This document shows positions 1-60,454 of a stretch of DNA of 60,454 nt, piece by piece. A model generated the notes under the pieces. The model searched no databases. It had not been told where the DNA came from and was given only the letters and a program-made list of their open reading frames with translations. The translations under genes and the position numbers were made by a program. Positions within the stretch are counted from its first letter, which is position 1, and every line of letters starts with the position of its first letter. The stretch comes from an uncultured Erysipelotrichaceae bacterium (GTDB lineage: Bacteria > Bacillota_I > Bacilli_A > RF39 > UBA660), in NCBI GenBank assembly GCA_902801685.1, contig CADCIZ010000002.1, positions 1-60,454 on the forward strand. The letters are read 5' to 3'.

Positions 1-458
1 TAATTGGATATGATGATTCAAATACATTACTTAGATTAAATGGACAAGTTACAACGTTTGTTGATGGTAAATTAGTTGATAATGGTGAGACTATTAAAGT
101 AGATGATGTATTTATAGATGGTAAAGATACTACTGATATTGGAGATATGGTATTAAAAGATAGAGAATTATTATCAGATAATGGTATCGTAATTGTTACT
201 GCAACACTGGATAAAGCTACTAAAAATATTTTAGCGAGTCCAATTATTGTAACAAGAGGATTTGTTTATGTTAAAGATAATATTGATTTAATTAAAGAAG
301 CAGAAAAGATATCACTTAATGTATTAAAAGAAAATATTAGAGGTTACTATGTAGATTATAGCAAAGTTAAATATGGTATTCGCGAGAAACTAGGTAAGTT
401 TTTCTATAATGAAACTGAATGCAAACCAATGATAATAGTAGTAATGCAAGAAATATAA
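1..458 (+). CDS. RNase J C-terminal part (5' end outside window)
   Basis: The reading frame is open from base 3 to the TAA at 456-458, so only the last ~151 residues of a larger protein are present. The pattern VDG..V.DIGDMVLKDRELLSDNG matches the beta-CASP/linker region of RNase J, and the end matches its C-terminal domain (KFFYNETECKPMIIVVMQEI). RNase J is a 5'-3' exo- and endoribonuclease for mRNA turnover and rRNA maturation. The metallo-beta-lactamase catalytic half lies left of the window. Whether this is the J1 or J2 paralogue cannot be told from this part. Confidence 0.8.
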   Translation, partial: IGYDDSNTLLRLNGQVTTFVDGKLVDNGETIKVDDVFIDGKDTTDIGDMVLKDRELLSDNGIVIVTATLDKATKNILASPIIVTRGFVYVKDNIDLIKEAEKISLNVLKENIRGYYVDYSKVKYGIREKLGKFFYNETECKPMIIVVMQEI

Positions 459-469
459 AGTGTAATTTA

Positions 470-498
470 TTTACATTTTATTTTTCGTTTGTTATAAT
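470..498 (+). promoter_or_regulatory. sigma-A promoter for the 522 gene
   Basis: TTTACA (470-475), a 17-bp spacer and TATAAT (493-498) preceded by TG (extended -10). The predicted start of transcription (~505) lies just before the GGAGGG ribosome binding site, giving a leader of under 20 nt. Confidence 0.75.
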
Positions 499-521
499 TT
501 ATTTGCTGGAGGGTTTTAAAT

Positions 522-1250
522 ATGAGTAATAAGACAATTAATAGTGATTCTGTATATGTAGGTAAGTTAGTTAAATTAAGTTTAATTGAAAGAAATGATG
601 ATACTAATTCTAAAGAAAAGTATATTGCAACAAACTATGAACCATATAGAAGTATTATTTTTACAATAGATAAAGATGGTTTGTGTAATGATTTGATATA
701 TGATTCACCTAAGTATGCAATTTTAAATCATACTAATGATGATGTATATTGGAGTATGTTATTAAAAGAGAATAAGCATTGGAATATTGAACCTAAGATA
801 GTTGTAATTGCTCCAATATGTATTGGGCCTTTATTACAAAAATTTAACTATAATAAAGAATTAACTATTGATGATATTAACAATATTAGAAAGAATATGT
901 TTAATAATAAATTTTTAGAGGAAAACTCTTTTACTTTTGGATATTACGAATATAGAGTGCCTCATTATACTTCTGTAAGTGTAATAGGGGAATCACGTTT
1001 TCATAAACCAACATATATCAAGAATAAAATTAGATATGCGTTATTTAGAAATTTTAAAGGAAAAATATATCGCATTGGACCAATAAAGAACTATGTAGAG
1101 ATGAATGAATATTGGAATGCAATAGAAACCTTTGGAAGCGATAATATATCAGATTTTTTAAAAAAAGGATTTAACGTTAGACTGAACTCTTTTAAACCAT
1201 CTAAAAAAGAAGGGAAGATTAAGATAAAAACAGTTTTAAACAAGTTTTAA
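522..1250 (+). CDS. Hypothetical protein, 242 aa
   Basis: Start ATG follows TGGAGGG with good spacing and a near-consensus promoter, so expression is well supported. No family was recognised. The protein is soluble-looking, with many aromatic and basic residues, and has a Lys-rich C-terminus (KPSKKEGKIKIKT). There is no signal peptide, membrane segment or obvious catalytic motif. It stands alone between the RNase J gene and hisS with its own promoter and a possible weak terminator after it. Confidence 0.7.
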   Translation: MSNKTINSDSVYVGKLVKLSLIERNDDTNSKEKYIATNYEPYRSIIFTIDKDGLCNDLIYDSPKYAILNHTNDDVYWSMLLKENKHWNIEPKIVVIAPICIGPLLQKFNYNKELTIDDINNIRKNMFNNKFLEENSFTFGYYEYRVPHYTSVSVIGESRFHKPTYIKNKIRYALFRNFKGKIYRIGPIKNYVEMNEYWNAIETFGSDNISDFLKKGFNVRLNSFKPSKKEGKIKIKTVLNKF

Positions 1251-1288
1251 ATGGTAATAAAATTTATCAAAAGATACTTGGTAAAAGT

Positions 1289-1309
1289 AGAACGTAAGTT
1301 CTTTTTTTT
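1289..1309 (+). terminator. Weak terminator after the 522 gene
   Basis: AGAAC, loop GTAA, GTTCT, then an eight-T run. The stem is only 5 bp, so it is weak. Confidence 0.4.
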
Positions 1310-1321
1310 ACATTAAAAACA

Positions 1322-1330
1322 TGTTATAAT
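1322..1330 (+). promoter_or_regulatory. Extended -10 promoter of hisS
   Basis: TGTTATAAT; no good -35 at 17 bp. The -10 ends 17 nt before the hisS ATG, so transcription would begin at or next to the ribosome binding site. The same layout recurs before the genes at 6901, 23047 (minus) and 54533. Confidence 0.6.
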
Positions 1331-1347
1331 CATTACAGGTGATGCAC

Positions 1348-2640
1348 ATGAAAGAAATAAAAATACAAAACTTAAAAGGAACAACTGATTATTTACCAGA
1401 AGAACAAGTGTTGAGAGATAAAATTATAAGTATATTAAAGAATAATTTTGAAGTATATGGATATATGCCTATAAAAACACCTATTTTAAATCAATATGAC
1501 CTGCTTAGTTATAAATATGATGAGGATGCGGAAATACTTAATGAAACTTATAAACTAACAGATCAAGGAAATCGTAAATTAGGTTTAAGATATGATCTTA
1601 CTATTCCGTTTTGTAAAGTAATTGCGCTTAATAAAGATTTACGTATGCCTTTTAAACGTTATGAAATAGGTAAGGTGTTTCGTAATGGTCCTGTTAAATT
1701 AGGTCGTATGAGAGAGTTTTATCAATGTGATGTTGATGTTGTTGGTATTGATAATCGTATGATTGAAATAGAACAATTAATAATGGTAAAAAAAGTATTT
1801 GATGAACTTGGTATTGATATAGTTATTAAATGGAATAATCGTAAATTAATGAGTGGATTAATTACATATTCAGGTATTAAAGAAGAATTAATTGATAAAG
1901 TTATATCTGTAATTGATCATAAAGAAAAAATAAGTAAATCTGAAATGATTAAAGAGTTTAATAAGATTGGTATTGATGATAATAAGGCTTTAAAAATACT
2001 TGATATATTTAATTTAAGTTTAGATGAATATAATGCTTCATTTAAAGATACTGATAATGAATTAATTAAAGAAGGATTAAAAGAGATTAATGAAATTAAT
2101 GATTTAATAAATAAGTGTAATCTTGCTGATAATACATTATTTACACCTAGTTTAGCTAGAGGATTAAGCATATATACAGGAATTGTATTTGAATTTTTTG
2201 ATAAAAAGAAACGCATATCAAGTTCTTTAGGTGGTGGAGGAAGATATAACAAAATCATTACTGATTTTATAGATGATGGTAATATCTATCCTGCATGTGG
2301 ACTTTCTTTTGGACTTGAACCAATATATGCAATTTTAAAAGAAGAATTATCTGATAACAGTTTAATAGATTGTCTTATTATTCCGATGGATACGGAAGTG
2401 GAGTCGCTAGTAGTTGCAACCACTCTTCGTAATAATGGTATTAAAGTATTGGTTGAAATGAATAAAAGAAAAATAAAGAAGAGCTTTGAATTTGCTGATA
2501 AAACTAATATTAAATATGTAATAGTAATTGGAGAAAACGAGGTTAAAGAAAGCAAGTATACATTGAAAAACATGCAATCAGGTAATCAAGAATTACTAAA
2601 TACTGATGAAATTATAAGTAAAATAAAAAATAATGGTTAA
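1348..2640 (+). CDS. hisS: Histidyl-tRNA synthetase
   Basis: Class II aminoacyl-tRNA synthetase that charges tRNA-His. Motif 1 region near GTTDYLP at the N-terminus. Motif 2 is RYEIGKVFRNG (~104-114), followed by REFYQCDVDVVG. The histidine-binding segment is LARGLSIYTG (~270), followed by the Gly-rich SSLGGGGRYN motif 3 region, then an anticodon-binding domain. The predicted length (430 aa) is normal. The ATG at 1348 was chosen over the upstream GTG at 1339 because AGGTGA at 1337-1342 gives correct spacing to 1348 and overlaps the GTG. HisZ, the regulatory paralogue, is less likely because the catalytic motifs are intact and no his operon is nearby. Confidence 0.92.
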   Translation: MKEIKIQNLKGTTDYLPEEQVLRDKIISILKNNFEVYGYMPIKTPILNQYDLLSYKYDEDAEILNETYKLTDQGNRKLGLRYDLTIPFCKVIALNKDLRMPFKRYEIGKVFRNGPVKLGRMREFYQCDVDVVGIDNRMIEIEQLIMVKKVFDELGIDIVIKWNNRKLMSGLITYSGIKEELIDKVISVIDHKEKISKSEMIKEFNKIGIDDNKALKILDIFNLSLDEYNASFKDTDNELIKEGLKEINEINDLINKCNLADNTLFTPSLARGLSIYTGIVFEFFDKKKRISSSLGGGGRYNKIITDFIDDGNIYPACGLSFGLEPIYAILKEELSDNSLIDCLIIPMDTEVESLVVATTLRNNGIKVLVEMNKRKIKKSFEFADKTNIKYVIVIGENEVKESKYTLKNMQSGNQELLNTDEIISKIKNNG

Positions 2641-2663
2641 GATATATTTACCCATTATTTTTT
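2625..2663. terminator. hisS terminator; first copy of a repeated terminator-like sequence
   Basis: Stem AATAATGG/CCATTATT followed by a seven-T run. It overlaps the last codons of hisS (Asn-Asn-Gly-stop) and can end the convergent gene at 2671 too. Very similar sequences lie at 3586-3618 and 4521-4559. Confidence 0.75.
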
Positions 2664-2670
2664 TAATCAT

Positions 2671-3009
2671 TTAATTATTATCGTTTAACATACTCTCTAT
2701 AAGGGTATTAAAATCAGTTATCTTAGATAAAATAATTGATTTGCTTCTATTATCTTTTAATTTTATTTCAAATTTAAATCTATTATTATCTAGCTTTATT
2801 ATATACTCATATTTAAAATCATCATAATTAATTGTAAATACGAGTATTTCATCATTATCATTAATATATTCTACACGTTTTACATTTAAAATGTAATTAA
2901 CTATAATATCATAATTATTTTCATCACAGTATTTTAATATATATTTTTCAGTGTCTATTATAAGCTTTATCTGATTGTTTGTTAATATATTATTATCAAT
3001 ATTTTTCAT
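2671..3009 (-). CDS. Hypothetical protein, 112 aa
   Basis: No family recognised. A small acidic/basic mixed protein with many Asp and Asn, predicted beta-rich in the middle (DEILVFTINYDDFKYEYIIK). Start ATG at 3009 was chosen because AGAAGTGA lies just upstream; an in-frame GTG further up lies close to the promoter. It is divergent from the XRE gene at 3135 and has a very good promoter, so the two may form a regulator-target pair. It converges on hisS and shares that terminator. Confidence 0.6.
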   Translation of the reverse strand: MKNIDNNILTNNQIKLIIDTEKYILKYCDENNYDIIVNYILNVKRVEYINDNDEILVFTINYDDFKYEYIIKLDNNRFKFEIKLKDNRSKSIILSKITDFNTLIESMLNDNN

Positions 3010-3052
3010 AAATTCACTTCTTTCATACGTCACAAAGTCACATGTAGGTATA

Positions 3053-3081
3053 ATTGTAATCTATTGTACCCAATTTGTCAA
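3053..3081 (-). promoter_or_regulatory. Consensus promoter for the 2671 gene
   Basis: On the minus strand TTGACA (3081-3076), 17-bp spacer, TACAAT (3058-3053). It lies in the divergent space between the orphan and the XRE regulator, where an operator for that regulator would be expected. Confidence 0.75.
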
Positions 3082-3134
3082 TATAAAATATTTTTCTTTA
3101 ATCGTACTATATATTATATATAGGTTGTGATTAT

Positions 3135-3599
3135 GTGAGAAATAAATTAGGGAAGCTTCGAGAAAGAGCAAATGTAGATGCAAAATATGTATATGAGAAT
3201 ATAAATGTTACAAATGATATCTATTCAAAATGGGAAAATAATAAAAGAAAAGTACCTTTAAAATATATAATAGATATATGTAATTTGTTTGAAATTAAAC
3301 TAGATTATTTATTAAACTTGTCTGATAATATCGAAATATCAAAAATTAAATATAGTAGTGATAAAAAGAAGATAGGTAATAAATTAAAAGAAATAAGAAC
3401 TGATTTATCTATGAGTTTAAGAGAAGAATCTAAACTCACTGATATATCTTTTAATGCTTTATCTAGATATGAAAGAGGCATTAGATTAATATCAACGTCT
3501 GCATTAACTAAAATATCTATTAAGACTGGATACGATGTTAATTGGATATTAAGTGAGAAAAAAACTACTAAAAATAAAATTATACAAAATAATGGTTAA
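3135..3599 (+). CDS. XRE-family regulator with two HTH domains
   Basis: 154 aa with two tandem Cro/CI-type helix-turn-helix domains. The first is at ~5-60 (LGKLRERANV...YSKWENNKRKVP) and the second at ~77-135 (LKEIRTDLSMSLREESKL...SRYERGIRL). It probably represses its own promoter and that of the divergent orphan at 3009. The start is GTG at 3135, because an overlapping ATG at 3133 is followed at once by TGA. The ribosome binding site is weak (AGGTTG). The last codons (Asn-Asn-Gly-stop) are shared with hisS because the terminator-like repeat reaches into the gene. Confidence 0.75.
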   Translation: MRNKLGKLRERANVDAKYVYENINVTNDIYSKWENNKRKVPLKYIIDICNLFEIKLDYLLNLSDNIEISKIKYSSDKKKIGNKLKEIRTDLSMSLREESKLTDISFNALSRYERGIRLISTSALTKISIKTGYDVNWILSEKKTTKNKIIQNNG

Positions 3600-3618
3600 A
3601 CATATTAATCGTTATTTA
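3586..3618. repeat. Second copy of the hisS-type terminator sequence
   Basis: AAAATAATGGTTAAA..ATTAATCGTTATTT, similar to 2625-2663 and 4521-4559. It overlaps the end of the XRE gene and lies just upstream of the toxI-toxN unit. Confidence 0.65.
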
Positions 3619-3752
3619 TATATATGTAATTATATGGGATTGTCAAAATTTAACAATAAGGCACTATGCATCTTTTGTTGATAAGAAAATATATCTTAAT
3701 ATACAGATGAATTACTTTTTAAAAAACGAATATACTATTAGTGATATACTAT

Positions 3753-3781
3753 TTGACATTTTATATGTTTTATAGTATATT
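3753..3781 (+). promoter_or_regulatory. Promoter of the toxI-toxN locus
   Basis: TTGACA (3753-3758), 17-bp spacer, TATATT (3776-3781). Predicted transcription start ~3788, about 22 nt before the first antitoxin repeat. Confidence 0.8.
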
Positions 3782-3809
3782 ATTATTGCATTAGAAATGC
3801 GAAATGAAA

Positions 3810-3911
3810 AAAAAGCTGGTGATTCCCACCATAAGAGGAACTTAAAAAAGAAGTGATTCCGACTTTGACAGGAACTTAAAAAAGCGGTGATCCCCACCAT
3901 AAGAGGAACTT
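3810..3911 (+). repeat. Three tandem 34-bp repeats of the antitoxin RNA
   Basis: Units 3810-3843, 3844-3877 and 3878-3911, each ending GGAACTT. Units 1 and 3 have a GGTG/CACC stem. In unit 2 the outer stem becomes AAGT/ACTT, so two base pairs change on both sides and pairing is kept. TTCC in the loop and GGAA downstream are conserved in units 1 and 2; unit 3 has TCCC, still able to pair as TCC/GGA. Confidence 0.9.
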
Positions 3912-3919
3912 AAAAAAGG

Positions 3920-3948
3920 AAACTAGAGAGCAAACTCTAGTTTTATTA
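3920..3948 (+). terminator. Terminator between toxI and toxN
   Basis: AAACTAGAG, 6-nt loop, CTCTAGTTT, then TATTAT. Type III loci use such a terminator to give much antitoxin RNA and little toxin mRNA. Confidence 0.85.
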
Positions 3949-3984
3949 TGTAATTTATTATATAATACTGTTGGAAGTGATTAC

Positions 3985-4488
3985 ATGAAAGAACAATTAA
4001 TGTTAGTCAGACTAGATACAAAGTATTGTGATTATTTAAGAACGTGTGATGATAAAGTACCTTATAATCATAATGAAAAAGAATTAAGACCATTTGTCGG
4101 CGTTTTATTTAGAATAAATAAATTAATGTATTTTGCCCCTTTATCAAGTCCTAAACCAAAACATTTGAAATTAAAATCTAAATTGGATTTTCTAAAAATA
4201 GATAATGGTAAATTAGGCGCAATTAATTTTAATAATATGTTGCCTGTTACTAAGAAGAATATAATAAAACTAAATTTAGATAAAGAATGCTTAACTAAAT
4301 CAGAAGAAAAGTATTCTAAACTATTAAAAGAACAAATATATTGGTTAAATCGTAATGATGAAAAGTTATATGGAAGATCTAAAAAACTGTATAATAAATA
4401 TATTAATGGCACATTAGATAAAAACATTGCTAAAAGATGTTGCAATTTTAAATTATTAGAAGGGAAATGTAAAGAATACAATGCATAA
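3985..4488 (+). CDS. toxN: ToxN/AbiQ-family endoribonuclease toxin
   Basis: 167 aa, typical for the family (~165-170). The N-terminus LDTKYCDYLRTCDDKVPYN matches the ToxN opening (Y.D.L...D.KVPN). The active-site region YFAPLSSPKPKH carries Ser54-Ser55 at the position of the T/S-S pair needed in ToxN, and the C-terminal CNFKLLEGKCKEY matches the family end (CNF.LLE.KY). ToxN enzymes are sequence-selective RNases that arrest growth and can abort phage infection; they are held in check by ToxI RNA. The GGAAGTG ribosome binding site lies after the antitoxin terminator. The locus is bounded by two similar terminator-like sequences, consistent with an acquired cassette. Confidence 0.9.
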   Translation: MKEQLMLVRLDTKYCDYLRTCDDKVPYNHNEKELRPFVGVLFRINKLMYFAPLSSPKPKHLKLKSKLDFLKIDNGKLGAINFNNMLPVTKKNIIKLNLDKECLTKSEEKYSKLLKEQIYWLNRNDEKLYGRSKKLYNKYINGTLDKNIAKRCCNFKLLEGKCKEYNA

Positions 4489-4520
4489 GCAATTATTAAA
4501 TTTTAAAAAGAATAAAACAA

Positions 4521-4559
4521 ACAATAATGGTTAAAATATAATTAATCATTATTTTTATT
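4521..4559. terminator. toxN terminator; third copy of the repeated sequence
   Basis: AATAATGGTTA ... TAATCATTATT followed by TTTATT; strong stem. Nearly the same as 2625-2663 and 3586-3618. Confidence 0.75.
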
Positions 4560-4649
4560 ATAGCCAATTTTTTGAAAATTATAATTTTGTAAATAAAAAG
4601 ATATAAGATGATAATAATAATCATGTAGTCTGTTGATAGGAGGATTTAT

Positions 4650-5633
4650 ATGTTTTTTAAAGGTAAAAACGTATATAATTTTATCTTAAGTCTTCTTCTA
4701 TTAATACCACTTAGACTATATGCATATTCAGACTATATAATTGCTAGTGGAGAGAATATTGGTATTAAACTTATGAGTGATGGTATTATTATTGTTGGTA
4801 CTTATGATGTTGGAGGCAATAATCCTGCAACTGAGGCTGGATTAAAAGTAGGAGATATTATTGAAAAAGTAGATAATACTGAAGTAAATAGTATTGATGA
4901 AATGATTGCTAAAATAAATGATTCTAGAAGTAATGATGTAAGTATTACTTATAAAAGGAATAATGAAATAAAAGATACTACGTTAAATCTAGATAAAACT
5001 AGTGGTAATGTAAAAACAGGAATATATGTAAAGGATTCTATTACTGGAATAGGCACTTTAACTTATATTGATCCTAAAACTAAAATTTTTGGTGCATTGG
5101 GTCATGAAATAGCAGATAGTTCTACTAAGAAAATACTAGATATTAATGGCGGAACTATATTTCCATCAACAGTAACAGGTATTGTTAAATCTGGAGATGG
5201 TAATCCTGGTGAGAAAAATGCTACATTTGATTTAAGTAAAACTGATGGTAATGTTCTTGAGAATACTAATAAAGGAATATTTGGTGAATATATAAGTGAT
5301 ATTGATGAATCTAAACTATATAAAGTTGCAGATTATAAAGATGTTAACTTAGGTAAGGCTAAAATAAAAACGGTATTAGCTGGCAATGAAGTAGGGGAGT
5401 ATGATATTAATATTATTAGTGTAACTAATAGTGATAAGATTAAAAATATTGTTTTTGAAATAACTGATAACGAATTACTTAATAAAACTAATGGTATTAT
5501 TCAAGGAATGAGTGGTAGTCCAATTATACAAGGTAAAAATATAGTTGGTGCGGTAACACATGTAGTAATAGATAATCCTTTAAAAGGATATGGTATACTT
5601 ATTACTAATATGCTAGAAGAAGGCGAAAACTAG
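4650..5633 (+). CDS. spoIVB: SpoIVB-type serine peptidase (S55)
   Basis: 327 aa. A signal/membrane segment at ~9-26 is followed by a PDZ domain (~35-110: AGLKVGDIIEKVD) and the S55 peptidase domain. The catalytic His is in FGALGHEI (H152) and the catalytic Ser in the GMSGSP motif (288-290). GIGTLTYIDPKTK and AVTHVVIDNPLKGYG are family signatures. In endospore formers SpoIVB is secreted from the forespore and triggers pro-sigma-K processing. The AGGAGG ribosome binding site fixes the start. The gene stands alone rather than beside recN/spo0A as in Bacillus. Confidence 0.9.
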   Translation: MFFKGKNVYNFILSLLLLIPLRLYAYSDYIIASGENIGIKLMSDGIIIVGTYDVGGNNPATEAGLKVGDIIEKVDNTEVNSIDEMIAKINDSRSNDVSITYKRNNEIKDTTLNLDKTSGNVKTGIYVKDSITGIGTLTYIDPKTKIFGALGHEIADSSTKKILDINGGTIFPSTVTGIVKSGDGNPGEKNATFDLSKTDGNVLENTNKGIFGEYISDIDESKLYKVADYKDVNLGKAKIKTVLAGNEVGEYDINIISVTNSDKIKNIVFEITDNELLNKTNGIIQGMSGSPIIQGKNIVGAVTHVVIDNPLKGYGILITNMLEEGEN

Positions 5634-5654
5634 AATGCTTAGGCATTCTTTTAA
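5632..5654 (+). terminator. spoIVB terminator
   Basis: AGAATGC, loop TTAG, GCATTCT, T-run; overlaps the stop codon. Confidence 0.8.
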
Positions 5655-5661
5655 AATACTC

Positions 5662-5689
5662 TTGACTGTTAGTGAAAATAATGTATAAT
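5662..5689 (+). promoter_or_regulatory. Promoter of the rhuM-fic gene
   Basis: TTGACT (5662-5667), 16-bp spacer, TATAAT (5684-5689). It leaves an unusually long (~95 nt) AT-rich leader for this window. Confidence 0.7.
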
Positions 5690-5792
5690 ATTAGTTATTG
5701 GAAAGAAAACAAGTGAATGAATGATAAATGTTATATATAATTTATATAAGTCCAATATTTTAAATATTTAATTAATTTTAAAGGAGATTTAT

Positions 5793-6740
5793 ATGAAAAA
5801 TGAAATTGTGTTATTTAAAAATCAACATGTAAAATTAGAAGTTAATATGAAAGATGAAACTGTATGGTTAAATGCAGAACAAATGTCGTTATTATTTGAT
5901 AGAGACTATAAAACAATTAGAAAGCACATTAACAATGCGTTACAAGAAGAATTAGATAGTTCAACTGTCGCAAAATTTGCGACAGTTCAAAAAGAAGGAA
6001 ATAGGGAAGTTACACGTAACATTGAATACTATAATCTCGATGTGATTATAAGCGTTGGTTATCGTGTAAAATCCAAAAATGGTATTATATTTAGAAAATG
6101 GGCAAATAAAATCTTGAAAGATTATTTAATTAAAGGATATGCAGTTAATGAAAAAAGGCTTAAATATCTTGAAAAGACTATCAAATTAATTGATATTGCT
6201 GGTAGAATTGATACTGAATTAAAAGGAAGTGAAGCGCAGGAGATAATTAAAGTTATAAATAATTATTCAAATGCTTTAAACTTACTTGATGATTATGATC
6301 ACAAAAGGATTGTTAAGCCAAACGGAACTAAAAATAATAATAAAATAACTTATGAAGATTGTATGGATGTAATTAGTAAACTTAAGTTTAATAGTGATAG
6401 TAATTTATTTGCACTAGAGCGAAATGAAGGTTTGAAATCTATTATAGGTGCGATATATCAATCATATGATGGAGTTGATTTATATCCAACAATCGAAGAA
6501 AAAGCAGCAAACTTTTTATACCTAATAACTAAGAATCATACATTTATTGATGGTAATAAAAGAATAGCAGCAACACTATTTATATATTTTCTTGGAATAA
6601 ATAATATTTTATATAATAAAAACGAACAGATTATTGATAATAATACACTTGTTGCAGTTACACTGTTAATCGCACAATCTAATCCTAAAGAAAAGGATAT
6701 ATTAATAGATTTAGTTATGAATTTTTTAAATAGAAATTAG
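5793..6740 (+). CDS. RhuM family protein fused to a Fic/Doc domain
   Basis: 315 aa. The N-terminal part (~1-115) is the RhuM domain: VWLNAEQMSLLFDRDYKTIRKHI, which looks like a DNA-binding helix-turn-helix as in phage antirepressors, then YYNLDVIISVGYRVKSKNG and WANKILKDYLIKGYA. A linker is followed by a Doc-type Fic domain with HTFIDGNKR (249-257), matching the HxFx(D/E)GNKR motif of AMP/phosphate-transferring Fic enzymes. Doc-like domains act as toxins or modify host factors, and RhuM proteins are typical of mobile elements. A perfect 25-bp palindrome is embedded at codons 57-65. The paralogue at 37269-38290 lacks the Fic part. Confidence 0.82.
   Translation: MKNEIVLFKNQHVKLEVNMKDETVWLNAEQMSLLFDRDYKTIRKHINNALQEELDSSTVAKFATVQKEGNREVTRNIEYYNLDVIISVGYRVKSKNGIIFRKWANKILKDYLIKGYAVNEKRLKYLEKTIKLIDIAGRIDTELKGSEAQEIIKVINNYSNALNLLDDYDHKRIVKPNGTKNNNKITYEDCMDVISKLKFNSDSNLFALERNEGLKSIIGAIYQSYDGVDLYPTIEEKAANFLYLITKNHTFIDGNKRIAATLFIYFLGINNILYNKNEQIIDNNTLVAVTLLIAQSNPKEKDILIDLVMNFLNRN
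5963..5987. repeat. Perfect 25-bp palindrome inside rhuM-fic
   Basis: Arms AACTGTCGCAAA and TTTGCGACAGTT around one central base. It runs from the third base of codon 57 to the end of codon 65 and encodes T-V-A-K-F-A-T-V. The same codon span in the other rhuM (38066-38090) is also a 25-bp palindrome but of different sequence. Confidence 0.9.
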
Positions 6741-6760
6741 AATGCTGAGACATTCTTTTT
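6739..6760 (+). terminator. rhuM-fic terminator
   Basis: AGAATG, loop CTGAGA, CATTCT, T-run; overlaps the stop codon. Confidence 0.75.
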
Positions 6761-6875
6761 GTATATGGTTGATTTTTCTTGGAAAACATGTATAATAATT
6801 TACGGAAGAAGTACCTCAAATATAAAGATTATAAATAAATCACTTATTAATACTATTTAGTTTTTATTAAAAACA

Positions 6876-6884
6876 TGATACAAT
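6876..6884 (+). promoter_or_regulatory. Extended -10 promoter of the FAD gene
   Basis: TGATACAAT, ending 16 nt before the chosen ATG at 6901. The context AAAACATG before the -10 is shared with hisS and the glycosyltransferase gene. Confidence 0.55.
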
Positions 6885-6900
6885 ATCTATGGTGAGAGAA

Positions 6901-7848
6901 ATGTATGATTATATTATCGTTGGAGGTGGCATATATGGGAGATTAATTGCTTACAAGTTAACCAAAGAAAAATATAAAATCATGCTAGTAGATAAAAAGG
7001 ATTTATCTAAGGGTTATAAACTTAATTATATGATTATTACAAATTATAGTTATAATTTTTTATGTAATATGATAGATACTGATATTGATTCTTTTATTGT
7101 TAAGAATATAAATAGTATTACTATTAATAATAAAGATTATAAAACTAATAGATATGTTTTAAATATAAAGAAGTTAAATGAATATTTGCTTAATAATATA
7201 AAAAACAGTAAAAATAAAATACTTAGTAAATCTGTAATTGATAAATATGGTTTTAAAAATAATGAGTTAGTTATTAATAATAAAAAATATAAGTATAAAT
7301 ATTTAATTGGAGCAGATGGAACTTTATCGGAAGTTAGAATGAATAAAACAAGAAAGATTCAAAGGTTTAATGTTGCTGCTTATATTAAATATAAAAAGAA
7401 TAACGATAATATAATGGTTAAGTATAATAGTTCTAATAAATTATATGAAGAAATTATATCTGTTAGAACTAATAATATAATAAGAATTGTTAATAATAAA
7501 CGTAAGAATAATATTTTTAAAGAGTTAAATAATATAAAAAATAATTATAATATTAGCTCTAAGTGTGTTGATACTTATTTAATACCTAGAGGAGATGTTT
7601 TTATTAACAGTGATAATATCTATTTTATCGGTGATGCGAGTGGTTTAATTAATCCACTAACTAATTTATCTATGGATTATAATTTAAAGATAATTAGTAA
7701 GTTTCCTAGTATTAATAATAAGAATATTAAAAAGATAAAAAAGGATATTAAAATTAAAATGGTAGTAAGTAAATTAATATATTTACCTATTATAAATAAA
7801 TTAGTTTTTAAACTAATTAAGAAACTATGTAAGGAGGACATATGTTAA
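6901..7848 (+). CDS. FAD-dependent oxidoreductase, geranylgeranyl-reductase-like
   Basis: 315 aa. N-terminal FAD-binding Rossmann motif [15 protein letters not shown], and a C-terminal second FAD contact [15 protein letters not shown], as in the FixC/geranylgeranyl reductase group. The protein is shorter than most members and rich in Asn/Lys. The ATG at 6901 was preferred over 6889 because GGTGAG at 6891-6896 is the ribosome binding site and the -10 ends at 6884. It overlaps mscL by 7 bp, so the two are co-translated. Substrate unknown; a lipid or isoprenoid is possible by family only. Confidence 0.7.
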
Positions 7849-8243
7849 AAGAATTTAAAGAGTTTATCTCAAAAGGAAACGTTTTGGATCTTGCTGTTGG
7901 TGTTGTTATGGGAAGTGCTTTCTCTGGAATAGTTACTTCACTTGTTAATGATATTATCATGCCATTAGTTGGACTACTTATTGGAGGAATTGATTTTTCT
8001 GGAATGCATGCAACTGTAGGTGATGCTTCAATTACTTATGGTAATTTCATTCAAAATATTGTTAATTTCTTAATAATTGCACTTTCTATATTTATGTTTA
8101 TTAAATTTATAAATAGAATATCTAAGAAAGTTAAGAAAGAAGAAGAAAAAGAAGCTGAAGAAGAGAAAGTTGATCCACAAACAAAACTCCTTGAAGAAAT
8201 ACTTGTAGAACTTAAAAAAAGTAACAAAAAAAGCGCTAAATAA
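7842..8243 (+). CDS. mscL: Large-conductance mechanosensitive channel
   Basis: 133 aa. The N-terminal amphipathic helix and first membrane segment [22 protein letters not shown] are diagnostic of MscL. A second membrane segment is at ~68-88 and a Lys/Glu-rich C-terminal bundle ([23 protein letters not shown]) follows. It forms a pentamer in the cytoplasmic membrane that opens under hypo-osmotic stress. AGGAGG lies within the end of the upstream FAD gene, which it overlaps by 7 bp. Confidence 0.95.
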
Positions 8244-8255
8244 TAAGCGTTTTTT
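8226..8255 (+). terminator. mscL terminator
   Basis: AAAAA-G-CGC ... GCG-TTTTTT stem with one bulge, followed by T-rich sequence. It also lies at the end of the convergent small gene at 8254. Confidence 0.6.
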
Positions 8256-8343
8256 ATCTGTTTGGAAATAATGATAAAACAAACATTCCAACCATTGCTA
8301 TTAAAAATATTATAATCATTACTTTTTGTATTACTTTGCTCAT
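8254..8343 (-). CDS. 29-aa single-span membrane peptide
   Basis: ATG at 8343 follows AGAGGTGAC with good spacing. The peptide has a short basic N-terminus (MSKVIQKV), one hydrophobic span (IIIFLIAMVGMFVLSLF) and ends PNR. Size and layout resemble the Prli42/DUF4044 type of stress-related membrane miniprotein in Firmicutes, but the match is by shape, not by a diagnostic motif. A TATAAT with a weak -35 lies upstream on the minus strand. It converges on mscL. Confidence 0.55.
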   Translation of the reverse strand: MSKVIQKVMIIIFLIAMVGMFVLSLFPNR

Positions 8344-8441
8344 AAGTCACCTCTACTTCACATCTAATACTAATTATAATATAAATACTTTAAAAATGGA
8401 ATATTTTTTAAACTTGGTAATAGTATTTACTGGGTGATAAT

Positions 8442-9059
8442 ATGGACAAACTAAAAAAATTAATAAAATATGATAAAAAGATTATGACATTATTAAATGT
8501 AATAGCTATAATAGGTATTATTACTGGTAGTATATTTATGGTAGTTCTTAGTAAGAGTGATAAAACAACTGTACTTAACTCTATTAAAGATTTTTTTGAT
8601 AAACTAATTAATGATAAGTTTGATTTTATATCAACGTTGAAAAATACTATGATAAGTAATTTATTATTTTCATTTATTATCTGGGTTATAGGTATATCAG
8701 TAATAGGTATAATTATTGTTATATTTATAATATTCTATAAGTCATTCACTCTTGGATTTACCATTTCATCAATTATTTATACATACTCAATAAAAGGTAG
8801 TTTAATTGCTTTGCTATATGTATTTCCACATATGATTATAAATATATTAATTATGCTTTATATTGGTTCCTATTCAATAAAACTATCGATTATTTTAATT
8901 AAATCTATCTTAAAAAAAGATAATCTTAATTTTAAACTATTTATTAATAATTATTTAAGAGTATATTTAATATCTATTACTTTTTTAATTACAACATCAC
9001 TATATGAATCATTTATCGCACCTATTATTTTAAGATATTTTTGTGAACTTTTAATTTAA
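8442..9059 (+). CDS. spoIIM: Stage II sporulation protein M
   Basis: 205 aa, five or so hydrophobic spans. ISNLLFSFIIWVIGISVIG and the central FYKSFTLGFTISSIIYTY with LLYVFPHMIINI fit SpoIIM, the membrane member of the SpoIID-M-P engulfment machine, which remodels septal peptidoglycan. The GGTGATA ribosome binding site precedes the ATG. It is a single gene with no spoIID or spoIIP neighbour. The related Stage II M-like integral membrane protein family is the alternative, but size and context favour SpoIIM. Confidence 0.8.
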   Translation: MDKLKKLIKYDKKIMTLLNVIAIIGIITGSIFMVVLSKSDKTTVLNSIKDFFDKLINDKFDFISTLKNTMISNLLFSFIIWVIGISVIGIIIVIFIIFYKSFTLGFTISSIIYTYSIKGSLIALLYVFPHMIINILIMLYIGSYSIKLSIILIKSILKKDNLNFKLFINNYLRVYLISITFLITTSLYESFIAPIILRYFCELLI

Positions 9060-9068
9060 AAGTGTCTG

Positions 9069-9077
9069 TGATATAAT
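9069..9077 (+). promoter_or_regulatory. Extended -10 promoter before the 9108 gene
   Basis: TGATATAAT; a poor -35 (TTTAAT) lies near 9049. Drives the 9108-mnmA-10670 run. Confidence 0.5.
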
Positions 9078-9107
9078 ATAACTAGTTTTTATGTGGGGGA
9101 TTTATAT

Positions 9108-9539
9108 ATGAAAAAGTATTATAAAACTAATGTTAGTATTTTTAATAAGCAAAGTAATTGTATTTACGAAGAAATAATTGAAGAAATAGATGAAATAATT
9201 ATTGAAGAAATAAGTAAGAATCGAAAATATAGAGAATTTGTAACTGGATATCCAATTAAAGCAGTTTATTTATATCCTGTTACTACAAAAGAGATTATGC
9301 ATGATGCAATACTTAATATTGGTAATCCCGAAGAATTTGTTAATGACGAAATTAATGAAAAAGGAGCTGCTATATTATTTTCTCTTTCGAGTTTAAATAA
9401 GGATAATATGGATAATCATTTACATGAAGTTAATAGTTATTCAGAATTATCTTCATATATAGAAGAATTTCCTAATTCAAAGTTTTATAATGCATATAAG
9501 ACTTTGGAGGATAATAATAAAATAAAAGTAAAGAAGTGA
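9108..9539 (+). CDS. Hypothetical protein, 143 aa
   Basis: No family recognised. ATG at 9108 is chosen because GGGGGA lies 8 nt upstream; an in-frame GTG at 9093 overlaps that site. The N-terminal third is Glu/Ile-rich ([16 protein letters not shown]), probably helical. No membrane segment. It ends 4 nt before mnmA, so it is probably in the same transcript, which may connect it to tRNA modification, though nothing in the sequence shows this. Confidence 0.6.
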
Positions 9540-9543
9540 TGTC

Positions 9544-10647
9544 ATGAAAAAAGTAGTTATAGGAATGAGTGGGGGAGTAGATAGTAGTGTTGCTGCGATT
9601 CTGCTTAAGAATCAAGGTTATGAAGTAATAGGATTATTTATGCGTAATTGGGATGCTGGAGTTAATAATGATATTCTAGGAAACCCTACATTAAATAATA
9701 ATATTTGTCCTCAGGAACAAGATTATAATGATGCCTTAGAGGTTTGTAAAAAACTTAATATTCCGCTTAAAAGAGTAGATTTTGTTAAAGAATATTGGGA
9801 TTATGTATTTACTTATTTTTTAGATGAATTAAAAAAAGGTAGAACACCTAATCCAGATATTATGTGTAATAAATATATTAAATTTGACATGTTCTTAAAT
9901 GAAGCAGAAAAGCTAGGAGCAGATTATGTAGCGACTGGGCATTATGCTAGAATAAAAGATAGTAAATTACTTAGAGGAATAGATGATAATAAAGATCAAA
10001 CATACTTTTTATCGCAAGTTCCTAAAGAAAAATTCAAAAAAGTACTATTTCCAGTTGGTGATTTAAAAAAGGAAGAGGTTAGAAAAATTGCCCAAGAGTA
10101 TGATTTAATTACTGCCAAAAAGAAAGATTCAACTGGTATTTGTTTTATTGGAGAACGTAATTTTAAACAATTTCTATCTAATTATTTACCAAATACTCCA
10201 GGTGATATTGTAAATATTGATACCAATGAAAAGGTAGGGGACCATATAGGTTTAATGTATTATACAATTGGACAGAGAAGGGGACTAAATTTAGGTGGAA
10301 ATGATTCTCGTGGTTTTGTAGTTGGAAAAGGTTTAGATAAAAATATATTATATGTATCATTTGGGGATGAGTCTGATTATTTAATAAGTACATCTTGTAT
10401 AGTTGATGAAATAAACTGGTTAAGTGATAAAAAAATAGATAAATGTACAGCGAAATTTAGATACCGTCAAAAAGACAATGATGTAAAACTTACTTGGCAT
10501 GATGACTATATTGAGGTTATATACGAACAAGGTGTTAAAGCAGTTACTCCTGGACAAGCCTGTGTATTTTATAATAATGAAGAATGTCTTGGTGGTGGAA
10601 TTATAAAAGAAGTTAGAAAAAATAATAAAAAGTTGTGGTATTTATAA
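9544..10647 (+). CDS. mnmA: tRNA-specific 2-thiouridylase
   Basis: 367 aa. The N-terminal PP-loop SGGVDSSV (9-16) binds ATP. The catalytic Cys pair is in [12 protein letters not shown] and [10 protein letters not shown]. The tail [16 protein letters not shown] is also diagnostic. It makes the 2-thio group at the wobble uridine of tRNA Lys, Glu and Gln, using sulfur relayed from a cysteine desulfurase. The only desulfurase in the window is sufS at 51553. The start overlaps a ribosome binding site at the end of the upstream gene (AAGAAGTGATG). Confidence 0.95.
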
Positions 10648-10669
10648 TGAAAGGTTAGGGTAGTGTGGT

Positions 10670-11674
10670 ATGAATATTTTAGATTTATTAAAGAAGTATG
10701 AAAGTAATGATTCTGTACAATATTTAGTAAAAATATTAGGTAGTGAAGAATACTTAAATGATATATTCACAAGTACAATGGGCATTAAGCATCTAATTGA
10801 TAACAGACAAATGGAATATAGATTCTATGAAATATTCCATAATGTTTATAAAAGTATTGAAAATGATAATACTATTGATGATACTATAATAAATTGCCTT
10901 ATTATATTAGATTCTTTTTATAAAGGCATGAGAAAATCAATTGTTTTGGCGCAACAAGAAAAAAAACAGGCAATAAAACTATCTTTAGATGATGTTAGAA
11001 TTAAACTAGATGAAAGAATAAAAAAAATGCATTCTATTGATACATTACCTAAAGATTACAAATATTATGATTATGCTTGTAGTATTAACGATGATATAAA
11101 AGAATATTCATTAGATTTGCAATATAATTTGGAATCTGGATTAAATTATAAAGAAGGATTAAACTCTGTAACAGTAATAACTCCATCTCAAACTATATCA
11201 ATATTTAATGATGATTCAATTAATGGTTTAAAAGGCTCAGGACATCATGAAGCTAGTTTTGATAAAATCATAGAAACCGTATACGGAAGAAAATTTATGA
11301 ATAGTATGAGTGGACAAGATATAAGAATTAGACATATTGCGCAATTTAATAAAAAAAATCATAAATTAGAGTTTAAAATGATTATTGAAATGCCATATGT
11401 AATTAATTCTACACAATTTGAATCATTAAGTAATCTTAATATTGAAATTAAGAAAATTGAAAATAAACTCAGTATAAATTTTATAGTTGGTACTGTGATG
11501 ACAGATTTTGAAAATAGGGATTTTATTAAGTTTATTGAAGATAAAATAAATCTTGATGAAGTATTAGATACGGTTGCTGTAGATGATATAAAGAAAGATA
11601 AATATCAAGAAATATGTTTTATTGGTTATTCAAATTTAGAAAATCATTATAATAATATTGAATACACTAGATAG
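10670..11674 (+). CDS. Hypothetical protein, 334 aa
   Basis: No family recognised. The first half is helical, with a Lys/Asp-rich stretch (QQEKKQAIKLSLDDVRIKLDERIKK). The second half alternates polar and hydrophobic residues, as in a beta-rich fold (LEFKMIIEMPYVIN). It sits 22 nt after mnmA behind a poor ribosome binding site (GGTTAGGG) and ends at a strong terminator, so it is probably the last gene of the 9108 transcript. Confidence 0.6.
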   Translation: MNILDLLKKYESNDSVQYLVKILGSEEYLNDIFTSTMGIKHLIDNRQMEYRFYEIFHNVYKSIENDNTIDDTIINCLIILDSFYKGMRKSIVLAQQEKKQAIKLSLDDVRIKLDERIKKMHSIDTLPKDYKYYDYACSINDDIKEYSLDLQYNLESGLNYKEGLNSVTVITPSQTISIFNDDSINGLKGSGHHEASFDKIIETVYGRKFMNSMSGQDIRIRHIAQFNKKNHKLEFKMIIEMPYVINSTQFESLSNLNIEIKKIENKLSINFIVGTVMTDFENRDFIKFIEDKINLDEVLDTVAVDDIKKDKYQEICFIGYSNLENHYNNIEYTR

Positions 11675-11703
11675 ATCTTAGTAAGTAATTACTAAGATTT
11701 TTC
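11675..11703 (+). terminator. Terminator of the mnmA transcript
   Basis: ATCTTAGTA, loop AGTAAT, TACTAAGAT, T-run. Confidence 0.85.
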
Positions 11704-11714
11704 TTTACAAACTA

Positions 11715-11742
11715 TTGACAAAATAGGCATATATGATAAAAT
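11715..11742 (+). promoter_or_regulatory. Promoter of the 11783 regulator
   Basis: TTGACA (11715-11720), 16-bp spacer, TAAAAT (11737-11742). Confidence 0.7.
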
Positions 11743-11782
11743 TATATATGTAGAAAGTAACAATACAAGGGAGGTTATATAT

Positions 11783-12550
11783 ATGGATGAATTAAACAAT
11801 TTGTTACACGAATTAGGTATTTCAAAAGTAAAATTAGCTAAGTTTTTAGGTGTTTCAAGGCAAATGATTTATAACTATTTAGAATTAGACAGTGTAAATA
11901 AATGGCCAAAAGATAAAAAAGTATTATTATTTAATCTATTAGGAATTAAATCATATGACGAAATGAAAAATATTAAAGTTACTACTGACTACATATTGGA
12001 TGTTGAACAAAGATTAGATAGTATAGGAAATAGAAAAAACTATATTGAAGATCCTCTAAGTGGTTTAGATAGTAAAAAGAAAGAATTATTATCTAAAACT
12101 ATTGATGTCTTAAGAGAGTATATTGAAGAAGATGATGATAATGGATATAAAATAGGGGAGTACTTATTTCATTTTATACAATCACTTAGTAATAATGATG
12201 AATTAAAATATTTACTTGGATATATTGCAAAAGAAACTGGTTATGTTAAACCTAATGAATTTATTTTTAATGAAGATAAACAATATATATTTGAAAGCAT
12301 ACTATTTTCTGCAATGGCATTATATCATAGTGGTAAATCTTCTAAAAGTCGTTTAATTGAGGCTCATAGACGTTTTGAAACGCAAATTAATAATAAAATT
12401 GAAGAAAAAATGAGTCGTACTATGGAACTTAATAATATAAAACAACAAGCTTTAAAAGAACTTGGTTTTACAGAGATTAATGATGATAATATATCTGATG
12501 TTTTTGCAAAAATAGCAGAAATTCAATCTAGAAAAACTGCATTTAAGTAA
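11783..12550 (+). CDS. XRE-like HTH protein with long C-terminal domain
   Basis: 255 aa. Residues 8-55 form a lambda-repressor-like helix-turn-helix (LGISKVKLAKFLGVSRQMIYNYLEL). The rest is helical and acidic with no known ligand-binding motif; HSGKSSKSRLIEAHRRFETQI is a notable conserved-looking stretch. The GGGAGG ribosome binding site and a near-consensus promoter support the start. It is monocistronic with its own strong terminator, as expected for a free-standing regulator. Target genes are unknown. Confidence 0.7.
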   Translation: MDELNNLLHELGISKVKLAKFLGVSRQMIYNYLELDSVNKWPKDKKVLLFNLLGIKSYDEMKNIKVTTDYILDVEQRLDSIGNRKNYIEDPLSGLDSKKKELLSKTIDVLREYIEEDDDNGYKIGEYLFHFIQSLSNNDELKYLLGYIAKETGYVKPNEFIFNEDKQYIFESILFSAMALYHSGKSSKSRLIEAHRRFETQINNKIEEKMSRTMELNNIKQQALKELGFTEINDDNISDVFAKIAEIQSRKTAFK

Positions 12551-12560
12551 AAAATGCTAC

Positions 12561-12604
12561 ACTTCCCCTACTTTAAATTTTTAATGAAATAGGGGAGTTT
12601 TATA
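12561..12604 (+). terminator. Terminator of the 11783 gene
   Basis: ACTTCCCCTA ... TAGGGGAGTTTTAT; the 8-10-bp stem with four G-C pairs is strong for this genome. Confidence 0.85.
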
Positions 12605-12880
12605 TATTATCTCTATTGTGAATAATTAGATTGATTTTAAACTTCTGATGAGTAGTTGTTCACTAAATGTATTTTAAAGTTAGATCTTTTTTTCTTATAT
12701 TTAATAAAATGATCAATAATTAATAATAAATAAAAAAATATTTTTCGTAATATCTTTTAAATATAAAACTTAAAATTCATTAATATTATTAATTAATATA
12801 GATAATTAGTTAATAAAAATCAATTGTTTGAATAATAGATTAATATTAATATTCATTGTTTTAAACAAGAATGCAATTAT
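12605..12880. other. Gene-free, extremely AT-rich interval
   Basis: About 275 bp with no start-plus-ribosome-binding-site pair and no hairpin beyond what A/T-rich sequence gives by chance. A TATAAT at 12883-12888 at its right edge is the likely -10 for the acyltransferase gene. Confidence 0.6.
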
Positions 12881-12937
12881 CCTATAATGTATATTATGTT
12901 AACTTCTATAAAAGAGATAAAAAGGAGTATGTGTGAT

Positions 12938-13942
12938 GTGAAAAAAAGAATACTATATATAGATATAATAAAAGTATTTGCCCTACTATTTGTTATATTC
13001 AACCACTCTGATGATATACTTATATCTAGCAAGATGTATATTAGAATAATTCATAATAGCCTATTTTATTTATCTAAATCTGCTGTTCCATTATTTTTAA
13101 TGGTATCAGGCTCATTACTTATGGAGAAAAAAGATTCAATACCTAAGCTTATTAAAAGAATAATTAGAGTATTAATCCCACTAATTATAATTACAATTAT
13201 CTGGACTATGACTCATTCAAATGCTATTAATATACTAGGTATGATTGATCCTTTTAATGTTAATTATTTTCCTTATTGGTTATGGTATCTGCAAGCATTA
13301 TTATTACTATATATATTAATGCCATTAATTAGAATTATTACTTTAAAAAATAAAGATAAAAGTAGTTTTAAATATATAATTATTATACTTACATTATTAT
13401 CAAGTATAACATTTACAGTAGTTAACATAATATTTAAGAAAAATCAATTAGTTATCACTAACCTACTTCCTATGCCAATTCTTTATTTTATATATGGATA
13501 TATATTATCTAAAACAAATAACAAAAAAATAGTTAAAAATATAAGTTTTATTACGCTAATAATTGCAATTTCTATTCCAGCATATATCGCAACAAATTTA
13601 ATGCTAAAAAAACAATCTTATTTCTTTTTAGATGATTATCGTAATATATATACATTTATAATATCCACTTCCCTATTCATTATAATTAAGTATTATTTTG
13701 AAAAATATAGAAAAGAAAATATTTTTACTAAAGTAATAATTCATCTAAGCAATAATTCTTATGGTATATACTTATTACATGTATTTGTAATAGAATTAAT
13801 ATTAAAAACAGAGTTTATTAAACAGCTTATTGAATTTAATAAATTAGAAGGAATATTTGTACTAATTATCTTAGTAATTATTATACTCGATATAATAACA
13901 TCTATACTAAGGAAAATTCCAGGTATAAAAAAAATATTATAG
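12938..13942 (+). CDS. Acyltransferase family 3 membrane protein
   Basis: About 334 aa with around ten membrane spans. The N-terminus RILYIDIIKVFALLFVIFNH holds the conserved Asp and the His taken as catalytic in acyltransferase-3 proteins (OatA, WecH and others), and RRVLIPL-like RVLIPLIIITI follows. These enzymes move acetyl or succinyl groups onto sugars, lipids or cell-wall polymers outside the membrane. An ATG at 12887 is rejected because it overlaps the -10. GTG at 12938 follows AAAGGAG; ATG at 12929 is too close to that site but cannot be fully excluded. The substrate is unknown. Confidence 0.8.
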   Translation: MKKRILYIDIIKVFALLFVIFNHSDDILISSKMYIRIIHNSLFYLSKSAVPLFLMVSGSLLMEKKDSIPKLIKRIIRVLIPLIIITIIWTMTHSNAINILGMIDPFNVNYFPYWLWYLQALLLLYILMPLIRIITLKNKDKSSFKYIIIILTLLSSITFTVVNIIFKKNQLVITNLLPMPILYFIYGYILSKTNNKKIVKNISFITLIIAISIPAYIATNLMLKKQSYFFLDDYRNIYTFIISTSLFIIIKYYFEKYRKENIFTKVIIHLSNNSYGIYLLHVFVIELILKTEFIKQLIEFNKLEGIFVLIILVIIILDIITSILRKIPGIKKIL

Positions 13943-13966
13943 TTAATAATATTACTGGGTGATATA

Positions 13967-14089
13967 ATGAAAAAGAATAAAAAATCTAACAAGATGGATA
14001 AGAAAATGAATTACAATTCAGATAGTAAGATTACTAAAAGTTCTAACGATATGAAATGTGATTCACATGATTCTGATAATTGTAGATAA
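13967..14089 (+). CDS. 40-aa Lys/Asn/Ser/Asp-rich peptide
   Basis: ATG preceded by GGGTGATATA, 24 nt after the acyltransferase and followed by a strong terminator, so transcription is likely. The N-terminus is very basic (MKKNKKSNKMDKKM) and the C-terminus is acidic with two Cys and one His (KCDSHDSDNCR), which could bind a metal. No family recognised. The layout would fit a small spore or nucleoid-associated peptide, but that is only a guess. Confidence 0.45.
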   Translation: MKKNKKSNKMDKKMNYNSDSKITKSSNDMKCDSHDSDNCR

Positions 14090-14097
14090 CCCAAAAG

Positions 14098-14125
14098 AAA
14101 AGAAACACACTTACGTTTCTTTTTT
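14098..14125. terminator. Bidirectional terminator
   Basis: AAAAGAAAC ... GTTTCTTTT with T-runs on both strands; it serves the 13967 peptide (plus) and the TSCPD gene (minus). Confidence 0.8.
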
Positions 14126-14362
14126 ATATTTCTCTAATGCTTTAGTTATTTGATCTGGGCAAGAGGTATCTCTAAATCCACATTTAATACCTTTTAGCTT
14201 ATCGATTACATAATCAATATCTTTTCCTATACATAAGGCTCTAACACCAAGTGAATTACCTGGACATCCTCCAATAACTGTCATATCTTTAATTACATTA
14301 TTTTCAATTTCAAAATCCATTCTAGATGCACAAACACCTGATGGTTTATAACTATACCTCAT
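14111..14362 (-). CDS. TSCPD domain protein
   Basis: 83 aa, matching the small stand-alone TSCPD family (TIGR03905 type). The name-giving motif is FRDTSCPDQITKAL near the C-terminus, with GGCPGNSLGVRAL in the middle and four Cys that could bind a metal. The same domain ends the B12-dependent ribonucleotide reductase, but no reductase is nearby and the role of the stand-alone form is unknown. It starts 11 nt after xerD ends and is probably co-transcribed with it. Confidence 0.85.
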   Translation of the reverse strand: MRYSYKPSGVCASRMDFEIENNVIKDMTVIGGCPGNSLGVRALCIGKDIDYVIDKLKGIKCGFRDTSCPDQITKALEKYKKET

Positions 14363-14373
14363 AAATTCTCCTT

Positions 14374-15249
14374 CTAATCACCATGTGGGTGAAAACTCTC
14401 AAATTCTTGTTTTAATTTTTCTGTTGATACATGTGTATATATTTGTGTGGTTGATATATCACTATGACCTAGTAACTCCTGAATTGTTCTTAAATCCGCA
14501 CCATTATTAATCATATGAGTTGCAAAAGAATGCCTTAATGTATGTGGGGATATATCTTTTTTTATATTATTATCTTGTGCTAGTTTCTTTATTATTTTAA
14601 AGAATCCTTGTCTAGTCATTTTTTTGCCATGATTATTTAAAAACAAGTAATCATTTATCTCTTTTTTTAAAAATGTATATCTAATAGATAGATAACTATT
14701 TAATGCATTAGTTGCATATTCTCCAATAGGAATAATCCGCTCTTTATTCCCCTTCCCCATTGTTCTAACTATATTTTCTAAAGTATCTATATCGTATGTT
14801 TTAAGATTAATTAATTCAGATACTCTAAGTCCTGCTGCATATATTAATTCTAACATAGCTTTATTACGAACACTATAATTATCTGTTATTTTTATATCTA
14901 ATATCTTATTTATTTCATCAATAGTAAGTATATCTGGTAACTTTTTTGATAATTTAATACTAGTTATATTTTCCATAGGATTAGTTTTAACATGTTTATT
15001 TATAATTAGAAACTTATAAAAAGATCTTAGTGATGAGGTATTTCTTGCAATGCTACGTTCATTATGCTTGTTATCTTTTAAATACTTTAAATAATTTTTA
15101 ATATCACTATCATCTATATTATTAATAGTTTTATTTACAAATTTATTAAACATTTCTAAATCATTTCTATAAGCATCAATTGTATTTTTACTATAATTCT
15201 TATCGATTAGTAAATATGTACAAAACTCATTAATTAAATCATCTAACAT
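14374..15249 (-). CDS. xerD: Tyrosine recombinase XerD-like
   Basis: 291 aa. N-terminal SAM-like DNA-binding domain (FCTYLLIDKNYSKNTIDAYRNDL), then a catalytic domain with Arg in AGLRVSELINL, HTLRHSFATH (H-x-x-R), GHSDISTTQIYTH with the nucleophile Tyr. Size and uninterrupted domains fit the housekeeping Xer recombinase that resolves chromosome dimers at dif with FtsK. No integrase-type extra N-terminal domain and no prophage context. XerC or XerS cannot be fully excluded. Confidence 0.85.
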   Translation of the reverse strand: MLDDLINEFCTYLLIDKNYSKNTIDAYRNDLEMFNKFVNKTINNIDDSDIKNYLKYLKDNKHNERSIARNTSSLRSFYKFLIINKHVKTNPMENITSIKLSKKLPDILTIDEINKILDIKITDNYSVRNKAMLELIYAAGLRVSELINLKTYDIDTLENIVRTMGKGNKERIIPIGEYATNALNSYLSIRYTFLKKEINDYLFLNNHGKKMTRQGFFKIIKKLAQDNNIKKDISPHTLRHSFATHMINNGADLRTIQELLGHSDISTTQIYTHVSTEKLKQEFESFHPHGD

Positions 15250-15337
15250 AACACCACCACTATAAATATTTTAACATGAAATAATTACATTATCTAGTAA
15301 TATATGATAAAATATTAGTAGTTTTAAGGAGGTGCGT

Positions 15338-16549
15338 ATGGAACCACTAGCTATTAAAATGCGTCCTAAATCTATTAATGACGTAATAGGACAAAAACAT
15401 TTAATTGGAGATAATAAAGTAATAACTAATATGGTTAATAATAACTATTTAACATCAATGATACTATATGGTAAACCTGGTATAGGTAAGACTAGTATCG
15501 CAAATGCGATAGTTAATACTTTAGATAAAAAGTATCGTATGCTTAATGCAGTTATTAATAATAAAAAAGACTTTGATGTAGTTGTAGAAGAAGCAAAGAT
15601 GTATGGTGAGCTTGTAGTTATTATGGATGAAATACATAGACTAAATAAAGATAAACAAGACTTACTTCTTCCCTATTTAGAAAGTGGTTTAATTATTCTT
15701 ATTGGTATGACTACTGCTAATCCTTATCATAGTATTAACCCAGCTATTAGGTCTAGATGTCAAATATTTGAGCTTAATCCTCTTAAACAAGATGATATAT
15801 TAGATGGAATAAATAAAGTAATTGAGAAAAATATCCTTGAAAATATTAGCATTGATGAAGAATCTTTAAAATATATTAGTACTGTTGCATCAGGAGATTT
15901 AAGATATGCTTATAACTTACTTGAATTAGCTTATTACTCTAGTAATGATAAAATTATTAGTATAGATAAATTAAAAGAACTAGTTAATAAGCCAAATTTC
16001 TTTCATGATAAAGATTCAGATGGATATTATGACTGTATAAGTGCATTTCAAAAAAGTATTAGAGGCTCTGACGTTGATGCTGCTATTCACTATCTTGCTA
16101 GATTAATAGAAGCAGGAGATTTAGATATCATATATAGAAGAATGAATGTTATTGTATATGAAGATATAGGACTTGCTAATCCTAATATGGCTTTAAAAGT
16201 AGATGCTGCAATTCGTTCATGTGAGAGATTAGGCCTTCCAGAAGCACGAATAATCCTTTCTAACGTGGTAATTGAACTAACCTTATCTCCTAAGTCTAAT
16301 AGTGCTTATTTAGCTATTGCGGAGGCTTTAAACGATATAAATAAGGGTAATGTTGATGATGTTCCAAAGCATTTACAAGCAAACAGTCCAAAATACTTAT
16401 ATGCTCATGATTATGAAAATCATGTAGTTAAACAACAATACCTGCCTAACAATTTAAAACATAAAAGATATTATAAGCCACAGAATAATAAGAATGAAGA
16501 AATACTTAAAAATATTAATGATAAACTAAAAAAGATAATTCATGGATGA
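15338..16549 (+). CDS. rarA: RarA/MgsA replication-associated AAA+ ATPase
   Basis: 403 aa. Walker A GKPGIGKTS (~45-53), Walker B VVIMDEIHRL, sensor-like TTANPYHSINPAIRSRC, then the tetramerisation domain with YEDIGLANPNMALKVDAA and the terminal PKHLQANSPKYLYAHDYENH. RarA works at stalled forks with SSB. ATG at 15338 is used because AAGGAGG (15326-15332) gives correct spacing and overlaps the upstream GTG. Divergent from xerD. Confidence 0.93.
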   Translation: MEPLAIKMRPKSINDVIGQKHLIGDNKVITNMVNNNYLTSMILYGKPGIGKTSIANAIVNTLDKKYRMLNAVINNKKDFDVVVEEAKMYGELVVIMDEIHRLNKDKQDLLLPYLESGLIILIGMTTANPYHSINPAIRSRCQIFELNPLKQDDILDGINKVIEKNILENISIDEESLKYISTVASGDLRYAYNLLELAYYSSNDKIISIDKLKELVNKPNFFHDKDSDGYYDCISAFQKSIRGSDVDAAIHYLARLIEAGDLDIIYRRMNVIVYEDIGLANPNMALKVDAAIRSCERLGLPEARIILSNVVIELTLSPKSNSAYLAIAEALNDINKGNVDDVPKHLQANSPKYLYAHDYENHVVKQQYLPNNLKHKRYYKPQNNKNEEILKNINDKLKKIIHG

Positions 16550-16559
16550 TTATCTTTTA
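16531..16559 (+). terminator. rarA terminator
   Basis: AAAGATAAT ... ATTATCTTT, overlapping the last rarA codons. Confidence 0.7.
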
Positions 16560-16564
16560 ATATT

Positions 16565-16987
16565 CTAAGCAGCTTCATGATACTTATATTTATCAATAAG
16601 TATTTGTTCTAATATTTGGTGTTCCTTCTTTTTTCTATTTCTTATTTTTGTTTCCTTTACTGGATATACACTTGCAACGTAAAGTGTATCATCTTTTGAT
16701 TGTTGTACTACAACTGAAACAGGTTCAAGTAAATATTTATAATATTCTATACTTTTTTGTTTTAGATTATATGAAACATAATCAGGACAAGATATGATAT
16801 CTTTAATGTGTTTTAAGGTATAGTCTGCACTTTCATTGGATATGTACTCATTTATATATTTATAAATATGTTTATACAACCCAACTGATTGATATATTTC
16901 TTTATCTACAGAAATATCTAAGTGCCATTTTTCAATTATTCTTTTTGATAAGTGTCCAATTATAAATGTTTTTCGGCTGTTTTTCAA
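16565..16987 (-). CDS. Small BECR/PBECR-like protein (possible RNase)
   Basis: 140 aa. IKDIISCPDYVSYNLKQKSI, then VSVVVQQSKDDTLYVASVYPV, follows the pattern of PBECR-type (barnase/EndoU/colicin E5/RelE-like) nuclease domains of polyvalent proteins; the assignment is by motif order only and catalytic residues cannot be named. The start is TTG at 16987, 8 nt after a strong AGGAGG. An overlapping ATG leads to a quick stop. The ribosome binding site follows, within a few bases, the U-run of a terminator that ends a structured RNA from 17269. This arrangement means either transcription attenuation or an RNA-antitoxin-like layout. Confidence 0.5.
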   Translation of the reverse strand: MKNSRKTFIIGHLSKRIIEKWHLDISVDKEIYQSVGLYKHIYKYINEYISNESADYTLKHIKDIISCPDYVSYNLKQKSIEYYKYLLEPVSVVVQQSKDDTLYVASVYPVKETKIRNRKKKEHQILEQILIDKYKYHEAA

Positions 16988-17003
16988 GATGTCATCCTCC
17001 TAG

Positions 17004-17269
17004 AAAAAAAACAGGGCTACAATCATTAGAAAGTAACCCTATATTAATCTTTGAGTAATTAAGTAGGACTTCTATTCCCTACATATCTACTTTCAGTTAT
17101 AAAACTTACTCTGCCTTCTATAAGAAGTGTGACGGACGAAGATTTTCCGCCTTTTAATTACTCATTATTTATAACAAGATTTATCTTACATTCTTCCTGT
17201 TACAAGAATAATTTAACACAAATAATATAAAATATCAATAGTTAATTAAAATTAATTTGTATCAAACTG
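17004..17269 (-). ncRNA. Structured leader RNA or sRNA ending in a terminator
   Basis: Minus-strand transcript of ~265 nt from the promoter at 17276-17303. A perfect 10-bp stem (17163-17154 with 17062-17053, GAGTAATTAA/TTAATTACTC) closes a multi-branch loop holding hairpins at 17152-17131 (GGCGGA/TCCGTC), 17127-17115 (CTTCT/AGAAG) and 17082-17063 (GTAGG/CCTAC). An 8-bp terminator stem (17040-17033 with 17020-17013) and eight Us follow. No known riboswitch class was recognised. Confidence 0.65.
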
Positions 17270-17275
17270 GTGATT

Positions 17276-17303
17276 ATTATACTACAAATCATTTATATGT
17301 CAA
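17276..17303 (-). promoter_or_regulatory. Promoter of the structured leader RNA
   Basis: TTGACA (17303-17298), 16-bp spacer, TATAAT (17281-17276). A second TTGACA lies further upstream at about 17329-17324. Confidence 0.8.
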
Positions 17304-17362
17304 ATTAAAATTAACATTGGATAGTGTCAAATAATCCTAGTCTTAAATTATTTATCATCTTT

Positions 17363-18289
17363 TTATATTCTAAGTAAGAATAACTCTAAAGCAAGATTTT
17401 TATCTATCTCTCCTGATTTTATTTTAATATCTAAATCTGCTAGTTCTTCTAAGTGGTTTAATAAAACATCCGATGTATACCTATATCCTTTTTGAATAGC
17501 AAGATGTACTGGATACTTTTTTGAATGTAAGAGATTAGATATATCTTCTTCTGTATATCCTTTACTAGTTAGTATCTTTGCTTGATACATTAATCTAAAT
17601 TGATTGGCAAGCATTACTATTATTTTAATAGGTTCTTCCCCTACTTTTAACATTTCTTTATATGTCGTAATAGATTCTTTTTTATTTTTGTTTATAATAT
17701 TATCTATAAATTTAAATATATTTATATCTATCTTTTCATGAGTACAGCTAATTATATCATTATCAGTAATTATCTTATCATTTATCTTATAAATCTTAAT
17801 CTTTTCTGCTTCATTAGATAGACTATTTAAATCATTCCCTACTCTTTTAATAAATAAATTAATTGTATTATAACTAATATTATAACCTTCAAACAATTTC
17901 TTTACATAATTATTTATATTAGTAATCTTATTAAATTCTTCAATCTTACCTTTTTCTTTAATAAGTTTATATAGTTTTCTTCTAGAATCAACTATATCAC
18001 TATTTACAACAAATACTAGTATTGTATTCGGATTATAGTTTTCTATATACTTCTCAAGTTCAGTTGTATCAATACTTTTCTTACTAGAAAATAGTAGTTC
18101 ATTATTTACAATTATTACTTTTTTATCATCAAATAATGATATTGTCGATGCATCTTCTATTATATTAGATATTAAATCATCTTCATTATATTTAGAAATA
18201 TTAATATCAGCAATATTCTCTTTTTTTATTATTTTGTTTATATAATCAGTAATTAAAGCATCAAGTGTTCCAAAAAGCAAATATATCAT
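17363..18289 (-). CDS. holA: DNA polymerase III delta subunit
   Basis: 308 aa, family length ~330. The overall pattern fits the HolA/YqeN clamp-loader subunit: FGTLDALITDYINKI at the start, TILVFVVNSDIVDSRRKLYK in the middle, and LANQFRLMYQAKILTSKGY near the end. Delta opens the sliding clamp in the clamp-loader complex. The start overlaps the smc stop by 4 bp (ATGA), so translation is coupled. In Bacillus this gene is near comEC and rpsT; here it follows smc. Confidence 0.85.
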   Translation of the reverse strand: MIYLLFGTLDALITDYINKIIKKENIADINISKYNEDDLISNIIEDASTISLFDDKKVIIVNNELLFSSKKSIDTTELEKYIENYNPNTILVFVVNSDIVDSRRKLYKLIKEKGKIEEFNKITNINNYVKKLFEGYNISYNTINLFIKRVGNDLNSLSNEAEKIKIYKINDKIITDNDIISCTHEKIDINIFKFIDNIINKNKKESITTYKEMLKVGEEPIKIIVMLANQFRLMYQAKILTSKGYTEEDISNLLHSKKYPVHLAIQKGYRYTSDVLLNHLEELADLDIKIKSGEIDKNLALELFLLRI

Positions 18290-21231
18290 TTAGTCTCCTT
18301 AATATCTTCTAGTTTAACGCTAACAAGTTTACTGATACCTGACTCTTGCATTGTAATTCCATAAAGAACATTAGCAAATTCCATAGTTTTTTTCTTGTGG
18401 GTTATAACTATAAACTGCGTTTTTTCTTTTAATTTTAGCAAGTATTCTCCGAATGCTTCAACATTTACTTCATCAAGCGCAGCTTCTACCTCATCAAGAA
18501 TACAAAAAGGCATACTTCTAGATTTTAATATAGCAAATAATAAAGAGATTGCTGTAAATGTTTTCTCACCACCACTAAGTAAACTAATATTCTTAAGTGT
18601 TTTTCCTGGTGGAGATGCAATAATATCAATACCGGTTTCGAGTAAGTTATCTTTATCAGTTAATTCTAACTTTGCAGTTCCACCTCTAAATAATTCTTTA
18701 AACGTTTCTTCAAAGTTTTTACTAATAATATTAAATGTATCTAAGAACTCTTTTTCCATGATTTTATCCATATCTTCAATTATAGTAAGAAGTGTATTTT
18801 CCGCATTAACTAAATCATTTTGTTGATTAATTAAGAATTCATACCTTTCACTAATTCTATCATATTCTTCAATAGCGCCTAAATTAATTACACCTAGTGC
18901 TTTAATTTTTCTCTTTAGACTATTTGCTTTTGTTCTAGCACTACTCTCATCTTCGTCTAAAATATAAATGCTTTTTGCTTTTTCATACGTAATTGTATAT
19001 TCTTCATTTAAAGTATTAAGTAAATTATCTAGTTTTACATCTGCTCTATTTACTTCAATTTCTAAGTTTTTTAGTTCTTCACTCTTTAGAGCATATGTAC
19101 TATTTTCTTTCTTAATAGAATATTCATAATTATCTAGAGTATCTTGTAATTCTTTTTTCTCATTATTTAAGATATCTATTTTACTTATTATCTCATCCTT
19201 AGTATTAACTGCTTTATAGTATTCATTTATAATCTCTTCTTCTTCAACAGATAAGGAATCATTTATTATATTATTAGTACCAACAAGTTCATTTTTAATC
19301 TTATCTAATTTTTCATTTAAATTATTAACTTGAATCTTCTTAGAATTAATCTCATCAGTTATAACTATCTTATCTTTGTTAATTAGATATAATTTATCTT
19401 CTATTGCTTGGATAGACGCATCAATAGTATTAATTTCGTTTTCTATATTCTTAATACTATTAACAACACCATTTTCTTCTTTAATCTTACTTTCTAGTTC
19501 ATACTTATCTAGTATAACATTTCTGATTTTTATATTACCACCAGTAAGAGAACCACCAATATTTATAACATCACCATCAAGAGTAACTATTCTATTAGAA
19601 AAATGTATTTTTTTACTTAATGAATTTGCAACATCTATATTATTAACTACAATAATATTACCAAGTAAATTCTTAATAATATTAGTATATTTAGGATTGT
19701 ATTTAACAAGATCTGATGCAATACCAATAAATCCATCTACTTTTATTGAATTTAATGCATTATCGTTAATATACTTTTCTTTAATATTGTTAAGTGGTAA
19801 GAATGTCGCACGCCCTATTTTATTTTCTTTTAAATAATTAATTGCTTCTTTAGCAGAAATCTCATTATCGACAATGATAGAGGAAGTACTAGTAGATAGA
19901 GCAATGCTTATTGCTTTAGAATACTTCTCTTCTACCTCAATAATATTACCTACAGTATCATGAATACCCCTAAGCTTAGGATTATTAAGTACACTTTTAA
20001 CAGCATAAGGCATACTAGAATTATTATCAATATTATTTCTTAATACTTCTATTTCACCTTTTAATTTATTATCTAATTTAACATAGCTATTTAAATCACT
20101 AATTAACTTATTCTTATTAGTTTTAACTTTATCATACTCATCATTCTCTATTTTTATTTTTTCATTAATTTTATTATAATTAGCAACTTTAATTTCAATA
20201 TCTCTTAAAATGCTATTTATATCATTTTTAATACTTGCTTCTTCTTCTTTTAAAGCTATTATATTATTATGTAATTTAACATTATCTACTTGATATTTCT
20301 TTCTTTCTAGAAGAATATTTTTCTTACTGTTAATCTTTTCTACCTCTTCAGTTATAGCAAGTAATTTATTATTTAATTCTTTAATCTCGCTATCTTTTTT
20401 ATTAATCTTAACCTTTATATCAAGTGTTTTAGCCTCTACTTTAGAATTAGAAGTTGCAATAGATGTAATCTCTTCTTTTAATTTTTCTATTTTATCTTTA
20501 TTTTCTTGATATACATCATTAATATTAGTAATATCTAGTACAGCTAAAGATATTTCTAATCTTTTTAAGTTTTCAGATAAATCTTGATATTCTAATGCAC
20601 GCTCTTTTTGTTCTTTTAATGGTTCTACTTGTACTTCTAACTCACTTATAATATCATTAATTCTATCCATATTAGCATGAGTTCTATCAAGCTTTCTAAA
20701 TGCTTCTTCTTTACGTTTACGATATTTAACTATTCCTGCAGCTTCTTCAAATATAACTCGTCTAGATTCTGGTTTACTAGATAGTATTTCTTCAATTTTA
20801 CCTTGCGAAATTATATTAAAACTTTCTTTTGCAATTCCACTATCCATAAGTATTTCTGTAATATCTTTAAGTCTTACTTTTTCACCATTAAGAAAGTATT
20901 CATTAGTACCATCTTTATATAGTCTTCTTTTAATCGATACTTCATCAAAACTAAGTGGTAGATAATTATCAGTATTATCAAATATTAAAGTAACACTTGC
21001 CACATTCATACCATTACGACTTTTAGATCCAGCAAATATTACATCAGTCATCGAATCTCCTCTTAAAGATTTTACTGACTGTTCACCTAGCACCCAACGT
21101 ACAGCATCAACAATATTACTCTTCCCACTACCATTAGGTCCAACTACACCAGAAATATCATTATTAAAATCTATTACTATATTATCTGCAAATGATTTAA
21201 AACCGTGCGCGATTAATTTCTTTAAATACAT
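18286..21231 (-). CDS. smc: SMC chromosome segregation ATPase, short form
   Basis: 981 aa against ~1180-1190 for the usual bacterial Smc. The N-terminal head has Walker A GPNGSGKSN (32-40) and the C-terminal head has the signature LLSGGEKTFTAISLL (~883) and Walker B CILDEVEAALDE (~908). A normal hinge lies at ~410-550 (LRGIHDTVGNIIEVEEKYSKAI, GGSLTGGNIKIRN split here). The shortage is in the two coiled-coil arms. It compacts and segregates the chromosome with ScpAB, which are not in the window. First gene of an smc-holA transcript with its own promoter. Confidence 0.93.
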   Translation of the reverse strand: MYLKKLIAHGFKSFADNIVIDFNNDISGVVGPNGSGKSNIVDAVRWVLGEQSVKSLRGDSMTDVIFAGSKSRNGMNVASVTLIFDNTDNYLPLSFDEVSIKRRLYKDGTNEYFLNGEKVRLKDITEILMDSGIAKESFNIISQGKIEEILSSKPESRRVIFEEAAGIVKYRKRKEEAFRKLDRTHANMDRINDIISELEVQVEPLKEQKERALEYQDLSENLKRLEISLAVLDITNINDVYQENKDKIEKLKEEITSIATSNSKVEAKTLDIKVKINKKDSEIKELNNKLLAITEEVEKINSKKNILLERKKYQVDNVKLHNNIIALKEEEASIKNDINSILRDIEIKVANYNKINEKIKIENDEYDKVKTNKNKLISDLNSYVKLDNKLKGEIEVLRNNIDNNSSMPYAVKSVLNNPKLRGIHDTVGNIIEVEEKYSKAISIALSTSTSSIIVDNEISAKEAINYLKENKIGRATFLPLNNIKEKYINDNALNSIKVDGFIGIASDLVKYNPKYTNIIKNLLGNIIVVNNIDVANSLSKKIHFSNRIVTLDGDVINIGGSLTGGNIKIRNVILDKYELESKIKEENGVVNSIKNIENEINTIDASIQAIEDKLYLINKDKIVITDEINSKKIQVNNLNEKLDKIKNELVGTNNIINDSLSVEEEEIINEYYKAVNTKDEIISKIDILNNEKKELQDTLDNYEYSIKKENSTYALKSEELKNLEIEVNRADVKLDNLLNTLNEEYTITYEKAKSIYILDEDESSARTKANSLKRKIKALGVINLGAIEEYDRISERYEFLINQQNDLVNAENTLLTIIEDMDKIMEKEFLDTFNIISKNFEETFKELFRGGTAKLELTDKDNLLETGIDIIASPPGKTLKNISLLSGGEKTFTAISLLFAILKSRSMPFCILDEVEAALDEVNVEAFGEYLLKLKEKTQFIVITHKKKTMEFANVLYGITMQESGISKLVSVKLEDIKETK

Positions 21232-21264
21232 CTTAGTACTTCCCTTCTACATTCATACTTAACT

Positions 21265-21293
21265 ATTATAACAAAATTGAATAAGAAAAACAA
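21265..21293 (-). promoter_or_regulatory. smc promoter
   Basis: TTGTTT (21293-21288), 17-bp spacer with TG before TATAAT (21270-21265). Confidence 0.7.
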
Positions 21294-21313
21294 TTAATTT
21301 TCAAGGTAAAATA

Positions 21314-21340
21314 AAACAATTCGTATGATTACAAATTGTT
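21314..21340 (-). terminator. Terminator of the glycosyltransferase transcript
   Basis: AACAATT-GT/AC-AATTGTT stem read on the minus strand, followed by TTTTATTTT. Just after the stop of the 21340 gene. Confidence 0.75.
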
Positions 21341-22035
21341 TATTTATCATCTTTTTTCTTTATTTTTTGTTTCACACCATCTGTACTATTCTGATAATCA
21401 CTAAGATTGATAACTGGCTGATTAACTATAATATTCTTATCTGATTTAGTGATTAATTTTGTTAGATATAAAGCAAACTTTTTCCTTGATATAGGCATAA
21501 TCATTTTAGAACTATATGCTTTTTTATTTGCATATTGATGTTCTTTTTTACTTATATTAACAAGTGGAATAATACCATCTAATTCAGTATTATTATCTAA
21601 TTGCTCAATAAACTCATCCATTTTCTTTAATCTAACATCTGCAAGTTCAATATTGTGCTTATCTTCATCAGGTAAATCAAACCCTAGTTCAGTAATTATC
21701 TCACTAACACCAGCATTAATATTAATGTTTTCATAAATATCATAATACTTAAATACTTTCTTTACTGCATGATATTTCTTACCTACTACAACATCATAAT
21801 TATAAATAACTAAATGATTATTAATAACCTGATATCCTAAAGTATCACAAAATGGATCAAGTTCTATTCTGTCAATAAAATATACTTCATCATCTGTTAC
21901 ATTGTAAAAGTCAGAATAATATCTTTCTTCCTTTTTATGCTTAGTATCTAATGTTTCTTTAATATTTAAAACTTGTATTGTACAATTTTCTTTGTATGGA
22001 ATCGATGATGTTCCAATTAATTTTTCTTCTTTCAT
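21340..22035 (-). CDS. Hypothetical protein, 231 aa
   Basis: No family recognised. Soluble, with a Lys-rich C-terminus (GVKQKIKKKDDK). The middle is rich in Tyr and Asp. It starts 7 nt after the glycosyltransferase and is followed by a terminator, so it is co-transcribed with it. It could be an accessory protein of glycolipid synthesis, but this rests on position only. Confidence 0.6.
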   Translation of the reverse strand: MKEEKLIGTSSIPYKENCTIQVLNIKETLDTKHKKEERYYSDFYNVTDDEVYFIDRIELDPFCDTLGYQVINNHLVIYNYDVVVGKKYHAVKKVFKYYDIYENININAGVSEIITELGFDLPDEDKHNIELADVRLKKMDEFIEQLDNNTELDGIIPLVNISKKEHQYANKKAYSSKMIMPISRKKFALYLTKLITKSDKNIIVNQPVINLSDYQNSTDGVKQKIKKKDDK

Positions 22036-22042
22036 ATTATCA

Positions 22043-23047
22043 CTATTTTTCTTCTAATACTTCCTTATATACGCTTACTAGTTCTTTTCCTACTTTTTTA
22101 ATATCATGATCAAGTGCGACTTGATATCCTGCTTCAGTTAAATCTGGAAGTTTCCCTTCTAAAACATCTACTATTTTTTCTTCAAAATCATCAATATCTT
22201 TAGCCTTATAAACATTTACTCCATCTTCTAACCAATCTTCAAAGACGCCAATATCACGAATAACTGCTTTTGCTTTCATACTACAAGCCTCAAGTATTGG
22301 AATGCCTTCAGTCTCTTCTAAAGTTGGGAATATAAATAGGTCACATCCACTATATGCACCTATCAATTCCTCTGGCTCAACATAACCTGGAAATGTTAGA
22401 TTATCAAGTTCTGTATTTACTGCTTTTCTAACTTTCGCAGGAGATGCAGCAAGTGGAGAATGTCCAAACCATATAAACTTATATTCTGGAAGTCTCTTTG
22501 CAAGTTCTACAAAGTCTAAAATTCCTTTCCGTTCAATATATAAACCGACGCCTATTATAACTCTTTCACCATCATTTATGCAATACTTTTTTCTAAATTT
22601 CTTACCTAATTCTTCATTTCTTGTGAAAAATTTAGTGTCAACACCATTACTTATAGCTGTAATTGGAACATCTATCCCGTATCCTTCTAATAATCTTTTA
22701 GAATATGGTGTTGGCGTAAGTATTCTGTCTCCTAGTGAATAACAGGTAATTAGCCATTGTTTAAAAGGAACAGAGACTAAATTAGATCCAATAAATGAAT
22801 TCCTAAAATCTTCTTCTGTTGAGTGAGCGTGGTAAATAATTTTTTTACCTTCTTTCTTTGCTTTCTTGGCAAACAAATAAGACTTTGGTCCATAAAAATT
22901 TATATGTAAAATATCATAGTCATCTTCTAGATTTGTTGTGTAATCAATTTTATTTTCTTCTAAGGCACGCATTTGGTGCTTTATTGCTTTACCCAAACCT
23001 GACTTAGAAATTGTTTTTAATCCTTCTGTATATAATAATACTCTCAA
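22043..23047 (-). CDS. GT4 glycosyltransferase, likely diacylglycerol glucosyltransferase
   Basis: About 334 aa. N-terminal acceptor domain LLYTEGLKTISKSGLGKAIKHQ, linker HAHSTEEDFRNSFIGSN, and donor-site motifs GVDTKFF, GLYIERKGILDF and EETEGIPILEACSM (E-x7-E type). This set resembles the monoglucosyl-diacylglycerol synthases that start membrane glycolipid and lipoteichoic-acid anchor synthesis. Its -10 (TGATACAAT, 23072-23064) overlaps an in-frame ATG at 23065, so translation must begin lower: TTG at 23047 after GGTGA is preferred, or a leaderless ATG at 23059. Confidence 0.75.
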   Translation of the reverse strand: MRVLLYTEGLKTISKSGLGKAIKHQMRALEENKIDYTTNLEDDYDILHINFYGPKSYLFAKKAKKEGKKIIYHAHSTEEDFRNSFIGSNLVSVPFKQWLITCYSLGDRILTPTPYSKRLLEGYGIDVPITAISNGVDTKFFTRNEELGKKFRKKYCINDGERVIIGVGLYIERKGILDFVELAKRLPEYKFIWFGHSPLAASPAKVRKAVNTELDNLTFPGYVEPEELIGAYSGCDLFIFPTLEETEGIPILEACSMKAKAVIRDIGVFEDWLEDGVNVYKAKDIDDFEEKIVDVLEGKLPDLTEAGYQVALDHDIKKVGKELVSVYKEVLEEK

Positions 23048-23087
23048 TTTAATCACCATATACATTGTATCATGTTTAGATTTTTTT

Positions 23088-23318
23088 TTAAAGATGCATA
23101 TTTACAAGTATTACATCTTCCCCTATTTTTTCTATTTGATTCCATTTAACAATAAACTCGCCACTACTTGAAAATCTGGAGATAAAAAATTTTGTTTTTT
23201 CTACTATTAACCCTGATGAATAGCCATCGGAATTAATATCTATATCTATAATATTACCTATCATTTTTCCATCATTTATATTTACTATGTTTTTATTTTG
23301 TAACTCTGATAAACGCAT
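23088..23318 (-). CDS. YlmC/YmxH-family PRC-barrel protein
   Basis: 76 aa. MRLSELQNKNIVNINDGKMI and the ending IVKWNQIEKIGEDVILV are typical of the YlmC/YmxH sporulation-associated PRC-barrel family. The function is unknown; members are transcribed in or near sporulation gene sets. A GGTGG ribosome binding site lies just after the terminator of the multi-hairpin RNA at 23457-23343, so the gene may be expressed by readthrough. Confidence 0.82.
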   Translation of the reverse strand: MRLSELQNKNIVNINDGKMIGNIIDIDINSDGYSSGLIVEKTKFFISRFSSSGEFIVKWNQIEKIGEDVILVNMHL

Positions 23319-23342
23319 AATACCACCTATTTAAATATATGC

Positions 23343-23457
23343 AAAATAAAAGAGGATATAAATACCCTCTACCAATTCAAGAGATTACTAAAATAGAATT
23401 GGTTTGCGCATTGATGATTACTATTAAATGCGCAGTACTCACATATCTTGAGTACAA
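23343..23457 (-). ncRNA. Compact multi-hairpin small RNA upstream of ylmC
   Basis: Four hairpins stacked with almost no linker on the minus strand: 23455-23435 (GTACTC/GAGTAC), 23434-23405 (TGCGCATT/AATGCGCA, 8 bp), 23403-23371 (ACCAATTC/GAATTGGT, 8 bp), and 23370-23351 (AGAGG/CCTCT) followed by TTTTATTTT as terminator. The promoter at 23462-23490 would start the RNA just before the first hairpin. No known family recognised. Confidence 0.7.
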
Positions 23458-23461
23458 ATAC

Positions 23462-23490
23462 ATGATAACATAATCAAGTGGTGATTGCAA
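23462..23490 (-). promoter_or_regulatory. Promoter of the multi-hairpin RNA
   Basis: TTGCAA (23490-23485), 17-bp spacer ending TGT, TATCAT (23467-23462). Confidence 0.65.
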
Positions 23491-23540
23491 CTAGTTTTCG
23501 AAAATATTTCAATTAACTTTTATTTTCAAATATACAAAGG

Positions 23541-24320
23541 TTACATTTTTCTTAATATATCTAATCCATGTCCTGAGGCACCAAGGATATCTAATCTTTC
23601 GCAAATAGATAAATGATACTCAATATATTTATTAAAAGTAACCTCATCCATCTTATTAATTATAGGTCTAATATAGTTAGTAGGTCCATCTGGCGTAATT
23701 ATTTTAATTCTTTCCAATTTTACTTCATCATTATATTTATTAATATCTTCTAACCTTACATAACTATATAAATCAGTCTCTTTTGGAGTAATATGAAATG
23801 TATCATCTACTAAATTATTATTAATTGAATCTATTATTTTATTTTCTTTAAATCCATGGGTAAGTACTGCATATTCATTCATAATATAAGCAACCATAAT
23901 AATACCATTTTCTCTAGTTACTCTTTTAGCCTCACTTAATGCTTTTATTTTATCTCTATCACTAATTAAATGATACATCGGTCCAAATAGTAATACTAAA
24001 TCAAATGTATTATCACTAAATCTAGATAAATCAATTGCATTGCCTTGATAGGCACATACATTATCACTCCTAGATTCAATATATCTTAAATTATGTTTAA
24101 CAAGTTCAACAGCAGTAACATCATATCCATCTTCAGATAGAGGTATACAGTAAGCACCAGTACCTGCTCCAATATCTAGTATTTTAGGATTATCAAATTC
24201 TTTTAAATACTCTTTAATATACTTCATAGTTGTAATATATTCTACGTATCCACCACGAGAGTTAAACCTTTTATCTTCATTAAATTTATTATAATATTTA
24301 ACTAAATTTTCTTCATTCAT
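23541..24320 (-). CDS. Class I SAM-dependent methyltransferase
   Basis: 259 aa. Motif I is LDIGAGTGAYCIPLS, the acidic residue after strand 2 is in VTAVELVKHN, motif IV is FDLVLLFGPMYHL and the post-motif is AKRVTRENGIIMVAYI. This is a typical Rossmann methyltransferase of the methyltransf_11/25 type. The substrate is unknown. ATG at 24320 chosen after GAGGGA. It is divergent from sigG and monocistronic. Confidence 0.8.
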   Translation of the reverse strand: MNEENLVKYYNKFNEDKRFNSRGGYVEYITTMKYIKEYLKEFDNPKILDIGAGTGAYCIPLSEDGYDVTAVELVKHNLRYIESRSDNVCAYQGNAIDLSRFSDNTFDLVLLFGPMYHLISDRDKIKALSEAKRVTRENGIIMVAYIMNEYAVLTHGFKENKIIDSINNNLVDDTFHITPKETDLYSYVRLEDINKYNDEVKLERIKIITPDGPTNYIRPIINKMDEVTFNKYIEYHLSICERLDILGASGHGLDILRKM

Positions 24321-24420
24321 ATTATCCCTCAAATAAATAATAAACTATTTTTTTAAGTTATACAACAAATTAAGTATATTTTTTTAAATATTTGCCATAA
24401 CATATGTGAAAGGAGAAATT

Positions 24421-25206
24421 ATGGCACGTCATAAAGTAGAGATTTGTGGCGTGAATACTGCGAATATTCAAGTATTATCTAATGAAGAGATGTTAGATTT
24501 GTTTAATAAGTATAAAAATGGTGATGATAAGGCAAGAGAATTACTTATAAATGGTAATTTAAAACTAGTACTCAGTATTTTAAAGAAGTATAATAATAGA
24601 ACTGATAATATGGATGATTTATTTCAAATAGGTTGTATTGGACTTATTAAAGCAATCGAAAATTTTGATTTAAATCATGAAGTGAAATTCTCAACTTATG
24701 CAGTACCTATGATATTAGGTGAGATTAAAAGATACTTAAGAGATAATAATAGTGTTAGGATTGCTAGAAGTATTAAAGATATTTCATTTAAGGCACTTAG
24801 AGTAAAAGAGGAACTTACTAATAAAAATAATAAAGAACCTAGTATTAAAGAGATTGCAGATATTCTTAATTTAAATGAATTTGAAGTAAGTAATGCTCTT
24901 GATAGCATGCGAGATACTGTTAGTATGTTTGAACCAATTTATAGCGATTCTGGAGATACCATTTACTTATCTGATCAATTAGAAGATAAGAAAAGTAATA
25001 TGCATAATATTGATGAAAAAATAGCTTTGAAAGACGCTATTAATAATCTTAAAAATAGAGAAAAATATATTATTGAGCAAAGATATATGATAGGTAAAAC
25101 ACAGATGGAAATAGCAAGTGAATTAGGAATATCTCAAGCACAAATATCACGTATTGAAAAAAGTGGTTTAGATAATATAAAAAAGAATATGGATATACAT
25201 AAATGA
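24421..25206 (+). CDS. sigG: Sporulation sigma factor sigma-G
   Basis: 261 aa. KVEICGVNTANIQVLSNEEM is the sigma-G N-terminal signature. Region 2 (NLKLVLSILKKYNNR, DDLFQIGCIGLIKAIENFD, KFSTYAVPMILGEIKRYLRDN), region 3 and region 4 (GKTQMEIASELGISQAQISRIEK) follow. It directs late forespore transcription. AAAGGAG gives the ATG at 24421 over the upstream GTG. It is not beside spoIIGA-sigE as in Bacillus. Sigma-F is the main alternative, but the N-terminus favours sigma-G. Confidence 0.9.
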   Translation: MARHKVEICGVNTANIQVLSNEEMLDLFNKYKNGDDKARELLINGNLKLVLSILKKYNNRTDNMDDLFQIGCIGLIKAIENFDLNHEVKFSTYAVPMILGEIKRYLRDNNSVRIARSIKDISFKALRVKEELTNKNNKEPSIKEIADILNLNEFEVSNALDSMRDTVSMFEPIYSDSGDTIYLSDQLEDKKSNMHNIDEKIALKDAINNLKNREKYIIEQRYMIGKTQMEIASELGISQAQISRIEKSGLDNIKKNMDIHK

Positions 25207-25237
25207 AATAGAGTAACGCTAAAATAATAGTGTTGCT

Positions 25238-26434
25238 CTATTTGTCTAATAACCAATCTAATGTATTTTTTACAATTATTCCTTCTTCATTAGATGTCGG
25301 CATTTTATCTAATGTTAAAATTATTTTTTCATAATTATCATTTATTTTTCTAAGAGAGTTTAGTTCTCTTTGCAAAGTATTATTGGTATTATCTTTTAAT
25401 GTTTCACATACTTGAACATATATTTTTCCGGTATCTTTTATTGCAACAAAATCAACTTCTAAATCATCCATTTTACCAACGTAAACATCATATCCCCTTC
25501 TTTTTAGTTCCAGATAAATAACATTTTCTAAAATATAGCCTCTATCTCCTATTTTACGTCCTAATATAAAATATCTTAATCCTAAATCAGATACATAATA
25601 TTTATCAATTGTTTTTAAGTATTGTTTTCCTTTAATATCATATCTTGATGCTTTGTATAAAAGAAATGCCTCAGTAAATGCTTCTAAATACTTTTCTACA
25701 GTTTTTACATTAATTGGTCTTCCATTACTCGTCATTGTATTGGCTATATTATTACTAGAGACAAGATTACTAATATTATCTAATGCAAACGTAGCCACAC
25801 TTTTAAGCATTGCCTCATCGCTTATTCCTTTTCGAGTCATAATATCTTTTATAATTAAATCATTATAAAGATTGCTTATATATAAAGAAGCATCATCCTC
25901 GTTATCAAAATTAAGTATATATGGAAAAGAACCAAACGAAATATATTTTTTATACAATTCTTCACTATCTTCAATATTAGTAGCGCTTTTATATTCCTTA
26001 AAAGATAATGGTAACATTTTAACTTCTATATATCTTCCAGATAATAGAGTTGCAAGTTCACTAGATAATAAATTTGCATTAGAACCTGTTATATATATAT
26101 CTACATTTTTATTTAAATATATACTATCAACAGCCTTTTCAAAATACTTTATTATTTGTACTTCATCTATAAATAAGTAATTTTTCTTATCACTCTTTAA
26201 ATTATCATTTATATAATTATATAAATCCATGTAATTCTCTATAAAACTATATTTTAAATCTTCTAAATTAATACTTATTATCTGACTATTATCTACTCCA
26301 TTTTCAAGTAAATACTCTTTATAGATTTCAAATAAAGTACTTTTACCACACCATTTAATTCCAGTTATAACTTTTATTAAATCTTTATCTTTAAATCTTT
26401 TTAAAACATCTAAATATTCATTTCTTTCTATCAT
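25238..26434 (-). CDS. AAA_14/DUF4143 ATPase (copy 1)
   Basis: 398 aa. Walker A GIKWCGKST (consensus has R-R/G for K-W), Walker B NYLFIDEVQ, sensor ITGSNANLLSSELATLLSGR, and a C-terminal DUF4143 part with KTVEKYLEAFTEAFLL, YYVSDLGLRYFILG and the PD-(D/E)XK-like ELKRRGYDVYVGKMDDLEVDFVA. These proteins are common in gut bacteria, patchy in distribution and of unknown role. ATG 26434 follows AGGAAG. A palindromic sequence overlaps the promoter region. A second, only distantly similar member is at 33227. Confidence 0.8.
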   Translation of the reverse strand: MIERNEYLDVLKRFKDKDLIKVITGIKWCGKSTLFEIYKEYLLENGVDNSQIISINLEDLKYSFIENYMDLYNYINDNLKSDKKNYLFIDEVQIIKYFEKAVDSIYLNKNVDIYITGSNANLLSSELATLLSGRYIEVKMLPLSFKEYKSATNIEDSEELYKKYISFGSFPYILNFDNEDDASLYISNLYNDLIIKDIMTRKGISDEAMLKSVATFALDNISNLVSSNNIANTMTSNGRPINVKTVEKYLEAFTEAFLLYKASRYDIKGKQYLKTIDKYYVSDLGLRYFILGRKIGDRGYILENVIYLELKRRGYDVYVGKMDDLEVDFVAIKDTGKIYVQVCETLKDNTNNTLQRELNSLRKINDNYEKIILTLDKMPTSNEEGIIVKNTLDWLLDK

Positions 26435-26490
26435 ATTAATCTTCCTTTCACTATTATTATAATGAATAATTTCATTAAACCTAAGTTTTT

Positions 26491-26536
26491 GTATTACCAA
26501 TACCAAAACTTTATAATTTTATATATTTTTGGTATT
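26491..26536. promoter_or_regulatory. Inverted repeats upstream of DUF4143 copy 1
   Basis: AATACCAAAA (26499-26508) and TTTTGGTATT (26527-26536) form a perfect 10-bp inverted repeat with an 18-bp spacer. GTATT/AATAC (26491-26503) adds a third half-site. Placement in the upstream region suggests an operator. Confidence 0.5.
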
Positions 26537-26561
26537 AGCAACTGGAATTAAGATTAAAAAG

Positions 26562-26582
26562 AAAAAGTCATAAAGACTTTTA
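26562..26582 (-). terminator. ftsZ terminator
   Basis: AAAAGTC/GACTTTT stem at the ftsZ stop, followed by T-rich sequence on the minus strand. Confidence 0.75.
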
Positions 26583-27734
26583 AAAACTACCACGTTTTCT
26601 TAAGAATGAAGGAATGATATCATCATCGTCATCATCATCTGAATCATCGATTACGTTGTTTGTTGTAAAAGATGGAATAGTTTGCCTTGCAGTTTCTCTT
26701 GATTGTGTTGCTGGTTGTTCTTTTGGAGCATCAACTTTAACAGATGCTTGATTATTAGCTGAATAAGAATGATATAAAGGTTCTCTATTATCTTCAAATC
26801 CAGTAGCAATTACAGTAACGATAATTTCATCATTTAAATTCTCATTTATCACTGCACCAAATATTGTATTAATATCTGTATTGGCACTACTTCTAATTAC
26901 TTCTGCAGCTTCTTCTACTTCAAATAAAGTAAGATTATTACCACCTGTAACATTGATAATTGCATCAGTAGCCCCACTAATACTAGTTTCAAGTAGAGGG
27001 GATGCAACAGCCTGTCTTGCTGCTTCTGTTGCTCTATTTTCACCAACACCAATACCAATACCAATTAAAGCACTACCACGGTTTTCCATAACAGTCTTAA
27101 CATCAGCAAAGTCTAGGTTGATTAATCCTGCAACAGCAATTAAATCTGATATAGATTGTACACCACGACGAAGTACATTATCAACTTCTTTAAATGATTC
27201 AAGTAAAGGTGTAGATTTATCAATAATCTCTCTTAACTTATCATTTGGAATAACAATTAGTGTATCTACATTCTTCTTAAGTTCTTCAATACCTACTAAT
27301 GCTTGTTCCATACGTCTTTTACCTTCAAACGAGAAAGGCTTAGTAACAATACCTACAGTAAGTGCACCTAAATCTTGAGCAATTTGAGCAATTACAGGAG
27401 CAGCTCCAGTACCAGTACCACCACCCATTCCACATGTGATAAATACCATATCCGCACCACGAAGTGCCTCCTCAATTTCTTTTTTACTCTCTAGGGCAGC
27501 TTCTCTTCCTATTTCAGGTTTAGCCCCTGCTCCACGACCACCAGTAAGTGATTGTCCAATTTGTATTTTGTTTGGAGCCTTAGAACAATTTAATACTTGC
27601 AAGTCAGTATTTGCAACTATAAACTCTACTCCCTTAACTCCAGTTTCTATCATTCGGTTAACAGCATTTCCACCGCCACCACCGATTCCTATTACCTTAA
27701 TTTTTGCAATTTGATCCATTTCTAATCCAAACAT
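26580..27734 (-). CDS. ftsZ: Cell division GTPase FtsZ
   Basis: 384 aa. [13 protein letters not shown] at the start, tubulin signature [14 protein letters not shown]7-loop region [12 protein letters not shown] variable acidic linker (poly-Asp) leads to the C-terminal peptide [10 protein letters not shown] that binds FtsA. It forms the Z-ring. The AAAGGATT site fits ATG 27734. It lies 14 nt after ftsA and ends the cluster at a terminator. Confidence 0.98.
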
Positions 27735-27748
27735 ATAACTAATCCTTT

Positions 27749-28972
27749 CTAATCGTTAAAGAAATATCCAAATATTTTTCCTAATGTTGAATCTGGCGCA
27801 TCAGAAATACCCTTAGTATCCTCACCATCATCTATCATTGTATAATTTTGTCCCTTTAATTTAAGTTTACTTATAAAATAAACTATGTTTCCTACTACAG
27901 ATGAGTATTTATTATTTCTTACTCCTACCATCTTCATAGAACCTATATTTATATTTTCTCCAAATATGTCATAAGATGCATACTCAAATGCTGCTATGTT
28001 TGACATACCTCCTGTAATAATAATATAATCAATTCTTTTACTTGTCAAGGTATTTAACTCATTTTTAGACAAATTAAGTATATCCTTGATACTATTTTCC
28101 ACTACTTCACTAAGTTCATATTGATTAATTTTAATATTGTTTCCAGTATTATCCATAACCTCAATAAAATCATTAGATCTAGCATGTTTTTTAGCAGCTA
28201 ATGCATATTTATGTTTAATCTTTTTAGCAACTCCTACATCTATGTTAAAATAATTAGCAATTGCCTCATCTACTCTTTTACCACCTGAGTTTAATATAGT
28301 ACTTTTAACAATAACACTCCTATTATATATCGAAATACTAGTAGTATCACTACCAATATTTATAATAGCAGATACCTTATCTTCAAAGTTTTTATTCTTA
28401 AATGAATACATATCACCAATATTATTAATAGAAATATCTACAACCTCAATACCAAGTTTCTCAAGAAGTCCTAATACCGAATAAACATTCTTCTTAGGTA
28501 CAGTTACAACAACAGCCCTAGTAGATAACTTACTACCCCTAAGACCTACTGGATCTTTAATAGACATCTCATCATTAACTTTAAAATCAATAGGCAATAC
28601 AGTTACCATCTCTCTACCTTCTATTTTCTTAGTACTAATGGCAACCTCTAAAGATTTCATTACCTCACGACTAGTAATAGTATTATTAGTATCTATTTCA
28701 ATAGAACCTTTAATAATATTATACTCAGCAAGATAACTAGGAACACTAGCAATTACCTTATCAACCTTAAAACCAACCATATCAGATATATCTAAAAATG
28801 CTTTATTAATACATGCTGCAGCCAGATCTACATCAGTAATTAACCCCCTCTTAATACCTTTAGACTTACAACTAGTAGCCGCAAGTAAATTAAGTTTATT
28901 CTGATATAACTCACATACCGCAATCTTAATAGAATCAGAACCAATATCTAAACTAGTATAAATATGCTTCAT
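27749..28972 (-). CDS. ftsA: Cell division protein FtsA
   Basis: 407 aa actin-like ATPase. [16 protein letters not shown] is the phosphate-1 motif, [13 protein letters not shown] phosphate-2 and [14 protein letters not shown] the adenosine motif. The C-terminus [14 protein letters not shown] holds a Phe-rich amphipathic helix suited to membrane anchoring. It tethers FtsZ to the membrane. It has its own strong promoter (29000-29028), so ftsAZ can be expressed apart from the upstream mur genes. Confidence 0.95.
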
Positions 28973-28999
28973 TTATTCATCTCCTACACTACTTTAACC

Positions 29000-29028
29000 A
29001 TTATACAATATTTTTTAAGAAATGTAAA
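29000..29028 (-). promoter_or_regulatory. ftsA-ftsZ promoter
   Basis: TTTACA (29028-29023), 17-bp spacer, TATAAT (29005-29000). Confidence 0.75.
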
Positions 29029-29128
29029 AGAAAAATTAGCCATTTTGACCAATTTCCACTAATTCCCTATAAATTTTTTATCTCACCAGTAGATAATTAA
29101 GTGATATAGGCGCTAAAACATACTATTA

Positions 29129-30109
29129 CTATCCATATAAGAATTCACCTGTACCTTGATTTGTATAAAATTCTTTTGTTACGGTATCATATAATCCAGG
29201 TTTATTATCAGATTTACGATAACATGGTTGAAAATGTCTACTAATATTTGTTCCATCTTCCCATATCCATAATTCATATAACTTAATGCTCGATAAACTT
29301 AATGAATTATAATACGCACCAAAAACTATTGCAGTAGAAGTCGTTTCAAAATTTGAACTTGGATTAGTATAATACAAGTTGTTATTAACATATTGATTCA
29401 CACCATTTCTCTCAAACTCAACAATATTTGTTGAAGGTATTATACTTTGTGATTCATTAGATTGTGGTTTCCATGTATCACCATATAGCGTTTGAATTTT
29501 TGCGTTTGTCGTACCATCTTGAGTAGTTAAAATCCAACCCTTAGAAATATCATGAGCATCTCCAAATACTCTTGCAGTTGATGAACCTGCAGAATATTGA
29601 TATTTAATTTTAACTCTACTATTTTGATTTAATTTAATGCCGGTATCAATATACTGTGTTCCTGTACTTTCTATATAATCAACTTCAGTATACCCATTCC
29701 CATTATAATCACAATAATCTTGTTCACAAGGTGGAATATATACTGCACTACACTCTTTCTTATCTACTATCTCATACTTAAAACCTTTATTATAAGTTAT
29801 TTTGACACTCTTTGTATTAGTTATATCTACATCATCTGTAACATTCTTTACAGGGGATTCTAGATATTCTTTTTTAGTTAGTGTACTAATAGGTAAGCAA
29901 TAAGTATTATTATCAGTTTTATCAAACTTATCATGATTATCTGCTACATAACTCTTTGCTGCTGCTAGTACTATATTATTTGTTGTAGTATCTACATCTG
30001 TTTTCTTATTTTTAAGTGATGTTGCTATTTTAGGTATAACTAGTATAAATATTAATCCTATAATTGTAACAACTGCAAGTATCTCTATTAACGTAAATCC
30101 TTTTTTCAT
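29129..30109 (-). CDS. Type IV-like prepilin fused to a lectin-like domain
   Basis: 326 aa. The N-terminus MKKGFTLIEILAVVTIIGL is a classic class III signal: prepilin peptidase cuts between Gly4 and Phe5, Glu9 is present, and the hydrophobic helix continues to ~30. A pilin-size region with a Cys pair is followed at ~140-326 by a LamG/concanavalin-like domain (YIESTGTQYIDTGIKLN ... RHFQPCYRKSDNKPGLYD). Such domains bind glycans or mediate adhesion. The gene sits between ftsQ and ftsA, transcribed with the cluster (9 nt after ftsQ). No pilin ATPase or peptidase is in the window. Confidence 0.75.
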   Translation of the reverse strand: MKKGFTLIEILAVVTIIGLIFILVIPKIATSLKNKKTDVDTTTNNIVLAAAKSYVADNHDKFDKTDNNTYCLPISTLTKKEYLESPVKNVTDDVDITNTKSVKITYNKGFKYEIVDKKECSAVYIPPCEQDYCDYNGNGYTEVDYIESTGTQYIDTGIKLNQNSRVKIKYQYSAGSSTARVFGDAHDISKGWILTTQDGTTNAKIQTLYGDTWKPQSNESQSIIPSTNIVEFERNGVNQYVNNNLYYTNPSSNFETTSTAIVFGAYYNSLSLSSIKLYELWIWEDGTNISRHFQPCYRKSDNKPGLYDTVTKEFYTNQGTGEFLYG

Positions 30110-30118
30110 ACAATCCCT

Positions 30119-30802
30119 CTAATTCTTAAATATTTCAAAGTATTCTCCACTATCTAGATATAGTATACCTTTCTTATCTCCTAGTGTAGATACTATTTCA
30201 TCATAATCGTTTATTTTATCAAATTTTGATAATGTTAAATATACATATATTCCATCATTCATAGTTAAATAGAATCTTTCATTATCTATACCATTAGAAT
30301 CATATTTGATCTCTGAAATACGTTCTAATATATCTAAATCTACTGTTCTTAATGCATTTATAAAATCATTATATATATCATCTGGTATATCATTAGTAAC
30401 TATAGGTACTATATGCTTATCATTTGTAGTTTTTAAGTTATATAGATATGTTTTATCATGATAATAGAATAATGGATAGTTTTCATATACTTCTATATAT
30501 ACTTGATTAAAAAATCCTTTTTTATATACTTTAGCTTTTCTAATATATAAGTTTTTCTCTAACTTAGTTTTTATAGATAATGTATTAGCATCTATTATCG
30601 TTGGATAATCTTTTAATCGTGCTATATCTATAATCTCTTCATCAGATAAGTAATTATTGTTTTTAATATATATATTAGTAATATGAGTATTAAGTACTGT
30701 AAATACAGTTATAAATATTATAATAATTATTACTAAAAATATAATTAAAGCCTTCTTCTTTAATCTACGCTTAGATTTATTCCTTTTATTCTTTTTTTTC
30801 AT
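30119..30802 (-). CDS. ftsQ: Division protein FtsQ/DivIB
   Basis: About 227 aa. Very basic cytoplasmic tail (KKKNKRNKSKRRLKKK), one membrane span (ALIIFLVIIIIIFITVFTVL), then a POTRA domain (ITNIYIKNNNYLSDEEIIDIA) and a beta domain. It bridges early and late divisome proteins, with FtsL and FtsB/DivIC. ATG 30802 follows AGGTGC. Position after murB is the usual one. Confidence 0.88.
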   Translation of the reverse strand: MKKKNKRNKSKRRLKKKALIIFLVIIIIIFITVFTVLNTHITNIYIKNNNYLSDEEIIDIARLKDYPTIIDANTLSIKTKLEKNLYIRKAKVYKKGFFNQVYIEVYENYPLFYYHDKTYLYNLKTTNDKHIVPIVTNDIPDDIYNDFINALRTVDLDILERISEIKYDSNGIDNERFYLTMNDGIYVYLTLSKFDKINDYDEIVSTLGDKKGILYLDSGEYFEIFKN

Positions 30803-30808
30803 AAGCAC

Positions 30809-31705
30809 CTATTCTACAAATTCTTGTTCAACCTTTAAATCAATATTATATTTCTCTTTTACTTTAGATTTAATCTCCTTAATAAGTTTCTTAATATCAT
30901 CACCACTCGCATTACCTTTGTTTATAATAAAATTAGCATGTTTTAAACTAACCATCGCATCCCCTATAGAATATCCTTTATATCCAATTTCTTCTATAAG
31001 TCTTCCTGCATAATCTCCATCTGGATTTCTAAATACAGATCCTGCTGATGGATATTCTAGTGGTTGTGATTCTATTCTTCTTTGTTTTCTATCTTTTATT
31101 ACTTCCATTATTGCATCTGTATCACCTTTACGAAGTAATAGTGTTGCTTCTAAACATATATAACCACTCACTTTTTGTAAGAAACTACTACGATAGTGGA
31201 AATCTAAATCTTGATTAGTAAGTATTTTAATCTCTAGATTAGGATCTAATACTTTTACTGTAGTAGTAATATAACCCATGTCCATCTTATAGGCTCCTGC
31301 ATTCATGTATATTGCCCCACCTACAGTACCTGGTATACCTGATGCAAACTCTAATCCAGTAAGTCCTCTACGTGCCGTACGAAGTGCGAGTTTAGTTAAA
31401 GGATATCCTGCACCTACAGTAACATAGTTATCATTAAATTCTAACTTATTAAAGTTATCTAATTTTATTAATATACCATTATATAATGAATCTGAGAATA
31501 TTAAGTTAGAACCATTACCTAGTATTTTATGTTTAATTTTATTATCTTTTAAGAATTTAAGTAATTTAATCAAACCTCTTACATCATCAGGAATAACAAT
31601 ACCAAGAGCCTTACCACCTGCTTTATAAGTAGTGTATTCTCTCATATCTGCATTCTTAATAACTTCTCCAATATTTAATTTTTCTATTTCTTCTATTATT
31701 TCCAT
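30809..31705 (-). CDS. murB: UDP-N-acetylenolpyruvylglucosamine reductase
   Basis: 298 aa, type II MurB. FAD-binding motifs TTYKAGGKALGIVIPD and ILGNGSNLIFSD, GLEFASGIPGTVGGAIYMNAGAY, YRSSFLQ, the catalytic Ser in PSAGSVFRNP and the terminal Glu-rich VEQEFVE. It reduces the enolpyruvyl ether to UDP-MurNAc in peptidoglycan synthesis. It is 2 nt from murG and 6 nt from ftsQ, so it lies in a tight operon. Confidence 0.95.
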   Translation of the reverse strand: MEIIEEIEKLNIGEVIKNADMREYTTYKAGGKALGIVIPDDVRGLIKLLKFLKDNKIKHKILGNGSNLIFSDSLYNGILIKLDNFNKLEFNDNYVTVGAGYPLTKLALRTARRGLTGLEFASGIPGTVGGAIYMNAGAYKMDMGYITTTVKVLDPNLEIKILTNQDLDFHYRSSFLQKVSGYICLEATLLLRKGDTDAIMEVIKDRKQRRIESQPLEYPSAGSVFRNPDGDYAGRLIEEIGYKGYSIGDAMVSLKHANFIINKGNASGDDIKKLIKEIKSKVKEKYNIDLKVEQEFVE

Positions 31706-31707
31706 AA

Positions 31708-32790
31708 CTACTTCCTATCTATTAGTTTTTTAATATTATTATAAATAATAGTCGCACTGTCATTTACTTGCATGCTTTCCAAATTCTTTTTCATATCTAA
31801 ATAATATTTTTTATCATTTAATAATTTATTAATATTTGAATCAATATTATCAAATGTTAAATTTTTTTCTTCTACCATTAAAGCAGCATTTTTATTTACT
31901 AAATCTAAGGCATTTTTATATTGATGATTATTAGGTACAAATGGAGATGGTATTAATATTGATGGTACAGTAAGTGCTATTATCTCACTTAATGTAGATG
32001 CTCCTGCTCTAGTTATTAAAATATCAGTATCTTTAAATAATCCAGCAAGATTATCTAAGTATGGTAATAGTTTTACATTGCTAGGATGTTTAATAGATTT
32101 AATATCTTCATAATTATTCTTACCAGTAATATATAATACTTCATACTTTTTATCACTAAATTTGCCTATATTTTCTTTCATAAATGTATGAACGTTTTCT
32201 GCACCTAATGATCCCATTACTACAACTACTAATTTCTTTGTTTTAGAGAAGCCTAAAGTAGTTTTATCTATCTTTTTAACTTTCAATGCATTCTCTCCAC
32301 AAGGATTACCAGTAAATATTACTTTTTTAGTTGGAAATTCACCCATCGATGATTTTAATGATACACCTATTAAATCTACGCAATCTGCCATCATTAAGTT
32401 AGCCTTACCAGCTACACTATTTTGTTCATGAATAAAGGTCTTATAACCTAATTTGTGCGCAGTTGTAATTACAGGAAATGTAATATATCCCCCTACTCCA
32501 ATTACTATATCAGGATTAAATTCTTTAATAATTTTCTTTAACTCTCTTTTACTTTTAAATAAGCATTTAATTGTTTTAAAGTTTTTAAATATATTTTTTC
32601 TATTAAATCCATACATTTCAATACCAATAAATGGAATATCATACTTAGGTACAATATCTTTTTCCATACGATTATGTGTACCTATATATAAAAACTCACT
32701 CTTTGGTTCTTTTTCTTTTATACAATTTACTATAGCTAAAGCCGGATAGATATGTCCACCAGTTCCTCCTGCACTTATAATTACTCTCAT
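31708..32790 (-). CDS. murG: MurG N-acetylglucosaminyltransferase
   Basis: About 360 aa GT28 enzyme that makes lipid II at the membrane's inner face. Gly-rich GGTGGHIYPALAI, G-loop 2 GVGGYITFP, HEQNSVAGKAN, and the donor-site TRAGASTLSEI and PSPFVPNNHQYKNA. ATG 32790 was chosen because AGGAGA lies 6 nt upstream and overlaps an in-frame GTG. It appears to be the first gene of the cluster; mraY and murD are not in the window. Confidence 0.95.
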   Translation of the reverse strand: MRVIISAGGTGGHIYPALAIVNCIKEKEPKSEFLYIGTHNRMEKDIVPKYDIPFIGIEMYGFNRKNIFKNFKTIKCLFKSKRELKKIIKEFNPDIVIGVGGYITFPVITTAHKLGYKTFIHEQNSVAGKANLMMADCVDLIGVSLKSSMGEFPTKKVIFTGNPCGENALKVKKIDKTTLGFSKTKKLVVVVMGSLGAENVHTFMKENIGKFSDKKYEVLYITGKNNYEDIKSIKHPSNVKLLPYLDNLAGLFKDTDILITRAGASTLSEIIALTVPSILIPSPFVPNNHQYKNALDLVNKNAALMVEEKNLTFDNIDSNINKLLNDKKYYLDMKKNLESMQVNDSATIIYNNIKKLIDRK

Positions 32791-32883
32791 ATGCACTCTC
32801 CTACTTAATTATATCATGCTTTTTATATTTTTTTACAATAAAATTAAAGGTAGTGTTAAACTACCTTTATAAAATATTGAGTA

Positions 32884-33160
32884 CTATTTTTTTATTGCCC
32901 ATTGTCCTGTCTTATTTGAACCTATTCTTTCAATTAATCCCTTATCAATGAGATTTTTTATATTCCTTTGAACTGTTCTAACATTAACATCTAACAATCT
33001 TGCAATTGTTTCTTGATTAATTCTTGGTGATTCTTCAATTAGTTTTATATATAATTCATCCTCTTTTCATAAATGATCTAAACTGATTATAGAACTTAAA
33101 ATTTTAATTATCAATGAAATGTCAGGATAAATGTCGGGATAAATGTCGGGATAAATGTTA
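32884..33160 (-). pseudogene. Decayed winged-helix regulator (C-terminal remnant)
   Basis: The minus strand encodes a winged helix-turn-helix: LIEESPRINQETIARLLDVN, then VRTVQRNIKNLIDKGLIERI and GSNKTGQWAI. This is the usual C-terminus of AlbA_2/HATPase_c_4-type putative regulators. It stops at TAG 32886. Upstream an in-frame TGA (33073-33075) breaks the frame. Before that, in the same frame, lies a tetrapeptide repeat (Asp-Ile-Tyr-Pro, from the 12-bp repeats). No start codon or N-terminal domain remains. Confidence 0.65.
33117..33160. repeat. 12-bp tandem repeat array A
   Basis: Units AAATGTCAGGAT, AAATGTCGGGAT (twice) and a partial unit. It shares AAATGTCG and orientation with array B at 34795-34842, on the other side of the DUF4143 gene. 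Confidence 0.85.
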
Positions 33161-33226
33161 AAAGAAAAAACTAGATTTAATACTAGTTATTAAAAGAAAA
33201 ATTTCATGTTCTTTTATGACATCACA

Positions 33227-34567
33227 TCATTTATCCTTCTCTCTTAAAAATCTTTTTAGCAAGAAAGTTAAGAAATAAGGAAATGTATAAAATTTACCAT
33301 TAAATCCAATATTCTTATTACATAGTTTTATACCATATTTAATCTCTTTATATTTATCGTTTTCAATTAGATTATTTAATGATGGAGTAGAATTATCATT
33401 AGCTTTTACTTCTACAGGAATTAGTGAATTAGTATCTCTAACAAAGAAATCCATTTCTATAGTTCCTTTTTCATTCCTATAAAAATAGAGAGAATAACCT
33501 TCCTTAACAAGCATATCTCCAACTATATTTTCATAAATTGCACCTTTATATGTATTAAAATTTTTGTTATTTCTAAGATCGTTTTGTGATTCGTCGTCCA
33601 ATGAACCAATTAGTAATCCTGTATCTCTAAAATATATTCTATAATTATCAGGATTATAATTTCCTTTAAGAGGTAACTCAAGCATCTCAAGTGAATGACA
33701 TACATTTATTATTCCAGCATTGTTAAGCCATTCTACTGTACCAATATATTCACGATTTCTAGCACCGTGTTCAACTTTTGATATCTGAAATTTTTTATTT
33801 TCTTTTCCTAAAAATACAGGTATTTTTCTATAAATATTGAGTATTCGTGCTTGATCAAGACCTTTTGCATATTTTGTAATATCTTCTTCATAGTCAAGTA
33901 TAATTTGTTCTTGCAAGTCTAGAATTCCACTATAGTTTTTATTTGTCACAAATGTATTAACAATTTCCGGCATACCACCAATCACCATATACTCGTGAAA
34001 ATTATCCATCATTACATCATACATTACCTGTGACATAGGCTCACATTTAATCATATATGAATACATATCCTCTATTTGAGAATCTTTATATCCTTTTGCC
34101 CAAAGAAATTCCTCAAAATCCATAGAATACATTTCATAATCTTGCTTATTTCCGACACTATTAGATTCTATCTCATTGTAGTTAATCCCCATCAGAGAAC
34201 CAGAACATATTACGTCGTATCTCCTATCAATGTTAAATGCTTTAAGTGAAGTTGCTGTATTAATACAATCCTGCATTTCATCAAAGAATATTAATGTTTT
34301 ATAAGGTACAAATTTAGCATCTCGATTCATTAACGAAATGTTTCGTAATATTGTATCAACATCAAATCCATCATCAAATATCGTTTTATATTTTTTTTCT
34401 ATAGCAAAATTTATTTCTATAACATTTTCGTAATTCTTATTTGCAAAATTCAATATCGCATCAGTTTTTCCAATTTGTCTTGCACCTTTTATAATTAAGG
34501 GTTTTCTGTTTTTATTATTTTTCCATTCAATCAAAAAATCATCAACTTTTCTTCTTAGTCTTGCCAT
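33227..34567 (-). CDS. AAA_14/DUF4143 ATPase (copy 2)
   Basis: 446 aa. Walker A IKGARQIGKTDAIL, Walker B TLIFFDEMQDC, sensor CSGSLMG, and a C-terminal DUF4143 domain with RIYFRDTGLLIGSL and a PD-(D/E)XK-like FYRNEKGTIEMDFFVRD...IPVEVKA. Longer than copy 1 and only distantly related. ATG 34567 follows GGAGG with 8-nt spacing; a TGATATAAT -10 lies just upstream. The gene is set between two related 12-bp repeat arrays and a wHTH remnant, which suggests insertion into an older gene. Confidence 0.82.
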   Translation of the reverse strand: MARLRRKVDDFLIEWKNNKNRKPLIIKGARQIGKTDAILNFANKNYENVIEINFAIEKKYKTIFDDGFDVDTILRNISLMNRDAKFVPYKTLIFFDEMQDCINTATSLKAFNIDRRYDVICSGSLMGINYNEIESNSVGNKQDYEMYSMDFEEFLWAKGYKDSQIEDMYSYMIKCEPMSQVMYDVMMDNFHEYMVIGGMPEIVNTFVTNKNYSGILDLQEQIILDYEEDITKYAKGLDQARILNIYRKIPVFLGKENKKFQISKVEHGARNREYIGTVEWLNNAGIINVCHSLEMLELPLKGNYNPDNYRIYFRDTGLLIGSLDDESQNDLRNNKNFNTYKGAIYENIVGDMLVKEGYSLYFYRNEKGTIEMDFFVRDTNSLIPVEVKANDNSTPSLNNLIENDKYKEIKYGIKLCNKNIGFNGKFYTFPYFLTFLLKRFLREKDK

Positions 34568-34590
34568 TTTATCAACCTCCATTCAAATTA

Positions 34591-34635
34591 TATCACATTT
34601 TTCCGCCATAATCAACGTTCGTTATCACATTTTTC
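34591..34635. promoter_or_regulatory. Direct repeats overlapping the DUF4143 copy 2 promoter
   Basis: TATCACATTTTTC at 34591-34603 and again at 34623-34635, 32 bp apart (three helical turns), with the self-complementary AACGTT between them. The first copy overlaps the -10. Confidence 0.5.
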
Positions 34636-34794
34636 TAAGCGTTGCTATTGTTATTATATAGTTTTATAACATATTCTTCTCATTATACTTTTTTAAAGTA
34701 GTAGGTGTTATTTCATTTTACAATCATTTTGAACAATATTTTATATTACTATAAGATTTATTCAAAATCTTTTGTTTATATACTAATTAAAATA

Positions 34795-34842
34795 AAATGT
34801 CGTAAGAAATGTCATAACAAGTGCCGTAAGAAATGTCGTAAG
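34795..34842. repeat. 12-bp tandem repeat array B
   Basis: Four units: AAATGTCGTAAG, AAATGTCATAAC, AAGTGCCGTAAG, AAATGTCGTAAG. On the minus strand they read as Ser-Tyr-Asp-Ile type tetrapeptides, like array A. The plus-strand Lys/Cys-rich frame through them has no ribosome binding site. Confidence 0.8.
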
Positions 34843-34923
34843 AAAAAGCACTTTTCAATACGTTATTATCCAATAATCACAAAATTCACCATATTTTAAT
34901 ACCTAATTTACACATTTTACGAT

Positions 34924-36702
34924 TTAAAACCCACTTCTTTTAAATAGTTTTTCTAAATCAGATTTAGTATATGTAATAATAGTAGGCCTACCATGTGGAC
35001 AGTTAAATGGATTATCACATCCTCTTAAATCTTCTATTAAGTTTTTAGCCTCATCCATAGTAATAGATGTATTTGCTTTAATAGATGCTTTACATGCTAA
35101 AGTAGCAGCCAAATGGTCATTAAATCTTTGTAAATTAAAGTCTTTTTCTTTATTAATAACTGCTTCTATTATTCTTTTAATTACCTCATTTACATTATCT
35201 TTTATCCAAGTCGGATGTTCTTTTACTATAATTGTATTAAGACCAAACTCTTCAATCGTAAATCCCATATTAGTTAACAGGCTCATATTCTTCTCTAGTA
35301 TTATATATTCATTATTAGGTATTTCTAATGTAAGTGGTACAAGCATAGTCATTTTCGTATTAGAAGTTGCAAGTTTTTCTTTAAATATCTCGTAATTAAC
35401 TCTTTCTTTAGCAGCATGCTGATCAATTAAATACATACCTATTTCATTTTGACAGATGATATATGTACCCCAAACTAGTCCTACTGGATAAAGTATAGGA
35501 AGTCTATCACTCTTCTTTTTATCTTCTAAATCTAAAGTATCACTATTATCATTAGTTAAATCATCATTAACTACATATTCTTCAAAATCTAATGTTTGTT
35601 CTTCAATATTATATTTAGTTTTTCTCTCATTTACTGTATTAATATTTTCATGATAATCATATTCTATTTTGTTAATCTTAAAGGTTTCAATAGGTTCTTC
35701 TTTAGCGTTCGGGATTAATGTTTTAACTTTAATCTTATCTTTAATCATGTTTGTTACAAGTTCTATTAACTCATCTAATTTAGAAAACTTAATATCCATT
35801 TTAGTTGGATGAATATTTACATCAACTAGTGTTGTATCTACCTCTATATTTAAAACTACTATTGGATAATAATTATCTGGTTTATATGAATGATATGCTT
35901 CATTAATAGAGCTATTTAACTTACTATTCTTAACTATTCTTCCATTTACTATAGTAATAATACTATTATTACGAGATCTATATACCTCAGGTAAACTTAT
36001 ATATCCTGTTATCTCATAATCAGCAGATTCAGTATAAACGGATAACATCTTACGACTAACTCCAACTCCATAAATGCTATTAATTACTTTAAGCAAATTA
36101 CCAGATCCATCTGTTTGCAATAATACCTTGGAATCATTAATTAAAGTAAACCTAATATCAGGATGAGATAAGGCTAGTTTATTCATATAATCTGTAATAT
36201 GAGCAAGTTCAGTATATAGACTCTTTAAGTATTTTAATCTAGCTGGAGTATTAAAGAATAAGTCATTTACTTCAATTATTGTACCAATTCTTGCATCACC
36301 ATTTTTAACATCAATTATCTTTCCGCCTTCAATATTTACAATAGTTCCAATATCAGATGCACAAGTAGTTAGTTTTACTTTAGATACTGATGCAATAGAA
36401 GCAAGAGCTTCACCTCTAAAACCTAAAGTATTTATGCGGAATAAATCTTCTTCAGTTTTTAATTTACTTGTTGCATGACGCAAAAAACAATTAACTGCAT
36501 CTTCCTTATCCATACCTTTACCATTATCAGTTACGCGAATCATTTTAACTCCTGATTCAATTAATTCAACTTTAATATCATTACTATTAGCATCTATACT
36601 ATTTTCTACTAACTCTTTTACAACTGATGCACATCTTTCTACAACTTCTCCCGCTGCAATCTTATTTGCTAATATTGTATCCATTACTTTAATTATTGCC
36701 AT
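34924..36702 (-). CDS. mutL: DNA mismatch repair protein MutL
   Basis: 592 aa. GHKL ATPase motifs: KIAAGEVVERCASVVKELVE, VTDNGKGM, TLGFRGEALASIASVS. The C-terminal endonuclease metal-binding motif DQHAAKERVNYE, ACKAS and CPHGRPTII are intact, so this is the nicking MutL found in bacteria without MutH. mutS is not adjacent, unlike the common mutSL order. AAGGAG supports ATG 36702. Confidence 0.95.
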   Translation of the reverse strand: MAIIKVMDTILANKIAAGEVVERCASVVKELVENSIDANSNDIKVELIESGVKMIRVTDNGKGMDKEDAVNCFLRHATSKLKTEEDLFRINTLGFRGEALASIASVSKVKLTTCASDIGTIVNIEGGKIIDVKNGDARIGTIIEVNDLFFNTPARLKYLKSLYTELAHITDYMNKLALSHPDIRFTLINDSKVLLQTDGSGNLLKVINSIYGVGVSRKMLSVYTESADYEITGYISLPEVYRSRNNSIITIVNGRIVKNSKLNSSINEAYHSYKPDNYYPIVVLNIEVDTTLVDVNIHPTKMDIKFSKLDELIELVTNMIKDKIKVKTLIPNAKEEPIETFKINKIEYDYHENINTVNERKTKYNIEEQTLDFEEYVVNDDLTNDNSDTLDLEDKKKSDRLPILYPVGLVWGTYIICQNEIGMYLIDQHAAKERVNYEIFKEKLATSNTKMTMLVPLTLEIPNNEYIILEKNMSLLTNMGFTIEEFGLNTIIVKEHPTWIKDNVNEVIKRIIEAVINKEKDFNLQRFNDHLAATLACKASIKANTSITMDEAKNLIEDLRGCDNPFNCPHGRPTIITYTKSDLEKLFKRSGF

Positions 36703-36783
36703 AATTCTTACTCCTTAACAATTTACAAATTTATTTTAACACGTATTATAGTTTGTAATCAATAGAAAAAATTATGAAATTAA

Positions 36784-37263
36784 TCATAACTTTTTAATCA
36801 TTTGCTTTTCAATTGTTTTATTATCATTCATCATTAATTTATTAAGATATTCTTTTATATATTCTGGTCTATCTAATATCTCTTCTTTAAAACCATTAAT
36901 TATTACTTCCTTTACATCTATACCCAAAGCTAATTCAAACCAAGCAGCTACAATATGACGATGACAGAACTCATTATGTTCTTCATAACATAATAATATA
37001 GAGTTATCTAACTTTTCATATATTTGTTTAGGATTTAATGGTTTTAAAACTTGCTCATAGAACTCTTTCATATAATACTCATTATTGGTTACTTCATCAA
37101 TTAAACCTCGATTATGTCTCCAAGTTTTAAAGAACTCACGTTTAGGGGCTAGTGTTAAAAAGTAATCCCCTACATAATTTGCATCTTTACCTTTATCACG
37201 AGATATAGAATATACTTGATACTTATCAGTATGACAATTATTATAATTACTTGTTTTAATCAT
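36784..37263 (-). CDS. DUF488 family protein
   Basis: 159 aa. LLCYEEHNEFCHRHIVAAWF is the hallmark DUF488 motif (CYE..G.FCHR..VA.W), with possible metal or thiol chemistry at the Cys/His. The family's function is unknown. The start is 5 nt from the end of the broken rhuM reading frame, and its ribosome binding site AAGGAG overlaps that frame's last codons, so the two were one transcript. Confidence 0.8.
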   Translation of the reverse strand: MIKTSNYNNCHTDKYQVYSISRDKGKDANYVGDYFLTLAPKREFFKTWRHNRGLIDEVTNNEYYMKEFYEQVLKPLNPKQIYEKLDNSILLCYEEHNEFCHRHIVAAWFELALGIDVKEVIINGFKEEILDRPEYIKEYLNKLMMNDNKTIEKQMIKKL

Positions 37264-37268
37264 TCAAA

Positions 37269-38290
37269 TCACTCCTTATCACAACATACTTTTTCTGTTT
37301 CATAAACTAATTTATCAAAGTCAGATATATAATTTCTATCTTGAATAACTGCATACTTATCATATTCACCCTCAGCTTTTTTCATAGCTTTATCATGGCT
37401 TATTTTTCCTTTACCTTTTAGTACATCATACATGTTAATTTTAAATACTTCTTCTAAAGATGTTACCCAATCATAATCGCCATTGGTATATGACGAGTTG
37501 CTCTATTTTCAGCAATATCAAGATAGATATTAACTAAATCATTTAGTTCTTTTAACTCTTTTTCATCCAAATAATTTTTAGCAATTCTAACATCACTTTT
37601 TAAAATTTTACCATTAGGGGAATTTTTCCAATTAGTAAGACCTAAATGTTCCTTAGTAGAATCAACTCTATCATATATTATTTCTGCAGCAGTTTGATGG
37701 GATATTGCATAATGAAATTTATTTTGAATTGTCTTATAAAACGTTTTAGCAGTCTCACTATCTTTAATATAATCAATACTACATTCAGCAAATATATCAG
37801 TAATTTTTTGATAAAACATTCTTTCACTAACTCTAATTAGTTTTATTCTTTCAAGTAATTCATCAAAATATTTTTGATCATTTCTATTTGCTTTCATGAA
37901 TCTTTCGTCATTAAGAATAAATCCTTTTTTAATATACTCTTTTAATATCCTATTTGCCCAAGTTCTAAATTTGATTGCTTTTTTTGAATTAACTCTAAAA
38001 CCTATTGAAATAATCATATCAAGATTATAATATTTGGTTTTATAAGTTTGTAATCCATCATTACCCACATGTTCCATTTTGGAACATGTGCCTATTTCTT
38101 TTAATTCATCATCCCTATAAATATTGTTTATATGCTTCACTATTGCAGGCCTTTGTACATCAAAAAGTTCTGCAATTGCATTTGTATTTAACCATACATC
38201 TTCATCATTTAAAAGCACTTCAATTTTTAAATTATCATTATCATCTTCATAAAATATGATATCATTTTTCTTTTTAATAATATTCTCCAT
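37269..38290 (-). pseudogene. rhuM gene with a frameshift near its 3' end
   Basis: The first ~275 codons give a RhuM protein: WLNTNAIAELFDVQRPAIVKHI, YYNLDMIISIGFRVNSKKAI, WANRILKEYIKKGF, then AENRATRHIPM. After HIPMAIM the frame runs into TAA at about 37463. A shift of one base restores the family C-terminus (DWVTSLEEVFKIN, GKGKISHDKAMKKAEGEYDKY) up to TGA at 37271-37269. One missing base near 37473 explains it; a sequencing or assembly error is also possible. ATG 38290 follows AGGAGAC. No Fic domain, unlike the 5793 gene. Confidence 0.75.
38066..38090. repeat. Perfect 25-bp palindrome inside the second rhuM
   Basis: Arms CACATGTTCCA and TGGAACATGTG around TTT. It begins at the third base of a codon and covers eight further codons (T-C-S-K-M-E-H-V on the minus strand): the same span, register and central Lys as the palindrome at 5963-5987, with unrelated arms. 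Confidence 0.9.
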
Positions 38291-38341
38291 AAAGTCTCCT
38301 GAAATATTCATATTAAGAAAAATCTATAGATTGCTATAGAT

Positions 38342-39154
38342 TCACTCATACTTACTATCAACACCTAAATAACTTTCTAAACTAATCCAGTTACCATTAT
38401 TATATAGTTTTTTAGCAAGTTCAACTCCCACATATCTAAAATGCCATGCTTCATAATTATAACCGGTCTCTGTCTCTTTATCTTTAGGAAATCTTAAGAT
38501 AAATCCATAATCAGCAACATGTTCATTTACCCAAGCACCAGTTGGTGTTTCTAAGAAGTTCTTATTAGTTCCATTAAGGTCAAAGCATAAACCGCTTTGA
38601 TGTTCAGAATACCCTGCACGTGCAGAATAAGTATCTGCTGCATCAATTCCATCTCTAGCAGCATAATTATTATATAAATCAACTTGTACTTTATAAGAAC
38701 GATATCCACTAGTTATTTTAAGTTCATATCCTGCATCTTTAGCTGATTCTTTCATACTAATGAATTTCTCCATTACTGTTTTATCTAAATAATCTGGGCC
38801 ATATAAATAATCACTAGTAATCTCTTTATATGGTTCTTTAGGTTCATAAGTACTATCAAGCGGGTATGATTTATTTACTATAAGTATTCCATCTACATAA
38901 TAAGCACCTTCATATTTAGTTAAATGCATGCCCGTTGTAGTTTTACTAATCAGCTCTTCTCCTTCACGCAAGTCATAATTATCCTTAGTTTTTTCTTTAG
39001 ATACTTTTTTAGTTGTTGTAGTATTGTTAGTTTTTACCTTAGTTTTATTATTCTTTGGTACTAATTTAATAATACCTATAATTAATCCTAATATAACTAC
39101 CACAACTAATACCAGTATAATAATTGGACCTTTTTTTATTCTTCGCCTTTTCAT
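38342..39154 (-). CDS. VanY-type D-alanyl-D-alanine carboxypeptidase (M15)
   Basis: 270 aa. A basic tail and one membrane span (~10-30) are followed by a Thr/Lys-rich linker and an M15B peptidase domain. SGYRSYKVQVDLYN, the zinc-binding SEHQSGLCFDL (H-x6-D) and EAWHFRYVG (third ligand His) are all present. It trims the terminal D-Ala of peptidoglycan stem peptides outside the cell. No van resistance genes nearby, so housekeeping (LdcB/DacB-like) is likely. It is 2 nt from xseB, hence in the same transcript. Confidence 0.88.
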   Translation of the reverse strand: MKRRRIKKGPIIILVLVVVVILGLIIGIIKLVPKNNKTKVKTNNTTTTKKVSKEKTKDNYDLREGEELISKTTTGMHLTKYEGAYYVDGILIVNKSYPLDSTYEPKEPYKEITSDYLYGPDYLDKTVMEKFISMKESAKDAGYELKITSGYRSYKVQVDLYNNYAARDGIDAADTYSARAGYSEHQSGLCFDLNGTNKNFLETPTGAWVNEHVADYGFILRFPKDKETETGYNYEAWHFRYVGVELAKKLYNNGNWISLESYLGVDSKYE

Positions 39155-39156
39155 AA

Positions 39157-39375
39157 TTACTCCACATCAAAGTCTTTAATCTCATTATTTTCAGTAACTA
39201 TCTTACTAACTTGTTCATCTATCTTCTTTAACTTCTCATCACAAGACTTAACTAAACTCATAGCTTTAGTATACTTTTCAATAGATGTATCTAAATCAAC
39301 TTCTCCGTTTTCAAGTTCATTAATAATTGTTTCTAATTCTTTTATTTGATCTTCAAATTTTACAACTTTTTCCAT
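39157..39375 (-). CDS. xseB: Exodeoxyribonuclease VII small subunit
   Basis: 72 aa. KFEDQIKELETIINELENGEVDLD and SIEKYTKAMSLVKSCDEKL match XseB throughout: a coiled-coil hairpin that binds the large subunit. AGGAAGAG ribosome binding site lies in the end of xseA. Directly follows xseA. Confidence 0.95.
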   Translation of the reverse strand: MEKVVKFEDQIKELETIINELENGEVDLDTSIEKYTKAMSLVKSCDEKLKKIDEQVSKIVTENNEIKDFDVE

Positions 39376-40647
39376 TTAAACCTCTTCCTTCTTATTAGTA
39401 ACTTTCGCAATAATTTCACCATTACTAATTTTTATATTTAACTCATCATCGATATTTATATCATTAATATCTTTAACTAATTTATTATTTTTATATGTTA
39501 CACTAAATCCTCGTTTTAAACTACTTAAAGGATTTAATAGTTCTAACTTATTAATTAAATTATCTAAGTATATTTGTTTATCTTTATATAATATACTAGG
39601 GTTTACTATAATATGATTACTAGTAAGTAATTCTAATCTATGTTTTGCATTATTTAGATTATTTATTATAGATTTGTTAAGCTTTTCAACAAGTAAATCT
39701 AATCCTTGTTTTTTAGCCTCAAACATAATCATTGGATTTTTAATAACAAATGAATTCTTAACTGATTCTAAATACAGTCTTTGATAATTAACTTTAGTAT
39801 TGATTGCTTCATTTAATCTAACCTTTAAATTATGCATATAATTTATTAAATCAGGTAAATTAGGTACTGCCATTTCTGCTGCTCCTGTTGGAGTAGGCGC
39901 ACGCATATCAGCAACAAAATCTGCAATCGTATAATCTATTTCATGGCCTACCGCACTAATTGTTGGTACTTTACATGCAAATATACGTCTGGCTAACTCT
40001 TCTTCATTAAAGTTCCATAAATCTTCAATAGAACCTCCACCACGCCCAATAATCAATACATCAAGATTAAACTCTTCTGCTTTATCGATAGATGCAATTA
40101 TACTTTTATAAGCATTATCTCCTTGTACTAATGATGGAAACAATAATACTTCACATATTGGATATCTTCTTTTAATTGTTGAGATAATATCTTTTACGGC
40201 TGCTCCTTCTCTAGCAGTAATTACACCAATTCTCTCAGGATACTTAGGTATTTTTTTCTTATATTTAGAATCAAATAGTCCTTCTTGAGCTAAATCTTTC
40301 TTTAATTTTTCATACGCTAAATAAAGATTTCCTATACCATCTTTTTCCATCTCACTAACATATATTTGATAACTTCCTGTTGCTTCATATACACTAATTC
40401 TACCAGTAACAAGTATTTTATCTCCATCATTAGGAACAAACGTTAACTTTTTAGCATTACCACTAAACATAATAGCATTTATTTTACTAGTTTCATCTTT
40501 AATAGAAAAATATATATGTCCTGTTGAATGCATCTTTAAATTAGATATTTCACCTTTTAAAAAGACATTAAATAAGTTACTATCATTATCTAATTTATGT
40601 TTTAAATACTTATTAATTGCTGATACAGTTAAATATCTATCTTGCAT
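39376..40647 (-). CDS. xseA: Exodeoxyribonuclease VII large subunit
   Basis: 423 aa. N-terminal OB fold (FLKGEISNLKMHSTGHIYFSIKDE), catalytic domain with VITAREGAAVKDIISTI, GRGGGSIEDLWNFN, SAVGHEIDYTIADFVAD and RAPTPTGAAE, then a coiled coil. It degrades single-stranded DNA. It overlaps nusB by 11 bp, so the two are translationally coupled, an order (nusB-xseA-xseB) known from Bacillus. Confidence 0.96.
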   Translation of the reverse strand: MQDRYLTVSAINKYLKHKLDNDSNLFNVFLKGEISNLKMHSTGHIYFSIKDETSKINAIMFSGNAKKLTFVPNDGDKILVTGRISVYEATGSYQIYVSEMEKDGIGNLYLAYEKLKKDLAQEGLFDSKYKKKIPKYPERIGVITAREGAAVKDIISTIKRRYPICEVLLFPSLVQGDNAYKSIIASIDKAEEFNLDVLIIGRGGGSIEDLWNFNEEELARRIFACKVPTISAVGHEIDYTIADFVADMRAPTPTGAAEMAVPNLPDLINYMHNLKVRLNEAINTKVNYQRLYLESVKNSFVIKNPMIMFEAKKQGLDLLVEKLNKSIINNLNNAKHRLELLTSNHIIVNPSILYKDKQIYLDNLINKLELLNPLSSLKRGFSVTYKNNKLVKDINDINIDDELNIKISNGEIIAKVTNKKEEV

Positions 40648-41062
40648 TCTTATCTTCCTTATCTACTTTTTCATGATATACTTTATCAAGACATGCATTA
40701 ATCATATTTTTAACTTTATCATCACTATATAACTTTGCAAGATTAACTGATTCATTTATAACTACTATAGGTGGAGTATCTGTATACATTAACTCATATA
40801 TTCCCATAAGTAATATTGCTTGATCAGTATTACCTAATCTATTTATAGTCCAACCATTTAAATAAGTATTCGCAATATTAATTAATTTATCTTTATATGT
40901 AACTACACCATATACTATTTCTTTTACAAATTCATTATCAATCTCATAAACAGATTTAATTACATCATCTACATTGTATTCAACTTTATTAGCCTCATAA
41001 ACATTTATTTGATAGAGTATCGTCATTATTTTAGTTCTTAATTCACTTCTATTTAAACTCAT
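40637..41062 (-). CDS. nusB: Transcription antitermination protein NusB
   Basis: About 141 aa. LNRSELRTKIMTILYQI at the start and LMGIYELMYTDTPPIVVINE and VNLAKLYSDDKVKNMINACLDKV at the end are diagnostic. NusB with NusE (S10) binds boxA for rRNA antitermination. ATG 41062 is preferred because AGGTGATT lies just upstream. It heads the nusB-xseAB-vanY transcript. Confidence 0.93.
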   Translation of the reverse strand: MSLNRSELRTKIMTILYQINVYEANKVEYNVDDVIKSVYEIDNEFVKEIVYGVVTYKDKLINIANTYLNGWTINRLGNTDQAILLMGIYELMYTDTPPIVVINESVNLAKLYSDDKVKNMINACLDKVYHEKVDKEDKNAR

Positions 41063-41132
41063 TTCAATCACCTAACTAATTTTATCATGATTTAAAAAAA
41101 ATATAAAGAAAGTTCTTTATATTTTCTAATTT

Positions 41133-42260
41133 TTATCCGCTATAGGTAAATGAATTAAGATCTCCATCACCAATAGTGGTGTTGTTATATGCCAATAAAT
41201 AATCTGTATAATCATAACTAATAATTAAACAAGTTTTATAACTTCCCTTTGTAGAAATATCTTGCGCAAAATCATGTGTGCCAATAGTGTATGTACAAGC
41301 AGAACCATTATAAGTACATGAGCCATCTTTATTTAATACTAAAGTATATCCTTCACTTGCTGCTTCACCAATATAAGTACCATACTTTATTGTATAATTA
41401 CCTAATTTAATACCTTCTGATTCTTGTTTTTTCTGTTCTTCGATTTGTTTTTGTTTTTCTTCTTCTATTCTAGCATTTTCTTCTTTAATACTTTTAATAC
41501 TATCTTGTTTAGTTTTTAACTCTTCTTTTAATTTATCAGTAGCCTTTTTATTAGCCTCAATAACCTTACTTATATCTTCATATATTTCTATACTTTTCTC
41601 TACTCTTTTCTTAAGTTCATTCTCAACTAATTTACTATCAAAGGTAAATGAATTATCTTTAGTATCTACTTTAATAAATGTTTCTTCAAACTTAGTTAAA
41701 GTAACCTCTTTACCTGTAGAATCAGTAACTGACTCTTTATCATTTTCATTAAATACATATTTTTCTACCATAACAGCCTTACTTGAATCTTTATTTGTCT
41801 TGCTATTGATTTGATCAGTTAAATTCTTATAATAATTAGAATCATCTGATACAGTATTAGAGTAATAATTATATGTATCTTTTTCGATATTATAGAGTAA
41901 TTCTACACTAGTTGGTTCATTATATACTAATGCATTTACTTTATCATCTTCGATATAATATACATTAGTATAATTATTATCTTCTTTATTATAACTAATA
42001 GTCATAACTGGTTCTTTAATATCAGTAACATTAAATATACTTACCTTTGCATCCTTAATATCACTAGGTAATCCTGCTTTTTCATATAACTTATTTTCAT
42101 TTATGTCTTTTAAATAAAGATAATAAGTCTCTCCCCATGTAGTTTTTAACTTATCACTTTTATTACCAAATATTTTATCTTTAAATAAGTAGCCACATGC
42201 TAATAAACATATAACTAAAATTATACCAATTGCTATAAATAATTCCTTTTTACTTTTCAT
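41133..42260 (-). CDS. Membrane-anchored extracytoplasmic protein
   Basis: About 375 aa. N-terminal membrane span (ELFIAIGIILVICLLACGYLF); its LLACG resembles a lipobox, so it may be a lipoprotein. A long Asp/Lys/Asn-rich region is followed by a coiled coil (~230-280, EENARIEEEKQKQIEEQ). The C-terminal small beta domain (GNYTIKYGTYIGEAASEGYT, with a possible disulfide in NGSACTY) resembles lipocalin-like repeats in gut Firmicute surface proteins. Function unknown. ATG 42260 follows GGTGG. Confidence 0.6.
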   Translation of the reverse strand: MKSKKELFIAIGIILVICLLACGYLFKDKIFGNKSDKLKTTWGETYYLYLKDINENKLYEKAGLPSDIKDAKVSIFNVTDIKEPVMTISYNKEDNNYTNVYYIEDDKVNALVYNEPTSVELLYNIEKDTYNYYSNTVSDDSNYYKNLTDQINSKTNKDSSKAVMVEKYVFNENDKESVTDSTGKEVTLTKFEETFIKVDTKDNSFTFDSKLVENELKKRVEKSIEIYEDISKVIEANKKATDKLKEELKTKQDSIKSIKEENARIEEEKQKQIEEQKKQESEGIKLGNYTIKYGTYIGEAASEGYTLVLNKDGSCTYNGSACTYTIGTHDFAQDISTKGSYKTCLIISYDYTDYLLAYNNTTIGDGDLNSFTYSG

Positions 42261-42335
42261 ATATATAACCACCTTTATCCTTATATAAATAATATCATAT
42301 TTTCAAATATTTAACAACTAATTAATTTTCTGATA

Positions 42336-44096
42336 TTATTTGTAATTATCTAAAAACTCTTTTAAATTCTCGCTTACATTATGCGGAAGTATTTTATCTA
42401 ACTCATCAATACTTGCCTGCTTCATTTTATTAATACTATGATACTTCTTTAAAAGTTCATTCTTTCTTTTCTCACCAATACCTTCAATATTATCAAGCAC
42501 ACTAGATAAACTTCCTTTACTTCTTATTTGTCTATGATAATTAATAGTAAAATTATGTACTTCATCTTGCATTCTTTCAAGAAGATAAAATAAATTACTT
42601 TTTTTATCAATTTCAATTTCTTCAATTGGATCAAAAGCTAATAACTTACTTGTTGCATGATGATTATCTTTCTTAAGTCCCACTACTGGAATATCAAGGC
42701 CTAATGATTCAATTACTTCTCGGGCAACATTTATCTGTCCTACTCCACCATCAACAATTATTAAATTAGGTCTTACTAGATTATCAGATAATACTCTAAA
42801 ATATCTACGATATATAACCTCACGCATCGTATTATAATCATCATTCTTATCAATGCTAATTTTAAATTTACGATAATCATTTTTAGAAGGAACACCTTCT
42901 TTAAAAACAACCATACCAGATACATTATATTCACCAAACAAATGAGCATTATCAAATATCTCTATTCTATCTAAGGTATCTAGTTTTAATATTTTTCTTA
43001 ATTCTTCATTAGCCTCTATAGTTCTTTTCTCATCTTTCTTTATTAGTTCAAATTTTTCATTCAATGCAATTTTAGCATTATCATTTGCCATCTCAACTAA
43101 TCTAAGTTTTTCCCCTTTCATAGGTACTTTAACATTAATCTCTAAATAGTTTTCTAATAAACCTTTATCAACTATATTCGGTACTAATATCTCTTTTGGT
43201 TTTAATATATCCTTATTGTAGAAATTTGCAATATATCTAGTTAACTCTTCATCCTCATTTTCAATTAGAGGAAATATTTTAGAATGTCTTTCTATTATTT
43301 TAGAATTTCTAATAAAGAATACTTGAATGCTAATATAGCCTTTATCTACATAATATCCAAAGATATCTCTATTAACATTATCTTTTAATTCTACTTTTTG
43401 ATGAGTAAGTGTTACTTTGATGTAATCAAGTAGTTGCTTTATCTCTAATGCTTTCTCATAATGCATTTGCTTAGATTCTTCTTCCATCTCACGTTCTAAT
43501 TTCTCTCTTACTATCGAATCATCACCATTTAAGAACTTAATAATCTCACTTTTCATAGATTCTATTTTATCTTTATCTATATCATAAACACAATATCCTA
43601 AGCACTGCCCTATATGATAATATAAACATGTTTTCTTAGGATAAGTACGACATTTCTTTAAAGGATAAATTCTATTTAATAAATTAACCGTACCACGAGC
43701 AGCAGTAACATTAGGATAAGGGCCATATAAATTCTTTTGATTCTTCTTACGATTTATACTTCTTACTACTTTAAGTGTAGGTACTTTTTCATTAGTAAGT
43801 TCAATATAAGGATAACTCTTATCATCTCTAAGTAAAATATTATACTTAGGATCATACTTTTTAATTAAATTAATCTCTAATATAAGTGACTCTACTTCAC
43901 TTTCAACAACTATATATTCAAAATCTACTATTTCACTAACTAACTTTGCCGTCTTACCATAGTGTTTGCCCCTAAAATAAGAATTAACTCTATTTTTTAA
44001 ATTTTTAGCTTTGCCAACATAAATAATAACTCCATCCTTATTTTTCATTAAATAGCACCCAGGTTTATTAGGTAACAAGAGTAATTTATCATGCAT
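42336..44096 (-). CDS. uvrC: Excinuclease ABC subunit C
   Basis: 586 aa. N-terminal GIY-YIG nuclease (PGCYLMKNKDGVIIYVGKAK, KNLKNRVNSYF), UVR domain (MEEESKQMHYEKALEIKQLL), RNase H-like C-terminal nuclease (IEIFDNAHLFGEYNVSGMVV, LIIVDGGVGQ) and terminal helix-hairpin-helix (IEGIGEKRKNELLKKY). It makes both incisions in nucleotide excision repair with UvrAB, which are elsewhere. Divergent from the Fic gene. Confidence 0.96.
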   Translation of the reverse strand: MHDKLLLLPNKPGCYLMKNKDGVIIYVGKAKNLKNRVNSYFRGKHYGKTAKLVSEIVDFEYIVVESEVESLILEINLIKKYDPKYNILLRDDKSYPYIELTNEKVPTLKVVRSINRKKNQKNLYGPYPNVTAARGTVNLLNRIYPLKKCRTYPKKTCLYYHIGQCLGYCVYDIDKDKIESMKSEIIKFLNGDDSIVREKLEREMEEESKQMHYEKALEIKQLLDYIKVTLTHQKVELKDNVNRDIFGYYVDKGYISIQVFFIRNSKIIERHSKIFPLIENEDEELTRYIANFYNKDILKPKEILVPNIVDKGLLENYLEINVKVPMKGEKLRLVEMANDNAKIALNEKFELIKKDEKRTIEANEELRKILKLDTLDRIEIFDNAHLFGEYNVSGMVVFKEGVPSKNDYRKFKISIDKNDDYNTMREVIYRRYFRVLSDNLVRPNLIIVDGGVGQINVAREVIESLGLDIPVVGLKKDNHHATSKLLAFDPIEEIEIDKKSNLFYLLERMQDEVHNFTINYHRQIRSKGSLSSVLDNIEGIGEKRKNELLKKYHSINKMKQASIDELDKILPHNVSENLKEFLDNYK

Positions 44097-44152
44097 TATA
44101 TCACCTCCAGAAAACTATATAGATTATAACAGATTTAGCATAATAACTCAAT

Positions 44153-44181
44153 TTGCAATATACTAAAAAAAATGGTAGAAT
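44153..44181 (+). promoter_or_regulatory. Promoter of the 44208 Fic gene
   Basis: TTGCAA (44153-44158), 17-bp spacer, TAGAAT (44176-44181). Confidence 0.65.
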
Positions 44182-44207
44182 AACGACTAACAAAGGGGGG
44201 GATATAT

Positions 44208-45113
44208 ATGAATAGTATATCACAAAGTGAAATATCAAAAATTGATGAATTGTTTGAAACATATTACGAAACTGGAGAATATCCTGCAGTTGATAAGGAT
44301 ATAGTAAGTAGAATAATAGATGTTAAACCTAATAATATGGTTAAATTTGAAATCGAAGAAGTTTATGAAAGATATATTGAATATTTAAAACTATTAGATA
44401 GTCTTGACAAAGATAAACTAAAGCACTATTTATCGACTTTAAAAAACGTTGATATTATTGATAATCAAGTATTAGAAGGCGAAGATTCATTCTTGATTAA
44501 TTTGTATTCAAATGTTGAGAAAAAGCATGCCTTAGATAGCATAGTAAAAAAAGATAAACTTAGTGATTCACTTCTTAAACAAACTCATCAATTACTTTTA
44601 AAAGGTACAACTAGTGAAGAATTAAGCACTGGAGATTATCGTGATAATAACAGAAGATTTGTAGGAACATATAAAAATGGTGTAAGAAATATTCACTTTC
44701 TTCCACTTCATACAAAAAATATTGAATACGCAATGAAAGATTTTCTTGAATATTATAATCAAAAAGAAACTAATATTGACAATTTGTTTTTAAAACCAAT
44801 AAAAATTCATGGTATGATAGGTGCTTTACAAGTATTTAATGATGGTAATACAAGATTAGGTAGATTACTTCAAAATGCTAAAATATATAGACAAACTAAT
44901 AAACTATTAGGAACAAAATATGATAATCCAACTGTATATTTAACAAGATCATATCAGCCTTGTAGAAGAGACTATCGTGAAAAAATCGATGAACTTGCAA
45001 TAAATCCAAGTGAAGAAATAGTGAATAGTTGGATGTTATTCAACTTAAGAAGAGCTGAAGAAGAAATATATGTCAACTCAAACAGAATTGAAAAAATGAA
45101 AACTTTAAGATAA
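44208..45113 (+). CDS. Fic-family protein lacking the usual catalytic His
   Basis: 301 aa. The C-terminal half has the Fic fold: STGDYRDNNRRFVGTYKNGV, NIHFLPLHTKNIEYAM (flap), then HGMIGALQVFNDGNTRLGRL. The anion-binding loop DGNTRLGR is kept, but the His-Pro of HPFxDGNGR is replaced by Gln-Val (QVFNDGN). A His six to seven residues before is in another place in the helix. The protein may be inactive as an AMPylator or use other chemistry. The ribosome binding site is strong (AAAGGGGGG). It is monocistronic between a promoter and a bidirectional terminator. Confidence 0.75.
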   Translation: MNSISQSEISKIDELFETYYETGEYPAVDKDIVSRIIDVKPNNMVKFEIEEVYERYIEYLKLLDSLDKDKLKHYLSTLKNVDIIDNQVLEGEDSFLINLYSNVEKKHALDSIVKKDKLSDSLLKQTHQLLLKGTTSEELSTGDYRDNNRRFVGTYKNGVRNIHFLPLHTKNIEYAMKDFLEYYNQKETNIDNLFLKPIKIHGMIGALQVFNDGNTRLGRLLQNAKIYRQTNKLLGTKYDNPTVYLTRSYQPCRRDYREKIDELAINPSEEIVNSWMLFNLRRAEEEIYVNSNRIEKMKTLR

Positions 45114-45147
45114 AAGAATTATAGATTATTTCAACCTATAATTCTTT
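45113..45147. terminator. Bidirectional terminator
   Basis: AAAGAATTATAG ... CTATAATTCTTT, 12-bp stem with T-runs on both sides; ends the Fic gene (plus) and the Nudix gene (minus). Confidence 0.88.
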
Positions 45148-45713
45148 TTATTATAATTTTTATATGCATTTATTAAATCAATATCCATAATATTTGCCGG
45201 AATACTATCGATATTAAAAAATTGTAATCGTTTAGTTTCTGAATCCCCTTTTAATTCTTTGATATCATTTTCAGTAACATTAGCCAAGTATAGAGATGTA
45301 TTATTATATACTATATCACCATTCGGATAACTATTTTTTCTAGATTCACCTGATAATGTATCTATTAATTCAATATCTAATGGATTTAATTTAATACCTG
45401 TTTCTTCATATGCTTCTCTTACAGCAGTAACTCTTAAATCTTCACCTAACTCTTGGCATCCTCCAGGTAATCCCCATTTATTCCTATCTGTTCTTTCTTG
45501 TAACAATATTTCACCAATTTCATTTCTTATAATAATTGCCGCACCAGTTTGAATAAATGGTATATGACTTATTCTATCATCAAGTGCCATCCTAAATAAC
45601 ACTGGATATCCACCATATTTTCTACTCAATTCTAGCAATTCTTTTTCACTTAAATTCATAACTAATTTTACAAATTCTTCATGTGTATAGTCTCTCATTT
45701 TTTTATAATCCAT
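45126..45713 (-). CDS. Nudix hydrolase
   Basis: 195 aa. The Nudix box G-x5-E-x7-R-E-U-x-E-E-x-G-U is complete: GGCQELGEDLRVTAVREAYE followed by ETGI. An extra N-terminal helical region (~1-50) precedes it. It hydrolyses a nucleoside diphosphate linked to an unknown group. It starts 11 nt after the HipA-like kinase gene and shares its transcript. Confidence 0.85.
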   Translation of the reverse strand: MDYKKMRDYTHEEFVKLVMNLSEKELLELSRKYGGYPVLFRMALDDRISHIPFIQTGAAIIIRNEIGEILLQERTDRNKWGLPGGCQELGEDLRVTAVREAYEETGIKLNPLDIELIDTLSGESRKNSYPNGDIVYNNTSLYLANVTENDIKELKGDSETKRLQFFNIDSIPANIMDIDLINAYKNYNKKNYRLK

Positions 45714-45724
45714 AAATCCTCCAC

Positions 45725-46906
45725 CTAACTATTTTCTATTAATATTTTTAACTTATCTATTTGCCTATTTAAAAGATAACATAATCTACTAATTCTATCA
45801 TCACTAATTTTAGTAATATGTTGATACTTATGTAGCAAATTATCAAACCACTCTACTACTGTATCTAACTTAGATATATCAATTCTTTTAATATTCTTAA
45901 CAACTTTTATTATTTCATCAAATGATTTTATCTCATAAAACAATCTACCATTTCCTTCGGTAACTATTGTACTATCATCGTAATAATTAACGTTTAGTGC
46001 CATACCATTATCAAATATAGGACAAACATTAACCCATTTTAATGTATTAACATCTCTAATAACACCAAAATTATTTAAATGTCTATCTTCATTCATAATT
46101 AAATAATCTAATATATACATATTTTCTAGTTTTTCTCTAGCACCTTTTATACCATTATTTTCAAGTATTTTAATATAATTCTCATAATCTAAAATACTTT
46201 TGTTTTTCTTTTCACCACGTATTATTTGAGATGCAGGTATAATTTCATTATCTTTGGTTGTTAAACATTCACATTTAGATATAACTCTACCTTTAACAAT
46301 ATCTAATGTATACTTAACGTGTTCAAAATTTAATCGTTTACATATCTCAGTTGCAAGAACCTCATTAAATGGTTGCATAATATCATTTTTATATCCACCT
46401 TTTAATAAGTATCTTTTACCATTTTCTATTATCCAAGTTTTTCTTAGCATTCCATCTGTTGTATTATTAGGCGTTCTTAAAGATGCATCATTAGTTGCTG
46501 TAAAAGTTCTATCTGTAAATGTTGCATCTAAAAAATCCGCTGAATCAAAATCATGATCAAAGAAATTAATATCATCATATTTAATGTTACTATCATACGG
46601 TTTAATCCAATATTGATCTGATAAAGATAATCCAAATGATTTATTTAAAAGATCTTCAACACTTGCAATATTTAATCTATATAATAATATATCCAATCTA
46701 TCTCGCCAAGAAGGTATACCTCTACCTTTAAACCAATTTGTTAAAACAACCCTTAAATCTTCACTTTTTTCAAGGTAAATCTTTTTTAAAACATATGGTG
46801 CATAATCAATATTTTTGATATCTATTATTTCATCAAAGAACTTTGAAATATTATTATATTCCGCAATCAATACCTCAATATTTTTATTCATAAGTATGCA
46901 TTTCAA
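45725..46906 (-). CDS. HipA-like Ser/Thr kinase
   Basis: About 393 aa. MLRKTWIIENGKRYLLKGGY resembles the ATP-binding strands of HipA/CtkA kinases, FNEVLATEICKRLNFEHVKY the helix with the conserved Glu, LDYLIMNEDRHLNNFGVIRD the catalytic loop (N-x-D-R-H..N), and CPIFDNGMAL the metal-binding D-N-G. The N-terminal ~100 residues are not recognisable, and no hipB-like gene is beside it. TTG 46906 fits the GAGGTGG site better than the overlapping GTG at 46915. Confidence 0.7.
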   Translation of the reverse strand: MKCILMNKNIEVLIAEYNNISKFFDEIIDIKNIDYAPYVLKKIYLEKSEDLRVVLTNWFKGRGIPSWRDRLDILLYRLNIASVEDLLNKSFGLSLSDQYWIKPYDSNIKYDDINFFDHDFDSADFLDATFTDRTFTATNDASLRTPNNTTDGMLRKTWIIENGKRYLLKGGYKNDIMQPFNEVLATEICKRLNFEHVKYTLDIVKGRVISKCECLTTKDNEIIPASQIIRGEKKNKSILDYENYIKILENNGIKGAREKLENMYILDYLIMNEDRHLNNFGVIRDVNTLKWVNVCPIFDNGMALNVNYYDDSTIVTEGNGRLFYEIKSFDEIIKVVKNIKRIDISKLDTVVEWFDNLLHKYQHITKISDDRISRLCYLLNRQIDKLKILIENS

Positions 46907-46952
46907 ATTAACCACCTCAGTTTTTTATATAATTATAATATCATATTCAGAC

Positions 46953-48515
46953 TTATTTTTCACTAGAAACTATTTTCTCAAATGCTTTTATACCATCTAC
47001 AGCAGCAGAGACAATACCTCCTGCATATCCTGCACCTTCTCCTATTGGATATATTCCTTTAATATTAGATTCAAAGTTTTCATCTCTTATAATTCTTATT
47101 GGTGATGATGTACGTGACTCTACTGCAGCAAGAACTGTATCATCGCTATTAAATCCTTTTATTTTAGTATTAAAGTAATCAATTCCTTCTTTTATAGCAT
47201 CATTAATATTTTCAGGAAATATCTCGTTAATATTAGCAAACGTAAATTTTCCTTTTAACATCGGCATAATACTTCCAAAATTAGTTGATACTTTATTGTT
47301 CTTATAATCTTTATATAACTGTATAGGGATTAATCCATTACCTAGTTTATAAGTAATCTTTTCAAGTTTTCTTTGAAACTCCATTCCAGAAAATATATCA
47401 CTACCAAAATCATTTTTATTTACCGTAACGATAATCGCACTATTGGAAGTACCACTATCTCTTTTATAATTACTCATACCATTAATTGCAGTCATACCAT
47501 TTTCTGATGAAGCATTAACTACATAACCACCAGGACACATGCAAAATGAATACACACCTCTATTATTAGATGATTTATAAGTTAATTTATATGATGAAGC
47601 ACCTATATCACATCTACCATATTGATTTATATCTATCATGCGTTGATTATGCATTACACGTACTCCTACCGCAAATGCCTTGGACTCCATATTTATATTT
47701 TTTTCATATAACATTCTAAATGTATCTCTCGCACTATGTCCTAAAGCAAGTACAAGTGTATTACAACTAATATAGTTATCATTATTTACAGTTATTCCTA
47801 CTACTTTGTTATCTTTGATATCAATATCAGTTAAACATGTATTATAAAGAATAGTTCCCCCATTACTTATTATAGACTCTCGCATATTTATAATAACACG
47901 CCTTAATATATCAGTCCCAATATGAGGTTTATTATCATAAAGTATTTCATTAGACGCACCACATTTAACAAATATTTCTAATACTTTTTTAATTCTTCCA
48001 TATTTATCTTTTACTAAAGTATTAAGTTTACCATCAGAAAAAGTACCGGCTCCACCTTCACCAAATTGAACATTTGACTCAGTATTAAGTATACCATCTT
48101 GCCAAAACTTATTAACAGTATTAATTCTATCTTCTACTTTTTCACCACGTTCAATTAAAGTAACTTTATAACCATTACTTGTAAGCATGTATGCTGTAAA
48201 TAAACCAGCAGGACCACTTCCTACAATTACTATTTTCTTACTTTCATCAATCTTATCAACTTTAAATTTATAACTATCATCTGGTGTTTTAAATATATCT
48301 TTATCTTTTATTCTTTTTAATATTTCATCTTCATTATTTACTTTAACATCAACTTCATAAATATAATATAACTTAGGTTTATGCCTTGCATCGATACTTC
48401 TTTTATTAATTATAATATCTTTTATATCATTACTATTAACTTTTAATCTAGATACAATTTTATCTTTTAAATTATTTATATCAATTTCTACTTTAATCTG
48501 CCTTATTCGTATCAT
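46953..48515 (-). CDS. FAD-dependent dehydrogenase (COG2509 type)
   Basis: 520 aa. N-terminal ~85 residues form a small alpha-beta domain. FAD-binding VIVGSGPAGLFTAYML, then QFGEGGAGTFSDGKLNTLV, LALGHSARDTFRMLYE, CMCPGGYVVNASSE and IYPIGEGAGYAGGIVSAAVDG are all signatures of this uncharacterised dehydrogenase family. Substrate unknown. The start overlaps the 48493 gene by 23 bp, after GGGGAGG, so both flavoproteins are co-translated. Confidence 0.85.
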   Translation of the reverse strand: MIRIRQIKVEIDINNLKDKIVSRLKVNSNDIKDIIINKRSIDARHKPKLYYIYEVDVKVNNEDEILKRIKDKDIFKTPDDSYKFKVDKIDESKKIVIVGSGPAGLFTAYMLTSNGYKVTLIERGEKVEDRINTVNKFWQDGILNTESNVQFGEGGAGTFSDGKLNTLVKDKYGRIKKVLEIFVKCGASNEILYDNKPHIGTDILRRVIINMRESIISNGGTILYNTCLTDIDIKDNKVVGITVNNDNYISCNTLVLALGHSARDTFRMLYEKNINMESKAFAVGVRVMHNQRMIDINQYGRCDIGASSYKLTYKSSNNRGVYSFCMCPGGYVVNASSENGMTAINGMSNYKRDSGTSNSAIIVTVNKNDFGSDIFSGMEFQRKLEKITYKLGNGLIPIQLYKDYKNNKVSTNFGSIMPMLKGKFTFANINEIFPENINDAIKEGIDYFNTKIKGFNSDDTVLAAVESRTSSPIRIIRDENFESNIKGIYPIGEGAGYAGGIVSAAVDGIKAFEKIVSSEK

Positions 48516-49716
48516 TCAAAGCCTCCCCTGCAATAATACCTGTAATCCATGCGAAACCTAGATTATATCCACCACATTCTCCATCACAATCTAATAATTC
48601 TCCTGTAATATATAAATCGCTTTTAATTATTGATTCCATAGTATTAGGATTAATCTCATTAAGTGATACACCACCACGACAAGTTTGTGCGCTCGCAAAT
48701 CCTTTAGTATCAACTATAGTAAGTTCAAAATCAGTTAGATTCTTATATAACTCGTTTTTCTTATCAGTGCTTAAAGATTCCCAAGTATCATTATAATCAA
48801 TATTACATATATCAAGTATTGTATTAGATAATTTATAATTCATAATACCATCAAATACTTCAGAGATAGTTCTATCTTTTAATATATTATTTCTATTATC
48901 CATAAAACTTATAAAATCATCAATCCAAGGAATAAAATTAATATGAATTACTTCTTTTTTATTTTGTGATAATCCCTTAGAAACAAATGAGCTTAACTGA
49001 AATACACATATTCCACTAACACCATAATCAGTAAGTTGTACTTCCCCACTACTTTTTTTAATTAATTTATTATTTTCAAATAAACTAACATCACAATCAA
49101 TTCTAACGCCATTCCACTTTTTTAAGAAATTCCCACTTCCTACTAATTGAACTAATGCAGGAGTAACAGTATTTATTTTATGATTAAACTTACTTAAAAT
49201 ATCATAACCTATACTTTTTTCTTTTATCCATGCATTAGAACCTGTAGATATAACTAATTTATCACAAGTATAATTACCAAGTGAGGTTATTACTTCATAT
49301 GAATCATTGTAATTAACATCAAATACTTCACAATCATTAATTATCTTAACACCTCTAACCTCACATTCTTTAACTAAGGCTTCACGAACACTTATTGCTT
49401 GATTAGACATTGGATAATAATAACCATTTTTAATATTAGGTACAATTCCAATACTATCAAAAAAATCCATTACTTTTTTCTTGTTTGAATCACTAATAAT
49501 AGTCTCTAATTTATCAATATTTTCAGCATTAAAATGTACTGAAGTAAAATCACTATTAAAGTAATTACATTTACCATTACCTGTTGCGAGTATCTTTTTA
49601 CCACACTTACTGTTTTTTTCAAGTATTGTAACATCATTATTCTGTGACGCAAAGATTGCAGCAACTAATCCTGATGCACCTCCACCAATAATTATTACTT
49701 TATTATTTTTACTCAT
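48493..49716 (-). CDS. BaiN/HI0933-type flavoprotein
   Basis: About 407 aa. FAD motif VIIIGGGASGLVAAIFASQN, ILATGNGKCNYFNSD (family signature), LVISTGSNAWIKEKSIGYDI, and the terminal LYITGELLDCDGECGGYNLG and FAWITGIIAGEAL. The family includes BaiN and aminoacetone oxidase; the true substrate is unknown. ATG 49716 was chosen after GGTGG. It pairs with the downstream COG2509 protein. Confidence 0.87.
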   Translation of the reverse strand: MSKNNKVIIIGGGASGLVAAIFASQNNDVTILEKNSKCGKKILATGNGKCNYFNSDFTSVHFNAENIDKLETIISDSNKKKVMDFFDSIGIVPNIKNGYYYPMSNQAISVREALVKECEVRGVKIINDCEVFDVNYNDSYEVITSLGNYTCDKLVISTGSNAWIKEKSIGYDILSKFNHKINTVTPALVQLVGSGNFLKKWNGVRIDCDVSLFENNKLIKKSSGEVQLTDYGVSGICVFQLSSFVSKGLSQNKKEVIHINFIPWIDDFISFMDNRNNILKDRTISEVFDGIMNYKLSNTILDICNIDYNDTWESLSTDKKNELYKNLTDFELTIVDTKGFASAQTCRGGVSLNEINPNTMESIIKSDLYITGELLDCDGECGGYNLGFAWITGIIAGEALNDTNKAD

Positions 49717-49754
49717 AATTACCACCAACTAGTAAAATTATATCATTATACTAA

Positions 49755-49785
49755 AGAAAAAGAAATAACCGATAATTATTTCTTA
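49755..49785 (-). terminator. Terminator after the 49862 gene
   Basis: AGAAATAA/TTATTTCT stem followed on the minus strand by TTTTCTTTAG. Confidence 0.65.
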
Positions 49786-49861
49786 AGTATTCTTAATATA
49801 TATTAATAAAAGTTTTACCCAATTTAACATTTTTTTAATTCATATGAGTGTGTTTCAAAAC

Positions 49862-50884
49862 TTAAATTGTATTCTTCACATTTTTTAACAATTTGTTTAA
49901 ATCATATTCTTCTGGAATAACATTATAATCTATAGAAACTTGTTTTTTACAAAAAATTGGTATATACGAACCATTTTTATTTATCTTATTCAAATTTTTC
50001 AAAACATCATATGTTCTTGAATAATAATTACACGATTCTGATTCATTAATTGCCAAATATATATGTGGAATGCCTTTTATTTTTTCTTGCACCATATATT
50101 CCTCAAATTTTCTACTTATTAATTCTTTGCTATTAGAAAAGTATCCACTAGTCTTAATTTCAATAGTTGCTAATACATCTTGTTCTTTATACATTCTATT
50201 ATTTCTATTAACATTATTTTTCAATATTAATGCATCATATTCCCATCTATTTCCTTCAACAAAACAATCTAACTGTGACACATTATAACCATTATTTTCT
50301 AATACATCTCGAACAGCCACATAAGAACAATAAGCTCTCAATTTGTTAGATGGCATACAATAATTTGTATTACCATTTTTATCAATATTTTCTTGGAAAA
50401 AGAAATACTTAAAATAGTTATAAACTGAATAATATGATATTTTATAAATACCATTCAAATATACATCTTTTGAGTCCTGATTTTCATCAATTCTTCCATC
50501 AGCCCATTTAAATAATGCACGAATATCATCATAATAATAATTATCTATATGAACTTCTAAATTTTTTAATTTCAATTTATATATATCATTATTATAATCC
50601 GTTTTTTCAATAATTCCTCTACCTAAAATTCTTTTTTCTCCATCTTTAATATATACTATATCATCTTCCAACAAATCATCATTAGATATTCCTTCGATTA
50701 TAATACTTTTTCTCGATCTAAATCCTTCTTTTTGATATTCACCAAATATTAAAGCTTTCCATTCAGCTTTTGATATTTTATCTCTAACAAAGCAATGTAT
50801 TTCCCCATTCTTATCTTTATATTCACCCATCTTAATATCAATATTCTTGTCTAAAATTATCCTATTATATTTAATACTTTTCAT
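49862..50884 (-). CDS. PD-(D/E)XK nuclease-like orphan
   Basis: 340 aa. The C-terminal half has NRWEYDALIL followed ~25 residues later by VLATIEIKTSGYF, which reads as the D...E-x-K of restriction-type nucleases, and KGIPHIYLAINES. The N-terminal half is beta-rich (GEYKDKNGEIHCFVRDK, IVYIKDGEKRILGRG) and could bind nucleic acid. No methylase or helicase is adjacent. ATG 50884 with GGAGGTAAT is the likely start; the frame is open further up. It sits beside the candidate type I toxin-antitoxin locus, in an accessory block next to sufS. Confidence 0.55.
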   Translation of the reverse strand: MKSIKYNRIILDKNIDIKMGEYKDKNGEIHCFVRDKISKAEWKALIFGEYQKEGFRSRKSIIIEGISNDDLLEDDIVYIKDGEKRILGRGIIEKTDYNNDIYKLKLKNLEVHIDNYYYDDIRALFKWADGRIDENQDSKDVYLNGIYKISYYSVYNYFKYFFFQENIDKNGNTNYCMPSNKLRAYCSYVAVRDVLENNGYNVSQLDCFVEGNRWEYDALILKNNVNRNNRMYKEQDVLATIEIKTSGYFSNSKELISRKFEEYMVQEKIKGIPHIYLAINESESCNYYSRTYDVLKNLNKINKNGSYIPIFCKKQVSIDYNVIPEEYDLNKLLKNVKNTI

Positions 50885-50993
50885 ATTACCTCCAACAACT
50901 TTTTTACATTTTATTCTAACAGTTTCTTCGTTATTCATAAAGCATATACTCCTGTATATTTTCATTATACAAAAGAGCTGTTAAAATGTAAAG

Positions 50994-51108
50994 AAAAAAG
51001 CATCTGTTCAACTTTATGTTGTTTCAGATGCTTACCCAATCATAAAGGGATGTGTCTGATTAGCAGTTCAAACGTATCCTTTTTTTATTATATGAGATTT
51101 CCTCATCT
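50994..51108 (-). ncRNA. Orphan antitoxin-like sRNA (copy 1)
   Basis: Minus-strand RNA of ~115 nt. Its promoter is at 51115-51143. A 5' hairpin (ATGAG/CTCAT), the shared element GGATACGTTTGA, a CCC..GGG element, and a strong terminator hairpin (GCATCTG+CAAC/GTTG+CAGATGC, 51031-51000, then six Us) follow. It is homologous to the sRNA at 51491-51378, but no toxin frame lies on the opposite strand to its left. Confidence 0.7.
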
Positions 51109-51114
51109 ATATAC

Positions 51115-51143
51115 ATAATATCATATAATTAAATTAAATGCAA
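51115..51143 (-). promoter_or_regulatory. Promoter of sRNA copy 1
   Basis: TTGCAT (51143-51138), 17-bp spacer ending TGA, TATTAT (51120-51115); identical hexamers and spacing to copy 2. Confidence 0.75.
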
Positions 51144-51188
51144 ATTCAATTTGTACAAATAGTATATTTTTTATTCATCATCCATTTG

Positions 51189-51216
51189 TTGCACCACAGT
51201 GAATTTGTGTTATACT
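51189..51216 (+). promoter_or_regulatory. Promoter of the peptide-toxin mRNA
   Basis: TTGCAC (51189-51194), 16-bp spacer ending TGT, TATACT (51211-51216). Transcription would begin ~51223 at GGATACGTTTGA. Confidence 0.7.
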
Positions 51217-51305
51217 TAACTTGGATACGTTTGAATATCAGATGTTTTCCCTTCTGTAGGACATCTTTCTTTTATAGAGGGTTTTGACATACAGGAGGTG
51301 ATTGT

Positions 51306-51377
51306 ATGACTAAAAGAGAATTATGTTTGTTTATAATCATTTTTGTCTTACTATACCTTTTAATTAATAATAGGTAG
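51306..51377 (+). CDS. 23-aa membrane peptide, candidate type I toxin
   Basis: MTKRELC then a hydrophobic run FIIIFVLLYLL and INNR: short charged N-terminus, one membrane span, Arg end, as in Fst, TisB or Ibs-like toxins. The ribosome binding site AGGAGGTGAT (51293-51302) is a 10-nt match to the anti-Shine-Dalgarno. The mRNA (about 51223-51468) has an 83-nt leader whose first 12 nt (GGATACGTTTGA) are the exact complement of its last 12 nt before the U-run (51451-51462). Leader bases 51231-51248 also pair with the bases right after the stop (51381-51395). An antisense RNA covers the 3' region. Confidence 0.72.
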   Translation: MTKRELCLFIIIFVLLYLLINNR

Positions 51378-51491
51378 AAAAAAACATCTGATTCAACATT
51401 AGTTGATTTCAGATGTACCCAAATAAAGGGATTACATTTGATTCTAGCAATCAAACGTATCCTTTTTTATTATATGAAGCATTGCTTCTCT
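51378..51491 (-). ncRNA. Antisense antitoxin RNA (copy 2)
   Basis: Minus-strand RNA of ~114 nt from the promoter at 51498-51526 to a terminator hairpin ACATCTGA/TCAGATGT with an inner CAAC/GTTG (51416-51384) and seven Us next to the toxin stop codon. It is fully complementary to the toxin mRNA from the stop codon to its 3' end (about 91 nt), the usual geometry of convergent type I systems. A 5' hairpin GAAGC/GCTTC is present. Confidence 0.75.
51429..51468 (+). terminator. 3' terminator of the toxin mRNA
   Basis: GGAT, bulge, AC, TTTGATT, loop CTAGC, AATCAAA, GT, ATCC, then six Ts. The 3' arm is the part that can instead pair with the mRNA 5' end. Confidence 0.75.
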
Positions 51492-51497
51492 ACATAC

Positions 51498-51526
51498 ATA
51501 ATATCATAAAATAAAATTAAATGCAA
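51498..51526 (-). promoter_or_regulatory. Promoter of the antisense RNA copy 2
   Basis: TTGCAT (51526-51521), 17-bp spacer ending TGA, TATTAT (51503-51498). Confidence 0.75.
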
Positions 51527-51552
51527 ATTCAATTTATACAAATAGTATATTT

Positions 51553-52743
51553 TCATAATAATTCATTTTTTATATTGGGATTAACTAAGGCTTTTACAAG
51601 TTTATCTATATCTTCTTTAGTATTATAAAAATATAGAGATGCACGAACTGTGTTTTTTATTTTTAATTCATCTTTTAACATCTTCGCACAATGATTACCA
51701 GCACGCACACATATATTATACTTATCTAGATAAATTGCAAGATCTTGGGGATGAATATCCTTATAATTAAATGCAATTATACCTGTATTTACAAAATCAT
51801 TATATATAACTACATTATCGATTTCTTTTAATTTATCTATCGCATACCTATGTAATTTTTTTTCATACTCATTTATATTATCAATACCAATAGAATTAAT
51901 GTAATCTATAACTTTACCAAAGCCAATAATATCCGCAATATTAAGTGTTCCTGCTTCTAGTTTAGCAGGTAGACTTTTATATTCACGTACTTTATCAAAT
52001 GTAAATGATGCATTCATTCCACCACCAAAAGTAGTAGGATACATATCATTTAAAAGATACTCTTTTCCATACATAATGCCCACTCCAGTAGGTCCACACA
52101 TCTTATGAGCAGAAAATACTAGAAAATCAATATCTAATTCTTTAACATCTACTTTCATATGTGGTACTGCTTGCGCCCCATCAACAACAACTAATATATT
52201 ATTTTTATGAGCATATTCAATTATTTCTTTAATAGGCCTAATATCGCCAATAACATTAGTTACATAAGCAAGTGATATAACCTTAGTATTTGGTGTAATA
52301 GATTTTATAACATTATCTAGTGTTACTTCATAATTATCATTTAAAGGAATATAGTCTACATTAATACCTATCTCATCAGATAGTTCAAACCATGGAAGTA
52401 CATTACTAGCATGTTCTGCTTTAGTTATTAATACTTGATCATTCTCTTTTAAATTATATTTAAAATACCCAAAGACTATTTTATTTAATGAATCTGTTGC
52501 ATTTGATGTAAATATTATCTCTTTAACATTACTTGCATTAATAAAATCTTTAACTTTATTTCTAGTACTTAGTATTTCATCATCAACTCGTAAAGCAATT
52601 TTATAATCCCCTCTTGATGAGTTAGAACAGTAGTTATTATAATAATCACTAATTGCATCTACTAACACTTTAGGTTTTAATGTAGTTGCACTATTATCTA
52701 AATATACTACATTATCTAGCATACTAAAATCATCTCTATGCAT
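51553..52743 (-). CDS. sufS: Cysteine desulfurase SufS
   Basis: 396 aa PLP enzyme. N-terminal VVYLDNSATTLKPK, PLP Lys in FLVFSAHKMCGPTGVGIMYG, catalytic Cys in CVRAGNHCAKM, and TVRASLYFYNTKEDIDKLV. The catalytic Cys lies in the short loop of group II (SufS/CsdA) enzymes. It takes sulfur from cysteine for Fe-S assembly and perhaps for mnmA. GGAGGTGATTT fixes the start. It ends the sufCDS run; sufU and sufB, usually next, are replaced by the accessory block. Confidence 0.94.
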   Translation of the reverse strand: MHRDDFSMLDNVVYLDNSATTLKPKVLVDAISDYYNNYCSNSSRGDYKIALRVDDEILSTRNKVKDFINASNVKEIIFTSNATDSLNKIVFGYFKYNLKENDQVLITKAEHASNVLPWFELSDEIGINVDYIPLNDNYEVTLDNVIKSITPNTKVISLAYVTNVIGDIRPIKEIIEYAHKNNILVVVDGAQAVPHMKVDVKELDIDFLVFSAHKMCGPTGVGIMYGKEYLLNDMYPTTFGGGMNASFTFDKVREYKSLPAKLEAGTLNIADIIGFGKVIDYINSIGIDNINEYEKKLHRYAIDKLKEIDNVVIYNDFVNTGIIAFNYKDIHPQDLAIYLDKYNICVRAGNHCAKMLKDELKIKNTVRASLYFYNTKEDIDKLVKALVNPNIKNELL

Positions 52744-52746
52744 AAA

Positions 52747-53541
52747 TCACCTCCAATACTTATTTAAATCATCTTCAATATTCTTCTTTATCTCATTATC
52801 CTCTATACCACTACTTAAAAAACCTTTAATAAGTAAGTTGTATGCATCCTTCTTTGATATTCCACGAGACTCTAAATAAAACAATTCATCTTCTTCAAAA
52901 TCTCCAATCAAAGCAGAATGATTAGCTGTAACCTCTTCATTATCAATATATAATATAGGCCTAATTTCACACTTATTATTAGTTAAATTAATAATTCTAT
53001 TAAACTGATTGCAAGTACAATTAGTAATGTTTTTATCTATACTAGATGATATTTGAATAGACATATTTCCACTTACATTTACTCCATGATTTTTTATATT
53101 GCTAACTGTGTTTTTATAATTATGAAATATTGCATAATCATAAGATTCTTTTCTAGTACTAATACTTTTAAATAGATAATCAATTTTTGATTCATTACCG
53201 TTTAGATTAATTTCTACCATCTCTTTTATATTATCTACTCTATTATATTTAATAACACATATCTCACTATTTTCACCTATATTATAACTATAACCTATTT
53301 TAGCATCACTACCACTTGTTATAATATATAACTTACATAATAAGTTTGCATTAACATTAATATTAATTTTTAACTTTGTAGTATTTGAATTAATATATAA
53401 ATATAAATCAGTATTATCTTTAATATCTATAGAAACTAAACATATATCAAATAAGGATTTTCTAGGAGTAAGTGTAACATTAATATCATCATTAATATCT
53501 ACACTTTTCAATTTTTCCTTATCCACTACTATTTTATTCAT
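52747..53541 (-). CDS. sufD: SufD/SufB-family Fe-S assembly scaffold protein, short
   Basis: 264 aa, clearly shorter than SufD or SufB (~420-465). The C-terminal beta-helix end is conserved: NKCEIRPILYIDNEEVTANHSA, LIGDFEEDELFYLESRGISK, DAYNLLIKGF. The protein lacks much of the N-terminal helical domain. It should pair with SufC. ATG 53541 overlaps the sufC stop by 8 bp. Position (C-D-S order) suggests SufD; it may be the only SufB/D protein, but a separate sufB could be elsewhere. Confidence 0.82.
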   Translation of the reverse strand: MNKIVVDKEKLKSVDINDDINVTLTPRKSLFDICLVSIDIKDNTDLYLYINSNTTKLKININVNANLLCKLYIITSGSDAKIGYSYNIGENSEICVIKYNRVDNIKEMVEINLNGNESKIDYLFKSISTRKESYDYAIFHNYKNTVSNIKNHGVNVSGNMSIQISSSIDKNITNCTCNQFNRIINLTNNKCEIRPILYIDNEEVTANHSALIGDFEEDELFYLESRGISKKDAYNLLIKGFLSSGIEDNEIKKNIEDDLNKYWR

Positions 53542-54331
53542 GAGATACCACTCTCTTAACAGCGCACGTCCCAATAGATTCAACTTTTTTAGAAATATAT
53601 TTATTATATCCTTCTTTTTCTATCTTTTTAACTAAAGAAAAATCTCCTGTTTCAACTATCTTACCGTTTGTTACTATATGAACAAAATCAGGTTTAATAT
53701 AATCAAGTAATCTTTCATAATGAGTTACAAGTAATATTCCTGGTTTATTTTCTTTAAAATAGTTATATACTTCATCACCTACTATTTTTAGACTATCTAC
53801 ATCAAGTCCTGAATCAATTTCATCAAGTAAAACAAATGTAGGTTTTAAAATATTCATCTGTAATATTTCGTTTTTCTTACGTTCTCCACCACTAAATCCC
53901 TGATTAACTCCACGATGTATCATATCTGGATTCATGCTTAATTTTTCTACATTCTTATCCATATCTTTGATGAATTCATATAATTTAAACTCTGTTCCCA
54001 TTTTAGAATGTAGAGCCGTGCGAAGCATGTCTGCATTAGTAACACCTTCAATTTCAACTGGAGATTGCATTCCTAAAAATATGCCAAGTCGTGCACGTTC
54101 ATCTGTTTTTAAATCGTTAAGTAATGTATCATTATAATAAATATTTCCTTCTAATATTTCATAATCAGAATGTCCCATGATAACCTTAGATAAAGTAGAT
54201 TTTCCAACACCATTAGGACCCATTATAACATGTATTTCTCCTGATTTAACCTCAAGATTAAATCCATCAAGAATTATTCTATCTGTATTTTTAATACGAA
54301 CTTTTAAATTTTCAATTTTTAATGTATTCAT
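53534..54331 (-). CDS. sufC: Fe-S assembly ATPase SufC
   Basis: About 265 aa ABC ATPase. Walker A GPNGVGKSTLS, SufC-type signature GFSGGERKKNEILQM and Walker B FVLLDEIDSGLDVD. It powers the SufBC2D scaffold. ATG 54331 is preferred over the upstream TTG/ATG extension because GGGTG precedes it. First gene of the suf run, divergent from HIT. Confidence 0.96.
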   Translation of the reverse strand: MNTLKIENLKVRIKNTDRIILDGFNLEVKSGEIHVIMGPNGVGKSTLSKVIMGHSDYEILEGNIYYNDTLLNDLKTDERARLGIFLGMQSPVEIEGVTNADMLRTALHSKMGTEFKLYEFIKDMDKNVEKLSMNPDMIHRGVNQGFSGGERKKNEILQMNILKPTFVLLDEIDSGLDVDSLKIVGDEVYNYFKENKPGILLVTHYERLLDYIKPDFVHIVTNGKIVETGDFSLVKKIEKEGYNKYISKKVESIGTCAVKRVVSHE

Positions 54332-54469
54332 TATCAACACCCACAACAATTATACTAGATATTAATTAAAATTAAAAGATATAATACATCTTTTTACTAT
54401 TATTTTACAATGTATAATTTTATTAAATAGTAACATTATATATATAGAATATTCGCAGATATTCATGCA

Positions 54470-54497
54470 AAATAGTTTAAATAATTGAACTATTTTT
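54470..54497. promoter_or_regulatory. Inverted repeat overlapping the HIT -35
   Basis: AAATAGTT (54470-54477) and AACTATTT (54488-54495) followed by a T-run. It could act as a terminator on the plus strand, but no gene precedes it, so an operator is as likely. Confidence 0.4.
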
Positions 54498-54513
54498 TTA
54501 TATTTGTTAAAAT
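54485..54513 (+). promoter_or_regulatory. HIT gene promoter
   Basis: TTGAAC (54485-54490), 17-bp spacer ending TGT, TAAAAT (54508-54513). Transcription would begin at the edge of the GGAG ribosome binding site (54521-54524). Confidence 0.7.
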
Positions 54514-54532
54514 GTGTATAGGAGATGATTAA

Positions 54533-54901
54533 ATGGATTGTTTATTTTGTAAAATAGTTAGTGGTAAAATTCCTAGTTATAAGATTTATGAAGATGAGTT
54601 AGTTTATGCATTTTTAGATATTAATCCTGATTCTAATGGGCATACACTACTTATTCCTAAGAAACATTATTTAGATATGAATGATATTCCACTAGATACT
54701 TTGACACATATATTTAAGGTCGCAAAAGAATTAAAAGTTATGCTTGAAGAAAAATTAAATGCAGATGGACTAACGTTTATTCAAAATAATGGTGATGTAC
54801 AAGAAGTAAAACATTTTCACTTACATTTAAAACCATATCATAAGAATAATGATATTAAAGATGTCAAAGAAATATATGAAACATTAAAAGATAGAGATTA
54901 A
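54533..54901 (+). CDS. HIT-family nucleotide hydrolase (HINT type)
   Basis: 122 aa. CLFCKIVSGKIPSYKIYED and VYAFLDINPDSNGHTLLIPK open the domain, and the histidine triad is KHFHLHLKPYH. HINT enzymes split nucleoside phosphoramidates such as lysyl-AMP. GGAGATGAT precedes the ATG. It converges on the sigma-like pair: the stop overlaps the end of the 54898 gene by 4 bp. Confidence 0.92.
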   Translation: MDCLFCKIVSGKIPSYKIYEDELVYAFLDINPDSNGHTLLIPKKHYLDMNDIPLDTLTHIFKVAKELKVMLEEKLNADGLTFIQNNGDVQEVKHFHLHLKPYHKNNDIKDVKEIYETLKDRD

Positions 54902-55503
54902 CCTCTACCTTTTTTCTTTATTTTAGCATTATTATTTAATGTTTTCTTATCAAGATTTCTCATCAACTTAGATGTAGATGAATTAAGTTGATTACTAAAC
55001 CTAGTACTAAAATAGAAACCATTATTTTCGCTATTAAAATATCTATTAACAAAATTCCACATATCTTGATACAAAAATATACCCAGATTTTCTAAACTAA
55101 TTAAATCATATTCTAAATATGTTTCATATATATTAATTATTCTTTTATCTATTTTATCAGTATGACTAAAAAATAATTTTTTTCTTGCACCAACATCACC
55201 TAAGTAAGCCCTTTTTAAAAGTTCATAATATTCTTTTTTACTATTCTTACTTTTACATGATTTTTCCAAAGAAATCAACTTAGAATGTATATATTTAGAA
55301 GGATTTGCATTAGTATCATTTCTACTTACAAATTCTGTTATTCCATTTTTATAACATTCTTCTATTGTGCTAATAGGTATAATCCCATCATTTCTAATAT
55401 ATACTTTATCTATTACATAATAATAATGATTATATAAAAAGTTTATTAATTCATCATAATTATATAATTCTTTTAATTTATTATAGTTTATTGTTCTTCC
55501 CAT
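54898..55503 (-). CDS. Sigma-like paralogue without region 4
   Basis: About 201 aa. It aligns from end to end with the N-terminal ~190 residues of the protein at 55506: YNKLKELYNYDELINFLYNH, YYYVIDKVYIRNDG, NPSKYIHSKL, YQDMWNFVNRYF and FYFSTRFSNQLN all have counterparts. It ends in a Lys-rich tail (NNNAKIKKKGRG) where the partner continues into a sigma region-4-like HTH. ATG 55503 comes 2 nt after the partner's stop; its own ribosome binding site is weak, so it probably depends on coupling. It may dimerise with or titrate the partner. Confidence 0.6.
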   Translation of the reverse strand: MGRTINYNKLKELYNYDELINFLYNHYYYVIDKVYIRNDGIIPISTIEECYKNGITEFVSRNDTNANPSKYIHSKLISLEKSCKSKNSKKEYYELLKRAYLGDVGARKKLFFSHTDKIDKRIINIYETYLEYDLISLENLGIFLYQDMWNFVNRYFNSENNGFYFSTRFSNQLNSSTSKLMRNLDKKTLNNNAKIKKKGRG

Positions 55504-55505
55504 TA

Positions 55506-56318
55506 TTACCACACAATATTCCTTTTTTTCACAATTCTCTTTACCCTGTTATTCATGGTATTTACTCGTGATCTTGTTACCCCGATTTGACTACCTGCAT
55601 ATTCATATGTATCGCCTCGTCTTAAAGATTCAAAAACAGTTCTATATTTATCATCTAGTTCTTGTGCAATAATATCTAATACTTGTTTATTTTCAATGCT
55701 ATCTACAAAATAAGAATCAGAATATTTAACATTTTCAATATTTATATTTTCTTGAATAAGTAATTCTTTATTTAAATAATTACTTATTCTATTAGAAAGA
55801 TTGTTAAGATGTTTCATAAATTCAGTACTAAAATAAATTCCAGTATTTTCCTTATCATAGAACTTAATTGTAAATTTCCACATATCCAAATACATTATCT
55901 GCTTTATATCTTCAAGTGTAATTAAAGCAACGTTTCCCATAGTTGAATACAATTCTTCTGCTTTTTTATCAATTTTATCAATTTTCTTCATAAATATTTG
56001 TTGTCTTGCATTTATATCATTCAAATATGCTTTTTTAATTAACTGTAACTGTTTGTCTTTTAACTCATCATTTTTTAAAACGTTCTCAAAACAAACCATT
56101 CTATCGTGAAAAAACTTAGATGGATTAATAGATTTATTGACATCATTTATATATTTTTTTATTAATTCTTTTAATTTTAATTCTATTAATTCTTTTTCTA
56201 TAGTACCATTGTTTCTATAATAGACTTTGTCAACAATATAATAATAATGATTATGTAAAAAATTTATTAAATCTTCATCATTATACATTTCTCTTAATTT
56301 AAAATAATTAATTTTCAT
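55506..56318 (-). CDS. Sigma-70-like protein with C-terminal region-4 HTH
   Basis: 270 aa. The last ~55 residues are sigma region 4-like: LDDKYRTVFESLRRGDTYEY followed by AGSQIGVTRSRVNTMNNRVK. The N-terminal ~190 residues, with LINFLHNHYYYIVDKVYYRN and MYLDMWKFTIKFY, are not a recognisable region 2, although the length and helicity would suit one. GGGGGG-type ribosome binding site before ATG 56318. It could be an alternative sigma factor or an HTH protein built on a duplicated N-terminal domain. Confidence 0.65.
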   Translation of the reverse strand: MKINYFKLREMYNDEDLINFLHNHYYYIVDKVYYRNNGTIEKELIELKLKELIKKYINDVNKSINPSKFFHDRMVCFENVLKNDELKDKQLQLIKKAYLNDINARQQIFMKKIDKIDKKAEELYSTMGNVALITLEDIKQIMYLDMWKFTIKFYDKENTGIYFSTEFMKHLNNLSNRISNYLNKELLIQENINIENVKYSDSYFVDSIENKQVLDIIAQELDDKYRTVFESLRRGDTYEYAGSQIGVTRSRVNTMNNRVKRIVKKRNIVW

Positions 56319-56382
56319 ATTTACCCCCCAGCAACGAACATATTCTATCAGAAAAAGAAAAAAAATACAAATTAATGTATTT

Positions 56383-58512
56383 TTATTTCATTGCCGCTTT
56401 TCTAGATAAATTTAGTCTTCCGCGTTTGTCATAACCAAGACATTTTACAATCATATCATCGCCTACATTGGCAATATCAGTTGTTTTTTCTACTCTTTTA
56501 ACATCAAGTTCTGATATATGTACTAACCCGTCACATCCAGGCCATAATTCAACAAAACAGCCTGAATCAATTACTTTAACTACTTTACCTTTATAGATTA
56601 CTCCTTCTTCAGGAACTCTTACTACATCCTTGATCATCTTTGCAGTTTTTTCAATTATTTCTTTATCAGTATGATAAATAATTACCTTACCATCATCTTC
56701 TAAATCTACTTTAACAGCATTAACATCATTAACACTAACAACTCCTGATGCATCTTGGATAATCTTAGTAATAGTATCTCCGCCTTTACCAATGATATCT
56801 TTTATCTTTTCAGGATCTACCATAAATGTTAATGTCTTAGGTGCATACTTAGATACTTCCTTACGAGGCTCTTTAATAGTTGAAGTCATTACATCTAATA
56901 CTTTCATTCTAGCTTCTTTTGCATTAGCTAAAGCCTCACTAAGTATTTCTTTAGTAATACCTTTAATCTTAATATCCATCTGAAGGGCACATATACCATC
57001 CTTGGTACCTGCAACCTTAAAGTCCATATCTCCTAGATGATCTTCCATACCTTGAATATCAGTTAAAATAGTATAGTCATCACCATAAGTAATTAATCCC
57101 ATCGCAATTCCCGCAACTGGATTTTTAATAGGAACACCAGCAGCCATTAAACTCATACATCCCGCACAAATACTTGCTTGTGATGATGAACCATTAGATT
57201 CAAGTATTTCTGATACAACACGAATTGTATAAGGGAAATCTTCTTCACTAGGAATAACTTGTGCGAGTGCACGCTCACCTAATGCCCCATGACCTATTTC
57301 ACGTCTTCCAGGAGCACCATATCTGCCAGTTTCACCAACAGAGAATTGTGGAAAGTTATAGTGAAGCATAAATCTCTTTTCTGTCTCTAAATCAAGTCCA
57401 TCAAGAATTTGATGTTCACCAAGCGCACCCAATGTAGTTACTGATAAACTTTGAGTCTCGCCACGAGTAAATAAAGCTGATCCATGTGTTCTAGGTAGTA
57501 AATCAATATCTGCAGAAAGTGGTCTTATTTCAGTCATCTCTCTACCATCTGCACGTAATTTTTCTTTAACTACAATAGATCTAAATATTTCATATTCAAT
57601 CTCTTCTAATACTAACTTAACTTTAGTTATTTCTTCTCTTAGCTCTTCATCAGTTAAATCTTTGTACTTTTCTTCATATTCTAAAACTACATTTTCTTTA
57701 ATCTCATCTAGTTTATTATATTTCTCAAGTTTATCTTTAATACGAAGCGCAGCATCAATATCATCTTTACACTTACTTGTAACTTCTTCTTTTAGTTCTT
57801 CAGATATTTCTAATGCTTCGTACTCCATTTTTTCTTGACCAATTTCATCAACAATTTTCTTCTCAAATTCATTTAACTCTTTAATTGCATCAAAACCAAA
57901 CATTAATGCATCAAGCATATCTTTTTCTGATACTTCTTTTGCTCCTGCTTCAACCATGTTAATTGCATCAATTGTTCCTGCAACTGTTAAATCAATATCA
58001 GATACTTCTGACTGTTCAACTGTAGGGTTTATAACCAACTCTCCATCTACTCTACCTACTTTAACTCCCGCAATAGGTCCATCAAATGGTATTTTAGAAA
58101 TAGATGTAGCAAGACTTGATCCAAACATTGCAGCCATCTCAGGTGAGTTATCAGGATCAACACTTAAAATTGTATTTACAATTTGTACCTCATTTCTAAA
58201 GTTTTCTGGAAACATCGGTCTCATTGGTCTATCAATCATACGTGCAGCAAGTGTTGCAGCCTCAGTTGGACGTCCCTCTCTTTTTATAAATCCACCAGGT
58301 ATTTTACCAACTGAATATAATTTTTCTTGATATAAAACCATAAGTGGAAAGAAATCGGATAAAACATTTGCATTTTTTGATACAACAACAGTAGATAATA
58401 CTACAGTATCACCGTATCTAACTAATACTGCTCCTGTTGCTTGTTTTGCAAGTTCTCCAATCTCAACAACTAATTTTCTTCCTCTAAAATCTAATTCATA
58501 TACTTTCTTCAT
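56383..58512 (-). CDS. pnp: Polynucleotide phosphorylase
   Basis: 709 aa. Two RNase PH domains (GRKLVVEIGELAKQATGAVL ... RPTEAATLAARMIDRPMRPM; LRADGREMTEIRPLSADIDL, GRREIGHGALGERAL, SNGSSSQASICAG), KH domain (IKDIIGKGGDTITKII) and S1 domain (VKVIDSGCFVELWPGCDGLV). It degrades RNA 3'-5' by phosphorolysis. It follows rpsO, as in most bacteria, with a hairpin between. GGAGG precedes the ATG. Confidence 0.97.
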   Translation of the reverse strand: MKKVYELDFRGRKLVVEIGELAKQATGAVLVRYGDTVVLSTVVVSKNANVLSDFFPLMVLYQEKLYSVGKIPGGFIKREGRPTEAATLAARMIDRPMRPMFPENFRNEVQIVNTILSVDPDNSPEMAAMFGSSLATSISKIPFDGPIAGVKVGRVDGELVINPTVEQSEVSDIDLTVAGTIDAINMVEAGAKEVSEKDMLDALMFGFDAIKELNEFEKKIVDEIGQEKMEYEALEISEELKEEVTSKCKDDIDAALRIKDKLEKYNKLDEIKENVVLEYEEKYKDLTDEELREEITKVKLVLEEIEYEIFRSIVVKEKLRADGREMTEIRPLSADIDLLPRTHGSALFTRGETQSLSVTTLGALGEHQILDGLDLETEKRFMLHYNFPQFSVGETGRYGAPGRREIGHGALGERALAQVIPSEEDFPYTIRVVSEILESNGSSSQASICAGCMSLMAAGVPIKNPVAGIAMGLITYGDDYTILTDIQGMEDHLGDMDFKVAGTKDGICALQMDIKIKGITKEILSEALANAKEARMKVLDVMTSTIKEPRKEVSKYAPKTLTFMVDPEKIKDIIGKGGDTITKIIQDASGVVSVNDVNAVKVDLEDDGKVIIYHTDKEIIEKTAKMIKDVVRVPEEGVIYKGKVVKVIDSGCFVELWPGCDGLVHISELDVKRVEKTTDIANVGDDMIVKCLGYDKRGRLNLSRKAAMK

Positions 58513-58524
58513 ACATACCTCCTC

Positions 58525-58553
58525 AAAATAAAGACACTCAAAAAAGAGTGTCC
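58525..58553 (-). terminator. rpsO-pnp intergenic hairpin
   Basis: GACACTC, T6 loop, GAGTGTC, then TTTATTTT on the minus strand. It can partly terminate after rpsO and is where RNase III processing occurs in other bacteria's rpsO-pnp transcripts. Confidence 0.7.
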
Positions 58554-58567
58554 AAATGTTTTATAAA

Positions 58568-58837
58568 TTATTTTCTTAACCCTAATTCTTTAACAATTTT
58601 ACGATATCTAGTAACATCATGTTTAATTAAGTAATTAAGTAAACTCTTTCTTTGACCAACTTTCTTAAGTAATCCTCTTTTAGAATGATGATCATGTTTA
58701 TGTTCTTTAAAATGTTCAGTTAAAGAATTAATTTCTTCTGTTAAAATAGCAATTTGTACTTCAATAGAACCAGTATCAGTTTCATTTTTTCCAAACTTTT
58801 TAACAAGTTCTGCTTTCTTTTCTTTATTTAAAGCCAT
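58568..58837 (-). CDS. rpsO: 30S ribosomal protein S15
   Basis: 89 aa, full length. [36 protein letters not shown] and [20 protein letters not shown] are diagnostic. It binds the central domain of 16S rRNA. The AAAGGAG site supports ATG 58837. Confidence 0.98.
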
Positions 58838-58958
58838 AATATTCTCCTTTCATCTAAATTCACTTAAACCTAGTATAATGCAGGAGACATCAAACCAAGA
58901 TTAAGTAGCACATATAATATACTATAAAATTGGATGAATTGCAAGTACTTTTTTATTT

Positions 58959-59054
58959 TTATTCTTCCATCTCAAGACTGTCTAAATCAAAATATTCTGA
59001 TAAAGTATCATTTACATCATTCTTTGTATTTTCATCATTTGCCTTATCATGCAT
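58959..59054 (-). CDS. 31-aa acidic peptide coupled to ftsW
   Basis: ATG 59054 overlaps the last codons of ftsW, and its AGGAGGG ribosome binding site lies inside the ftsW end with 6-nt spacing. The product is strongly acidic: MHDKANDENTKNDVNDT, then SEYFDLDSLEMEE, with no membrane segment. The EYFDLDSLEMEE tail looks like a short linear binding motif. No family recognised. Confidence 0.55.
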   Translation of the reverse strand: MHDKANDENTKNDVNDTLSEYFDLDSLEMEE

Positions 59055-60195
59055 GTTTAACCCTCCTTTTTGTTTCAATACTTACTCGCTGTACTAGTGC
59101 GATAGATATTAATAGTGATAATGTAAAACTTCCTCCATAAGACAAGAATGGTAGTGGTACACCTGTAAGTGGAATAAGACCAAATAAACCACCTAGATTG
59201 ATTGCGATATGCATAAATATATATGTCGCAACACCTATACAAATATATCTATTTTTAATTGTATCAGTAATACGTGCAAGTCTAAGTATTCGATATATTA
59301 AAACTGTATAACACAAGAATATTAAACTACCACCTACTAATCCATTTTCTTCTGATATTATAGAAAATACCATATCTGTATGTGGTTCAGGAATATAAGA
59401 ATATTTCTGAGTACTCTTACCTATACCAAGTCCAAACGCTCCACCTTTATTAATCGCAATAAATGCATTACATATCTGATATCCTGTTGTTGAATAATGT
59501 GAACATGGATTACGATAATCAAATCTTGATAATTGCGCTTTTGTAAGTGGATTACCTTTTATAACTATATAACCTAGAACTCCTACTAATAATAATACAC
59601 CACCTACAAAGATAGTTTTAAACTTATCATGCGGAAGTATTGGACTAGTTAAAAAAATAACAGTAAATATCATTGCGAGTATAATTGCAGTCCCCAAATC
59701 TTTTTGTAATACTACAAGTAGTATTAATGGAATACCAATAGACAAAATTATCAATAAATATTTTAAATGACTAACTTTATTACTAGTTAATACTTTGCTA
59801 AACTTCTCTAAATAAAAAGATAGAGCAATTATCATAATAGGTTTAGCAACCTCACTAGGTTGTAAGTTAAAGAAGCCTAAATCAATCCAGTTAGACGCAC
59901 CCCTAGTAGTAGTTCCTTGAACTATTAAAAATACATTTAAACCTATTATTCCAAAGAATAATAAAGGAATAAATTTATAATATTTTTTTAAAGGCATATT
60001 CATAACTATAATAGTCGCAACTAAGGATGCAACAAGTATTAATAAATGTCTATAAAAATAATAATAGATTGACTTTTCTAAATTTATAACTGCCTCTCTA
60101 CTTGATGCAGTTACTATATTAAATAACCCAAATAAACTAAGCACTATAGTAATAAATAGAATTAGTTTATCAGAATCTCTTATAACTCTTCTCAT
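59047..60195 (-). CDS. SEDS family glycosyltransferase FtsW/RodA/SpoVE
   Basis: 382 aa, about ten membrane spans. Signatures: ASNWIDLGFFNLQPSEVAKP, VVLQKDLGTA, the PEPHTDMVFSIISEENGLVG loop with the catalytic Asp of SEDS enzymes, and the C-terminal IPLTGVPLPFLSYGGS. SEDS proteins polymerise lipid II with a class B PBP. FtsW, RodA and SpoVE are hard to separate by sequence alone; the motif set and size fit FtsW/SpoVE best. AGGAGAG precedes the ATG. Confidence 0.92.
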   Translation of the reverse strand: MRRVIRDSDKLILFITIVLSLFGLFNIVTASSREAVINLEKSIYYYFYRHLLILVASLVATIIVMNMPLKKYYKFIPLLFFGIIGLNVFLIVQGTTTRGASNWIDLGFFNLQPSEVAKPIMIIALSFYLEKFSKVLTSNKVSHLKYLLIILSIGIPLILLVVLQKDLGTAIILAMIFTVIFLTSPILPHDKFKTIFVGGVLLLVGVLGYIVIKGNPLTKAQLSRFDYRNPCSHYSTTGYQICNAFIAINKGGAFGLGIGKSTQKYSYIPEPHTDMVFSIISEENGLVGGSLIFLCYTVLIYRILRLARITDTIKNRYICIGVATYIFMHIAINLGGLFGLIPLTGVPLPFLSYGGSFTLSLLISIALVQRVSIETKRRVKHA

Positions 60196-60319
60196 ATCTC
60201 TCTCCTAAAATAATAATACCATGATTTATTAATATTTACAATAATCAAAAACTAGGTTATATTCATTATCAAAAATAAATAATTGAAATAAAATATATTG
60301 AATAGATAGGAGGGTTTAT

Positions 60320-60454
60320 ATGTATTACTATGGTGGATACCAAGGTTACGGAGGATATCCAAGCGGTGGATGTTGTAACCAAGGTGGTTATGGAACTGGC
60401 TATGGTGCAGCTATAATCTTAGTATTATTTATATTACTAGTAATTGTTATTGGC
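60320..60454 (+). CDS. YjcZ-like sporulation protein (cut by window end)
   Basis: 45 codons to the right edge with no stop. Tyr/Gly-rich N-terminus (MYYYGGYQGYGGYPSGG, then CCNQGGYGTGYG) followed by a membrane span (AAIILVLFILLVIVIG). This is the layout of YjcZ/SscA-type small sporulation proteins, which are assembled into spores. AGGAGGG precedes the ATG with good spacing. It is divergent from ftsW; no sporulation-sigma promoter could be identified with confidence upstream. Confidence 0.75.
   Translation, partial: MYYYGGYQGYGGYPSGGCCNQGGYGTGYGAAIILVLFILLVIVIG

Follow-up and report, generated by a model that had tools for sequence, protein, structure and literature searches.

The window (the whole 60,454-nt stretch of DNA analysed here) contains two genes of the RhuM family, rhuM-A and rhuM-B, each with a palindrome inside its coding sequence. 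The genes and the features discussed below are as follows.

5793..6740, plus strand: rhuM-B, a fusion of an RhuM N-terminal domain and a Fic domain (PF13310 and PF02661; PADLOC PDC-S23)
5901..5924, plus strand: rhuM-B codons 37-44, RDYKTIRK, recognition-helix residues by alignment with rhuM-A
5963..5987, no strand: rhuM-B palindrome, AACTGTCGCA-AAATT-TGCGACAGTT, core half-site GTCGCA
37463..38311, minus strand: rhuM-A, RhuM family (PF13310, E 1.2e-85; PADLOC candidate defence model PDC-S05)
38066..38090, no strand: rhuM-A palindrome, listed as CACATGTTCCA-TTT-TGGAACATGTG; on the coding strand CACATGTTCC-AAAAT-GGAACATGTG, core half-site TGTTCC; putative dimer site of the gene's own product
38135..38158, minus strand: rhuM-A codons 52-59, VQRPAIVK, the turn of the helix-turn-helix (HTH) and the start of the recognition helix, which co-vary with the palindrome core (mutual information and sister-pair tests, AlphaFold2)

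Both genes pass the curated cut-off of the Pfam family PF13310 (Virulence_RhuM), with 287.2 and 96.2 bits for rhuM-A and rhuM-B against a threshold of 33.7. Both also match candidate defence models of PADLOC (rhuM-A, 3.8e-113 to PDC-S05; rhuM-B, 3.7e-124 to PDC-S23), for which there are no assay data on phage protection. They are single genes of a chromosomal contig with ordinary neighbours (MutL, VanY and SpoIVB). The C terminus of rhuM-A is split over two frames (37335-37475 and 37463-38089, minus strand; profile positions 2-207 and 204-249), and the placement of the profile parts in different frames suggests a frameshifted gene in which the self-site is intact. A gene for a ToxN-family toxin (PF13958, type III toxin-antitoxin) lies at 3985-4488, two genes upstream of rhuM-B.

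Read by codon on the coding (minus) strand, the rhuM-A palindrome is C ACA TGT TCC AAA ATG GAA CAT GTG (peptide GTCSKMEHV); that of rhuM-B, on its own coding strand, is A ACT GTC GCA AAA TTT GCG ACA GTT (peptide STVAKFATV). Each starts at a third codon base and ends eight codons on, with its centre at the third position of one and the same aligned Lys codon; every third codon base therefore faces another third base, and every first base faces a second base. Within the window, each arm of the two palindromes is present once on each strand, and the 11-bp arms have no further copy in the 60,454 nt; dinucleotide shuffles gave 0.02 and 0.00. The preliminary description had claimed a palindrome in rhuM-A and a counterpart in the other rhuM gene at the same codons and in the same register, with unrelated arm sequences; both were confirmed.

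Symmetry of the palindrome across rhuM genes

We gathered rhuM genes by protein similarity, without regard to palindromes, and drew on viral contigs, GTDB genomes and genomes of the source organism's own phylum; a viral scan with the rhuM-B protein as the query yielded no relatives. Across 256 unique genes, the fraction of paired positions was 0.90-0.94 at distances d = 3-7 and d = 10-12 from the centre and 0.76-0.79 at d = 8-9, and was at background beyond d = 13. After dereplication at 85%, the best palindrome lay at the Lys register, which is that of rhuM-A, in 207 of 231 genes; counting all three reading-frame registers in which the site occurs, 221 of the 231 genes reached 8 or more paired positions out of 10. 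The two shifted registers, +8 nt (9 genes) and -1 nt (5 genes), place the site in other reading frames that encode unrelated peptides, such as KFGNSEF from AAA TTC GGA AAT TCC GAA TTT at +8 nt, and the layout of core, 5 bp and core is unchanged in all three. The peptide adapts to the palindrome, and not the palindrome to the peptide. The family namesake, Salmonella rhuM (STM3755 homologue), carries AGTTGTTCGG-TTTTA-CCGAACAACT, with 10 of 10 positions paired.

About 4% of the rhuM genes have no clear site in the usual registers, among them L161-L164, L120 and gp8 of Wolbachia phage WO (L563). In L161-L164, the symmetry has been lost in such a way that the left half still matches the helix and the right half does not. 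Two other open reading frames, L178 and L206, encode two tandem RhuM N-terminal domains, with a palindrome and a matching helix for each.

Symmetry of this kind could be a by-product of protein constraint, if the amino acids at this position merely happened to be encoded by complementary codons. To separate the two, we used a synonymous null in which the protein was held fixed and codons were redrawn from each gene's own usage (214 genes). The peptide accounts in part for pairing at first and second codon bases, for which the null reached 0.75-0.98 at d = 4, 5, 7, 10 and 11. At third bases (d = 3, 6, 9 and 12), however, the observed pairing was 0.96, 1.00, 0.83 and 1.00 against 0.42, 0.33, 0.30 and 0.31 in the null (z 16-23), which cannot arise from the peptide; position d = 12 was paired in 214 of 214 genes, by four different pair types. 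The site is also found in other frames with unrelated peptides and, as described below, in unrelated families. Protein constraint as the source of the symmetry is all but excluded.

Alternatively, the palindrome might be an mRNA hairpin, its stem being preserved in the transcript for translation control or RNA decay. In favour of this explanation, the arms are able to pair in RNA, and complementarity is kept while the sequence changes. A transcript stem would tolerate G.U but not A.C, whereas the mismatches at d = 3-12 comprised 34 G.T and 29 A.C in rhuM, 9 and 14 in ORF6N, 46 and 47 in DinD, and 14 and 11 in BRO-like genes (about 103 and 101 for the four families pooled), indicating selection on double-stranded DNA. 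Also against a hairpin, the core-to-core spacing is constant at 5 bp even after a shift to another reading frame, and the core is predictable from the recognition helix of the protein (see below), which a bare hairpin does not require. We consider this explanation very unlikely.

Together, the 256-gene pairing profile and the synonymous null demonstrate compensatory change on both arms of the rhuM palindrome, as the preliminary description had claimed from two genes. It would have been refuted by a large RhuM alignment in which the region is mostly asymmetric; with palindromes in 221 of 231 genes this was not the case, and the two cases are no coincidence. The RNA hairpin that it had offered as an alternative is disfavoured by the mismatch counts and the fixed spacing.

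The half-site and the recognition helix

When rhuM genes were grouped by core, their HTH sequences sorted as well: DKSTISRHI occurred with GTTGCA, DRSVITKHL with TGTGCA, SKSNISEHIKH with GTTCGG, SRTNVVEHI with TGTCGG, TKQNVSLH with GTCAAG, VPAISKHL with ATTTCC or GTTTCC, and TDNISLH with ACCGAG. Outside the columns that encode the site itself, mutual information between alignment column and core peaked only at residues 52-56, 58 and 59 (rhuM-A numbering), where the summed excess was 1.6-3.8 bits; other non-site columns did not exceed 1.3 bits and were mostly below 0.6. The partial Spearman correlation between core and helix was 0.575 when background was held fixed, compared with 0.02 between core and background when helix was held fixed. 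In a set of 106 disjoint sister pairs, a change at residue 59 was seen in 46 of the 64 pairs with different cores and in 3 of the 42 with the same core (p = 9e-12); the corresponding counts were 46/64 and 6/42 for residue 54, and 40/64 and 4/42 for residue 55. Individual residues went with particular bases: Lys54 with GT (85/96) and Arg54 with TG (33/38); Asp55 with GA (16/16), Pro55 with TC (21/25) and Gln55 with AA (21/24); and Glu59 with CGG (42/46) and Arg59 with GCA (57/66).

The helix residues predicted the 6-bp core at 0.82-0.90 per base overall. With donors that differed elsewhere by at least 35% or at least 45%, nearest-helix prediction still reached 0.87 and 0.82 per base, and the exact 6-mer was recovered at 0.49 and 0.41. 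With such distant donors, column sets of equal size gave 0.44-0.59 when they came from elsewhere in this helix, from the first HTH helix or from the region past the site, and 0.43 when picked at random. Control column sets as a whole gave 0.42-0.73 per base with close relatives as donors and 0.42-0.59 without them. Cores in the shifted registers were predicted from the main class at 4 or more of 6 positions in 12 of 14 cases, nine of these at 5 or more.

An AlphaFold2 model (49-sequence alignment; mean pLDDT 75, and 92-97 in this region) has the HTH as helices 43-50 and 54-66 and the palindrome-encoded residues 76-82 as the strand that follows it. The helix at 54-66, taken with the mutual information, sister-pair and prediction signals, identifies the readers as the turn and the first residues of the recognition helix. 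A sequence search of the PDB gave no match, and the best matches of a fold search, to DdrC of Deinococcus (E 6e-3, TM about 0.25-0.3), were not decisive.

These data show that the half-site sequence co-varies with residues 52-59 of the encoded protein's own HTH. Because the letters of the palindrome change together with the helix by which the same protein reads DNA, the protein apparently recognizes its own gene. The preliminary description had proposed that the site serves self-recognition and diverges along with the protein; the comparison with the recognition helix was strongly positive in all three tests (mutual information, sister pairs and core prediction) and supports that proposal, for which there are no binding data.

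We also asked where else the sites occur, by scanning one 1.31-Mb genome by pattern for six of its rhuM palindromes, those of rhuM-A and rhuM-B included, as full sites and not as half-sites alone. For all six, the only exact match was in the palindrome's own gene. The remaining near-matches had at least two mismatches and were broadly as numerous as with a reversed-pattern control, although two of the six, among them that of rhuM-B, showed a modest excess of near-matches with 2-3 mismatches. The flanks of 213 rhuM genes contained no excess of second sites, with matches at 11 or more of 12 positions in 2 genes (0.9%) compared with 3.1% for control cores. The lack of a second copy, in these flanks and in the genome for the six sites, argues against a conventional promoter operator, which we rejected. 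In L263, positions 2927-2943 form a perfect site of the ATTCGA type; it lies immediately upstream of a rhuM gene and equals the core of a neighbouring rhuM about 1.6 kb away, and the two genes might form a cross-regulating pair.

The ten rhuM genes of the source genome have ten different half-sites. Same-genome paralogues showed no over-dispersion of cores in a permutation test of low power (9 identical-core pairs seen, 6.4 expected), and a comparison of 10-bp half-sites, likewise of low power, gave 1 identical pair where 1.5 were expected. As co-resident paralogues are not over-dispersed, trans-exclusion or insulation lacks direct support; paralogue insulation, the other part of the earlier proposal, was thus tested and not demonstrated.

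ORF6N, BRO-like and DinD genes

Palindromes at a single register were present in 46 of 52 dereplicated ORF6N genes (for example, TTGAAGTCGC-AAATT-GCGACTTCAA) and in 48 of 52 dereplicated genes of a BRO-like family (AACTGTCGAC-ATTTT-GTCGACAGTT). In DinD, 44 of 69 dereplicated genes had one at the main register; these are even-centred (CATTTTGTTG-AAGT-CAACAAAATG) and less perfect than those of the other families. In all three families, the palindrome lies at the strand after the HTH and exceeds the synonymous null. The dinD gene of E. coli K-12 carries CATTTCGAGG-AGAT-CCTCGATATG, which has 9 of 10 positions paired and is the top palindrome of the gene. The helix-core code of ORF6N associates NQQV with CA, NEQV with CG, NRQV with GC and NKAV with TC, as well as KRN with C and KNN with A. 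The palindrome has recurred independently in ORF6N, BRO-like and DinD genes, with helix-core codes of their own, and is likely to be a self-site there too; no binding data are available. Extension to all Bro-N proteins was rejected: the palindromes of high-scoring phage-type Bro-N genes (L295-L301) were only at shuffle level, and the intragenic palindrome is therefore not universal. As a separate observation, the C termini of several ORF6N proteins (L356-L385) share an FHDRFLIID...YHIGAS motif reminiscent of phospholipase-D-like nucleases, another effector-like fusion.

Of 4687 E. coli genomes with a match to dinD, 1533 matched at least 80% of the K-12 gene, and many others matched only nt 247-825. 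In eight alleles of the latter kind, the first 240 nt, which contain the HTH and the site, were 55-72% identical to K-12 and the rest 90-100%. E. coli has at least two dinD alleles (K-12 dinD at L325 5761-6585; others in L566-L573 and L576), which differ almost only in this stretch of about 240 nt; reader and site have been swapped together in the manner of a cassette. In E. coli TUM13936, two dinD genes stand in tandem (L577, 1029-1853 and 2207-3031), with the same recognition-helix start and nearly identical palindromes.

Proposed function and known systems

We suggest, as the likely reading, that RhuM binds as a dimer to the palindrome of its own gene, in double-stranded DNA, and that the site serves negative autoregulation without a promoter requirement. 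Self-recognition is strongly supported by sequence; physical binding, roadblock repression and biological benefit are inferred, in the absence of binding or expression data. In this model, the N-terminal winged HTH would read both half-sites through residues 52-59, the site consisting of 6-bp variable cores, a 5-bp spacer and semi-conserved outer bases. Since the site lies about 60 bp downstream of the reader codons, specificity and target are inherited together; as the searches turned up no further copy, the protein seems to have its own gene as its main or sole target. When the protein builds up, a dimer sitting some 200 bp inside the gene would block transcription of that gene and of any identical incoming copy, a roadblock step for which known intragenic repressor sites provide the basis. 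Self-contained feedback that needs no particular promoter would suit genes that arrive in varied contexts.

Two rivals that assume the same binding but another purpose are possible and are not excluded. In the first, the protein is a DNA-anchored effector that stays bound to the gene encoding it, the only site certain to be present, and is released or over-produced upon DNA damage or degradation (phage attack, SOS). Effector-like C termini are indeed fused to these proteins (Fic in rhuM-B), the PDC-S05 and PDC-S23 matches point to candidate defence functions, and E. coli dinD is DNA-damage-inducible by name and annotation. However, there is no direct evidence for release or toxicity, and the annotations are candidates only; we regard this rival as unlikely. 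In the second, the palindrome is an origin or centromere, a cis-acting site for replication, partition or mobility, at which the protein would act in initiation or partition. Some relatives are located in satellite phages and plasmids, and intragenic origins have precedents. Against it, rhuM-A and rhuM-B are single genes among ordinary genes of a chromosomal contig, and there is one site only, without an iteron array and without second copies in the flanks of 213 genes; we regard this explanation, too, as improbable.

A bolder extension of the autoregulatory reading, which we offer only as a possibility, is that the coding sequences of a whole superfamily of mobile DNA-binding proteins (RhuM/ORF6N/BRO-like/DinD) serve these proteins as private addresses that co-evolve with them. 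Each allele would thereby sense whether its own gene is present, in how many copies, or whether it is intact, and would couple this to an effector domain. If true, this would amount to a gene-identity sensor in allelic exclusion or anti-phage defence, more than ordinary autorepression.

For four large families of unknown function, one of them represented in E. coli K-12, a DNA target can now be predicted directly from their own genes, and their function becomes directly testable through it. The genes also hold a natural protein-DNA recognition code over hundreds of specificities, a training set for HTH specificity. Their coding sequence is under dual selection, for a peptide and for that peptide's own (predicted) binding site, and the site can change frame while its geometry stays fixed.

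In the openly licensed literature that we searched, we found no description of an intragenic palindrome, or of self-binding or autoregulation, in RhuM, ORF6N, BRO or DinD. This is consistent with the initial statement that none was known for RhuM proteins, and a prior description is not excluded. What appears to be new, as far as that literature goes, is a single self-site in the codons of the DNA-binding domain that co-evolves with the helix across four families; what it resembles is already known, namely, initiator genes within which the origin lies, and operators placed inside genes. By Pfam, rhuM-A and rhuM-B belong to the RhuM family PF13310, whose Salmonella member carries the same kind of palindrome. 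Acr-associated (Aca) and antitoxin autoregulators (PMC9410906, PMC3920265) are small HTH proteins as well, encoded on mobile elements, which recognize inverted repeats and regulate their own expression, but the repeats are located in promoter regions ahead of the operon, whereas the rhuM-type site lies within the coding sequence of the regulator. Intragenic operators, such as those of galE and lacZ, are also regulator sites within coding sequence that are able to block transcription. They lie in the regulated enzyme genes, beside promoter operators; the self-site, in contrast, stands alone, within the codons for the DNA-binding domain itself, and in hundreds of genes it evolves together with the reading helix. 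In lambda O with ori-lambda, phiX174 gene A, pT181 repC and B. subtilis spo0J with parS, a gene holds the target of its own protein and specificity can co-diverge. The targets in those initiator and partition genes are origins or centromeres, usually with iterons or strand-nicking, whereas the rhuM-type site consists of one dyad and occurs in orphan genes, chromosomal and mobile, whose C-terminal domains vary.
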